Shown here: one piece after another, positions 1 through 39,143 of the stretch | Layout of the letters: every line of letters begins with the position of its first letter | How positions within the stretch are numbered: the first letter of the stretch is position 1 | Source: Desulfobacterales bacterium | GTDB lineage: Bacteria > Desulfobacterota > Desulfobacteria > Desulfobacterales > UBA11574 | Assembly: GCA_030145345.1 (NCBI GenBank) | Contig: JAQYVT010000019.1 | Location: forward strand, 1-39,143 | DNA length: 39,143 nucleotides | Reading direction: 5' to 3' | Made by a program: the position numbers and the translations under genes | The notes under the pieces: generated by a model | Told to the model about the DNA's origin: nothing | Seen by the model: only the letters and a program-made list of their open reading frames with translations | The model's database searches: none

Positions 1-28
1 TCCGGCTCTGCCTGAGAATCTTGTTGCC

Positions 29-177
29 GGAATAATGGAGTGATGGAGTAATGGGATGAGGGGCTTGAGAAACATGATCAATTTTATCAGTACCATGAGT
101 ATTTCTGTGATTCTTATTCAGAAAAATTACGTTTTTAGACCCAATAATCCAATACCCCATTATTCCAACACTCCAAC
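29..177. repeat. Degenerate short tandem repeat, inverted pair
   Basis: At 29-58 the sequence is built from degenerate 7-8 bp units of the type TAATGGAG/TGATGGAG. At 141-177 the complementary strand form appears (CCAATA, CCCATTATT, CCAACACT). The two blocks are roughly inverted with respect to each other, about 85 bp apart. No ORF covers them. Function unknown; intergenic repeats of this low-complexity kind may be remnants of a larger array. Confidence 0.45.
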
Positions 178-224
178 TGTTTGAGTTGAAGTTTATACTA
201 CACCCCTATGGGGTGAAACCAAAG

Positions 225-258
225 CCTGGTCCTCTGGGCCAGGATTCTTTACTTTTTA
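225..258 (+). terminator. Rho-independent terminator
   Basis: An 8-bp stem (CCTGGTCC with GGGCCAGG, one G-U pair) closes a 3-nt loop and is followed by a T-rich tail ending TTTACTTTTTAAT. It would end a transcript entering from the left edge of the window. A second small hairpin (CACCCC-TAT-GGGGTG) lies just upstream at 201-215. Confidence 0.5.
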
Positions 259-402
259 ATAGACCGTCCCCATTGCGTTGACGCTCATTTAGGGTAAATT
301 CTTGTATGTTCAGCAAGTTGTGATTTGTAAAACCTTTATACTATTTTTCATCGTCACTTTTGTCAACACCTTCTCGTCGTAAATTTTCGGGCAAAATAAT
401 TA

Positions 403-431
403 TTGACACCTATAGCACCTTTTGTTACTTC
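403..431 (+). promoter_or_regulatory. Probable sigma70 promoter of tRNA-Ala
   Basis: A consensus -35 box TTGACA lies at 403-408, about 37 nt before the tRNA. The -10 box is not clear (best candidate TTACTT at 425-430, 16-nt spacing), so only the -35 is well supported. Confidence 0.35.
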
Positions 432-444
432 TCAATTTTTATAT

Positions 445-520
445 GGGGCTGTAGCTCAGCTGGGAGAGCGCATGACTGGCAGTCATGAGGTCGACGGTTC
501 GATCCCGTTCAGCTCCACCA
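445..520 (+). tRNA. tRNA-Ala (anticodon GGC)
   Basis: The 76-nt sequence folds as a canonical cloverleaf. The acceptor stem GGGGCTG pairs with CAGCTCC, the D-arm is AGCTCAGCTGGGAGAGC, the anticodon stem CATGA/TCATG closes the 7-nt loop CTGGCAG, and the T-arm contains GGTTCGATCC. The anticodon GGC reads GCC codons for alanine. The 3' CCA is encoded in the genome. It stands alone, with no other tRNA or rRNA beside it. Confidence 0.97.
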
Positions 521-529
521 ATGATTACA

Positions 530-560
530 GGGGGTTAGCTTAACCGGCAGCCCCTTTTTT
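530..560 (+). terminator. Terminator after tRNA-Ala
   Basis: GGGG pairs with CCCC around an inner GTTA-GCT-TAAC hairpin (with an unpaired CGGCAG bulge), followed by six T residues. It lies ten bases after the tRNA CCA end, where a tRNA transcript terminator is expected. Confidence 0.55.
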
Positions 561-632
561 CGTGAAATAGGCATGAATGGGTGCAGACAGGCCGAAAATC
601 ATAGGCATTGTTGATAAGATGTATTTGAGCGG

Positions 633-770
633 ATGGATGATTTCCGTTACGATAACCGGGTTCCGGTGCGCACTGAAACCAAAAGACGCTTTATCCATGA
701 GCTGCAACAGCTCGCCACGTTGAATCCCGGGGATTCAACAGGGCAAGCACAATCCCCGCAAGCTTGTTGA
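633..770 (+). other. Possible 45-residue ORF or gene remnant
   Basis: An ATG at 633 opens 45 codons beginning MDDFRYDNRVPVRTETKRR. After its stop, another frame continues with a basic stretch (KLVEAHRKRRFNGAEGRSL) up to about 832, which could mean a frameshifted remnant of a slightly longer small basic protein. There is no clear ribosome-binding site and I do not recognise the family. The rest of 561-1054 holds no gene. Confidence 0.2.
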
Positions 771-829
771 AGCGCATCGTAAACGCCGTTTCAACGGGGC
801 TGAAGGGCGTTCTTTAATCTAAACTGATC

Positions 830-1024
830 GGTTCCAGGTTCAGGGTTCAAAGTTCAAGGTTTACAACCGATTGAAACTGATCAACATATTAATTAAAATC
901 CGGAATGCCTGCCATAACCTATTGGGTGGAGCGGTTTTGAAACCACGATGAGGCCAGTATCACATTGATGCGAGCTGTTTGAGGTTTTTCCAACCCGGAA
1001 CGTTGAACCCTGAACCGCTCAACC
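830..1024. repeat. Inverted GGTTCAA-type short repeats
   Basis: At 830-862 the sequence is made of variants of GGTTCAA/GGTTCAGG. At 991-1024 the reverse-complement form appears (TTGAACC, CTGAACC). The two blocks face each other about 130 bp apart, so the interval could form a cruciform or long hairpin. Function unknown. Confidence 0.4.
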
Positions 1025-1054
1025 TAGATTTAAAAAAAGTAAGAAAAAAACCCG

Positions 1055-1453
1055 ATGACCATTAACGATAAAAAATTGAGCATCACTGAAGTCCGGGGCC
1101 GTTTGTTTGAATTAATCTTTAACATGCCTGAAGCAGAGACCCGAGACCTCCTGAAAAAATTGGAGATGCAATGGCGGCCCAAATACAAAGAGAGACGGAA
1201 ACATCCACGGAAATCTACCTTTATCGGTGTTGATTGTGCCGGCAACAAATGCGCTTTTACGGATTTTATTCAAAATTTAAGCGCTGAGGGACTGTATATT
1301 GACACGCAACTTCCGTTCTTCGTCGGGCAAGAGCTTTCAATGACCTTTTCCGTTACCAACGGTGAAGCCCCGATCAAAATCACGGGAAAAATCGTTAGAG
1401 TAGACTCACGGGGAATCGGCGTCAAATTTGATGCGCGTTTATCTAATTTTTGA
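1055..1453 (+). CDS. PilZ domain protein
   Basis: A 132-residue soluble protein. Residues about 46-130 form a PilZ domain. It has the arginine motif RRKHPRK (residues about 47-53) followed by NLSAEGLYI (D/NxSxxG), the two elements that bind cyclic di-GMP in this family. The N-terminal 45 residues look helical and have no obvious domain. PilZ proteins act as c-di-GMP effectors for motility, exopolysaccharide or surface behaviour, but nothing in the neighbourhood names the target. The ATG at 1055 is the only start giving the full length; its ribosome-binding site is weak. It is transcribed alone, followed by a 196-bp repeat element. Family assignment is secure; ligand binding is inferred from the motif. 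Confidence 0.85.
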   Translation: MTINDKKLSITEVRGRLFELIFNMPEAETRDLLKKLEMQWRPKYKERRKHPRKSTFIGVDCAGNKCAFTDFIQNLSAEGLYIDTQLPFFVGQELSMTFSVTNGEAPIKITGKIVRVDSRGIGVKFDARLSNF

Positions 1454-1581
1454 TTCCCCGCATCCAGAGCATCAATATTCATACATCCCGGATGATCCAA
1501 TATGTTGACATTCATCCGGTCCCCATGCAAAATGTAAATATTTCGATTACGCTACCTTCCAAAAGTAAATTCTTATTAAAG

Positions 1582-1777
1582 ATTGACAACCTCTTAAAAA
1601 GTCTTTTGTGAGCGATATCTGAACATTTAAGGATCCAGTGTTTCAAGGGGTGATGCGTTAAAATTTCAAGCTGTTTGAGGATGTTGCGACGCGTTCTTGA
1701 GATTTGGCAGCACCCCTTGAAACGCCCCCCAATGGTCACTGAGCGAGCAAAACGGATTTTTTTACGAGACCATCAAA
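1582..1777 (-). repeat. 196-bp nested-palindrome element, copy A
   Basis: First of three copies of a 196-bp element, in the opposite orientation to copies B (10161) and C (25879). Read on the minus strand it starts TTTGATGGTCTCGT and ends with the partly degenerated inverted end TCAATCTTT. Internally a 13-bp arm pair (GTTTCAAGGGGTG with CACCCCTTGAAAC) is perfect, and an inner pair AAATCTCAAG/CTTGAAATTT has one mismatch. It lies in the 5' region of the DUF481 gene and supplies an in-frame upstream ORF extension that should not be read as protein. Confidence 0.85.
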
Positions 1778-1830
1778 GATTCAATTCAGAAGTTTCTTTG
1801 GAAAACGAGTCTAACAGGAGGAGGCCTGAA

Positions 1831-2859
1831 ATGAAAATAAACTTAACCCCTTTGTTCATCATGGTCACGGTCGGTTTTCTTATGGCTGGAAATAGTCTCG
1901 CCGATGAGCTCCGTTTAAAAAACGGAGACAAACTAACCGGCCAGGTCGTCAGGATGGAAGAAGAAAAACTGGTTCTGAAAACCACCTATGCCCGGGAAAT
2001 CACCATCGCTTGGAAGGCGGTGGCCAGCGTTATCGCGGATGACCCCCTGAAAGTCGTGCTCAAGGATGAAACGGCTCTTGAAGGAAACACGGCGCCGATT
2101 GAAGACGGAAAAATGAAGTTGAATACAAGCAAGCTCGAATCACCGGCTTCTTTCAATCTGGCGGATGTGAAAGCGATCAATCCCGGGCCTGTCAAGCCTG
2201 TGAAGATAACCGTCCGCGTAAATGCGAGTGTGACCAACCAAAGAGGCAACACCGACAAAGACAACTACTATTTTGACGGTGAATTTGTGGCGCGTACGGA
2301 GAAGAACCGTTATACCCTTGGGGGTGAGTTGGCCTATGAGAAGGCGGATGGTGAAACAACCTCTGAGAACTGGCTTGCCTATGGAAATTACGACCATTTT
2401 TTGGACGAAAAATGGTATTTATATGCCAACACGCTCTTGGAACATGATCAGTTCAAAGACCTGAATCTTAGGACGACCCTGGGTGCAGGGGCAGGGTATC
2501 AGATATTCGAAACCCCCCTCCTTAACCTTTCCGTATCCGCCGGCCTAGCCATGGTCGACGAGAACTTTGATGTGGCCGAAGACAATGACTACCCTGCCGG
2601 TAGCTGGTCCATCAATTATGATCAGTATTTTTTCGAGAAATTCGTTCAGGTTTTTCACGCTCAAACCGGATACGTGAGTCTTGAAGATGCCAATGATTGG
2701 TTTCTCAAGACCCGTACGGGGTTACGATTTCCTATCTACAAAGGATTTACCGCAACCCTGCAATATAACTTTGACTGGGACAATCAGCCGTCGGAGGATG
2801 CGGAAACCGAGGAGGACACGAAATTCCTCTTCCTGCTGGGCTACCAGTTCAAAAACTAA
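1831..2859 (+). CDS. DUF481 family outer-membrane protein
   Basis: A 342-residue exported protein. Residues 1-24 are a signal peptide (hydrophobic core LFIMVTVGFLMAG, cleavage around SLA-DE). Residues about 25-110 contain a repeated small beta domain of the type LKNGDKLTGQVVRMEEEKLVLKT. The remainder is alternating amphipathic strands ending in a C-terminal strand FLFLLGYQFKN, typical of an outer-membrane beta-barrel; the DUF481 family fits. I chose ATG 1831 because a strong AGGAGGAGG lies just upstream and because it places the signal peptide at the N-terminus. A longer in-frame ORF from 1675 runs through repeat copy A and is rejected. Role unknown; possibly a salt- or acid-responsive surface protein as described for some family members. 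Confidence 0.85.
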   Translation: MKINLTPLFIMVTVGFLMAGNSLADELRLKNGDKLTGQVVRMEEEKLVLKTTYAREITIAWKAVASVIADDPLKVVLKDETALEGNTAPIEDGKMKLNTSKLESPASFNLADVKAINPGPVKPVKITVRVNASVTNQRGNTDKDNYYFDGEFVARTEKNRYTLGGELAYEKADGETTSENWLAYGNYDHFLDEKWYLYANTLLEHDQFKDLNLRTTLGAGAGYQIFETPLLNLSVSAGLAMVDENFDVAEDNDYPAGSWSINYDQYFFEKFVQVFHAQTGYVSLEDANDWFLKTRTGLRFPIYKGFTATLQYNFDWDNQPSEDAETEEDTKFLFLLGYQFKN

Positions 2860-2984
2860 ACCCTATCGTTGCATAAATAACATGGCAACATGAGTTTAAT
2901 GACGATGATGATCCGCATTTCCAGACGTTTTCTCTGCTCGGATGGAAGTGCCCCCAAGTGACATCTGAAAATAGTGAAACCATG

Positions 2985-3043
2985 TTATTTACTTTACATT
3001 GTAAATAATTAATGTTGATAAAATAATTGATTTATGATATTTA
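2985..3043 (+). promoter_or_regulatory. Promoter with upstream inverted-repeat operator
   Basis: In the 357-base gap before the gene at 3218, a 24-bp inverted repeat (TTATTTAC-N8-GTAAATAA, 2985-3008) sits directly upstream of a plausible -35 TTGATA (3015-3020) and -10 TATTTA (3038-3043), 17-nt spacing. A second, shorter inverted repeat TTGGC-N6-GCCAA is at 3079-3094 in the would-be leader. The remaining gap shows nothing else. Confidence 0.4.
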
Positions 3044-3217
3044 AAAAAGACTAAGAAATGAGGACAATTGTTTTCGTTTTGGCTTAAATGCCAATACGTT
3101 ATAAATGATCATCTGCCTCCGTCTGGAAATTTAACGACCCTATCATGCAAGAAGCCAAACCTGATCCGATCAACCCAAAAAATCTCTTTCACTCCAAATA
3201 TAAAAAGGAGGAATGGC

Positions 3218-3580
3218 ATGGCTCAACAGATTTCCTTTACCAAGTACGAGAATGAAGTCCTTCCGGACTTCAGAAAAAAACTTAACTTGGCGGAGTCCAC
3301 CGAGGATGTGGTAAATTTTTTCGCCCACACCATCATGGAATTATGTAAGAATATTTTTGAGGGTAAAATCGATTTTGGCCGTGAAGACATCACCCTTATC
3401 TTGGACCGCGAGCCGCATTACAAAATTAACAAGCGTCTATTTTCTTTGGATGCGTTCACTTCCGTATGGAACGATTCCGACTTGCCCCGAGTCATTGGCC
3501 GGTTTGCAAAATCAGCCATGAACCGTTTCAAACGTCTGGAAAAATATTCAGAAAAAAGCGACACAAAAATTAGGAAATAA
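3218..3580 (+). CDS. Conserved-looking small protein of unknown function
   Basis: A 120-residue soluble protein, rich in charged residues, with no signal peptide and no membrane segment; I do not recognise the family. Start MAQQISFTKYENEV is chosen because AAAAAGGAGGAAT, a strong ribosome-binding site, precedes ATG 3218. A longer in-frame ORF from 3068 lacks any such site and runs through the predicted promoter leader. The C-terminus is very basic (about residues 95-120: RFAKSAMNRFKRLEKYSEKS), compatible with nucleic-acid or membrane-surface contact but not diagnostic. It is monocistronic, with its own palindromic operator-like site upstream, and converges with the thiamine importer genes. 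Confidence 0.65.
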   Translation: MAQQISFTKYENEVLPDFRKKLNLAESTEDVVNFFAHTIMELCKNIFEGKIDFGREDITLILDREPHYKINKRLFSLDAFTSVWNDSDLPRVIGRFAKSAMNRFKRLEKYSEKSDTKIRK

Positions 3581-3663
3581 TAAGGCTGACACGGTTAAAC
3601 GCGGCCTGGGCAAGGTCCCGGTTCGCTTGCCACAAATCGTTCGATAACGTCACCTTTATTTCC

Positions 3664-4626
3664 TTATTTTAATTCGATGGCATAACTGTCGAGCGGTGGT
3701 ATTCGCTGAATCAAGCCCTGGGTTTTTAGAAATTTTGCAAAGCGCTGATAACGGGCGTGATCCAGGGCACCCGGGCGAAGTGCAAAACGCGGAAGGGTAT
3801 CCCGCCATGCCAGACGATTCAGCTTGTTATCCAGATCCTTTCGTCCACGAACAAATAACTTCCAGCTTTCTTCCGGATGATTGACCAGAAACCGAACCCC
3901 TGCCTCCATTGCATCAATGAATTTTCTCAATTTTGGGTTTTTGAGATTATCGTGATGGGCAACGAGTATCAGCTCGTCATAGGGGGGAATTCCATATTCC
4001 TCGACAAAAAAGGCCCGGCCGGGTCGCCCTTCGATATCCATCTGATTCAATTCAAAGTTTCGAAAGGCACCGATAACTGCATCTGTCGCTCCGGAAAACA
4101 GGGATGGGGACAGAGAGAAATTAACATTCACCAGTTTGATATCGTCCAGGGACAGCCCTTGGGTAGCAAGCATGGCCTTGAGAATAACGGTCTCAAAACC
4201 TCCGATTGAATAACCGACTGTTTTTCCTTTAAGATCGGCAATCGATTTGATATCACTGTCTGCCAGAACGACCAATGTATTCAATGGCGTTGCGATTAAG
4301 GTGGCGATTCGAACCACCGGCAGGCCCTGATCGACATGAAGATAATGCTGGGGCTGATAGGACACGGCAATGTCGGCCTTTTTTGCTGAAACCAGTTTTG
4401 GCGGATCATTCGGGTTGGAAGGAACTTGAAATTCAACATCCAGTCCCCGCTCGCTGAAGAATCCTTTTTCCAAAGCGACAAACAGCGGTCCATGGTCCGG
4501 ATTTACAAACCAGTCGAGCACAACCGTGACTTTGTCCGAGGCGTGAATCCCCGTGGAGACCCCTCCCAAGAGGGCCATTATTGTGAAAAACAATGTTAAG
4601 GACATTCGTTTCATATTTCGTTTCAT
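3664..4626 (-). CDS. thiY: ABC transporter substrate-binding protein, thiamine-pyrimidine type (ThiY-like)
   Basis: A 320-residue exported protein of the NMT1/THI5-like periplasmic-binding superfamily. Residues 1-29 form a signal peptide ending GIHAS-DK. The mature N-terminus KVTVVLDWFVNPDHGPLFVA is the family's typical opening strand and ligand-pocket loop, followed by KGFFSERGLDVEF and the domain-crossing segment DLKGKTVGYSIGGFE. ThiY proteins deliver HMP or its formylaminopyrimidine salvage form to a ThiXZ importer. It is the last gene of a three-gene minus operon under a TPP riboswitch, 13 nt after the permease. Its start region carries a 12-bp tandem duplication (ATGAAACGAAAT) giving MKRNMKRM and therefore three possible in-frame ATGs; the first is used because AAAAGGAAA precedes it. 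Confidence 0.87.
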   Translation of the reverse strand: MKRNMKRMSLTLFFTIMALLGGVSTGIHASDKVTVVLDWFVNPDHGPLFVALEKGFFSERGLDVEFQVPSNPNDPPKLVSAKKADIAVSYQPQHYLHVDQGLPVVRIATLIATPLNTLVVLADSDIKSIADLKGKTVGYSIGGFETVILKAMLATQGLSLDDIKLVNVNFSLSPSLFSGATDAVIGAFRNFELNQMDIEGRPGRAFFVEEYGIPPYDELILVAHHDNLKNPKLRKFIDAMEAGVRFLVNHPEESWKLFVRGRKDLDNKLNRLAWRDTLPRFALRPGALDHARYQRFAKFLKTQGLIQRIPPLDSYAIELK

Positions 4627-4639
4627 ATTTCGTTTCCTT

Positions 4640-5386
4640 TTATTCCGTTTCTTCTTTCTGCCAATAAACGATTTTTATCATTGCCCAGTCCACTGAAAAG
4701 TAGATGGACAGGGATAGGACCCCGAGAACGACCAGTGCCGCGAACATGATATCGATTTGCATGCGAGCATTGGCGTGAAGCATATAAAAACCAAGGCCTT
4801 TGCTGGACCCGACCCATTCCCCGACAACGGCGCCAATGGGTGCAACAGCGGTTGCAACCCGCAGGCCTGAAGCGAATGCTGGCAGTGCCGAAGGAATCCG
4901 GAGATGCCGAATCACCGCAAGGGGCTTTGCGTTCATAACCTGGGCAAGCTCCAACCATTCGGGTTCTGTACTGCGCAATCCATCATAGAATGCTGCTGTG
5001 ACCGGAAAGAAAATTATCAAAACAGCCATGGCAATCTTTGAACTCATGCCGTAGCCGAACCAGAGGACCAATAGCGGTGCAAGGGCAAATACAGGGATCG
5101 CCTGACTGATGACCAGTACGGGCAGTAGCCATCTTTTTAGGGAAAAGGAAGCAATCATGGATAGGGCGCTGATGGTCCCCAATAATGTTCCGAGCAGTAA
5201 GCCGGCAATAATTTCAAACAACGTTGTCATGGCATGATCGAATAAGGGCCCTGCATGGGTCAACGCGGCTTTAGCGACATTTACGGGTCCCGGCAGAATA
5301 TAGGGGGGTACATGGGTCAAAAGGACAATGGTCTGCCATACCAGGACCAATCCAACGGCGATGAAAATGAGACGTATGATTCTCAT
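4640..5386 (-). CDS. thiX: ABC transporter permease (ThiX-like)
   Basis: A 248-residue inner-membrane protein with about six hydrophobic segments, the first at residues 3-22 (LIFIAVGLVLVWQTIVLL). It belongs to the BPD_transp_1 permease family of nitrate/taurine/HMP importers; the cytoplasmic EAA-like loop is around RSTEPEWLELAQVMNAKPLAVIRHLRIPSALP (the ATPase contact). Its ATG overlaps the stop of the ATPase gene by four bases (5383-5386), indicating translational coupling. Together with ThiZ and ThiY it should form an importer for the pyrimidine part of thiamine; the assignment to thiamine rests on the TPP riboswitch rather than on the permease sequence itself. Confidence 0.87.
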   Translation of the reverse strand: MRIIRLIFIAVGLVLVWQTIVLLTHVPPYILPGPVNVAKAALTHAGPLFDHAMTTLFEIIAGLLLGTLLGTISALSMIASFSLKRWLLPVLVISQAIPVFALAPLLVLWFGYGMSSKIAMAVLIIFFPVTAAFYDGLRSTEPEWLELAQVMNAKPLAVIRHLRIPSALPAFASGLRVATAVAPIGAVVGEWVGSSKGLGFYMLHANARMQIDIMFAALVVLGVLSLSIYFSVDWAMIKIVYWQKEETE

Positions 5387-6165
5387 GGGTTGCCCCCTCC
5401 CACAAGCCGGTCGAGCAATTTCGCCTGTAAGGATACAATTGCAGGATCACCGGGCTTGCGGGGCGGGGATCCGGGGGGAATCATGACCTTGCTCAGCTTT
5501 GCAGGCCGGTGGGTCATCACGTATATCCTGTGTCCAAGACGTAATGCCTCCAGGGGATCATGGGTCACCATTAAAACGGTTGCACCTTGAACCAGGCTTG
5601 CTGCAAGGTCCTGAAGTTTGAGTCTTGTCAACGCATCGAGTGCTGAAAACGGTTCGTCCATCAGGATTACAGAACGTTCTTCCATAAGCGTCCGTAAAAG
5701 TGCCACGCGTTGGCGCATGCCACCGGAAAGCGCTGAAGGGAGTGAATCTGAATATTCACCCAAGCCGGCATCTTCGAGGAATGAAATCGCTTTTTGCCGT
5801 TTTTGATCGGACATTTCGCCCCGCAAACGTGAACCCAGGCAGACATTATCCAGAACGCTCAACCAGGGGAGCAGCAAATCTTTTTGGGCCATCCAGGCGG
5901 TACGTCCCGTATGGCTGTTGCCGTCGCTGAAGTGAATTTTGCCGGAAAAGTTCTCACGAAGGGTGCCGGAAATCAATCGGAGCAATGTAGATTTCCCACA
6001 ACCACTGGGACCGATAAGGCATGTCCACTGGCCGCCCTTCACCGTAAAATTCAAATCGCGAAAGATCAGTTCGCCGGGATATGAAAAGGATACATTTTCC
6101 AGAATAACGCTCGGCGCAGATGGAGGTTTCCCATGCCCGGCAATGGTTTTGGTGCTGTTATTCAT
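5383..6165 (-). CDS. thiZ: ABC transporter ATP-binding protein (ThiZ-like)
   Basis: A 260-residue ABC ATPase with all catalytic motifs: Walker A GPSGCGKST (about residues 52-60), Q-loop MAQKDLLLPW, signature LSGGMRQRVALL (about 145-156), Walker B VILMDEPFSALD, and switch histidine in MVTHDPLEA. It belongs to the SsuB/TauB/NrtD-like group used by NMT1-type importers. It is the first gene of the minus operon thiZ-thiX-thiY, lying about 105 nt downstream of a TPP riboswitch, so expression should fall when thiamine pyrophosphate is plentiful. No strong ribosome-binding site is visible in front of the ATG, but the start MNNSTKTIAGHGK agrees with family length. Confidence 0.88.
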   Translation of the reverse strand: MNNSTKTIAGHGKPPSAPSVILENVSFSYPGELIFRDLNFTVKGGQWTCLIGPSGCGKSTLLRLISGTLRENFSGKIHFSDGNSHTGRTAWMAQKDLLLPWLSVLDNVCLGSRLRGEMSDQKRQKAISFLEDAGLGEYSDSLPSALSGGMRQRVALLRTLMEERSVILMDEPFSALDALTRLKLQDLAASLVQGATVLMVTHDPLEALRLGHRIYVMTHRPAKLSKVMIPPGSPPRKPGDPAIVSLQAKLLDRLVGGGNP

Positions 6166-6269
6166 GGTGCAATATACAGATTGTCCGAAGTTGTGACTTA
6201 AAAAATGGAATTATGTCTCCATGGATCGATGCCGGAGAAAGGAGAGAAAAATAAAGATGTATTTTTATC

Positions 6270-6365
6270 AACTTCCCTACGCCGGCATGATCCGGATCAG
6301 GTTCCACGGGTCGAGGCCTTAAGCCTCCTCTCAGCCGATTTACATTCGGCTCCCCCAGTGACTCA
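6270..6365 (-). promoter_or_regulatory. TPP riboswitch (THI element) for the thiZXY importer
   Basis: Read on the minus strand, the sequence contains the hallmark blocks of a TPP aptamer: GGCTGAGAGGAGG, then CCCGTGGAACCTGATCC, GGATCATGCCGGCGTAGGGA. The CTGAGA and the GAACCTGAT/GCGTAGGGAA blocks are the pyrimidine- and pyrophosphate-binding arms. Between the aptamer and the gene, a short hairpin ATGGA-N8-TCCAT followed by at least five U residues (6222-6200) could be the terminator of the expression platform. Confidence 0.93.
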
Positions 6366-6473
6366 ATGGCTGATTGCTAACACGAGTATTTCTGTTTGTC
6401 AAACACGGAACCGGCGGGTGGATAATAAAAAACTTGCTAATTTTTTTTCAGACTGATAGGGGAGTGTCAAAAT

Positions 6474-6560
6474 CCGGATAGGGGTGTTCTGATTTTATCG
6501 CAGAACTGAGAGCATACCCTTTGAACCTGATACAGTTCGCACTGTCGTAGGGAAATCGGA
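6474..6560 (+). promoter_or_regulatory. TPP riboswitch (THI element) for thiD and the Nramp-like gene
   Basis: The plus strand carries AGAACTGAGAGCATACCC, then TTTGAACCTGATACAGTTCG and CACTGTCGTAGGGAAAT, the conserved TPP aptamer blocks. P1 can form between TCCGGAT (6474) and ATCGGA (6555). Downstream, CGGAG (6557-6561) can pair with CTCCG (6582-6586) ahead of a T-run, a possible but unproven expression platform. This aptamer lies head to head with the minus-strand one, about 110 bp apart. Confidence 0.9.
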
Positions 6561-6675
6561 GAACCATGCATGACGTTTTTACTCCGCCATTTTTTCATCG
6601 TTTTTCCGTTCCCCGTATCGATATGGTGCTTTCGTGTTAAATTCTTAACGATCACATCGGATCAGGAGGTTTTTC

Positions 6676-7485
6676 ATGCGGGTCGCCCTTACTATTGCGG
6701 GTTCCGACTCTTCGGGCGGTGCCGGAATCCAGGCTGATCTAAAAACATTTCAAGCACATGGTGTTTTCGGTACGAGTGCCATCACCGCTGTAACCGTTCA
6801 GAATACCCAGAAAGTTTATGACATTCAGGAGATACAGCCAAAGATTGTGCACGATCAGATTATTTGTCTGTTTGATGACATAAAAATCCATGCCGTAAAA
6901 ATCGGCATGGTCTCAAGTATCGAGCTGATTCAGGCCATCGCAACGGCACTGACTGCCGTAAAACCACCGCCGATCGTTCTCGATCCGGTGATGATTTCCA
7001 AAAGCGGATATCGCCTGCTCAACCAAGATGCCCAGGATGCCTTGACACACCATCTTTTCCCATTGGCTGAAGTCGTCACGCCCAACATCTACGAAACCGA
7101 AGCGCTCATCGGCAGAAAAATCGCCACTGTGGATGACATGAAACGTGCGGCTCCTGACATCCTGAAGCTAGGCGCCAAAAAAGTGGTGGTCAAAGGGGGA
7201 CACCTTGAAGAAGACCGCGCCACTGACATCCTATTCGATGGTCTTAAATTCAAGGAACTGAAAAGTCATTGGGTGGAAACCAAAAATACCCATGGCACGG
7301 GGTGCACATTTTCTTCGGCCATTGCAGCCAATATGGCATTGGGTAAAAGTTTTTTTGAAGCCGCAACCCTTTCCAAGGTCTATATCACCGGTGCCATCGA
7401 ACATTCCCTGTCCATTGGGAAAGGCCACGGCCCCACACATCATTTTTTTGATTTATATGATAGAGCCGGATTAAACACTGAATGA
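6676..7485 (+). CDS. thiD: Hydroxymethylpyrimidine/phosphomethylpyrimidine kinase
   Basis: A 269-residue ribokinase-fold enzyme that phosphorylates HMP and HMP-P to HMP-PP with ATP in the cytoplasm, supplying the pyrimidine half of thiamine. Visible motifs are the N-terminal [18 protein letters not shown] (substrate-binding glycines and Asp), [35 protein letters not shown], and the C-terminal anion hole [15 protein letters not shown] with the catalytic Asp/Cys region. Length is normal for the family. The start has a strong AGGAGG site at about 6664. It lies behind a TPP riboswitch and opposite the importer of pyrimidine precursors, which fits salvage of HMP. A transporter gene follows in the same direction. 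Confidence 0.95.
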
Positions 7486-7518
7486 GTGTTAACCGGGTTT
7501 TCCGGAAGAGGTTTCCAC

Positions 7519-8766
7519 ATGCAATCCCTAAACAACTCAGATCATCGTGAACCCTCCTTCTTTGGCCGATTTTTCCGGCAGATGGGGCCTGCTTGGGTTA
7601 TCAGCGCGGTGGCCTGTGGGCCGGCCACCATGGCCAGTGTATCCATCGCCGGCGCCCATTACGGATACCAGTTGTTATGGGTCGTGGTTTTAAGCGCTCT
7701 TTTAGCCTTTGTGGTGCAGTTCATGGCAGCCAAAGTAGGGCTGATCGGTGGAAAAGGGATTATCGCTATCGTGGAGGAGCGCTGGGGCAACGTATGGGCC
7801 TGGATCTTGATGATTGATGCGCTTTTGGCGACCTGGCTGGCGGCCGCGGTGTTGATGAAGGCCCTTGTGGGAACCACCGGTCTTGTCACGGGGGTGTTCA
7901 CGCCCTGGTGGTCTCTGATCTATGTTGTCCTGATTTTTTTCCTGGTCGGCGTGGGCGGGTACCGTTGGGTGGAAAGGGTCTGCAAGACCCTGGTGTCCAT
8001 TGTGGTGGGCTGCTTTGTGGTCACCGTGATCATGATAAAGCCGGACCTGAGCGGGATGGCCAGGGGGCTTGTCCCGACATTTACCTCTGGTTCCCAAGGC
8101 GCACTGATGATGGCCGGAATTATGGGCGGTGCCGTTCACATTACCATCATCGCCATGCATACCTATAACGTAAACGCCCGAAACTGGGGACCGGATGACA
8201 TGGGGCTGGCTTGGACGGACACCTTCCTGTCCATGTTCTTAGCCTTCGGTATTTACAGTGTCAGCATATTCGTGGCGGCGGCCTCGGTTCTTTGTCCCCA
8301 GGGAATCGAAGTCAAAACAGCCTTTGATCTGGCCCGACCCCTCAAACCGGTGTTGGGGGTTTATGCCCACGGTATTTTTCTTGCGGGTTTCTGGGCGGCC
8401 GTATTTTCCACCATCATGCCGACCTATCTGGCTGCCGGTTATTTCATTGCCGACAAAATGAAATGGACCATCAGCGTCCGCGATACCCGGTTCAAAGTGG
8501 TTGTTTTTTTGGGATGCCTGATTAGCCTTGTGGGACCGTTGGTAAAGGGCAGTTTTTTGATACTGCTGGTGGTCATGCTGGCCCTGGGTCTCTGCGGTAC
8601 GCCCTTGGTGGTCTTTATTCTGCTTTTCTTGCTCAACCAGAAGGACTGGGCCAAAGAGCATTGCAACGGATGGCTGCTCAATCTTATCGGCGGCACGGCC
8701 CTGTTGATCACGACATTGCTGGCCGTGCGCTTCATCCTGGCCAAAACCGGGGTCTGGTCCGGATAA
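7519..8766 (+). CDS. Nramp-family-like membrane transporter with non-canonical metal site
   Basis: A 415-residue polytopic protein with about 11 hydrophobic segments, resembling the Nramp/SLC11 divalent-metal transporters. The first helix reads ACGPATMASVSIAGAHYGY, where canonical members have DPGN with an Asp and Asn metal ligand. The TM6 region reads MGGAVHITIIAMHTYNV where canonical members have the metal-binding Met and MPH. So the fold is retained but the usual Asp-Asn-Met site is not, as in Nramp-related Mg transporters. ATG 7519 is chosen because GGAAGAGG precedes it; an in-frame GTG at 7486 abuts the thiD stop. Being 33 nt after thiD under the TPP riboswitch, it may be a thiamine-linked transporter. 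Substrate is unknown. Confidence 0.8.
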   Translation: MQSLNNSDHREPSFFGRFFRQMGPAWVISAVACGPATMASVSIAGAHYGYQLLWVVVLSALLAFVVQFMAAKVGLIGGKGIIAIVEERWGNVWAWILMIDALLATWLAAAVLMKALVGTTGLVTGVFTPWWSLIYVVLIFFLVGVGGYRWVERVCKTLVSIVVGCFVVTVIMIKPDLSGMARGLVPTFTSGSQGALMMAGIMGGAVHITIIAMHTYNVNARNWGPDDMGLAWTDTFLSMFLAFGIYSVSIFVAAASVLCPQGIEVKTAFDLARPLKPVLGVYAHGIFLAGFWAAVFSTIMPTYLAAGYFIADKMKWTISVRDTRFKVVVFLGCLISLVGPLVKGSFLILLVVMLALGLCGTPLVVFILLFLLNQKDWAKEHCNGWLLNLIGGTALLITTLLAVRFILAKTGVWSG

Positions 8767-8865
8767 GCCGAATTTTCAAGAAGCGGTATTGCACCCTATT
8801 TGTGACGATTTTGGGTGCAGCCGAGGAAAACGACCTGAACGGTTTGAACTCAGAAAGGAATCCCC

Positions 8866-9465
8866 ATGAACACTATGGAAAAACTGGAAGAACTGAGGCG
8901 ATTTGCCGAGACTCTGGGGGCCGATCGGGCGGTGATTATACCGACATCGGACCTGGTGATCCGGACCGCCGCTTGGGCCAAGTGCTTCGTTCCGGCATGC
9001 AAATTTTATGGCAGCAGTATCATGTGTCCGCCGCACAATCCTTTGACTCCGGACGTTACGGAACGGATTGTCTCGGAATTCCAGCACGGAATTTTACTGC
9101 AGATGGATGCCAAGGTCGAAAACTTCGTGGGGGACCAATGGCGCAAACAGCATGTTGCCACAGAACTCAAACATAAAGAAATTGTCGCCAAACTGGAAGG
9201 CCGTGCTTTTTACATGGGGTTCCCCTTGGCCATTGGGTTTGCGGCCGGCGAGTGTTCCCTGTGTCTGCCCCATACGCCCTGCTCCGTTCTGAAAGGCCAG
9301 GACTGCGCCCATCCCCTCCAAGCCCGGCCGGCCATGGAAGCATGCGGTTTCGATGTCTTCACCATCGCACGCCGGGTGGGTTGGGAGCTTGTTCCCATCG
9401 GACATGAATCCAAACAAGATGCTGTTCCATGCGCCAGCCTGATCGGTCTGGTGTTGGTGGTCTGA
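8866..9465 (+). CDS. DUF2284 predicted metal-binding protein
   Basis: A 199-residue cytoplasmic protein with the cysteine pattern of DUF2284: CFVPACKFYGSSIMCPP (about residues 44-60) and, near the C-terminus, GECSLCLPHTPCSVLKGQDCAHP. Cys spacing suggests a metal or FeS site, but its function is not known. A good ribosome-binding site (AAAGGAAT) precedes ATG 8866. A second in-frame ATG is nine bases on. It follows the Nramp-like gene by 99 bases and precedes a P-loop protein, so they may be co-transcribed. Family assignment is confident, role is not. Confidence 0.85.
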   Translation: MNTMEKLEELRRFAETLGADRAVIIPTSDLVIRTAAWAKCFVPACKFYGSSIMCPPHNPLTPDVTERIVSEFQHGILLQMDAKVENFVGDQWRKQHVATELKHKEIVAKLEGRAFYMGFPLAIGFAAGECSLCLPHTPCSVLKGQDCAHPLQARPAMEACGFDVFTIARRVGWELVPIGHESKQDAVPCASLIGLVLVV

Positions 9466-9511
9466 AAATAATGTCTAATCAAATAGTTAAGCGGATGCAA
9501 AGAGGCGGCGG

Positions 9512-9528
9512 ATTCATTTCAAATGAAT
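9512..9528. promoter_or_regulatory. Perfect 17-bp palindrome before the P-loop gene
   Basis: ATTCATTT-C-AAATGAAT is a perfect palindrome ending eight bases before ATG 9537, where the ribosome-binding site would be. It could be a repressor operator or an mRNA hairpin masking the start. Confidence 0.35.
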
Positions 9529-9536
9529 AGAAAATA

Positions 9537-10094
9537 ATGGAAGCCATCGAAGAATATATAGATCGCCGAACCCTCATCGTGGGAGACGTCAACTCCGGTA
9601 AGACCGGCCGAACGCAAAAGATACTGCAACGCTTCCTAAGGGCAGGGTATGGGAAAAATATTGCAGTACTCGACCTTGCCCCGGATTCCGTACGCGGCAT
9701 CGGCGGAAAAATGGAACCGCCTTTGAATGAACCGCTTGTCTATTTAACGACATCCATCTCAGCGCCCCGTCTTTCCGGCAGAAACGAAAACCATATCCGG
9801 CAGCTGGCCGAAAATAATTCAACCGCCATTGAAAAACTCTTCGTAAAATTACATCAGCAAAAAAGAGCGATACTGTTTGTCAACGACGCGACCCTTTACC
9901 TTCAGGCCGGTCATTTTAAGCGATTTGTAGAGATCCTCGACACCGCGTCCACACAGATCATCAACGCCTATTACGGCAATACATTCGCGGATTCCGAACT
10001 TTCTCAACGAGAAAAAAACCTGACGGAAGATTTGATGAAAATCTGTGACAAAACCATCACAATGGGGTGCGTGTCAAGGAAGGGAATTTGCTGA
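9537..10094 (+). CDS. P-loop NTPase domain protein, unknown role
   Basis: A 185-residue soluble protein. Residues about 12-22 give a Walker A loop (LIVGDVNSGKTGRT), followed by a hydrophobic strand IAVLDLAPD and a Walker B-like strand RAILFVNDATLYLQAG (about residues 109-124). It ends in MGCVSRKGIC. I do not recognise a named family; it is small for an ABC or AAA+ protein and resembles a maturation or chaperone-type NTPase. No ribosome-binding site precedes the ATG. Next to DUF2284, a putative metal-binding protein, a role in cofactor or metal handling is possible but only inference. Confidence 0.7.
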   Translation: MEAIEEYIDRRTLIVGDVNSGKTGRTQKILQRFLRAGYGKNIAVLDLAPDSVRGIGGKMEPPLNEPLVYLTTSISAPRLSGRNENHIRQLAENNSTAIEKLFVKLHQQKRAILFVNDATLYLQAGHFKRFVEILDTASTQIINAYYGNTFADSELSQREKNLTEDLMKICDKTITMGCVSRKGIC

Positions 10095-10160
10095 ATGTCG
10101 GATACGTAATGAACTCTTTAATATATTCTGCTATAAAATGATGTTACGAAACCCGACAAT

Positions 10161-10356
10161 TTTGATGGTCTCGTAAAAAGTCGGTTTTGCTCGCTCAGTG
10201 ACCATTTGGGGGCGTTTCAAGCTGTGCTGCTAAATTTCAAGAACTCGTCGCAAGCGCCTCAAACAGCTTGAAATTTTTAACGCATCACCGCTTGAAACAC
10301 TGGATCCCCAAATGATCAGATATCGCTCACAAAAGACTTTTTACGAGACCCTCAAT
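10161..10356 (+). repeat. 196-bp nested-palindrome element, copy B
   Basis: Same length as copies A and C. The ends are inverted repeats, with a perfect 16-bp core (GGTCTCGTAAAAAGTC at 10167-10182 and its complement at 10335-10350). Inside are a second arm pair (GTTTCAAGC with GCTTGAAAC) and an inner pair (AAATTTCAAG with CTTGAAATTT), so the whole unit can fold as one long hairpin. It fills most of the gap between the P-loop gene and the DUF4389 gene and encodes nothing. Confidence 0.9.
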
Positions 10357-10389
10357 TTTAAGTCCTGATAAAACTAGAGAGGAGAATGA

Positions 10390-10689
10390 ATGAATTCCAA
10401 GCCTGTTTCACGTAAAAAGATAGCAATCCGTTTACTTTACACCATAGTTTTTCTGATTGTATTTGAGATTGTTAAAATTATCATTCAGGTTTCTGTTATA
10501 TTTCAATATGGTTGCTTGCTTATTTCAAAAACCTGGAATACGCCAATCAGAAATTTTTCAAACAAGGTGTCTGTTTATGCGTACAGGGTTCTCCGATATG
10601 TTACTTTGAATGAAAATGAAAAACCCTTTCCCTTTAATAATTTCCCAAAGGAATTCGAGTTGCCGGACAAGGACGTTTTTTTTGAGTGA
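10390..10689 (+). CDS. DUF4389 small membrane protein
   Basis: A 99-residue protein with one long hydrophobic segment (residues about 13-33, LLYTIVFLIVFEIVKIIIQV), probably extending as a re-entrant or second segment to residue 45. The conserved tail FSNKVSVYAYRVLRYVTLNENEKPFPF matches DUF4389. GAGGAG lies just upstream of ATG 10390. It converges with coaD, only eight bases between the stop codons. Function is unknown. Confidence 0.8.
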   Translation: MNSKPVSRKKIAIRLLYTIVFLIVFEIVKIIIQVSVIFQYGCLLISKTWNTPIRNFSNKVSVYAYRVLRYVTLNENEKPFPFNNFPKEFELPDKDVFFE

Positions 10690-10697
10690 TGTGTCTA

Positions 10698-11183
10698 TTA
10701 ATTCCGTTTGAACTTTGCCTTCAATTTTTCGTTGACAATGGGCGGCACCATGCCTTTAATATCGCCGCCAAACTGTGCCGCCTCCTTTATTATTGACGAG
10801 CTGGTGAAGATCCATCGCAAGCTTGTCATCAAAAAGACGGTCTGAACTTCTCTGTTCAGCTTGCGGTTCATGAGCGCCAGCTGAAATTCATATTCAAAAT
10901 CAGAGACAGCGCGCATCCCCCGCAGTATGGCAATGGAATCTTTCTTGGCCGCATAATCCACAAGGAGCCCGTCAAAGGTTTCCACTTCAATATTGGGATA
11001 TTCTTCGAAGCTTGACTCCAACATCTCTATCCGTTCTTCGACGGTGAAGAGAAAATTTTTTACCGGGTTGCTCAAGATGGCGACAATAATTTTGTCAAAG
11101 AGTCTGAGTCCTCTTTGCGCAATATCAACATGACCGTTTGTAACAGGATCGAAGGACCCCGGATATATGGCAATTTTTTGCAT
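10698..11183 (-). CDS. coaD: Phosphopantetheine adenylyltransferase
   Basis: A 161-residue nucleotidyltransferase converting 4'-phosphopantetheine and ATP to dephospho-CoA, the penultimate step of CoA synthesis. It shows the class motif YPGSFDPVTNGHVDI (TxGH, residues about 7-21), ILRGMRAVSDFEYEFQLALMNRKL, and the C-terminal TSSSIIKEAAQFGGDI. Length is normal. AGAAGGAAG precedes the ATG. It lies 127 bases downstream of rsmD in the same direction, the usual rsmD-coaD order in bacteria. Confidence 0.97.
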   Translation of the reverse strand: MQKIAIYPGSFDPVTNGHVDIAQRGLRLFDKIIVAILSNPVKNFLFTVEERIEMLESSFEEYPNIEVETFDGLLVDYAAKKDSIAILRGMRAVSDFEYEFQLALMNRKLNREVQTVFLMTSLRWIFTSSSIIKEAAQFGGDIKGMVPPIVNEKLKAKFKRN

Positions 11184-11310
11184 CTATTATCTTCCTTCTC
11201 CGGTGTGATGTATAGCCCCAATTTACAGAAGCATAAGCCGGGGGCTGTCTGTTTAGTGCCAATTAAACCCTATAGGGTGTTGTTGCCACGACGATTTTTA
11301 AAAAAAAATT

Positions 11311-11871
11311 TCATATCACATAATTTAAGAATGAAACAAGCGTTTTTCCGTATCGTCTCTGATCTGTAAGCTCAAATGCCAAAAAATCTGCCGGAATAGG
11401 TTCCAAAGAAGCGTGTTCAACAACAATACAGGACCCATTTTTCAAAGATTTGCTTTGGTCCAAATTAAAAAGGGTCGGTTTTACCAAATTTCGGTGGTAA
11501 GGAGGGTCTATAAATACAAGATTAAAGCCCGTTCTCATGGCTTTCAAGCAATTTAAATTCTTTTCAATATTCCATTTAATGATGTTGGCCCGATCATTGA
11601 GGGCACACGATTCGACATTGCGCCGTATCACCGGTAAAGATACTCGGCTGTTGTCTACAAACACCGCGGATTCAGCCCCGCGGCTCAGGGCCTCGATACC
11701 CAAAGCCCCTGTTCCGGCAAACAGGTCCAGAACATCCGTCCCCGGGACTCGATGGGAAAGGATATTAAACATCGATTCTCGCGTTCGGTCAGCCGTGGGC
11801 CGGATTGTTTTACCTCGGACCGAGTACAGCTTCTTTCCTTTCAATTCGCCACCGATGATTCTCAATCCCAT
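11311..11871 (-). CDS. rsmD: 16S rRNA (guanine966-N2)-methyltransferase
   Basis: A 186-residue Rossmann-fold methyltransferase that uses SAM to modify G966 of 16S rRNA in the 30S subunit. Visible are the N-terminal GLRIIGGELKGKKL and TADRTRESMFNIL, the SAM loop DLFAGTGALGIEALSRGA (residues about 50-67) and the catalytic DPPYHRNL motif (about 120-127). Length is normal. It starts 15 bases after ntrX and precedes coaD. Confidence 0.96.
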   Translation of the reverse strand: MGLRIIGGELKGKKLYSVRGKTIRPTADRTRESMFNILSHRVPGTDVLDLFAGTGALGIEALSRGAESAVFVDNSRVSLPVIRRNVESCALNDRANIIKWNIEKNLNCLKAMRTGFNLVFIDPPYHRNLVKPTLFNLDQSKSLKNGSCIVVEHASLEPIPADFLAFELTDQRRYGKTLVSFLNYVI

Positions 11872-11886
11872 ATCTCTTTCGTATGT

Positions 11887-13269
11887 TCAGTCTTTCGTCT
11901 CCTGTTTCACGGATAGTTTCAGGCTTTTGACCCTTTTATTCAAATAACTCTTCTCAACCCCGATGGATTTAGCGGTTTTGGTGATATTGTTATGGTTTTG
12001 CATAAGCTTTCTTTTTATAAATTCTCTTTCAAAAGTCTTTTTGGCGTTTTTTAAAGAATCGCTCAAAAAAAGCTGTGCTTCAATCGATGCCGTCCCGTCG
12101 GTTGAATTGGGGTTATAGGGCGCAGGGATCTCTGTTTGATCGATAACTTCTTTTCCAATCATAATGGCCAGACGCTCAACCAAATTTTTCAGCTCCCTGA
12201 CATTTCCAGGCCATGAATATTTGCATAACAGATCCAGAGCCTCCTGGGTTATCTCCTTCTTTTTACTCCGATTCTGTTGGGCACATTCATTTAAAAATAT
12301 TTCCACCAACTGGGGAATATCCTCGAGACGATTCCTTAACATTGGCACCTCTATGGGGATCACATTCAGCCGGTAGTAAATATCTTCTCTGAAAGTACCC
12401 TTTTCGATCTCCTTTTCAAGGTCTTTATTGGTTGATGCAATGACCCGAACATCGACACTCAATGTTCTGCTGCCACCGACCCGCTGAAACTGCTGTTCTT
12501 GTAAAACCCGAAGAATCTTTGACTGAGTCTTTAAACTCATGTCACCAATTTCATCAAAAAAAATCGTTCCTTTATTGGCCAGTTCGAATTTGCCGATCTT
12601 TTTTGCCATAGCGCTGGAAAACGCGCCCTTTTCCTGGCCAAACAGTTCACTTTCAATGAGTTCTTCCGGAATTGCAGCACAGTGAACATCAATTAGGGGA
12701 TATTCTGCTCTGGAGCTGAGCTGGTGTATGGTGCGCGCAACCAGTTCCTTGCCGGTTCCATTCTCCCCTGTGATCAATATCCATGCCTCTGTCGGTGCTG
12801 AAACGGCGATCTGTTTTTTCAATGCCGCAATGGGGGGGCTGTTTCCGGTAATTGAGTTTTTTTCTAAAGTCTTTTTGCGCAGATATCTGTTTTCTTCCTC
12901 CAGTCGTCTGAAATTTAATGCGTTATTGATCGATACGATGACCTTGTCGATGGAGAGTGGTTTTTCGATTAAGTCGAATGCACCCAGTTTTGTGGCTTTT
13001 ACAGCGGTTTCTATGTTTCCGTGTCCGGATATGATGATGACCTGTATGTGCGGATTGTCCTTCTTTATTTCTTTTAACGTTTCAATACCATCGATGCCCG
13101 GCATCCAAATATCGAGCAACACGAGATCCGGCGATTCGGTATCGACGATCTTCAACGCCTCATACCCATTGGCGGCAGTTGCGACCCCAAAGCCTTCATC
13201 TGAAAGGAGCCCGCCTAAAGACTTAAGTATGGAAGGCTCGTCATCTACAATTAAAATAGAAGGAAACAT
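11887..13269 (-). CDS. ntrX: NtrX-type response regulator with AAA+ and Fis-type DNA-binding domains
   Basis: A 460-residue regulator. Residues 1-120 are a receiver with acidic pair DDE and phospho-acceptor Asp in VLLDIWMPG. Residues about 143-370 are an AAA+ domain with Walker A GENGTGKE, Walker B FFDEIGD and R-fingers around FREDIYYRLNVI. Residues about 405-455 form a Fis-type helix-turn-helix (NNITKTAKSIGVEKSYLNKRV). The sigma54-contact loop reads GAFSSA (codons 215-220) rather than GAFTGA, so normal sigma54 activation is doubtful. It follows ntrY by 22 bases, so it is the cognate partner of that kinase. Confidence 0.92.
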   Translation of the reverse strand: MFPSILIVDDEPSILKSLGGLLSDEGFGVATAANGYEALKIVDTESPDLVLLDIWMPGIDGIETLKEIKKDNPHIQVIIISGHGNIETAVKATKLGAFDLIEKPLSIDKVIVSINNALNFRRLEEENRYLRKKTLEKNSITGNSPPIAALKKQIAVSAPTEAWILITGENGTGKELVARTIHQLSSRAEYPLIDVHCAAIPEELIESELFGQEKGAFSSAMAKKIGKFELANKGTIFFDEIGDMSLKTQSKILRVLQEQQFQRVGGSRTLSVDVRVIASTNKDLEKEIEKGTFREDIYYRLNVIPIEVPMLRNRLEDIPQLVEIFLNECAQQNRSKKKEITQEALDLLCKYSWPGNVRELKNLVERLAIMIGKEVIDQTEIPAPYNPNSTDGTASIEAQLFLSDSLKNAKKTFEREFIKRKLMQNHNNITKTAKSIGVEKSYLNKRVKSLKLSVKQETKD

Positions 13270-13291
13270 ATTTTAGCTCCTTGGTTGTTAA

Positions 13292-15526
13292 TTACACCGG
13301 CAAATCGATAACAAATTTGGCGCCCTTGGGCTTGTTGTCCTGAACACGAATCATTCCGTTGTGATCCGTAACAATACTGCTTACGATGGTAAGCCCTAAT
13401 CCCATTCCGGCTTTTTTCGTTGAAAAATATGGCTCAAAAAGGCGTGTCTTATCGATATCGGAAATGCCCACCCCATCATCAGCAACTTCCAATCGAACGA
13501 TTTTCAGAATTGGATCATGGGTGAGTATTATAAAAATATTGCCTTCATTCCTTATGGAACCGATGGCATTGTCCACAAGATTGATCATCGCCTGCTTTAT
13601 TTGCTGACGGTCAAGGTTAAGGCGGGGAATATCCTCGGTAATTTTGAAATTAAAATTGATATTCTGATGCCCCTCCTTGTATAAGGCCAATGTCTCTTCA
13701 ATGATTGGCGGTAAATCACAGGGCGTTGGATTTGCCGTGGGGAATCTTGCAAACGAAGAAAATTCGTCCACAAGATTCCGTATGAGTTCCACATGATCCG
13801 TAATGGTCTGCGTGCACTCATCAAAAACCGGCTGTTTGATCTGATCCGAATACTTTCGTTTAAGGCGTTGGGCTGAAAGCGATATCGGGGTTAGTGGATT
13901 CTTAACTTCATGGGCAATCCTCCTTGCAACCTCGCGCCAGGCGGCCATACGCTGAGCCTTTTCAAGCTCCGTCAGATCATCAAACACCACCACGATTCCC
14001 ATATGCTGTCCGATGTCGTCCTTAAGGGCGTTTATATGCATCAAAAAACTCATGGGACGACCGTCAATGGTCAGCTTTAACGGCAATCTAACCGCATCGT
14101 TTCGTGACGTTTTCAGCTGCTCTATAACTTCCTCAGCAAGATCCAGCATCTCTCCTCTTAGAATTTTTTTATAACTTTTCTTGATAATATCTTCAGATTT
14201 GAGATTCAGCATCTTTTCAGACGATTTGTTGATTGTTGAAATGAAACCGCCGGCGTCCAGGGTTATAACACCGGCGGATACGTTCTTGAGTACGATCTCC
14301 ATGTATTGCCGTCTTTTTTCAATCTCAACGTTCTGTTCCCGAAGCAGACGGGCAGAAAGCTCGAGTTGATCTCTGCCGATCCGCAAATCTTTGGTCATTT
14401 TGTTAAAAGAGTTGACAAGACTTCCGATTTCATCATCCGCCACCATCCCGATGCTGAAACTCAAATCTCCTTCGGCCACCTTGCGGGTTCCTTCAGCAAG
14501 CTCCCTGATGGGTATGGTGATTGTTTTCGCGAGATAGAAGCCGAACCATACCGCACAAAATACCACCAGTAGCGCCACGATGGAGAGGGTTATGTAGTAG
14601 GTAATCTGAATCGGTTTTTTAAGAAGTTTTATCTGCTGGTATTCTTCAAAACCCCTTGAAATTGATGTCATGTTTTCTGCGAGGTCCGGGGGCATCAGGC
14701 TGGCTAGCGCCACAAAGGCCTTTGCATCCGCGGGCGTTACGCCAAAGGGGATGGTTCCGATGGTTCTGATGAGCTCGCCGGAGGATATCCTTTCGGAAAC
14801 GGTCCTGACACTATTCAGCGGTATATTTTTTTTGAGATCGTCGGAGGAAATCACCGCAAAGGGCGTATCTTCCAGTTTCGGGGCCAGGGCAAATGTAAGA
14901 CGATCCGCATTCGCTGAATAAATTTCTACCGCATTAAAATTAAACTCACGCTGGACGATTTGTATATAGCGGAAAAGAGGTTTTCTGTTTTTGGGATCTA
15001 AAAGCTTCTTCGCTTCTATCTGATACGATATTCTTTCCATAAAGAAGCTGCTGGTCTCTTCGGCATGCCAATATAAACTTCGTCCCACACGCAATGAATT
15101 CTCAAGGGCCTGCTCTACAGGAACGTTAAACCAGAATTCGATGCTGGTGGTAATAAAATTTATGGAAAAGAAAAAAAGAACAATGGTCGGCAACAGTGAA
15201 AGCGCGATAAAAGCCACAACCAGTCTCGTTCGAAGCTTTGCCCCCATCACCTTTCGTTTTCTGTCATAAAGCAGCTTTACCAGATTTCTGAAGACAAGGA
15301 AGATCAACAAAATGAGCAAGAGCAAATTAATGTTTATCAGAATAAACATCAGAATGGTATTGGAAACGGGGATACCGGCGCCAAAGTGCATGATCCTGTT
15401 CTCGGCAAAAGTGAGCAGCGCAATTACAGCAATGATAACAACACTGATAATGACTTCACGCTTTCGCCTTTTCCGCTCTTCTGCCGAAATATAAGATGCT
15501 GATTTTTTATATCTGTTGTCGCTCAT
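13292..15526 (-). CDS. ntrY: NtrY-type membrane histidine kinase
   Basis: A 744-residue sensor kinase. Hydrophobic segments lie near residues 25-45, 52-77 and 100-127, followed by a roughly 180-residue extracytoplasmic domain and another segment near 310-335 (TYYITLSIVALLVVFCAVWF). Next are HAMP, PAS (about 400-510), HisKA with the acceptor His in AHEVKNPLTPISLSAQRL (about residue 540), and HATPase with DDGVGISD and GMGLGLTIVSSI. This architecture is that of NtrY, part of a nitrogen/redox or envelope-related two-component pair. It is transcribed together with ntrX and DUF4390. The sensed signal is not shown by the sequence. Confidence 0.93.
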   Translation of the reverse strand: MSDNRYKKSASYISAEERKRRKREVIISVVIIAVIALLTFAENRIMHFGAGIPVSNTILMFILININLLLLILLIFLVFRNLVKLLYDRKRKVMGAKLRTRLVVAFIALSLLPTIVLFFFSINFITTSIEFWFNVPVEQALENSLRVGRSLYWHAEETSSFFMERISYQIEAKKLLDPKNRKPLFRYIQIVQREFNFNAVEIYSANADRLTFALAPKLEDTPFAVISSDDLKKNIPLNSVRTVSERISSGELIRTIGTIPFGVTPADAKAFVALASLMPPDLAENMTSISRGFEEYQQIKLLKKPIQITYYITLSIVALLVVFCAVWFGFYLAKTITIPIRELAEGTRKVAEGDLSFSIGMVADDEIGSLVNSFNKMTKDLRIGRDQLELSARLLREQNVEIEKRRQYMEIVLKNVSAGVITLDAGGFISTINKSSEKMLNLKSEDIIKKSYKKILRGEMLDLAEEVIEQLKTSRNDAVRLPLKLTIDGRPMSFLMHINALKDDIGQHMGIVVVFDDLTELEKAQRMAAWREVARRIAHEVKNPLTPISLSAQRLKRKYSDQIKQPVFDECTQTITDHVELIRNLVDEFSSFARFPTANPTPCDLPPIIEETLALYKEGHQNINFNFKITEDIPRLNLDRQQIKQAMINLVDNAIGSIRNEGNIFIILTHDPILKIVRLEVADDGVGISDIDKTRLFEPYFSTKKAGMGLGLTIVSSIVTDHNGMIRVQDNKPKGAKFVIDLPV

Positions 15527-15540
15527 AATAACCGGTTGTT

Positions 15541-16107
15541 TTAGAAGGTGAAATCTATGGTAAACCAGTCGGTTTCAAAATCCCAGAGAGAAACAAAAAA
15601 GAGGACATAATGCAAATAATAAGGAAGGGTTACTTTGCTGAGTTCGGCTTTGGCTTTTAATTGATACTGATTTCCTTTTTCAAGCTGTTCGAGAGAGACA
15701 ACTTTGAGACCGTCAATTTCCGCCATCCATTTCTGGGCCTCATCGAAAGATCGTGTAACCAGCGGTCCGCTTTTGTCCCAGGTGCGTTTTATGGTAAATT
15801 CCTCTTTCAGGTTGTCGTATTTAATCATATTTGTGATGGTTATATCTGCTATCTTTTTGTCAAACCATAGATTTCGGACGCTATAAAGACGGACAAAGAA
15901 TGAAAAGTTGGTTGGAACGCCACTCAAGACGGCCTTTTTCATTTTTTCTCTGAAGGCACCTTCGACGTTCAGATAAACAAGAAGGTCGTCCTGTGTATTT
16001 GTGACGATGATATCTGTCAACCTGGCATCTTGGGCAAAGGCCAAATTCTGAACAAAAAAGACGATGGCGAGGAGCAGGGCGAGTGTTTTTCGATTCATGA
16101 ATGACAT
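15541..16107 (-). CDS. DUF4390 exported protein
   Basis: A 188-residue protein with a signal peptide (residues 1-26, hydrophobic LALLLAIVFFVQNLAFA then cleavage before QDAR). The mature part DARLTDIIVTNTQDDLLVYLNV fits DUF4390, a family repeatedly found next to ntrY. It ends with DWFTIDFTF. It precedes ntrY by 14 bases in the same operon, so an accessory sensing or envelope role is plausible. Function is not established. A second in-frame ATG at codon 4 could also be the start. The following 211-base gap up to lpxC shows nothing. Confidence 0.82.
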   Translation of the reverse strand: MSFMNRKTLALLLAIVFFVQNLAFAQDARLTDIIVTNTQDDLLVYLNVEGAFREKMKKAVLSGVPTNFSFFVRLYSVRNLWFDKKIADITITNMIKYDNLKEEFTIKRTWDKSGPLVTRSFDEAQKWMAEIDGLKVVSLEQLEKGNQYQLKAKAELSKVTLPYYLHYVLFFVSLWDFETDWFTIDFTF

Positions 16108-16318
16108 GGTTATAATTTTGTTTTTCTATGCACAACAGATATCGGAGTGGCCATTAATATTGACCGATCAATACCCGGTAAAGCGGCATGCCGAATCAAG
16201 CTTTAACCCGACTCAGATTTTTCCCCAAACATATGCGTCTCAAAGCCTCGGATTAAGGAGCGAAATTTTAGCAATTATCTCCAAAGGATACTAAAATGAA
16301 TTAATAGCGGATACCTTC

Positions 16319-17224
16319 TTAAATGGCAAGTGATTTTGACTGAATGGAAGGCAATTCGTTTAGATCATTGATTATAAGGGTTTCCCATGATTCTTTTTGG
16401 GCAAAGAATTTTTTAAGAAAAGCATGGTTGAAGCCATGGCCGGATTTGCTGGCGACCACATGACCTAAAATAGGCATACCCAGAAGTGAAAAATCACCGA
16501 TGCAATCGAGGATTTTATGTCTCACAAACTCATCCTTATATCGCAAGCCCTCATCATTGAGAACATCCTCATTGTCAATGGCGATCACATTGTCCAGGGA
16601 AACGCCACGGGCCAGACCGTAACGTTTTAGATATTCGTATTCATGCACAAAACCAAAAGTTCTGGCCCGACTTATTTCATGTTCAAAAACATGATCCGAC
16701 ATGTCCACAGAATAGGACTGCTTTTTTATTAAACGGTGATCATATTCGATGGTATAGGTTATCTTATAACTCGGATGTGGATATATGCCGACCATTTTTC
16801 CGTCTTTTTTAATCTCGATGGGCTCTTTGACCACAAAAAAACATTTTGGCGCGTCTTGATCCTCTACCCCGGCTGATTTTATCAATGAAGTAAAAGGACC
16901 GGCGCTGCCGTCCATTATCGGCATCTCATAGGCATCGATCTCCACCAGGGCATTGTCGATGGAAAGGCCGGCAAAACTGGCCATAAGATGCTCTATTGTT
17001 GAAACAATAAAACCCTCATACCCGATAACAGTTGCCAGGCTTGTATCCACAACCATATTAAAATGTGCGGATATGCCCGGACAATCCAGAAGGTCTGTTC
17101 GGATGAATTTAATACCATGATTGCACGGTGCCGGCTTAATGGTCACGTTCACTTTCTTGCCCGAATGGACACCGACACCCGAGCAGTTCACCGGCGCTGC
17201 AATGGTTCTTTGTTTAAAATACAT
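16319..17224 (-). CDS. lpxC: UDP-3-O-acyl-N-acetylglucosamine deacetylase
   Basis: A 301-residue zinc amidase catalysing the committed step of lipid A synthesis in the cytoplasm. Family landmarks are YFKQRTIAAPVNCSGVGVHSG at the N-terminus, TIEHLMASFAG (first Zn histidine), FVRHKILDCIGDFSLLG (Zn His and Asp) and the C-terminal catalytic HVVASKSGHGFNH. Length is normal. It heads the minus run with DUF4390, ntrY and ntrX, separated by 211 bases. Its presence shows a Gram-negative, lipid A-making envelope. Confidence 0.97.
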   Translation of the reverse strand: MYFKQRTIAAPVNCSGVGVHSGKKVNVTIKPAPCNHGIKFIRTDLLDCPGISAHFNMVVDTSLATVIGYEGFIVSTIEHLMASFAGLSIDNALVEIDAYEMPIMDGSAGPFTSLIKSAGVEDQDAPKCFFVVKEPIEIKKDGKMVGIYPHPSYKITYTIEYDHRLIKKQSYSVDMSDHVFEHEISRARTFGFVHEYEYLKRYGLARGVSLDNVIAIDNEDVLNDEGLRYKDEFVRHKILDCIGDFSLLGMPILGHVVASKSGHGFNHAFLKKFFAQKESWETLIINDLNELPSIQSKSLAI

Positions 17225-17404
17225 GGAAAATAGGCTTTATACACTCAAAGATTTATTTGAATCGAGACGTTTATTTTGCTAAGATCTTGGAAAATAAATA
17301 CTAAATAACAAAAATCAAGGTAAAACTTTAAAATTAACCCTAATATAGATTATTCTTTTTTTACAAGAATAATTTTAATGTTACTAAAACTTCACAATTT
17401 TGCA

Positions 17405-17447
17405 AAAGATCTCTTTTACTCGCTCCACGAGGATTTTTGGAATTTAA
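17405..17447 (+). repeat. Possible remnant of the 196-bp element
   Basis: The stretch TTTTACTCGCTCCACGAGG followed by ATTTTTGGAATT resembles the left half of copy C (TTTTGCTCGCTCCGCAAGC, then AATTTTGGGATT). Only about 40 bp match and no right half is seen, so this is a weak call. Confidence 0.25.
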
Positions 17448-17460
17448 AAAAGGAGGAATC

Positions 17461-18993
17461 GTGCTTGCAAAGGTTTTAAGTAGCGCTGTTATTGGAATTG
17501 ATGCGTTTCTGGTGGAAGTGGAAGTTGATATTACTTCAGGCCTCCCCACATTTACGACGGTGGGGCTCCCGGAGGCTTCTGTAAAAGAAAGCAAAGAACG
17601 GGTCAAGTCTGCCATTAATAATTCGGGCTATACCTTCCCTGATGACAGAATCACGGTTAATCTCGCTCCGGCTCATATTAAAAAGGAAGGAACCGGTTTC
17701 GATCTGCCCATCGCTTTAGGGATACTCACAGCAACCCGGATCATACCTCAGGAGATCATATCCAAATACCTTGTCCTGGGTGAACTTTCTCTGGACGGTC
17801 GCATTAAACCGGTCAAAGGTTCTCTTCCCATGGCGTTGGCCGCCAAAAGTGCCCGTTACACCGGAATAATCGTCCCTTATGACAACGGTCGCGAGGCGTC
17901 GGTTGTGGACAAAATTACCGTTCTGCCGGTTAAAACACTGTCACAAATTGTCAGCTTTTTTCGCGGATTCTCTCAAATAAAACCCGAAAAAATAGACGTT
18001 TCATCCATATTTAAAAATAAAAAAAGCTTTGATTTAGATTTTTCCGAAGTCAAGGGCCAAGAGCACGCAAAACGATCCTTAGAAGTGGCAGCAGCAGGCG
18101 GACATAATCTCATTATGATCGGCCCCCCCGGCTCAGGAAAGACCATGCTGGCAAAACGTCTCCCGACCATCCTTCCGCCGATGACATTCGAAGAAGCCAT
18201 TGAGACCACTAAAATATTCAGTGTCATCGGAATGCTTCCCAAAGACGAGGCGTTGATTACCAAACGGCCTTTTAGGTCCCCGCATCACACCATATCAGAT
18301 GCCGGTTTAATCGGCGGCGGTCACATTCCAAGACCCGGCGAAGTCAGTCTGGCCCATAACGGCGTTCTGTTTTTAGATGAACTTTCTGAATTTAAGAAGC
18401 ATGTGCTCGAAGTTCTCCGACAGCCTTTGGAGGATCTTATGGTCACCATTTCCCGGGCTGCTTTGAGCCTAACGTATCCTTCGAGTTTTATGCTGGTGGC
18501 CGCAATGAATCCATGCCCCTGCGGGTACTTTTCCGACCCCAAGCATGAGTGCCGGTGCACGTATCCGCAAATTTACCGATATCGATCCAAGATATCCGGT
18601 CCTTTGATGGATCGGATCGACATCCACGTTGAAGTTCCGGCGGTTGCCTATAAAGACCTGATCGGAGAGCCCAATGCGGAATCATCGGAAGACATCAAGA
18701 ACCGAGTTACCGCTGCACGAGAGCGCCAGTTCCAACGATTTAAAAGAACGAAAATCTACTGCAACGCCCAGATGATCACCCGGCATATTAAAAAACACTG
18801 CAAAATTGACAATGCCTCTGCGGACCTTCTTGAAACCGCCATCGACAAGTTCGGCCTTTCGGCAAGAGCCTACAACCGAATCCTTAAAATTGCCCGCACC
18901 ATTGCGGACCTCGACGACGCACCCGATGTAAAGGTCGACCACATTTCCGAAGCGGTTCAATACCGGAGCCTCGATCGGGGGAAGCGCCTCTAA
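17461..18993 (+). CDS. comM: YifB/ComM family Mg-chelatase-like AAA+ ATPase
   Basis: A 510-residue protein. Residues about 20-170 are the N-terminal S5-fold/ChlI domain (VDITSGLPTFTTVGLPEASVKESKERV). Residues about 195-400 are an AAA+ core with Walker A GPPGSGKTM, Walker B NGVLFLDELSEF and sensor MVAAMNPCPCGYF, followed by the Mg_chelatase C-terminal domain (HISEAVQYRSLDR). ComM is a helicase for branch migration during natural transformation and recombination. The GTG at 17461 is chosen as start because AAAGGAGG ends six bases upstream. An in-frame ATG at 17437 has no ribosome-binding site. It is divergent from lpxC. Confidence 0.93.
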   Translation: MLAKVLSSAVIGIDAFLVEVEVDITSGLPTFTTVGLPEASVKESKERVKSAINNSGYTFPDDRITVNLAPAHIKKEGTGFDLPIALGILTATRIIPQEIISKYLVLGELSLDGRIKPVKGSLPMALAAKSARYTGIIVPYDNGREASVVDKITVLPVKTLSQIVSFFRGFSQIKPEKIDVSSIFKNKKSFDLDFSEVKGQEHAKRSLEVAAAGGHNLIMIGPPGSGKTMLAKRLPTILPPMTFEEAIETTKIFSVIGMLPKDEALITKRPFRSPHHTISDAGLIGGGHIPRPGEVSLAHNGVLFLDELSEFKKHVLEVLRQPLEDLMVTISRAALSLTYPSSFMLVAAMNPCPCGYFSDPKHECRCTYPQIYRYRSKISGPLMDRIDIHVEVPAVAYKDLIGEPNAESSEDIKNRVTAARERQFQRFKRTKIYCNAQMITRHIKKHCKIDNASADLLETAIDKFGLSARAYNRILKIARTIADLDDAPDVKVDHISEAVQYRSLDRGKRL

Positions 18994-19270
18994 CCCGAAT
19001 TTTTCATGAAGAACATCAAACAGAAGGTCAAAATAAAAAGATATCGATAAATTCTATTTAAACGGATTTTAGCATTCATCTCGATGATGGGGCGATCATC
19101 TTTCAAGGGTGCTTAAGTTTAAAAATTCGGAAGGCGATACCCGGATAGATAGCGGTCCCAAAGGAGAAATTTTATAGGAACAATCGGAATTTACAAGACA
19201 TATTGATCTGTTGGTGCACAATATATAGATAACTTATCTTAATAAAATACAATATATTCTAATTCGACAG

Positions 19271-19327
19271 AATTATATATAAATTATATATAATTTGCTT
19301 GACATTAACAAATTACAAGCTTATGAT
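19271..19327 (+). promoter_or_regulatory. Near-consensus sigma70 promoter with tandem 11-bp AT repeats
   Basis: A consensus -35 TTGACA (19299-19304) and -10 TATGAT (19322-19327) are spaced by exactly 17 nt. Just upstream, AATTATATATA occurs twice in tandem (19271-19281 and 19282-19292), one helical turn apart. A further 13-bp palindrome AGATAA-C-TTATCT is at 19227-19239. The repeats may be an UP element or the operator of the downstream regulator. The rest of the 18994-19270 gap is AT-rich and shows no gene. Confidence 0.75.
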
Positions 19328-19376
19328 TTTGTTAATAATTATTCTGATAAACAATGTTCCTGTGAAATTCAGCCAA

Positions 19377-19574
19377 ATGAGCAAAAACACCTTAAAAAAA
19401 ATTAGAGAATCTCTTATGATGAGCAAGGCCGAACTTGCCAGAAAAGCCAACATATCCCCCATTACCATTACACGGATTGAAAATGGAATGCCTTGCCGAA
19501 TGGAAACACAGCGAAAGATTATTTTGGCATTGGGATATAAAATTTCTGATAAAAACAAGGTGTTCGGCGACTAG
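19377..19574 (+). CDS. Small XRE-family helix-turn-helix regulator
   Basis: A 65-residue DNA-binding protein. Residues about 4-58 form a single HTH_3/XRE domain (LKKIRESLMMSKAELARKANISPITITRIENGM), with the typical recognition helix at SPITITRIENG. The ATG at 19377 is chosen because a strong promoter ends at 19327, leaving a leader of about 43 nt. The longer ORF reaching 19299 would start inside the promoter. No clear ribosome-binding site is visible. Tandem AT repeats beside its promoter suggest self-regulation. There is no antitoxin-toxin partner in the sequence directly downstream; a bidirectional terminator follows. Confidence 0.8.
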   Translation: MSKNTLKKIRESLMMSKAELARKANISPITITRIENGMPCRMETQRKIILALGYKISDKNKVFGD

Positions 19575-19655
19575 AAATACGCCATGAACATTCCCTCGAT
19601 TCCCTGCTGTACCTAATTGATTTTATAAACGATCCACTGCAAGTCATCAAGTTGT

Positions 19656-19690
19656 AAAGGCAGAGTCAAACGACCCTGCCTTTATTTTAC
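19656..19690 (+). terminator. Rho-independent terminator after the XRE gene
   Basis: An 8-bp stem (AAAGGCAG with CTGCCTTT) closes a 12-nt loop and is followed by ATTTTA. It lies between the convergent XRE and LysM genes and could serve both directions. Confidence 0.55.
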
Positions 19691-19762
19691 CTGCCCATTA
19701 AACTGAAGATGGTTTCACCGATGTATACCGAAACTATTTTCCCGCGAAGCATCGATTCGCTT

Positions 19763-20407
19763 TCAAGGACTCACCCAAAGTTTTTGCCCAGGATGAATGA
19801 CGGCGCCGTCGGCCAGTTTGTTAAGACGGCGCATTTTTTCCACCGTCAAACCATACTGACGACCGATTTTATACAATGTTTCTCCGGGTTTAACTGTGTG
19901 AAAGCGTTTTTTAGCGGTTTTCTTGGATACGGTGGTGGTTGAGGATTTCGTCTTCCGAGCGCTGGATTTGCCCATCTGTTTTTGCATGCTGTCTATGTTT
20001 TTCGCAATATGATCCATTCTTAACATCAGAGATGCTTCAGAACGATCGAAACGCTCTTTGAATTGTTCAAAAGTTTGGGCCTGCTCCCAGATTTGCGCAA
20101 CTCTGTCATCGATCGCTTCAAATTTGGCGATGCTTTCTTCAAGCTTTGTCATCCGGTTCTCTAAAGCCAGGATTCTGTCGTCTACTGCGGTGCTCCGGCT
20201 TCTGGTAAACAGCAGGGTCAAGAGAAGGGCCAGAATCAAAAATCCTATCGCGAATCTGGACAGCGGGATTCCATCGAATTTTTTAAATAGATTAGATCCG
20301 AATTTTCCCGTCTCTTTCTTTTTCCAGAGTGAATATTCTTCGTTATACGGGTCGTTTTCCGAGTCTGCATTAAATTTGCCCCCGATGTCGGAGTCTCCAG
20401 GTCCCAT
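19763..20407 (-). CDS. LysM domain membrane-anchored protein
   Basis: A 214-residue protein. Residues about 50-68 form a single transmembrane segment (SRFAIGFLILALLLTLLFT), preceded by a 50-residue charged cytoplasmic part. Residues 73-140 form a coiled coil (ALENRMTKLEESIAKFE, later RMDHIAKNIDSMQKQM). A basic Ser/Thr/Lys-rich linker follows, then a single LysM domain at about 168-213 (FHTVKPGETLYKIGRQYGL...HPGQKLWV), which binds peptidoglycan glycan chains. The topology suggests an inner-membrane anchor tethered to the wall. Divergent from the haem-sensor kinase; specific role unknown. Confidence 0.88.
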   Translation of the reverse strand: MGPGDSDIGGKFNADSENDPYNEEYSLWKKKETGKFGSNLFKKFDGIPLSRFAIGFLILALLLTLLFTRSRSTAVDDRILALENRMTKLEESIAKFEAIDDRVAQIWEQAQTFEQFKERFDRSEASLMLRMDHIAKNIDSMQKQMGKSSARKTKSSTTTVSKKTAKKRFHTVKPGETLYKIGRQYGLTVEKMRRLNKLADGAVIHPGQKLWVSP

Positions 20408-20559
20408 GACTAACCCCCTAAATTAATGTTTACGCCCTCTTCGGCTGCTTAAATAATAAAACCTAACAAAATTTTTCGCAAGATTAAAGAAAAAACACCC
20501 CAATTAATGGCAAAGGATCCTTTAAAAAGAGGGTTTAATCTGAAAGTCATGACCAGTTG

Positions 20560-20588
20560 TTGAAAAAATTATACTGTAATGATAATAA
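20560..20588 (+). promoter_or_regulatory. Possible promoter of the sensor-kinase operon
   Basis: TTGAAA (20560-20565) and TAATAA (20583-20588) are spaced by 17 nt in the 293-base intergenic region between the divergent LysM and kinase genes. The leader to ATG 20702 would be about 107 nt. No obvious operator is seen. Confidence 0.3.
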
Positions 20589-20701
20589 ATATCTTGATGA
20601 TCCGAACCCAATATAATTTCAAAGGGCCGGAAGCACCGCTTGCAGTTAAACGTATAACTCGCATCGACCGAAACAGAACAGGGGTTAACAAACACTAAAC
20701 C

Positions 20702-22978
20702 ATGTTCAAAATGTTTAAACATCTTCGTATTAACCTGGTCTCAAAACTCATCCTTTCCGTGGGTCTGACGTTACTCCTAAGCATATCTACATGGGCCTAC
20801 TTCAATATTAATTATCAGACGAAAAAGGTCATGAAAGATATTATGGAGGGAACCGACCGATTGAGCAATACCATTATCCTCGGTGCCCATTATGCGATGA
20901 TGATCAACTCAAGGGATGATATTAACCATATCATAAACAACATCAGCAAACAGAAAGAGATCGATACCATTCGTATCTACAATAAAAAAGGACAGATAAA
21001 ATTTTCAAACCGGCCTTCGGAACTCGAAGTGACCACCAACATAAAAGCAGAGGCCTGTGATGTATGCCACCGGTCGGATCCCCCTCTGTCTGAGCTCCGC
21101 CTGTTGCAGAAGACACGAATATTTCATTCTTCACAAGGTCACCGCCTCCTGGGTATTATCAGCCCGATCCGCAACAATACCGGCTGTTCGTCGGATTCCT
21201 GCCATGTACATCCTGAGGGGAAGAAGATACTGGGAGCCCTCGATGTTGTGGTCTCCCTAAAAGAAACCGATGAAGAAATATCTTTTTTTGAAAACGGTAT
21301 CATCGTTCTGGCTGTTTTTGCTTTCCTGGTAACATCCGCCATTATTTTCATTTTTGTATTAAAATTTGTAAATCAGCCCATTAAAAAGCTGATCAGCACA
21401 ACCGATCTTATTGCCAAAGGCGAGTATTCAAACGATATCGGCATTGATCAGAACGATGAAATGGGCCAACTGTTTACGGCCATAAACAAGATGGGCACAC
21501 GAATTGTTGAAAAGCAGGCTGCACTTAAAAAACAGCGGGACGAATACCAGAACCTGTTCGAGCTTGTACCCTGTCTGATTACGATTCAGGACAAAGACTA
21601 TAAGCTGATCAGTTACAATAAAGAGTTTGCGGAAACTTTCAATCCCACGCCGAATAATTTTTGCTATCGTGTTTATAAGCAGCGCGATGAAAAATGTAAG
21701 ATCTGTCCGGTTGAAAAAACTTTTAAAGACGGCCAGGCCCATTACGGCGAAGAAACCGGCTTGAGTAAAGACGGGACGAGAACGTATTGGGTTGCCAGAA
21801 CGTCTCCAATTTTGGACGCACAGGGCAAAATCGTTGCTGTCATGGAAGTTTGCCTCGACATAACCCGAATGAAGCAACTTGAAGAGCGGCTTGAAAAATC
21901 AGAGAAAAAATATTACGCCATTTTCAACAACATCCCCAACGCCGTCTTTGTGTTGGACGTGAGTACCCTTAAAATACTCGACTGCAATAAAAGTGTTACC
22001 GATGTTTACGGATATGAAAAGGATGAGATCACCCAAAGATCCTTTCTGGATTTATTCCTCGATGAGGAAAGAGACCATTATGCTTTCAAAATAATGACAT
22101 CTGCTTACGTAAACCAAGCGAAACATGTCAATAAAGACGGCAAAACACTTTTTGTGGCGATTCGGATTTCGCCGTCGGAGTATCTGGGACAAAAAGTGCT
22201 GCTTGTTACCACCAGCGACATTACCAAGCGGCTTGACGCCGAACATCAACTCATTCATGCCGGCAAAATGGCAACCCTGGGAGAAATGGCCACCGGCATT
22301 GCCCATGAATTGAATCAACCGCTCTCGGTCATTAAAACCGCAAGTAATTTCTTTATAAAAAAATTGGATCAAGACCATTCCATCGACAATGATCTTCTTT
22401 ACAACATGCTTGAGATGATCGACCACAATGTTGACCGTTCGGCCAAAATTATCAATCATATGAGACAATTTGCCCGAAAATCGGATGTGGTTCTGGGTAA
22501 GGTTCAGGTCAACGAAGTGCTGGGAAGAGCTTTTGAAATTTTCAGCCAGCAACTCAAAGCCAGGGGAATCGACGTGGTCTGGGATATTGATAAACGACTG
22601 CCCGAGATAATGGCAGATCCCAGCCGGTTGGAACAGGTTTTTATAAACCTTATTTTAAATGCCAAGGACGCCATCGAGGAAAAGCGGGCATCTGCCGAGC
22701 CGCCCTTGGGCACCAAAAAGATCACGCTTAAAACAAAACTCGTGGGAGAAACGGTCGTTGTCGAGATCACCGATACAGGGGCAGGGCTTCCTGAAGATAT
22801 ATCAGACAAGATATTTGAGCCGTTCTTCACCACTAAAGAAGTCGGCAAAGGGACCGGCCTCGGCCTTTCGATCAGTTATGGTATAATCAGAGATTGCGGC
22901 GGAGACATAAAAGTGGCGACCAATGAAGAAGGAGAAACCTGTTTTAGTATAACTTTCCCTGTAGAGGATGTTGAATGA
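20702..22978 (+). CDS. Periplasmic haem-c-type sensor histidine kinase with two PAS domains
   Basis: A 758-residue kinase. Transmembrane segments at about 13-33 and 199-221 enclose a periplasmic domain with a c-type haem site CDVCH (119-123) and a second CX4CH motif at 162-168 ([10 protein letters not shown]). Then come HAMP, two PAS domains (the first carrying [16 protein letters not shown]), HisKA with acceptor His 535 ([16 protein letters not shown]), and HATPase ([20 protein letters not shown]). It probably senses redox state or a haem ligand outside the inner membrane. Two ATGs are possible (20702, 20711). Its stop overlaps the next gene by four bases. Covalent haem attachment is inferred from the motif. 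Confidence 0.9.
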
Positions 22979-24453
22979 TGGAAAAAACAATTTTACTGGT
23001 GGATGATGAACCGGATATCCGCGAGGTTCTGAATATATCTTTGTCTGATATCGGCTATAAGGTTCTTACCGCCGAAAATGGGGCGGATGCCCTAAACATC
23101 TTCAAAAATACCGACATCCCGGTGGTCATTACCGATATTAAAATGCCCGGCATTGACGGTATCGAGCTTCTTCGAAAAATTAAACACGAAAATCCAGAAA
23201 CAGAGGTCATCATGCTCACCGGCCATGGGGATTTAGATCTGGCCATAAAAAGTTTAAAATTTGAAGCCACCGATTTTATCACAAAGCCAATCAACGATGA
23301 CGCCTTGGAATTGGCCCTGATAAGAGCCTTTGAAAAAATTGCAATGAGAAAAAAACTCAGGGAATACCACCGAAACAGGGCCATGAATGATATTCTCATC
23401 AATGAGCTGATTCAGGAAGACATTATGATAATTGGATCCGACTATCGGGTTCTGGATATCAATGAAACCCTGCTGAACAAATTGGGGCTGGAGAAAGAGG
23501 AGGCCATCGGTCGGTACTGTTATGAAATTACGCACAGGCAAAAATCAGCATGTTCCGGTGAGAATCATCAATGCCCCCTCGTGCGAACGCTCAAGACACA
23601 TAAATCTTCCAAGGAAACCCATGTCCATAAAGACAAGAACAATAAAAATATCTATTATTCAATCTCTGCATATCCTCTGTTTGAAAACGGCCAAGTGATC
23701 GGCGCCATTGAGCTGTCCCGGGATATTACGGCCGATATCAATGCTCGGCAGGCAATGATGAAACAGGACAAACTGGCATCCATCGGCCGGTTGTCCGCCG
23801 GTGTGGCCCATGAAATCAATAACCCTTTAACCACAATTCTAACCAGCACCATGTTGATCCAGGAGGATATCGCCCCGGATGACCCCATTCAAGAGGAATT
23901 GGAAACCATCGCCAATGAAACCCTTCGCTGTCGCAAGATCGTTACCAGTCTTCTAGATTTTGCCCGCCAGACAAAACCCGCCAAAACGCATTACAATATC
24001 AACAAAATTGTGGGTGAATGTATCGAGTTAACTCGAAAACAGGCGACATTCCATGATTTAACCATCGTATCGAACCTTTCCGATGACATGCCGACGGTGC
24101 TGATGGATAAAGATCAGGTACAACAGGCGGTTATCAATCTCATACTCAACGCCACAGACGCAACGGATTCTGGAGGAACCATCACGGTTTCAACTCAATT
24201 TATTCCACAGGATAAGGTTGTTGAAATTGCCATAAGCGACACCGGCAAAGGGATTTCCGGAGAGAATACAGATAAAATTTTTGAACCTTTTTTTACCACC
24301 AAGGACAGCGGAACCGGGCTTGGATTGGCCATTACCCATGGCATCATCGGTCAACACGGCGGGACGATCGATGTCAAAAGCAACCAAAGTCAGGGAACAA
24401 CTTTCACCATCAGACTTCCCCAAAACCGAGGAAAACAAGATGGCAATCCATGA
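22975..24453 (+). CDS. Receiver-PAS-histidine kinase hybrid
   Basis: A 492-residue protein. Residues 1-120 are a receiver (LLVDDEPD, phospho-acceptor Asp in VVITDIKMPG). Residues about 135-255 are a PAS domain with conserved cysteines in YCYEITHRQKSACSGENHQC. HisKA follows with the acceptor His at 279 (AHEINNPLTTI), then HATPase (DTGKGISG, GTGLGLAITHG). It is soluble, with an N-terminal receiver feeding a C-terminal kinase. It sits between a haem-type kinase (4-base overlap) and a sigma54 activator (14-base overlap), so a phosphorelay running kinase to hybrid to activator is plausible. The Cys-containing PAS may bind a metal or cofactor. Confidence 0.9.
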   Translation: MMEKTILLVDDEPDIREVLNISLSDIGYKVLTAENGADALNIFKNTDIPVVITDIKMPGIDGIELLRKIKHENPETEVIMLTGHGDLDLAIKSLKFEATDFITKPINDDALELALIRAFEKIAMRKKLREYHRNRAMNDILINELIQEDIMIIGSDYRVLDINETLLNKLGLEKEEAIGRYCYEITHRQKSACSGENHQCPLVRTLKTHKSSKETHVHKDKNNKNIYYSISAYPLFENGQVIGAIELSRDITADINARQAMMKQDKLASIGRLSAGVAHEINNPLTTILTSTMLIQEDIAPDDPIQEELETIANETLRCRKIVTSLLDFARQTKPAKTHYNINKIVGECIELTRKQATFHDLTIVSNLSDDMPTVLMDKDQVQQAVINLILNATDATDSGGTITVSTQFIPQDKVVEIAISDTGKGISGENTDKIFEPFFTTKDSGTGLGLAITHGIIGQHGGTIDVKSNQSQGTTFTIRLPQNRGKQDGNP

Positions 24454-25867
24454 TCCCCGTATCCTCATTGTCGATGATGAACCGGCCATCTGTAGGAATT
24501 GCGTAATAATACTGACGAAGATGGACTATGAAGTCAAGTACGCCCTCAATGGTTATGATGCGCTGAAAATGTTGGAAGCGGAACCGTTCGATGTGGTGGT
24601 CACCGATCTGAAAATGAGCAACCTGGGGGGCATGGAGGTCTTGCGGCGTCTAAAAGAGACCCACCCGGAAACCATGGTCATTGTAATTACAGGATATGCC
24701 AGTGTTTCCTCGGCGGTCGAAGTAATGAAGATGGGCGCGTTTGACTATCTCCCAAAACCGTTTACCCCCCACGAACTGCGTTCGGTTGTCCATCAGTCTC
24801 TTGTGGAAAGAGAAATGTTGCTTCAAAACCAGCGGCTTATGCAGAAAAAAGTTCGGTTGAAATCATTTTCTCATCAGCTCATTGGAGACAGTCCTAAAAT
24901 AAAAAAGGTGGTCTCCATGGTACAAAAGGTTGCCCCCACCGATTCGACGGTCCTTGTCTACGGAGAAAGCGGAACCGGAAAAGAATTGATTTCAAGGGCG
25001 GTCCATGCCAACAGTACCAGAAAAGACAAGGTGTTTTTTGCGGTAGATTGCGGAACGTTATCGGACAACCTTCTGGAAAGCGAGTTGTTTGGTCACGCCA
25101 AAGGCGCTTTTACAGGGGCGCATACCCTTAAAGAGGGTATATTCAAGCTGGCGGATGGCGGGACCGTATTCCTGGATGAAATCAGCAACATCAGTATCAA
25201 CGTTCAAAGCAAACTGCTTCGGTTTTTAGAAAACCGCGAATTTTTACCGTTGGGAAGCACGGTTAATCAAAAAGTGGATGTTCGTTTGATTTTTGCCACC
25301 AATAAGGACCTCAAAGACATGGTGGCCCAAGGTTTCTTCAGAGAAGACTTCTATTATCGAATTTTTGTATATCCGATTATGGTTCCCCCGCTCAGGGAGA
25401 GGAAAACGGATATTTTGCCCATATCCTACCATTTCTTAAAACAGTTCAACCAAAGCTTTGGCAAAAGGATTTCCGGATTCGAGGATACGGCTGTCACGCG
25501 ATTAACGGAATATGATTGGCCGGGGAACGTCAGACAATTGAGAAATGTCATCGAAAGGGCCGTCATACTGTGCGAGGGGGATCAAATTACGCTCAAAGAA
25601 CTTCCGCTAGTCGGGGACGTCGCGGATATCGAACAGCTCATCGACCATATTCCTTCAACCAACGATGAACTTAAAAGAATCAAAAAAGAGATCCGGCGGC
25701 GAGCGGTTGCCAAAGTTGAAAAGAATTTTGTCATGAATGCGTTGATGAAAAACAATTGGAACGTCACCCGTGCAGCAGAAAAAGTTGGGCTGCAAAGAAC
25801 CAACTTTCAATCGTTAATCAAAAAACACCATATAAAAATTCCCCGACACCCCCGGTCAGATTCGTGA
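24440..25867 (+). CDS. Sigma54-dependent response regulator (NtrC family)
   Basis: A 475-residue activator. Residues 1-120 are a receiver (LIVDDEPA; Asp in VVVTDLKMSNLG). Residues about 145-375 are an AAA+ domain with Walker A GESGTGKE (about 175), intact sigma54-contact loop GAFTGA (about 222), Walker B VFLDEISN and arginine finger region FREDFYYRIFVYP. A Fis-type HTH closes it at about 435-470 (NWNVTRAAEKVGLQRTNFQSLIKK). ATG 24440 is used because it gives a normal receiver N-terminus and a short overlap with the previous gene; the longer ORF from 24281 is out of family. A sigma54 promoter with paired upstream palindromes follows 500 bases downstream, a likely target. Confidence 0.93.
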   Translation: MAIHDPRILIVDDEPAICRNCVIILTKMDYEVKYALNGYDALKMLEAEPFDVVVTDLKMSNLGGMEVLRRLKETHPETMVIVITGYASVSSAVEVMKMGAFDYLPKPFTPHELRSVVHQSLVEREMLLQNQRLMQKKVRLKSFSHQLIGDSPKIKKVVSMVQKVAPTDSTVLVYGESGTGKELISRAVHANSTRKDKVFFAVDCGTLSDNLLESELFGHAKGAFTGAHTLKEGIFKLADGGTVFLDEISNISINVQSKLLRFLENREFLPLGSTVNQKVDVRLIFATNKDLKDMVAQGFFREDFYYRIFVYPIMVPPLRERKTDILPISYHFLKQFNQSFGKRISGFEDTAVTRLTEYDWPGNVRQLRNVIERAVILCEGDQITLKELPLVGDVADIEQLIDHIPSTNDELKRIKKEIRRRAVAKVEKNFVMNALMKNNWNVTRAAEKVGLQRTNFQSLIKKHHIKIPRHPRSDS

Positions 25868-25878
25868 ACCATCGAATA

Positions 25879-26074
25879 TTTGATGAACTCGTAAAAAGTC
25901 TGATTTTGCTCGCTCCGCAAGCAATTTTGGGATTCATGACTCGCCTGGCTAAATTGCAAGAACTCGGGCTAACACCCTCAAACAGCTTGCAATTTTTAAC
26001 ACCAGACGCGTCATGAATCTTTCTCCAAAATTGCTCGATGTCGCTCACAAAAGACTTTTTACGAAACCGTCAAT
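25879..26074 (+). repeat. 196-bp nested-palindrome element, copy C
   Basis: Same 196-bp length and orientation as copy B. Its 11-bp core ends are CGTAAAAAGTC (25890-25900) and GACTTTTTACG (26053-26063). The inner arms are GATTCATGAC with GTCATGAATC and AAATTGCAAG with CTTGCAATTT. These arm sequences differ from copy B yet remain complementary. It lies between the sigma54 activator stop and the first upstream palindrome of the next promoter. Confidence 0.9.
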
Positions 26075-26084
26075 ATTTATACGG

Positions 26085-26103
26085 TGTATATTTTTTTTAT
26101 ACA
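26085..26103 (+). promoter_or_regulatory. Upstream activator palindrome 1
   Basis: TGTATA-TTTTTTT-TATACA is a perfect 19-bp inverted repeat. Its 17-bp core recurs at 26282-26298. It lies 270 bp upstream of a sigma54 promoter and could be a binding site for the NtrC-family regulator encoded directly upstream. Confidence 0.6.
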
Positions 26104-26280
26104 ATCCATATATTTTCATTTCAGCATCCTGAAAGGGCCTCCTTCCACCCCTTGAAGTTTCTTTGCAAAAATAATTTATATAAATATTATCAACTGATTG
26201 TCTCGTTTATTCTTTTGACGCTCAACATAAATTTCAAATTCACTTCCCACGCAAACCTGTTCTCATGTCCAACGGGGATG

Positions 26281-26299
26281 CGTATATTTTTTTTATACA
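26281..26299 (+). promoter_or_regulatory. Upstream activator palindrome 2
   Basis: CGTATA-TTTTTTT-TATACA repeats the same palindrome with one changed terminal base. It lies 74 bp upstream of the -24 element, the usual distance for enhancer binding. Confidence 0.6.
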
Positions 26300-26372
26300 C
26301 ATCCGTTTCGACCCAAGTATTCCTTTGATTTATATTGAATAAAAACAAGCTTTTAGCGTTCTGGGCCTCTTT

Positions 26373-26388
26373 TGGCACGCAACATGCA
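26373..26388 (+). promoter_or_regulatory. Sigma54 (-24/-12) promoter
   Basis: TGGCAC-GCAAC-ATGCA matches the TGGCAC-N5-TTGCW consensus, with GG and GC spaced by exactly ten bases. It lies 85 bases before ATG 26473 and downstream of two identical palindromes. No sigma70 boxes are evident here. Confidence 0.78.
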
Positions 26389-26472
26389 TAGATGCCGGGT
26401 AAGATGCATTATACCATGAAACATAAATTTACATAAAAAATAACAGATGAAATTCATTTTAAGGAGGAAAAA

Positions 26473-27705
26473 ATGGGAACAGCAGCAAAAATTATGGTGG
26501 TCGATGATGAAAAACAGATCTGTCAAAATGTGGAAAAAATCCTTTCCAAAAACGATTACGAGGTCATTCGCGCAACCAGCGCCAAAGAGGCCCTGGAAAA
26601 AATGGCCAAGGATTCCTTTTCGCTTCTTATTTCGGATATCGTTATGCCCGAGATGAATGGCCTTGAGTTTCTGAAACTGGTTAAAAAGGAATGGCCGCTG
26701 ACCAAAGCGATAATGATGACCGCCTATGCATCCACAGATACGGCGGTTAAAGCCATACGGCTCGGGGCTCTGGACTATCTTTCCAAACCGTTCACTCCCG
26801 ATGAGTTGAGATCTACGGTTAAACTGGCCCTGTCCGGAGATTTAACCGAGGCGGTGATAACGGAGAAGGAAAAAGAGATCATTGATGTGGATATCCCCTT
26901 TGACAGAGATGATGTGGCAAAATATACCGGTGAGGACTTTGTAGACAGGTTGGGTCCTTCGGATATGCCGGTGGTGGAAGCAGCACCGGAAACCCTTGAA
27001 AATTACTGTGCATTGGGGAATATGGTCTGTGATATTTTCAAAAAGCTCGGGGCGACGTGTAAGGGCGGGAACAAGACCGGAGAATGTCCCCAGTTAAAGG
27101 CTAAAAAGAGAAAGGCTGCCAAAGCGAAAGGGTTTGACGGTGAAAAACTGATCGGCATCGATTCTCCGTTTAACTACGAAGAAACGGTTTCGATAACCGG
27201 TCCTGAATATGTTTTGAACATGCAGCACGAAGGGGTTGCTTTTATGCCCTATGAAGAACTCAAGCAGAACGTTGCACAGATGATGGAAAAAGCGCCCGAA
27301 CGTCCGGCAGAGGTCATAGAGATTTCGAAAGAAATGGTTCCGGCTGGAATTCTGGTGGTTGATGACGAAGTCGCTGTCAACAATAATATCCGGAAAATAC
27401 TCTCCAAAAAAGGTTTTAGTGTGGATCAGGCCGTCACCAAAACCGAGGCACTTGAGAAAATAGAAGAAAGCGCTTACACCCTTGTTCTGTTGGATCTGAA
27501 AATGCCCGATGTAAAAGATCTGGAACTTCTAAAAGCGATTCGTGACCGGAGACCGGAAACCATGGTCATTATCATTACCGGGTATGCCAGTATCGAGACG
27601 GCAGTGGAAGCCTCAAGGCTGGGCGCTGTCGATTATCTTGCCAAACCGTTTACACCCGACGAAATCCGGAACGCAACTGAAAAAGCGTTCCGTCTTGCCG
27701 CTTAG
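26473..27705 (+). CDS. Double-receiver protein with central cysteine-containing segment
   Basis: A 410-residue protein with no recognisable output domain. Residues 1-120 are a receiver (MVVDDEKQ; Asp in SLLISDIVMPEMN), and residues about 293-410 are a second receiver (LVVDDEVA; LVLLDLKMPD). The central region (about 145-285) has two copies of a D-x-PF-(D/N)(R/Y)(D/E) motif (DVDIPFDRDDVAKYTGEDF and IGIDSPFNYEETVSITGPEY), and between them CALGNMVCDIFKKLGATC...GECPQ, which could hold a metal. AAGGAGG precedes the ATG. It sits under a sigma54 promoter and directly before the Hdr/Nuo/Fdh operon. Its role is probably as a phosphate sink or protein adaptor. Confidence 0.85.
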   Translation: MGTAAKIMVVDDEKQICQNVEKILSKNDYEVIRATSAKEALEKMAKDSFSLLISDIVMPEMNGLEFLKLVKKEWPLTKAIMMTAYASTDTAVKAIRLGALDYLSKPFTPDELRSTVKLALSGDLTEAVITEKEKEIIDVDIPFDRDDVAKYTGEDFVDRLGPSDMPVVEAAPETLENYCALGNMVCDIFKKLGATCKGGNKTGECPQLKAKKRKAAKAKGFDGEKLIGIDSPFNYEETVSITGPEYVLNMQHEGVAFMPYEELKQNVAQMMEKAPERPAEVIEISKEMVPAGILVVDDEVAVNNNIRKILSKKGFSVDQAVTKTEALEKIEESAYTLVLLDLKMPDVKDLELLKAIRDRRPETMVIIITGYASIETAVEASRLGAVDYLAKPFTPDEIRNATEKAFRLAA

Positions 27706-27709
27706 GACA

Positions 27710-27749
27710 AAAGAATCTCCCAGCCACTTTTTGGGTTGGGAGATTCTTT
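27710..27749 (+). terminator. Rho-independent terminator after the double-receiver gene
   Basis: A 13-bp perfect stem (AAAGAATCTCCCA with TGGGAGATTCTTT) closes a 14-nt loop, four bases after the stop codon. It separates the regulatory gene from the hdrA operon. Confidence 0.8.
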
Positions 27750-27881
27750 AAAACTCAAATTTATTCCCGACTAGGATCTCGTATTATTTTCAAGCGCTCA
27801 ATTATGATAACCCGCTTTCCCGTTACACTTCTATTCAAAAAGGGCATATCTTTTTAAAAATTCTCCATTGTCATCCCCCCA

Positions 27882-27965
27882 ACAAACCTTAGAATTTTAT
27901 TGACAAACCTCAGAATACTTTATAGTTAAACTGCTTGGTTCACTCTAACGTAACGTTATCGTTAC
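27882..27965 (+). promoter_or_regulatory. Control region of the hdrA-nuoEF-fdhA operon
   Basis: ACAAACCTYAGAAT occurs twice (27882-27895 and 27903-27916), centres 21 bp apart, that is two helical turns. The second copy overlaps a -35 TTGACA (27900-27905); the -10 is weak (TATAGT 27921-27926, spacing 15). A perfect inverted repeat GTAACG-TTAT-CGTTAC lies at 27950-27965 in the leader. Together they look like tandem activator or repressor sites plus an operator or hairpin. Confidence 0.4.
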
Positions 27966-28015
27966 TTTTCGACATATTGCCCTAAAATTGCTCTTTTCCC
28001 AAGGAGGATAGAACG

Positions 28016-28417
28016 ATGCCCAAAGATGTAATCGGATCGGTTCTGGTTTTAGGTGGAGGGATTGCCGGAATGCAATCCGCTCTGGATCTTGCCAACTCGG
28101 GATATTATGTCTATCTCGTCGAAAAATCCCCTTCCATTGGCGGAGTTATGGCTCAGCTGGACAAAACTTTCCCCACCAATGATTGTGCTATGTGAATTAT
28201 TTCACCCAAACTGGTCGAGGTCGGCCGGCACCTGAATATTGAAATTATCACATACGCGGATCTGGAATCTGTGGAGGGTTCCGCCGGAAACTTTAAAGTA
28301 AAGGTTAAAAAACGGGCGCGTAGTATCGATATGGATCTCTGTACGGGCTGCGGGAACTGCGTTGAAAACTGCCCGGTTGTAAACATACCGATGCCCAAAA
28401 ATCAGGTAAAAGCTTAG
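28016..28417 (+). CDS. hdrA: HdrA N-terminal flavoprotein segment, selenocysteine-containing
   Basis: A 133-residue protein when the UGA at 28193-28195 is read as Sec60. Residues 9-41 form the dinucleotide-binding start [18 protein letters not shown]...VEKS. Then comes [13 protein letters not shown][15 protein letters not shown], where HdrA normally has Cys at the Sec position (a flavin/FeS ligand). Residues 109-120 are one ferredoxin motif [12 protein letters not shown], after which the protein ends. Full HdrA is about 650 residues, so this is only its N-terminal segment. The missing part continues in the fusion gene at 30924. AAGGAGG precedes the ATG. It is the first gene of the operon. Without Sec insertion the product would be a 59-residue stub. 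Confidence 0.88.
28211..28228 (+). promoter_or_regulatory. Candidate SECIS hairpin in hdrA
   Basis: Fifteen bases after the UGA, CTGGTC pairs with GGCCGG (two G-U pairs) around the loop GAGGTC. This position and the GGTC in the loop resemble bacterial SECIS elements. Confidence 0.6.
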
Positions 28418-28462
28418 TATAATTCATGCCAATTCATCTTGTTTCATGGGGGGGGTGAGCAT

Positions 28463-28975
28463 ATGAGTCAGGCAGCTCAGAATAAAAGCGTTCAGTTTGA
28501 AAGTGTTCCATCCATAGATATCGATTATATGGAGCTTGATGATATCATCGCCGATGAATTTAATAACGACAAAGAAAATCTGATTATGATTCTTCAGGCG
28601 ATCCAACGGTGTTACAATTTTCTACCCCGACCGGCCCTCGCTTATCTTTCCACCAAACTTGACGTACCCTACAGCCAGATTTACGGTGTTGCGACATTTT
28701 ACAGCACGTTCAGCCTTGAGCCCAGAGGCAGAAACATCATATCGATCTGTCTCGGTACGGCCTGCCATGTCAGAGGCGGGGAAAGAGTTCGCGAAAGAAT
28801 TGAAGGGGCCTTGAACCTCCATGACGGGGAAACCACCGAGGACCAGCGCTTTACCTTAGAAACGGTGCGGTGTATCGGTTGTTGTAGCCTTGGACCCGTG
28901 GTCAAAATCAATGAAGACATGCATGGTCACATTTCTTACGACCAGGTGAACAAAATTTTAGATCAGTATGAATAA
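28463..28975 (+). CDS. nuoE: NuoE-type [2Fe-2S] subunit (24-kDa-like)
   Basis: A 170-residue thioredoxin-like ferredoxin. The N-terminal helical part (residues about 25-80) leads to the [2Fe-2S] motifs CLGTACHVRGG and CIGCCSLGPV (CX4C then CX3C). It transfers electrons between the NuoF flavin and other FeS centres. ATG 28463 is chosen over an in-frame ATG at 28439 because GGGGGTG precedes it. It follows hdrA by 45 bases and precedes nuoF by 19, so it belongs to a soluble NADH-dependent module, not a complete Complex I, for which no membrane genes are present. Confidence 0.93.
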   Translation: MSQAAQNKSVQFESVPSIDIDYMELDDIIADEFNNDKENLIMILQAIQRCYNFLPRPALAYLSTKLDVPYSQIYGVATFYSTFSLEPRGRNIISICLGTACHVRGGERVRERIEGALNLHDGETTEDQRFTLETVRCIGCCSLGPVVKINEDMHGHISYDQVNKILDQYE

Positions 28976-28994
28976 AATTTAAGAGGCCAGCGCC

Positions 28995-30896
28995 ATGAAA
29001 ATCCAGTCAGTAAAAGATCTAGAGCAAATCCGTGAGGAATACAGCAAGCGGCTCTATTACCCGGACGCCGTCAAGGTAAACATCGGAATGGCTTCTTGCG
29101 GTATCGCAGCCGGGGCCAAGGCATCATTTGATCGGGCGATTCAAGAGTTTCCCAATGGAAACGGTATCGATATCAGCCAAACCGGCTGCATCGGTTTCTG
29201 TGAAGTTGAACCCCTGGTTGAAATATTAGGGCCCGGTAAACCACGGGTAATGTATAAAAATATTACCGAGGACAAGATTTTAGAGACCATTCAGGATTAT
29301 AACGAAAACAATTTTAAGAAAAAGTGGATTCTGGGACAAATGCGCGATCCGCGATCGTTTCTGGAAGATGATATCGAAAACCCCCTGGCAGGTGTAACAC
29401 CGCTCGAAGAGATTCCTTTTCTGGAAGAGATCCCCTTTTATCATAAACAGGTTAAAATCGCCCTGCGAAATTGCGGATATATCGATCCGGACAGTATTGA
29501 AGAATTTATCGCCAAGGATGGATATTTTGCCTTCCTTAAGGCACTCCATGATATGGAGCCCAAAGAAATTATTATGCAGGTCAAGGCGTCGGGACTCAGG
29601 GGCCGCGGTGGCGGTGGATTTCCGGCCGGAATCAAATGGGAAACCTGCGCCAGACATGACGGCGATAGATATATCATCTGTAATGCCGATGAAGGTGATC
29701 CCGGCGCTTACATGGATCGCAGCATACTCGAAGGCGATCCTCACAGCGTTTTAGAGGGAATGTTGATTGCGGCACGGGGCATAGGATCCAATCAAGGCTT
29801 TTTATATGTTCGCAATGAATATCCATTGGCTGTAAAACGTCTGGTATCGGCGATCAAAGCGGCTGAAAGATATGGGTTGCTCGGCGATAACATCGCCGGC
29901 TCTGATTTTAGCTTCAATGTCAGGATTTCAACCGGAGCCGGCGCTTTTGTTTGCGGTGAGTCAACCGCTCTGATGACCTCTTTGGAAGGCAAAGTCGGAA
30001 GACCCCGGGCCAAGTATGTCCATACCGTGGAAAAAGGTTTCAGGCAAAATCCTTCAAATCTCAATAATGTGGAAACCTATGCCAATGTTCCGGTTATTCT
30101 TTTAAAAGGTGCCGACAATTACGCCAAGATGGGAACCACCCACAGCAAGGGCACAAAAGTTTTCAGTCTTGTGGGAAAAATAAAGAACACCGGGCTGGTG
30201 GAAGTACCCATGGGAATTTCGTTGAAAGACATTGTTTTTGACATCGGCGGCGGCGTTCCCAGAAAGAAAAAATTTAAAGCGGTTCAAACCGGAGGGCCGT
30301 CGGGGGGATGTATTCCGGAACAATTTTTAAACTTGAATGTCGACTTTGACGAGTTAACAAAAGTAGGGTCCATGATGGGCTCCGGTGGTATGATCGTCAT
30401 GGACCAGGACACCTGTATGGTGGATGTGGCCCGGTATTTCCTGGATTTTCTCAAAGAGGAGTCCTGCGGTCAGTGTAATCCATGCCGAGAAGGGATATTG
30501 GCCATGCACGATATTTTGACCGATATCTGCGCAGGAAACGGTAAAGAGGGCGATATCGAACTCCTGGAAGAACTGGGCATGATGATCCAGAAATTTTCCC
30601 TCTGCGGGCTGGGAACATCGGCTCCGAATCCGGTTTTAACCACGATTCTTTATTTCCGGGAGGAGTACGAGGCTCATATTCGGTACAAAAAATGTTCGGC
30701 AGGGGTCTGCAAACCGCTGTTTCATTATGAAATCGATGAGGAGGCCTGCAACGGCTGTACGCTTTGTGCCAAACGATGTCCTGAAGAAGCCATTACCGGT
30801 GAAAAGAAAGCGCCCCACGAAATGGAGCAAAAAAAATGTATCAAGTGTGGCATTTGCTACGATGCCTGTAAGTTCGATGCCATTCTCATTAAATAA
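28995..30896 (+). CDS. nuoF: NuoF-type NADH-binding flavoprotein with extra ferredoxin domains
   Basis: A 633-residue protein. Residues about 20-110 are a thioredoxin-like [2Fe-2S] domain (SCGIAAGA, TGCIGFCE). Residues about 150-550 are the NuoF core with the NADH/FMN loops GRGGGGFPAGIKWE and NADEGDPGAYMDR, and the [4Fe-4S] ligands SCGQCNPCREG...CGLG. The C-terminus adds a bacterial ferredoxin with CNGCTLCAKRCP and CIKCGICYDAC. This architecture is that of HydB/NuoF subunits in bifurcating hydrogenases and formate dehydrogenases. It binds NADH and FMN in the cytoplasm and likely is the NAD(H) entry point of the complex. Confidence 0.94.
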   Translation: MKIQSVKDLEQIREEYSKRLYYPDAVKVNIGMASCGIAAGAKASFDRAIQEFPNGNGIDISQTGCIGFCEVEPLVEILGPGKPRVMYKNITEDKILETIQDYNENNFKKKWILGQMRDPRSFLEDDIENPLAGVTPLEEIPFLEEIPFYHKQVKIALRNCGYIDPDSIEEFIAKDGYFAFLKALHDMEPKEIIMQVKASGLRGRGGGGFPAGIKWETCARHDGDRYIICNADEGDPGAYMDRSILEGDPHSVLEGMLIAARGIGSNQGFLYVRNEYPLAVKRLVSAIKAAERYGLLGDNIAGSDFSFNVRISTGAGAFVCGESTALMTSLEGKVGRPRAKYVHTVEKGFRQNPSNLNNVETYANVPVILLKGADNYAKMGTTHSKGTKVFSLVGKIKNTGLVEVPMGISLKDIVFDIGGGVPRKKKFKAVQTGGPSGGCIPEQFLNLNVDFDELTKVGSMMGSGGMIVMDQDTCMVDVARYFLDFLKEESCGQCNPCREGILAMHDILTDICAGNGKEGDIELLEELGMMIQKFSLCGLGTSAPNPVLTTILYFREEYEAHIRYKKCSAGVCKPLFHYEIDEEACNGCTLCAKRCPEEAITGEKKAPHEMEQKKCIKCGICYDACKFDAILIK

Positions 30897-30923
30897 TCTT
30901 CGGATATAATAAGGTTAAAATCC

Positions 30924-33900
30924 ATGATTAAGTTTAAGCTTAACGGAAAAAAAGTTCAGGGAGAAGAAGGACAATTTATTCTTCAAGTTGCTGAAAAATA
31001 CGGGGTTGAAATTCCGACCCTGTGCCATCACAAGGCTCTTGAACCCGCCGGAATGTGCCGGTTATGCACGGTAGAGCTTTTTGACGGCCGTCGCACCCGG
31101 TTTGTGACCGCCTGCAACTATCCCATCTGGGAAGGAATGGAAATCAGAACCGACACCGATTCAGTTCACGAAGGTCGAAAACTGATTGTGGAGCTATTGC
31201 TTGCCCGCTGTCCGGATGTGCCCATCATTAATGAACTTGCGGTGCAATACGACTTAAAGGAACCACGCTTTAAGATTAGAGATGACACCTGCATCCTGTG
31301 CGGTCTTTGTACCCGTATCTGTGATAAAATGGGCAACAGCGCCATCGGTTTGACCGGGAGGGGTGTAGACATGAAAGTGGATACCCCTTTTCAGGATCAA
31401 TCCGAAGTCTGTCTGGGGTGTGGTGCCTGTATATCGGTGTGCCCCACCGGCCACTTAAAGATAGAAGACATCGCCAAACATACCGTCAAACCAATTCCAT
31501 CCGAATATGATGCCGGGTTGGCGTCCCGAAGGCCGATCTATGTGCCGTATGCCCAGGCGGTTCCCAATACGCCGGCCATTGACCGATCCGTTTGTGTACA
31601 TTTTAAAACCGGCGGATGTAAAATATGTGCCGAGTTCTGCCCGGTTGAAGCCATCGATCACTCTCAGCAAGATGAGGTTGTTGAGCTGGACGTGGGGTCC
31701 ATCATCCTTGCGCCTGGATTTGAAGCCTTTGATCCGAGCCGATTCGATAGTTACGGGTACGCCAAGCTGCCCAATGTCGTGACCGCTCTGGAATTTGAAA
31801 GAATCCTCTCTGCCACCGGCCCGTATATGGGGCATCTGATCAGGCCTTCGGACAAGAAGGAGCCCAAAAAAATCGGCTGGCTGCAGTGTGTCGGTTCCAG
31901 AGACCTCAATCGATGTGATAATGCGTATTGTTCTTCGGTATGCTGCATGTATGCAATTAAGCAAACCGTAATTTCCAGAGAGCACAGCACCGAACCGTTG
32001 GACTGTGCGGTATTCTATATGGATATGCGCACCCACGGCAAAGACTTTGACAAATATTATGAAAATGCCAAAAAGGGAGGCGTCAGGTTTGTCCGGTCCC
32101 GGATTCACTCCATAGATCCGGTGCCCGGAACCGATGATATATCGGTTCGCTATATCCAGGAAGACGGAACAATCGCAGCGGAAATTTTTGATATGTTTGT
32201 GCTGTCCGTGGGTCTTGAAATCAACCAGGATGTTGCCGATCTTTCCGAGCGTATCGGTATCGAACTTGATGACTACCGCTTTACGCAGACCGACAGTTTC
32301 CATCCGGTGGCCACTTCCGTACCGGGGATTTATGCCTGTGGCGCATTTACCGGCCCCAAGGATATCCCACAGTCGGTTATGGAAGCCAGTGCTTCGGCCT
32401 GTGCAGCAACAGAGCATCTGGCCTCGGCCCGCAACACCCGGACAAAGATACTCGAACTCCCTCCGGAAAGAGATGTTGGTGAGGAACCCCCCAAAATCGG
32501 GGTTTTTATATGCAACTGCGGTATTAATATCGGCGGTGTGGTAAGGGTTCCAGAAGTTGCAACATACGCCAAAACCCTACCGAATGTGGCGTATGTCGAA
32601 GAAAATCTGTTCTCCTGCAGCCAAGACACCCAGGAAAAAATGACGGATATCATCAAACAAAAGGGCCTCAACCGTGTGGTGGTGGCCGCCTGTACCCCCA
32701 AGACCCATGAACCGCTGTTCCAGGAAACACTCATCAATGCCTCTTTGAACAAATATCTCTTTGAGATGGCCAACATCAGAAATCATGATTCCTGGGTACA
32801 TTCGGGCGATCCGGATGCCGCCACCCAAAAAGCCAAAGATCTTGTACGCATGGCCGTGGCAAAAACCAATCTCCTAACGCCGTTGAAGCAAACCGATTTA
32901 GCCGTAACGCACTCGGCGCTGGTGATTGGCGGAGGGATTGCCGGAATGACGGCCGCCGTTTCCCTGGCACATCAGGGATATCCGGTGGATCTCGTTGAAC
33001 GGTCCGACACGTTGGGCGGCAATGCGTTATTGTTGGGTAAAACACATAAAAACGAAGATGTTGGATCTTTTGTAACAGAACTTGTAAAAGCGGTGGAATC
33101 CCAAGACCTAATCTCCATGCATACCCAAACAAGCATATCCAATGTTGAGGGTTTTGTGGGAAATTTCAAGACCGAATTGCGCAATGGAGAATCCGTAAAA
33201 ACCGTCGAGCATGGTGTGACCATAATCGCCACCGGCGCCAAAGAATATAAACCCGATGAATACCTTTACGGAGAACACCCCGCCGTGATGACCCATCTGG
33301 AACTCGATGGCCTTTTTCAGAATAACGATCCCAGAATCGAGCAAGCTAAAAATGTTGTCTTCATTCAGTGTGTCGGATCCAGAGATGATCAACGTCCCTA
33401 TTGTTCAAAGGTATGTTGTACCCATTCCGTTAAAAGCGCTCTCGACTTTAAACAGAAGAATCCGGATGTAAATGTGTCGATTCTTTTCAGGGATATGCGA
33501 ACCTATGGAAAAAGGGAAGACCTCTATAGAGAGGCAAGAGCTGCCGGGGTACTCTTTTTTACATATTCCCCGGATCAAAAACCTGAGGTCAGATCTGACG
33601 GAGACCGAGTCATCGTGGAGTTTACAGACCGAATCTTGAACCACAAATTGGCCGTAAGGGCCGATATTCTCTGCCTTGCATCGTCCATTGTCTCTCACTG
33701 GGACCATCCATTGGCCCAGCTTTTTAAAGTCCCCTTGGACTCCAACGGATGGCTTTTGGAAGCCCATCAGAAATTAAGGCCCGTCGATTTTGCCAATGAC
33801 GGCATTTTTATGTGCGGCATGGCACACTACCCGAAACCCATCGAGGAGAGCATTGCCCAGGCGCAGGCTGCAGCCGCAAGAGCTTCAACGGTACTGGCCT

Positions 33901-34154
33901 TGGAGAATATCAAAGTGGGCGGCATCGTCTCGGATATTTGTGCCGAACTCTGTTCGGGTTGCCTGGGATGTATCAATGTCTGTCCGTATGGCGCCATCAC
34001 CTTTGACGATCAAAAATTTGTGGCTGAAGTGAATGCGGCCCTGTGCAAAGGGTGTGGGGCCTGTGCTGCAGTATGCCCCTCCGAGGCACCGGCGCTGATG
34101 GGCTTTAACAACAACCAACTTTACGCCCAAATCAAGAGTGCATTGAGCATATAA
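30924..34154 (+). CDS. NuoG-N/HdrA double fusion protein
   Basis: A 1076-residue FeS flavoprotein. Residues 1-75 are a [2Fe-2S] ferredoxin (Cys34, 45, 48, 64). Residues about 118-180 carry two [4Fe-4S] motifs CILCGLCTRIC and CLGCGACISVCP, as in NuoG; the HxxxC cluster typical of NuoG is absent. From about residue 195 the sequence reads YDAGLASRRPIYVPYAQAVP, which is the continuation of HdrA after its first ferredoxin motif. Then comes the reductase domain (QCVGSRD, MRTHGKDF). A second HdrA (about 515-1000) has its own FAD loop VIGGGIAGMTAA, then a two-cluster ferredoxin (from 1010, CSGCLGCINVCP and CKGCGACAAVCP). It is the central flavin hub of the complex. Confidence 0.92.
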   Translation: MIKFKLNGKKVQGEEGQFILQVAEKYGVEIPTLCHHKALEPAGMCRLCTVELFDGRRTRFVTACNYPIWEGMEIRTDTDSVHEGRKLIVELLLARCPDVPIINELAVQYDLKEPRFKIRDDTCILCGLCTRICDKMGNSAIGLTGRGVDMKVDTPFQDQSEVCLGCGACISVCPTGHLKIEDIAKHTVKPIPSEYDAGLASRRPIYVPYAQAVPNTPAIDRSVCVHFKTGGCKICAEFCPVEAIDHSQQDEVVELDVGSIILAPGFEAFDPSRFDSYGYAKLPNVVTALEFERILSATGPYMGHLIRPSDKKEPKKIGWLQCVGSRDLNRCDNAYCSSVCCMYAIKQTVISREHSTEPLDCAVFYMDMRTHGKDFDKYYENAKKGGVRFVRSRIHSIDPVPGTDDISVRYIQEDGTIAAEIFDMFVLSVGLEINQDVADLSERIGIELDDYRFTQTDSFHPVATSVPGIYACGAFTGPKDIPQSVMEASASACAATEHLASARNTRTKILELPPERDVGEEPPKIGVFICNCGINIGGVVRVPEVATYAKTLPNVAYVEENLFSCSQDTQEKMTDIIKQKGLNRVVVAACTPKTHEPLFQETLINASLNKYLFEMANIRNHDSWVHSGDPDAATQKAKDLVRMAVAKTNLLTPLKQTDLAVTHSALVIGGGIAGMTAAVSLAHQGYPVDLVERSDTLGGNALLLGKTHKNEDVGSFVTELVKAVESQDLISMHTQTSISNVEGFVGNFKTELRNGESVKTVEHGVTIIATGAKEYKPDEYLYGEHPAVMTHLELDGLFQNNDPRIEQAKNVVFIQCVGSRDDQRPYCSKVCCTHSVKSALDFKQKNPDVNVSILFRDMRTYGKREDLYREARAAGVLFFTYSPDQKPEVRSDGDRVIVEFTDRILNHKLAVRADILCLASSIVSHWDHPLAQLFKVPLDSNGWLLEAHQKLRPVDFANDGIFMCGMAHYPKPIEESIAQAQAAAARASTVLALENIKVGGIVSDICAELCSGCLGCINVCPYGAITFDDQKFVAEVNAALCKGCGACAAVCPSEAPALMGFNNNQLYAQIKSALSI

Positions 34155-34175
34155 TCCATTGGAAAGGAGAAGAAT

Positions 34176-34658
34176 GTGAAAGAAGATAGATTTGAGCCTA
34201 AAATCATCGCTTTTATGTGTAACTGGTGCGCATATGGGGCGGCTGATCTGGCAGGTGTAAGCCGACTGGCATACCCGCCCAATATTCGTCCCATCCGGGT
34301 CATGTGTTCCGCCACGATATCGCCGCACCACATTTTGCGTGCATTTCAGAGCGGGGCCGACGGCGTCCTGGTGGGCGGGTGACATGTCGGCGACTGCCAT
34401 TACCTGTATGGTAATTACATGACGATTAAACGGATGACGTTTCTTCAGGAACTTTTGGCGTTTATGGGATTAGAAGGTCGGTTGCATTTAGACTGGATAT
34501 CTTCGGCCGAAGCCCAGAAATTTGTACAAGTGGTCACCAGTTTTACGAATAAAATACAATCATTGGGCCCCAGCCCTCTGTCCGGCGACTTTGACATGTC
34601 CGCTATTGTAAGTTCATGCGAAGCGGTGCAGGATGCTGCGAGTGTGGAGGGAGGATGA
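34176..34658 (+). CDS. mvhD: MvhD/FlpD-type subunit, selenocysteine-containing
   Basis: A 160-residue protein when the UGA at 34380-34382 is read as Sec69. The N-terminus [15 protein letters not shown] and the segment DGVLVGG[16 protein letters not shown] are typical of MvhD; the Sec stands for the conserved Cys of GGCHxGDCHY. MvhD passes electrons to HdrA from a hydrogenase or formate dehydrogenase and binds a [2Fe-2S] cluster. The start is GTG 34176, with GGAAAGGAG upstream. Its stop precedes the next start by one base. Normal length when readthrough is assumed; without it only a 68-residue fragment. Confidence 0.93.
34383..34421 (+). promoter_or_regulatory. Candidate SECIS hairpin in mvhD
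   Basis: Upper stem ATTACC/GGTAAT (34399-34404 with 34410-34415) closes loop TGTAT, and a lower pair CATGT/ACATG (34383-34387 with 34417-34421) starts right after the UGA. The loop lacks the GGTC seen in fdhA, so it is a weaker SECIS match. Confidence 0.45.
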
Positions 34659-34659
34659 T

Positions 34660-35457
34660 ATGCAAGAACAAGTGAGAGAGTGGCTTGAACAGGATAGCGT
34701 CGACATATTCTTAGGATATAAAATGGTACAAGGGCACCCGTTGCCCCATTGCTTTACCAAAGAAAATATCGATGAAATCGACGATTTGATTGTCGGTAAC
34801 GCCCGGTATTCCCTTGAAAAGATGGCCACAAAGATCGCGGCTGCGCATCCGGAACTGAAAATAGGGCTTTTGACGCGTGACTGCAATCAGCGGGCCTTGA
34901 ATGTTCTTTATGTTTGGAATCAGTTGAAGCCGGACAATATAGAGACCATCAGCGTTAACTGCTGTCCCTCCAAACTCAAGGAGCATGGGGATTGCTCCTA
35001 CCTCGAGCCTGAAAAGGCAGCGCCTTTGAAAATGATGATCGGTATAGACAATAACATGGATGTTAAAGCGGCTGAGGAATTCGGTCAGGAAGACCGATAT
35101 AAACGGTGGATGTATGAGTTACAGAAATGCCTCAAATGTTACGGATGCCGTGATATCTGTCCGGTTTGTTTTTGCAAGGAATGTAGTCTTGAGCATACGG
35201 ACTTGATCGCCACCGGCAGTGTTCCTCCGGAAGTTCCGATTTTCCATCTGGTTCGGGCGGTTCATATGGGGGGGCGTTGTATCGACTGCGGTCTGTGCGA
35301 GGACGCCTGCCCGGTAGACATTCCTTTGCGTTTGCTCTATCGAAAAGTCAACGGAATTGTGTCCGATGTGTTTGATTATAAAACTGGAACCAGCGCAGAC
35401 CAGTCACCGTTTAATATGCTGGGAGAAGAAGTCACGTTGGAACTGAAACCAATTTAA
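34660..35457 (+). CDS. Iron-sulfur subunit linking MvhD/HdrA to FdhA (FrhB/FdhB-like)
   Basis: A 265-residue protein. The N-terminal half (about 1-130) resembles the F420/FdhB-like domain, with ISVNCCPSKLKEHGDC. The C-terminal half has a cysteine cluster CLKCYGCRDICPVCFCKEC (about residues 160-178) and a ferredoxin motif CIDCGLCEDACPVDIPL (about 206-222). It should pass electrons between FdhA and the MvhD/HdrA part. ATG 34660 is chosen because GAGGGAGG lies just upstream and it follows the mvhD stop by one base; a longer ORF from 34633 would overlap. Precise family name is uncertain. Confidence 0.82.
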   Translation: MQEQVREWLEQDSVDIFLGYKMVQGHPLPHCFTKENIDEIDDLIVGNARYSLEKMATKIAAAHPELKIGLLTRDCNQRALNVLYVWNQLKPDNIETISVNCCPSKLKEHGDCSYLEPEKAAPLKMMIGIDNNMDVKAAEEFGQEDRYKRWMYELQKCLKCYGCRDICPVCFCKECSLEHTDLIATGSVPPEVPIFHLVRAVHMGGRCIDCGLCEDACPVDIPLRLLYRKVNGIVSDVFDYKTGTSADQSPFNMLGEEVTLELKPI

Positions 35458-35536
35458 GGATTGAAGATTAAAAATTGATAAAGACAGTTGTCAATATTCA
35501 ATGAAAAATCTCCAAATAATATAAGGAGCGATAAGT

Positions 35537-37573
35537 ATGGATTTTAAAATCATTCCTTCGACATGTTCATATTGCGGTACCGGTTGCGGTGTTCTTTTCC
35601 AGGTGATGGACGGCCGGCTCATCGATACCCTGCCGATGAAAACGCATCCGGTCAATGAGGGAAAACTTTGCATTAAAGGATGGAATCTTCATGAACATGT
35701 GATTAGCGATAAACGTCTTAAATCTCCAATGATAAGAAAAGATGGTGAATTACAGGAAAGCACATGGGACGAAGCCATACAAACATCGGCCGACAAATTC
35801 AAGAGCATCATTAACGACCATGGGCCGGACAGCGTCGGTGTGCTTCTTTCCGCCAAGATTACCAATGAGGAGAATTATGTGGCCCAGAAATTTGCCAGAG
35901 CAGTGATCGGAACCAACAATGTGGATCACTGTGCCCGTCTCTGACATTCTTCCACAGTGGCAGGTCTTGCCGCTGCGTTCGGAAGTGGAGCCATGACCAA
36001 TTCCATCGCTGAAATTGAAGATTCGGCGTGTATTTTTATTATCGGTTCGAATACGTCCGCGTGTCATCCGCTGATTGCCCGGCGTGTTTTCAGGGCCAAG
36101 GAAAAAGGCGCCAAACTCATTGTGGCCGATCCTAGAAATATCCAACTGTCCCGTTTTGCGGATGTTGCCGTCACCCAGAGACTCGGCAGCGATGTGGCGT
36201 TGTTAAACGGCATGATGCATATTATTCTCAAGAACGGCTGGCACGATAAAAATTACGTTGAGAATAGAACTGAAGCATTTGAAGATTTTAAGGACGTCGT
36301 TGAGTCATATACACCGGATAAAGTTGAAAGCATCACAGGTGTCGCACAGAGCGATCTTGAAAAAATGTCCGAGCTTTATGCCACAAATTCCCCGGCGGCA
36401 TTACTCTATGCCATGGGGATTACCCAGCACACCACGGGTGTGGACAATGTCAAATCCTGCTGCAATATCGCCATGCTTTGCGGAAATGTGGGTGTAAAAA
36501 GCGGTGGTGTGAATCCCTTAAGAGGTCAGAACAATGTTCAGGGTGCCTGTGATATGGGGGGATTACCCAATGTATTTCCCGCCTATCAGCCGGTGACGGT
36601 TGAGGCCAACAATGAAAAATTTGTCAATGCATGGGGGAAACCGCTTTCGGATAAAATCGGCTATACCATCACAGACATGATTCAGGCCATGATCGATGGT
36701 AAATTAAAGGCCCTTTATGTCATCGGGGAAAATCCGAAAATGAGTGATCCCGATCAGAATCATCTCGAAAAGGCCCTTGCAAATCTCGATTTTCTTGTGT
36801 GCCAGGACATTTTCCTGTCTGAAACCGCACAAAAGGCGGATGTGGTCTTTGCCGGGGTGTCGGTTGCTGAAAAGGATGGAACCTATACCAATACCGAACG
36901 CCGCTGTATGAAGGTGAATAAAGCCATTGATCCCATCGAAAATACGCTGAACGACTGGGAAATCATCTCCAGATTATCTACAGCCATGGGCTATGAGATG
37001 AATTATGAGAGTCCTGAAAAAATCTTTAACGAAATGACCACGTTGACGCCAAGTTACGGCGGCATGACGTACGAAAGGCTCGGTCTTGACGGACTTCAAT
37101 GGCCCTGCCCGAACGCTGAGCATCCAGGAACGCAGTTTTTACATAAGGATCAGTTCACCCGAGGAAAGGGACTTTTCCATGCCGTCGAGTATCTCGATCC
37201 TGCTGAGATGCCGGATGAAGAATATCCCTATTGGCTCACCACCGGCAGAATGTTCGCCCATTATCATACCGGCACGATGACGCGTGTCTCTCCGCATCTG
37301 GATACCGAGCAGAAAACCGGATATGTAGAGATTAATCCTGAAGACGCCAAAACGCTGGGCGTTAATGATGGTGAAACGGTACGTCTTGCCACTCGAAGGG
37401 GTGAAATCGAAGCACCGGCCCGGGTCAGCAATAAGGTGGTACCCGGCGTGCTTTTCGTGCCGTTTCATTTTGCAGAAAGCCCGGCCAATATACTTACCAA
37501 TTCCGCCTTTGACCCGATTGCCAAAATTCCGGAATATAAGGTCTGTGCGGTAAAAATCGAAAAAGCCGCCTAA
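35537..37573 (+). CDS. fdhA: Formate dehydrogenase catalytic subunit, selenocysteine-containing
   Basis: A 678-residue molybdopterin oxidoreductase when UGA 35942-35944 is read as Sec136. The N-terminal [4Fe-4S] ligands are Cys10, 13, 17 and 45 (CSYCGTGC...EGKLCIKGW). The active site is DHCARL-Sec-HSSTVAGL, exactly where FdhA proteins carry Sec or Cys as the Mo/W ligand. Further landmarks are FGSGAMTNSI, NPLRGQNNVQGACDMGGLPNV and the C-terminal molydopterin domain with RVSPHLDTEQ. No signal peptide is present, so it is cytoplasmic. It oxidises formate or reduces CO2. It lies about 80 bases after the FeS subunit and ends the operon at a strong terminator. Confidence 0.96.
35955..35975 (+). promoter_or_regulatory. 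SECIS hairpin in fdhA
   Basis: CAGTGGCA pairs over eight positions with TGCCGCTG (one G-U) around loop GGTCT, ten bases after the UGA. The GGTCT loop and distance closely resemble the Escherichia coli fdhF SECIS. Confidence 0.85.
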
Positions 37574-37598
37574 TTTCAGCGGACAGTTCGTTTTTTAA

Positions 37599-37639
37599 AA
37601 AAGGCCTTTGAAAAATTAACCATTTTTCAAAGGCCTTTT
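37599..37639. terminator. Bidirectional terminator between fdhA and the formyltransferase gene
   Basis: A 17-bp perfect stem (AAAAGGCCTTTGAAAAA with its complement) closes a 7-nt loop. A- and T-runs on both sides make it work for the fdhA operon on the plus strand and the convergent gene on the minus strand. Confidence 0.9.
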
Positions 37640-37656
37640 AAATTTGAAAGCGGGTA

Positions 37657-38577
37657 TTATGTGTCGAACTTATCTCCGACTTTTAATCCCTTTTCAGCGG
37701 CAAATTCAGCAGCCGCCATTTTTCCGCCTTTTACCGGCCGGACCTTGCCCACGATGAGTCTTCCCCCTGAAAGGGCGATATGAATCCCTTTATCGTCAAC
37801 ATTCAATATGGTTCCCGGAGCATCAGCTACGGTTTCCTCGATTCGTTTCGCGCCGTAAAAACGAACCTTTTCACCGCTTAACACCGCAAAAGCGCCGGGT
37901 TGAGGATCACAGCCGCGTACCAGGTTGTAAAGCTCATCTGCCGATGTGCTCCAATCGATACCCGCTATCCGATCATCACATGGGGGTTCGTATGTTGCAC
38001 CGGCTTCGGCCTGAAGAATTTTGGGTGCATTGCCTGCTTTTATGAGGTCGATGGATTCTAAAATGGCATCGACGCCCATGGGAAAGAGGGAATTAAAATA
38101 AAGAGAACCGGTGGTGTCGTTCGGGCCGATATCGATTTCTTTTTGAAGCAGAATCAATCCGGTGTCGATGCCGCCGTCCGGCCAGAAGATGCTAAGCCCG
38201 GTTTTGGTGTCTCCCATGATTACGGCCCAGTTTATGGCACTGGCACCCCGATGGCGCGGTAACAGGGACGGATGATAATTGATGGTGCCGTGGGTGGGAA
38301 CTTCAAAAAAGCGCGCCGGGATAATATCCGTCACAAACGCCATTACGGTGAGGTCCGGTTTGAGTTCAGTGTACTCGGAAAAAACCGGATCATCTTTGTA
38401 GGTTGTGGGCTGGAAGACGTCGATGCCCTTGGATACAGCCGCGTCTTTGAGTGGATCCGTTCGTCCGCCCGGTCGGTCCGGCGGCGCATACACCGCCACA
38501 ACGGTTTCGTTCCGTTCCATCAACTTTTCCAGTACGTTTGCTGCAAACGCCGCCTGTCCTATCAGTAGGATCCGCAT
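37657..38577 (-). CDS. Formyltransferase-fold protein, 10-formyl-THF hydrolase type (ALDH1L1-N-like)
   Basis: A 306-residue protein. Residues about 1-200 are a formyltransferase Rossmann fold with the catalytic Asn and His in INYHPSLLPRHRGASAINW and the Asp in IFWPDGGIDTGLILLQKE; the C-terminal OB-like domain is about 205-306. Details such as RHRGASAINW, IFWxDxGxDTG and GATYEPP fit the N-terminal hydrolase domain of 10-formyltetrahydrofolate dehydrogenase better than Met-tRNA formyltransferase. It would release formate from 10-formyl-THF, or move the formyl group to an unknown acceptor. A good ribosome-binding site (AGGAGG) precedes the ATG. It converges on fdhA across a shared terminator. 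Confidence 0.8.
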   Translation of the reverse strand: MRILLIGQAAFAANVLEKLMERNETVVAVYAPPDRPGGRTDPLKDAAVSKGIDVFQPTTYKDDPVFSEYTELKPDLTVMAFVTDIIPARFFEVPTHGTINYHPSLLPRHRGASAINWAVIMGDTKTGLSIFWPDGGIDTGLILLQKEIDIGPNDTTGSLYFNSLFPMGVDAILESIDLIKAGNAPKILQAEAGATYEPPCDDRIAGIDWSTSADELYNLVRGCDPQPGAFAVLSGEKVRFYGAKRIEETVADAPGTILNVDDKGIHIALSGGRLIVGKVRPVKGGKMAAAEFAAEKGLKVGDKFDT

Positions 38578-38672
38578 ATTTTACCTCCTGAGGTTAATGG
38601 GTTCGACAACTTTTTCGATTCTAAAAAAAAATAAAATTTTTCAGTAAAACATTAGGGTGTTGCTGCAATTGT

Positions 38673-39143
38673 TTATTTGAGAGCGGCAATAACGGCCCGC
38701 ATAAAATCCGGAAGATCATCCGGGGTCCGGCTGGTGATGAGGTTCCCATCCACCACCACCGCTTCGTCCATCCACAGGGCTCCGGCATGGACCATGTCGT
38801 CCTTTATGGCGAAAAAGGAGGTGGCTTTGCGGCCGTCGAGGATATTGGCCGAAGACAGCATCCAACCGGCATGGCAAATGGCGGCAACGACCTTGCCGGC
38901 ATTGAACAGTTCCTTTACGATTCGGACCATGGCCGGAAAGCGGCGCATCATATCCGGCGCGTAACCGCCGGGAATAATGACTCCGTCATAGTCCCCGGGA
39001 GACACCGCATCCGCGCTGATATCCGGTCGGATCTGTGTGGCGGGTTTGCCGGTAAATTCGTCGGTTCTGCCGGAACCCACCACCGTAACCTGGGCGCCTG
39101 CCTCTTTCAGCCGGTAGTAAGGATACCAGAATTCAAAAACATT
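38673..39143 (-). CDS. DJ-1/PfpI family protein, 5' end outside the window
   Basis: The coding frame stays open to the window edge (the residues upstream of the GTG at 39083 read NVFEFWYPYYRLKEAG), so about 157 residues are visible and the N-terminus is missing. The class I amidotransferase-like fold is shown by YDGVIIPGGYAPDMMRR and the nucleophile elbow VAAICHAGWML, with His next to the cysteine. The C-terminal SRTPDDLPDFMRAVIAAL is typical of the PfpI branch (deglycase, protease or chaperone activities are described). It runs in the same direction as the formyltransferase gene. Function is inferred only from the family. Confidence 0.9.
   Translation of the reverse strand, partial: NVFEFWYPYYRLKEAGAQVTVVGSGRTDEFTGKPATQIRPDISADAVSPGDYDGVIIPGGYAPDMMRRFPAMVRIVKELFNAGKVVAAICHAGWMLSSANILDGRKATSFFAIKDDMVHAGALWMDEAVVVDGNLITSRTPDDLPDFMRAVIAALK

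Follow-up and report, generated by a model that had tools for sequence, protein, structure and literature searches.

What does an Nramp-related protein, a member of a family studied as metal pumps, carry when its gene sits in a thiamine locus? The question is raised by the window (the whole 39,143-nucleotide stretch of Desulfobacterales DNA analyzed here), in which a TPP riboswitch at positions 6470 to 6571 (forward strand; RF00059, 66.7 bits) heads four forward-strand genes: thiD (6676 to 7485; HMP/HMP-P kinase; TIGR00097, 342.8 bits, and PF08543), the transporter gene (7519 to 8766), a gene for a DUF2284 predicted metal-binding protein, probably accessory (8866 to 9465; PF10050, 114.2 bits), and a gene for a 185-amino-acid P-loop protein with the Walker A motif GDVNSGKT (9537 to 10094). 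A divergent TPP riboswitch at 6257 to 6366 on the reverse strand (78.3 bits; both riboswitches exceed the gathering score of 54.3 of the covariance model) belongs to a reverse-strand ThiXYZ-like operon, comprising a ThiZ-like ABC ATPase (5383 to 6165), assigned from PF00005 and its position behind the riboswitch (none of the matches listed for it is a thiamine-specific NCBIfam model above cut-off), a ThiX-like ABC permease (4640 to 5386; PF00528), and a ThiY-like NMT1/THI5 binding protein presumed to bind a pyrimidine precursor (3664 to 4626; PF09084, 238 bits). We think it probable that the forward-strand locus is a TPP-controlled thiazole salvage module, in which the Nramp-related protein imports the thiazole moiety (as HET or cHET) and the P-loop protein serves as a non-orthologous thiazole kinase.

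The transporter ORF runs from an ATG at 7519 to a stop codon ending at 8766 and encodes 415 amino acids; an alternative in-frame GTG lies at 7486, but the orthologue L003, nearly identical in sequence, lacks a start codon there. Its match to the PF01566 (Nramp) profile (232.6 bits versus a cut-off of 29.8) and its predicted fold place the protein in the Nramp superfamily, and a search of the source genome found no further PF01566 gene. It falls short of the NCBIfam cut-offs for MntH (PRK00701, 113.4 bits versus 430; TIGR01197, 54.2 versus 272.5) and passes the low cut-off of NF037982 (Nramp_1; 58.8 versus 50 bits). When it is aligned with the D. radiodurans Nramp, DPGN is replaced by GPAT and VMPH by VHIT, with the ligand changes D56 to G34, N59 to T37, M230 to H207, and H232 to T209 (metal ligands of the D. 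radiodurans protein numbered as in the published papers). All four replaced positions are invariant in 13/13 aligned orthologues, and the TM1 motif of the clade retains no acidic residue. Where the canonical Nramp/MntH signature has DPGN in TM1 and MPH in TM6, the clade has GPAT and either HIT or HVT, and the combination of GPAT in TM1 with GAVH[I/V]TII in TM6 occurs in all 28 clade rows. The first-pass annotation, made from the window alone, had proposed that the DPGN/Met metal site is absent and that transition-metal selectivity is probably lost as a result; the alignment, the orthologues, and the clade rows bear out the loss of the site.

Near orthologues occur in 7 of 60 kin genomes (the source genome included), with a fragment in G016, and 13 of the 27 loci obtained from the species collection belong to the clade, Desulfogranum, Desulfopila, and Desulfobulbus being represented among them (6 of the 13, L014 to L018 and L026, repeat contigs already in the kin-genome set). 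Across the phylum the clade is present in 17 of 395 genomes, among them G071, in which the gene is interrupted by an N assembly gap, and G109, in which it is split over two contigs. In a maximum-likelihood tree computed without the fragment L150 and without L039, the clade forms one group (support, 100/99), separate from the DPGN Nramps (100/99) and from an NRMT-like group (100/100) that we defined from its motif and one M-box locus; the deep branching order is unsure because some long branches meet in the tree. Known Mg2+ NRMTs carry DxxG-TxxA/T according to PMC8806188, in place of which the clade has GPAT and GAVH, so that motif and tree alike put it outside NrmT/NRMT. The SLC11-type phylogeny that had been proposed as a check thus sets the clade apart from canonical Nramps and from Mg2+ NRMTs. 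L149 (G216:C105:9906-11081), a remote Nramp relative that has MGPGT in its TM1 and GSAGG in its TM6, is nearest to the clade in the tree, yet on a very long branch. L028, a Coriobacteriia contig, has an M-box (Mg2+) riboswitch at 5600 to 5773, ~2 kb before an NRMT-type Nramp gene at 7974 to 9143, a pairing that agrees with the published link of NrmT to this riboswitch.

As the first-pass annotation had stated, the transporter gene starts 33 nt behind thiD (thiD ends at 7485 and the Nramp gene starts at 7519). A terminator scan found no terminator-like site within this gap; promoter and terminator scan values were within about 1.3 standard deviations of those of shuffled sequences, and the stretch between the riboswitch and thiD folded no better than its shuffled versions (z, 0.52). 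Counting the window, 18 of the 27 Nramp-clade loci with enough upstream sequence are preceded by a TPP riboswitch on their own strand, a tally that omits L096 and L097 (in which the Nramp gene is at the contig start), G146, and repeat fetches of one genome (L001 to L008). The 18 comprise 12 of the 14 loci formed by the window and the 13 species-collection loci (all but L019 and L022) and 6 of another 13 taken from the phylum sample, the remaining 7 of which belong to families f58 and f91; 7 of the 9 loci at which no TPP riboswitch was detected thus come from two families. The Nramp gene is the first gene behind the riboswitch at eight loci (L018, L020, L021, L089, L091, L092, L094, and L095), and in L025 the riboswitch is followed in a single run by genes for thiamine pyrophosphokinase, a ThiD-ThiN fusion, an ABC ATPase, a permease, and an NMT1-type binding protein and then by thiC, the Nramp gene, and the P-loop gene. 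The link of the clade to thiamine, which the first-pass annotation had staked on other members lying near thiamine genes and on no terminator separating thiD from the transporter gene, is therefore supported as real and conserved. At L092, a fluoride riboswitch (814 to 875) lies ~4 kb upstream of the TPP riboswitch-Nramp-P-loop cluster.

Most of the evidence for the thiazole reading is carried by the P-loop gene, of which the first-pass annotation made no mention. The 185-amino-acid protein has no Pfam or NCBIfam family, and no ThiM or HK match appeared either in Pfam (two P-loop proteins searched, E values up to 10) or in NCBIfam (five searched, E values up to 1). The Walker A motif GDVNSGK[T/S], present in 9/9 rows of the family alignment, identifies it together with the fold model as a P-loop NTPase; we discounted the PDB sequence matches of the family profile (designed PPR repeats, myosin, and helicases) as repeat or short-motif noise. 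The family occurs in 39 of the 395 genomes of the phylum overall versus 17 of the 17 that have the Nramp clade, one copy being broken (Fisher's test over the 395 genomes, p about 2e-19, uncorrected for kinship). The broken copy is that of G146, a genome with the Nramp clade, ThiM, and ThiG. A P-loop match was absent from three Nramp-clade genomes, those of L017, L023, and L024, and at L022, too, the Nramp gene has no P-loop gene next to it. In the same genus as the window, L177 (G001:C471, 665-1650) has thiD followed directly by the last part of a P-loop gene; G001 has thus lost the Nramp gene, the DUF2284 gene, and the greater part of the P-loop gene as a block, possibly as an assembly artifact.

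The other 22 P-loop genomes show what else this gene keeps company with: 16 have ThiW, 4 (G210, G248, G326, and G350) encode an MFS transporter at a distance of up to about 1.1 kb from the P-loop gene, and 2 have weak or partial P-loop matches. The Nramp clade and ThiW occur together in none of the 39 P-loop genomes, where 7 such genomes would be expected (p, 2e-6); over all 395 genomes, chance could account for their failure to co-occur (p, 0.62). The best score of the MFS partners, one below the cut-off, is against an aromatic-acid symporter family, a likeness that would also fit the acid cHET as a substrate. In G007, from the window's own family, ECF transporter genes lie beside the P-loop gene and there is no Nramp match. 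A TPP riboswitch was found at 4 of the 13 ThiW/P-loop loci scanned and at none of the 3 MFS loci. The DUF2284 gene separates the transporter and P-loop genes in the window and at 6 of 28 other scanned Nramp loci (L014, L015, L016, L089, L090, and L091; L015 ends before the P-loop gene), and it is likewise found with ThiW-ECF (L081) and MFS (L085) genes, that is, with three unrelated transporter types.

ThiW (with ThiU) is listed as a HET transporter and ThiM as the HET kinase in a gut-genome survey, which reports ThiW in only 64% of HET auxotrophs (PMC6593275), and an HMP-PP riboswitch class tied only to HET-P genes includes a thiW example in the account given in PMC6478431. As far as we have seen, the thiazole specificity of ThiW is a comparative-genomic prediction. 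The precursor cHET serves for B1 synthesis, and its use needs ThiM in Ostreococcus; ThiM's known substrate is thiazole (PMC5899164).

Among the 28 ThiW genomes of our sample, P-loop gene and ThiM exclude each other: the 16 with the P-loop gene include none with an intact ThiM, and the 12 without it all have ThiM (p, 3.3e-8; by family, 4 versus 7, p, 0.003). Their positions agree as well: in 15 of the 16, a P-loop match lies no more than 3 kb from ThiW on its contig (no more than 8 nt in 7), and in 7 of the 12, ThiM lies no more than 320 nt from ThiW. For these counts ThiM was scored as present at an E value below 1e-50, which 101 of the 395 genomes reach (76 pass the curated cut-off), a fragmentary ThiW in G171 was accepted, and G161 was taken as lacking ThiM. 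The latter genome, which has ThiW and the P-loop gene, carries a short ThiM-like piece (G161:C16:22764-23228; 66.8 and 54.1 bits) directly before thiC that resembles a remnant or a diverged ThiM. Because of this exclusive distribution and shared position, we conclude that the P-loop gene takes the place of ThiM beside ThiW. The exclusion is weaker over all 395 genomes, where ThiM occurs in 4 of 39 P-loop genomes against about 10 expected (p, 0.02) and three genomes (G112, G376, and G248) have both ThiM and an intact P-loop gene. Nramp-clade genomes alone are not depleted of ThiM (3/17 versus 98/378 of the others; p, 0.58), so it is the shared P-loop gene, with its context, that carries the step from ThiW to the Nramp protein. 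In family f62, a LarE-type sulfur transferase gene directly precedes ThiW and the P-loop gene (L071, 5579 to 7531; L074, 3621 to 5572); the L071 gene scores 334 bits against TIGR00268, and the L074 gene is alike by eye and has PP-loop/NAD synthase-type Pfam matches.

The thiamine genes at hand bear on which half of the vitamin would need to be imported. In the source genome we found ThiC (635 bits), ThiE (182 bits), and ThiD; matches to ThiG and Thi4 were only partial, at ~30 bits, and the ThiM match (E, 1e-5) is of the size given by ThiD itself. To judge by its gene content, this organism should be able to make and activate the pyrimidine and to join the two halves, and we found no known source of HET-P in it; since the genome is a MAG in 188 contigs, these absences may be gaps. 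For the wider comparison we used 37 genomes with strong P-loop matches, excluding G145 and G202 (whose matches are weak or lie at the end of a contig) and retaining G146 (broken), G210 (one in-frame TAG), and G152 (cut by the contig end). Thirteen of the 37, among them 8 Nramp genomes, lack both ThiG and Thi4; in G208, which would be a 14th, Thi4 is represented only by an 82-bit piece. Because Thi4 scores over 230 bits in 21 of the 37 and ThiG is present in 3, many P-loop genomes are not thiazole auxotrophs. A full-length Thi4 thiazole synthase gene directly follows the P-loop gene in G152 (G152:C304:55-1184), an adjacency that would tie the P-loop protein to the Thi4 pathway, but we rejected this idea given the 13 genomes with neither synthase. 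ThiC is present in 32/37 and ThiE in 14/37. The absence of ThiG marks P-loop genomes weakly, ThiG occurring in 3/37 of them versus 15/60 comparison genomes (p, 0.06), which were picked to be at least 90% complete and without P-loop or ThiW and of which 45 themselves lack ThiG. Several clusters encode ThiD-ThiN fusions (recognized by Pfam in L025 and L094 and by similarity in the others), ThiN being a different TMP synthase from ThiE, and several encode HMP importers, either ThiXYZ-like (the window and L025), represented by ThiZ/ThiX-like genes (L089), or CytX (L090 and L094). With ThiC and the ThiXYZ-like or CytX importers, the HMP half is already provided for, and it is the thiazole half to which the exchange of neighbors points.

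Structure models were made for both proteins. The Nramp model (mean pLDDT, 79.9, from a 13-row alignment) has EleNRMT and DraNramp as its best matches, with Foldseek TM scores (query) of 0.76 to EleNRMT and 0.65 to 0.81 to DraNramp chains; a YcsG model is also among its fold matches. The P-loop model (pLDDT, 86, from a 9-row alignment) matches CobA (VIA Z, 13.9), then Rho (12.3), thymidine kinase (12.1), and CobU (12.1); the root mean square deviation is about 3 Å for CobA, thymidine kinase, and CobU, and identity is 10 to 16% in the top rows. Small-molecule kinases thus appear among the nearest folds in this model; a shared fold shows no function, the best match, CobA, being an adenosyltransferase and the kinases coming no closer than Rho.

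We propose the following scheme. Low TPP would lead to expression of all four genes, from thiD through the Nramp-related transporter and DUF2284 to the P-loop gene, a joint control suggested by their order and spacing behind a riboswitch identified by the covariance model. The Nramp-related protein, its metal ligands swapped for GxxT/GxxH, would import HET [5-(2-hydroxyethyl)-4-methylthiazole] or its 2-carboxy form, cHET, two substrates that the present data do not tell apart. The imported thiazole would be phosphorylated to HET-P by the P-loop protein, in the reaction of ThiM and with no detectable homology to it. Finally, ThiE (in relatives, the ThiD-ThiN fusion) would join HET-P to HMP-PP, supplied by ThiC and ThiD or from imported pyrimidine. 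We infer the importer activity from the exchange of the Nramp protein with ThiW and MFS transporters beside the same P-loop gene and the kinase activity from distribution and neighborhood. On balance, the evidence tips toward an Nramp-fold carrier for an organic heterocycle (HET or cHET), working with a new family of P-loop thiazole kinases that replaces ThiM and is common to three interchangeable importers.

Could the protein instead bring Mg2+ or some other divalent metal into the cell, its co-regulation being explained by the use of Mg2+ or Fe/S in thiamine enzymes? Its Pfam family, its fold matches to the Mg2+ transporter EleNRMT and to DraNramp, a DUF2284 neighbor annotated as metal binding, and the description of YcsG, from an Nramp-related group, as a Mn2+ importer (PMC10448178) would all be in keeping with this. 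However, the ligands in TM1 and TM6 are replaced, the TM1 motif is without an acidic residue, and the protein lies outside the NRMT group; moreover, metal import leaves unexplained both TPP regulation and the exchange with ThiW and MFS genes beside the same P-loop gene, and we regard it as improbable. The first-pass annotation had suggested a thiamine-linked substrate such as Mg2+ or a thiamine precursor. Motif, tree, and context rule out Mg2+ as the best reading; the precursor stands, narrowed by the exchange of neighbors to the thiazole half.

Control by a TPP riboswitch would also suit a carrier that takes up thiamine itself or its pyrimidine moiety, the P-loop protein then being a thiamine or pyrimidine kinase, and a thiamine pyrophosphokinase gene does lie within the same cluster in L090 and L025. 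This we consider unlikely. An HMP importer is less plausible because several clusters already hold CytX or ThiXYZ-like genes, HMP is phosphorylated by ThiD, and the gene that the P-loop gene replaces beside ThiW encodes an enzyme whose substrate is thiazole (PMC5899164). It is very doubtful, finally, that the P-loop protein, rather than being a kinase, regulates thiazole transporters or serves them as an ATPase partner, with the function of ThiM coming from some other enzyme. Such a role would account for its company with three unrelated transporter types, for its lying within 8 nt of ThiW in seven genomes, and for a best fold match to CobA that is closely followed by Rho and further RecA-like ATPases, but a transporter partner would not be expected to be absent from all 12 ThiW genomes that have ThiM. 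The P-loop gene also accompanies ECF-type ThiW transporters that have an ATPase of their own, and thymidine kinase and CobU are close in fold.

If thiazole salvage by the Nramp-related transporter and the P-loop kinase is correct, one clade of Nramp-related proteins would gain a function, and an organic-substrate lineage would be added to the family; PMC12873925 calls the Nramp-related groups, apart from the NRMT-like proteins and MntG, entirely uncharacterized. It would also supply candidates for two gaps in B1 salvage, one being further thiazole importers alongside ThiW and ThiU and the other a thiazole kinase distinct from ThiM, and would alter growth predictions for anaerobes that otherwise seem unable to use thiazole. 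We found no report in the PMC literature searched that links an Nramp protein to a TPP riboswitch or a P-loop protein to thiazole phosphorylation.

Several known systems resemble parts of this locus. NrmT and EleNRMT share with the clade an Nramp fold, a noncanonical TM1/TM6 site, and riboswitch control, in their case by an M-box, as presented in PMC4072509 and PMC8806188, but they have DxxG/TxxA and a Mg2+ riboswitch where the clade has GxxT/GxxH and a TPP riboswitch, and they form a separate group in the tree and have a different partner gene. A second such system is PxpT, an NRAMP-family protein that Corynebacterium needs in order to grow on 5-oxoproline and for which its authors do not exclude metal transport (PMC13274462); its B. 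subtilis homologue is YcsG, the protein reported as a Mn2+ importer. Like the proposed importer, PxpT is tied by gene context, and also by a deletion phenotype, to a small organic ring compound; it differs in its pxpABC context and its substrate. Since PxpT is needed for 5-oxoproline use, an organic substrate for an Nramp-related protein has a precedent. The P-loop partner shares its fold with CobA, thymidine kinase, and CobU, from which it differs in its low sequence identity and in having mostly thiamine genes among its identified neighbors. With ThiM it would share the predicted reaction, and it shares the place beside ThiW and a complementary distribution among ThiW genomes, whereas it has no detectable homology to ThiM and a predicted fold close to that of CobA. 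ThiW, in turn, is a protein unrelated to the Nramp-type carrier, working in an ECF system or as a stand-alone S component, yet it is the listed HET transporter (PMC6593275), and what it accompanies is either ThiM or the same P-loop family that accompanies the Nramp clade.

Follow-up and report, generated by a model that had tools for sequence, protein, structure and literature searches.

Which regulator acts on the sigma-54 promoter that lies between an NtrC-type activator gene and a double-receiver gene in this Desulfobacterales contig, and how many genes does that regulator serve? Within the window, that is, the whole 39,143-nucleotide stretch of DNA analyzed here, the promoter and the gene behind it comprise the following elements:

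26085-26103, no strand: distal enhancer palindrome TGTATA-TTTTTTT-TATACA (TGTATATTTTTTTTATACA), read directly and kept in orthologous loci
26281-26299, no strand: proximal enhancer palindrome CGTATA-TTTTTTT-TATACA (CGTATATTTTTTTTATACA), read directly
26373-26388, + strand: sigma-54 promoter TGGCACGCAACATGCA, GG-N10-GC exact, with TGGCA and TGC elements
26461-26467, + strand: Shine-Dalgarno sequence AAGGAGG, read directly and kept in relatives
26473-27705, + strand: target gene, encoding a REC - Cys4 module - REC protein (P0002) with no recognized output domain

An earlier note on this DNA had described a sigma-54 promoter with exact GG-N10-GC spacing, preceded at 270 and 74 bp by two identical TGTATA-T7-TATACA palindromes. 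Direct reading places the promoter at 26373-26388 and confirms both distances, counted from the last base of the palindrome to the first base of TGGCAC (270 bp for the distal and 74 bp for the proximal copy). The palindromes, each 19 bp long, are not fully identical: the distal one has the form described, but the outer left base of the proximal one is C, so that its left arm reads CGTATA. The stretch common to both copies is 18 bp (GTATATTTTTTTTATACA) and not the 17 bp given earlier.

Given the AT-rich intergenic region and its end-to-end similarity among the nearest relatives, the palindromes could in principle be a chance product of base composition or unselected similarity left over among close relatives. 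Among 3,000 dinucleotide shuffles of the 605-bp intergenic region, five contained at least one GTATA-N5-9-TATAC and none contained two; a repeated 18-mer never appeared. The exact TGTATA-N7-TATACA sequence occurs once in the 3.57-Mb genome (188 contigs), and the looser GTATA-N5-9-TATAC is found 14 times, compared with 29 for the reversed control. The form with a 7-bp spacer, GTATA-N7-TATAC, is present three times, two of them at promoter 26373, and sites with up to two mismatches (n = 125) are rarer than those matching the reversed pattern (n = 167). Because these counts fall below the reversed control, the motif is not scattered through AT-rich DNA, the outcome that the earlier note had named as fatal to its proposal.

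Conservation among relatives carries the argument further. Scanning genome contigs for the target protein yielded 22 close related loci. Both palindromes and the sigma-54 box recur ahead of nearly all related loci that have enough upstream sequence and are kept ahead of target orthologues down to ∼60% protein identity; the layout extends to dozens of relatives across the Desulfobacterales and to one genome outside the class (G419). In 23 aligned loci, the TGGCA and TGC elements of the promoter are invariant, and the proximal palindrome starts 90 to 95 bp before TGGCA. The distal palindrome floats, lying 115 to 198 bp beyond the proximal one (345 bp in one locus). The palindrome arms carry nearly full information in these loci and are better conserved than the spacer, which has a constant length of 7 bp, is rich in A/T, and usually has T on the top strand. 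In some distant loci, the proximal site is shifted (117 bp in L107; 84 to 85 bp in L111 and L114), and some proximal sites there are weak: none was found at up to two mismatches in L113, L116, L119, and L122. A clear proximal site is missing from L020, and a clear sigma-54 box from L121.

For a hold-out search, the query run against the genomes of the order was limited to the middle of the target protein, which was present in 23 of 116. Fourteen of the loci, found by protein alone, were new, and motif discovery had made no use of them. Each of the 14 has, within 500 bp, a palindrome with one mismatch at most, compared with about 9 such sites elsewhere in the entire 3.57-Mb genome, and a sigma-54 box is present in 13. 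One further new locus, L085, was set aside; it is a more remote match (47%) and has no site. Shuffles, genome counts, and hold-out loci thus all contradict chance or leftover similarity; with the sites kept even where the surrounding DNA is unrecognizable, that explanation is refuted at the level of sequence conservation, and we assign it a negligible probability. Dyad-symmetric sites upstream of a promoter, held at a defined distance from it and kept among relatives, are the sequence signature of a bacterial enhancer (UAS).

The same alignment bears on a different function for the palindromes, namely, as repressor or architectural sites bound by an A-tract binding protein, with the sigma-54 box driven by an unrecognized enhancer. 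T-tracts bend DNA, and the spacers are A/T-only in most copies, as such a role would have it. However, it is the arms and not the spacer that are most conserved, the spacer length does not vary, the proximal site consistently lies where a sigma-54 enhancer would be expected, and the motif is private to promoter 26373. A repressor or architectural role is accordingly very improbable, and the palindromes are treated below as enhancer sites.

The control region proved richer than the earlier note had it; that description was borne out, but two elements had been missed:

26079-26082, + strand: extra ATAC half-site, 2 bp upstream of the distal palindrome, read from the 23-locus alignment
26343-26355, + strand: IHF-like site AAACAAGCTTTTA, one mismatch to WATCARNNNNTTR, between the proximal palindrome and the promoter

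An exact ATAC accompanies the distal palindrome in 19 of the 23 loci and is missing from the proximal one, and partial left arms lie ∼20 bp from the distal palindrome in several loci. The distal element thus resembles a pair of neighboring dimer sites, with the outer one degenerate. An IHF-like sequence, with at most one mismatch to WATCAANNNNTTR and starting 27 to 32 bp before TGGCA, is found in 17 of 32 loci versus 0.4 expected; the maximum in 2,000 shuffles was 4, and almost none occur at other offsets. These 32 loci were only loosely filtered for redundancy and include a few near relatives, and one of them (L035) is the unrelated match in G466, a genome considered below. The IHF consensus of Desulfovibrio vulgaris allows R at position 6, so that further loci would be added under it. 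An IHF consensus between enhancer and promoter is the sequence mark of an IHF-assisted sigma-54 promoter. The genome encodes RpoN (one PF04552 match, 220.6 bits) and has 13 matches to the HU/IHF family, a family-level count in which IHF itself is not singled out.

A repeat borders the control region on its upstream side:

25880-26074, no strand: MITE-like inverted-repeat element of 195 bp, between the activator gene and the enhancer

This element has 22-bp terminal repeats and ∼11 genome copies at ≥91% identity, along with many diverged ones. The earlier note had pointed out that its copy C ends ∼10 bp before the first palindrome; this is true but incidental, because the insertion is absent from the close relatives L002 and L003. 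Both have an empty site, with the flanking AATATTT (AATGTTT in L003) present once, and L001 has the same insertion as the window. The repeat is a mobile element whose insertion lies beside, and did not disrupt, the control region.

The candidate regulator and its partners are encoded directly upstream:

24440-25867, + strand: NtrC-type activator, REC - AAA+ with GAFTGA - Fis-type HTH, the proposed binder of the palindromes
22975-24453, + strand: REC-PAS-HisKA-HATPase histidine kinase with an N-terminal receiver, the proposed partner of the activator
20702-22978, + strand: HAMP-PAS-PAS histidine kinase, which lies upstream in the operon and is also found in L001, L003, and L082

The three domains of the activator (PF00072, PF00158, and PF02954) all score above their cut-offs, giving it an NtrC-type architecture, and the GAFTGA loop is intact in the protein (P0001), as noted earlier. 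The order of receiver, sigma-54 AAA+ domain, and Fis-type HTH, together with GAFTGA, is that of enhancer-binding proteins of the NtrC/AtoC/ZraR type. Assignment to the AtoC, NtrC, or ZraR equivalogs was rejected, as the scores of 405.8, 373.4, and 364.6 bits lie far below the respective cut-offs of 714, 558.6, and 760. In a close relative, the activator gene is split into two overlapping tblastn frames (L003:4263-5589), which may reflect a frameshift or an assembly error. The N-terminal part of the kinase at 20702-22978 contains a CxxCH motif (ACDVCH) and a second cysteine-histidine motif and is possibly a c-type heme sensor.

Several genomes separate the regulator from its presumed target. 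G419, which lies outside the class, has a target with both palindromes and the 92-bp spacing, and its regulator orthologue (69% identity; next best, 44%) is located on another contig, which also carries the kinase and is devoid of such sites. In G203, the regulator (72%) and the target are on different contigs, and both genes and the sites persist. The regulator (62 to 73%) is found elsewhere on the contig of the target in G166, G156, G009, and G001. The kinase at 22975-24453 adjoins the activator in relatives, including those in which the pair is unlinked from the target. Among target-lacking genomes (9 of the family and 10 of the order), nothing exceeds ∼46% identity to the regulator. The activator is present in G254 and G675, where the contigs end before the target region; in G218, where the target is near a contig end, no activator orthologue was found. 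These three genomes are uninformative about the pairing. Orthologous regulators keep the recognition helix QR(T/S/P)NF(Q/H), whereas paralogues do not.

An activator encoded elsewhere might bind the palindromes instead, the linkage to 24440 being incidental. Relatives encode 42 to 134 NtrC-family matches per genome in most of the genomes searched, which leaves room for such a protein. Against this, only the 24440 orthologue tracks the target and its sites, even when unlinked (G419 and G203), and its recognition helix is unusually conserved. A second activator is therefore an improbable explanation, if the least improbable of the alternatives weighed here. Linkage, co-occurrence, and helix conservation together make the pairing of 24440 with 26473 the best explanation and the 24440 product the best candidate binder of the palindromes. 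The proposal of the earlier note that the adjacent NtrC-type gene regulates this promoter is likewise favored by the sequence footprint, the hold-out loci, the specificity of the motif, and the unlinked co-occurrence, all of which agree.

The search of the genome for further palindromes that the earlier note had recommended as a way to define the regulon returned, apparently, a single target. Each exact TGTATA-N7-TATACA in 24 family genomes adjoins the regulator-target gene pair, except one in G134. Across the phylum, only 3 of 395 genomes have a site properly spaced from a sigma-54 box, and one of these (G466) is unrelated to the regulator-target pair. A genome-wide regulon was sought without success: sites with one or two mismatches are fewer than in the reversed-pattern control. 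Between 19900 and 25900, no site was found at up to two mismatches; thus, nothing suggests that the kinase-activator operon regulates itself. The hdr-like operon farther downstream was also rejected as a direct target: the gap ahead of the HdrA fragment contains a conserved TTGACA-type promoter and no sigma-54 box, so that only the double-receiver gene looks like a sigma-54 target. The activator at 24440-25867 thus appears to serve only the target at 26473.

These observations lead us to a model that we consider highly probable, although it is built from sequence comparison: the NtrC-type regulator 24440, switched by a kinase, activates 26473 as a single-gene unit through the palindromes, DNA looping, and sigma-54. 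A histidine kinase, most likely 22975, would switch on the response regulator, which would then bind as dimers to both TGTATA-N7-TATACA sites, the distal one with its extra half-site. The bound regulator would form an AAA+ oligomer and contact RNA polymerase-sigma-54 at 26373-26388 by DNA looping, aided by an IHF-type protein between the proximal site and the promoter. Activation of the promoter would turn on 26473 and the production of the double-receiver protein with its invariant four-cysteine module. The sites, their spacing, their specificity, and their co-occurrence with the regulator are found in the genomes compared; from them, we infer the binding, phosphorylation, looping, and activation of the 26473 system.

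The mechanism is that of classical sigma-54 enhancer control, and its closest counterparts come from a sulfate reducer. The orp operons of D. vulgaris Hildenborough are controlled by the enhancer-binding protein DVU2106, sigma-54, and IHF, and their promoters need IHF between enhancer and promoter, as tested in Escherichia coli (PMC3897727). Palindromic activator sites, sigma-54 promoters, and WATCARxxxxTTR-type IHF-like sites between them are common to both systems (PMC3897727). However, DVU2106 is a one-component regulator of divergent operons involved in cell division, whereas 24440 is the response regulator of a two-component system and has one target, which encodes a signaling protein. 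NtrC-type response regulators of D. vulgaris are described as recognizing inverted repeats of 4 to 6 bp, 3 to 8 bp apart, with several mapping to one target (PMC3333781, PMC4641369); the present system resembles these single-target sigma-54 two-component regulators (Rajeev 2011, PMC3333781; Kazakov 2015, PMC4641369) in its NtrC-type regulator, inverted-repeat sites, and single target. Neither paper prints a GTATA or TATAC motif in its main text (PMC3333781, PMC4641369). The site of DVU2394, the one regulator linked there to hdr genes, is a direct repeat, unlike the palindromes described here. As far as the main texts of the cited D. vulgaris papers go, the site code, the regulator-target pairing, and the target are new. 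The outcome is a concrete set that can be taken to the bench: a regulator, an operator code (TGTATA-N7-TATACA), a promoter, and a single target. To our knowledge, few sigma-54 regulators with known sites have been described in the Desulfobacterales.

The target gene is followed by a terminator-like structure:

27710-27749, + strand: hairpin terminator-like inverted repeat after the target gene, kept in relatives

Four cysteines of the module (C179, C186, C196, and C205) are invariant in 18 orthologues, and one group of loci has the module twice in tandem. Neither a Pfam domain nor a PDB match was found for the module or the middle part of the protein, and in the AlphaFold model, the receivers are well ordered and the middle has a pLDDT below 50. 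That the cysteines bind metal is a guess. The C-terminal half of the module (PFDYEEV..TxPEYV..L) is shared by two proteins, GcvH-like by eye, that are encoded elsewhere in the same genome (L104:6116-7210 and L104:7434-8240).

Beyond the target lie an HdrA-like fragment (28016), NuoE, NuoF, HdrA, and the formate dehydrogenase alpha subunit (35537-37573; TIGR01591, 842 bits, above cut-off). NuoE/NuoF/HdrA genes follow the target in most loci with enough downstream sequence (the window, L001, L003, L004, L010, L013, L020, G419, G008, G011, G123, G132, G283, and G218), NuoF/HdrA genes follow it in G001, and rnf genes, assigned by eye without a family search, follow it in L015, L017, and L018. This neighborhood, NuoE/NuoF/HdrA in most loci and rnf in three, suggests a role in controlling NADH/ferredoxin energy coupling, an aspect of sulfate-reducer regulation that is not well understood, and the target may be a phospho-adaptor tied to NADH/ferredoxin electron transfer. 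We would go further only tentatively, to a conjecture that is more likely wrong than right: the target could represent a new class of redox-gated double receiver, in which the Cys4 module, present once or in tandem, binds a metal or an Fe-S cluster; the system would sense the ferredoxin/NADH state and tune the adjoining Hdr-NuoEF(-formate dehydrogenase) or Rnf complexes, with the supply of the sensor under a dedicated sigma-54 switch.

Finally, the window contains several features of separate interest. In-frame TGA codons, probably specifying selenocysteine, are present in the HdrA-like fragment (28016-28414) and in the formate dehydrogenase alpha gene (35537-37573). Another palindrome, GTAACG-TTAT-CGTTAC (27950-27965), is located just upstream of the HdrA-like gene and downstream of its TTGACA-type promoter; its GTAACG/CGTTAC arms are kept in the closest relatives and not in L004. 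Two TPP riboswitches, at 6257-6366 (− strand) and 6470-6571 (+ strand), lie on opposite strands, facing away from each other.
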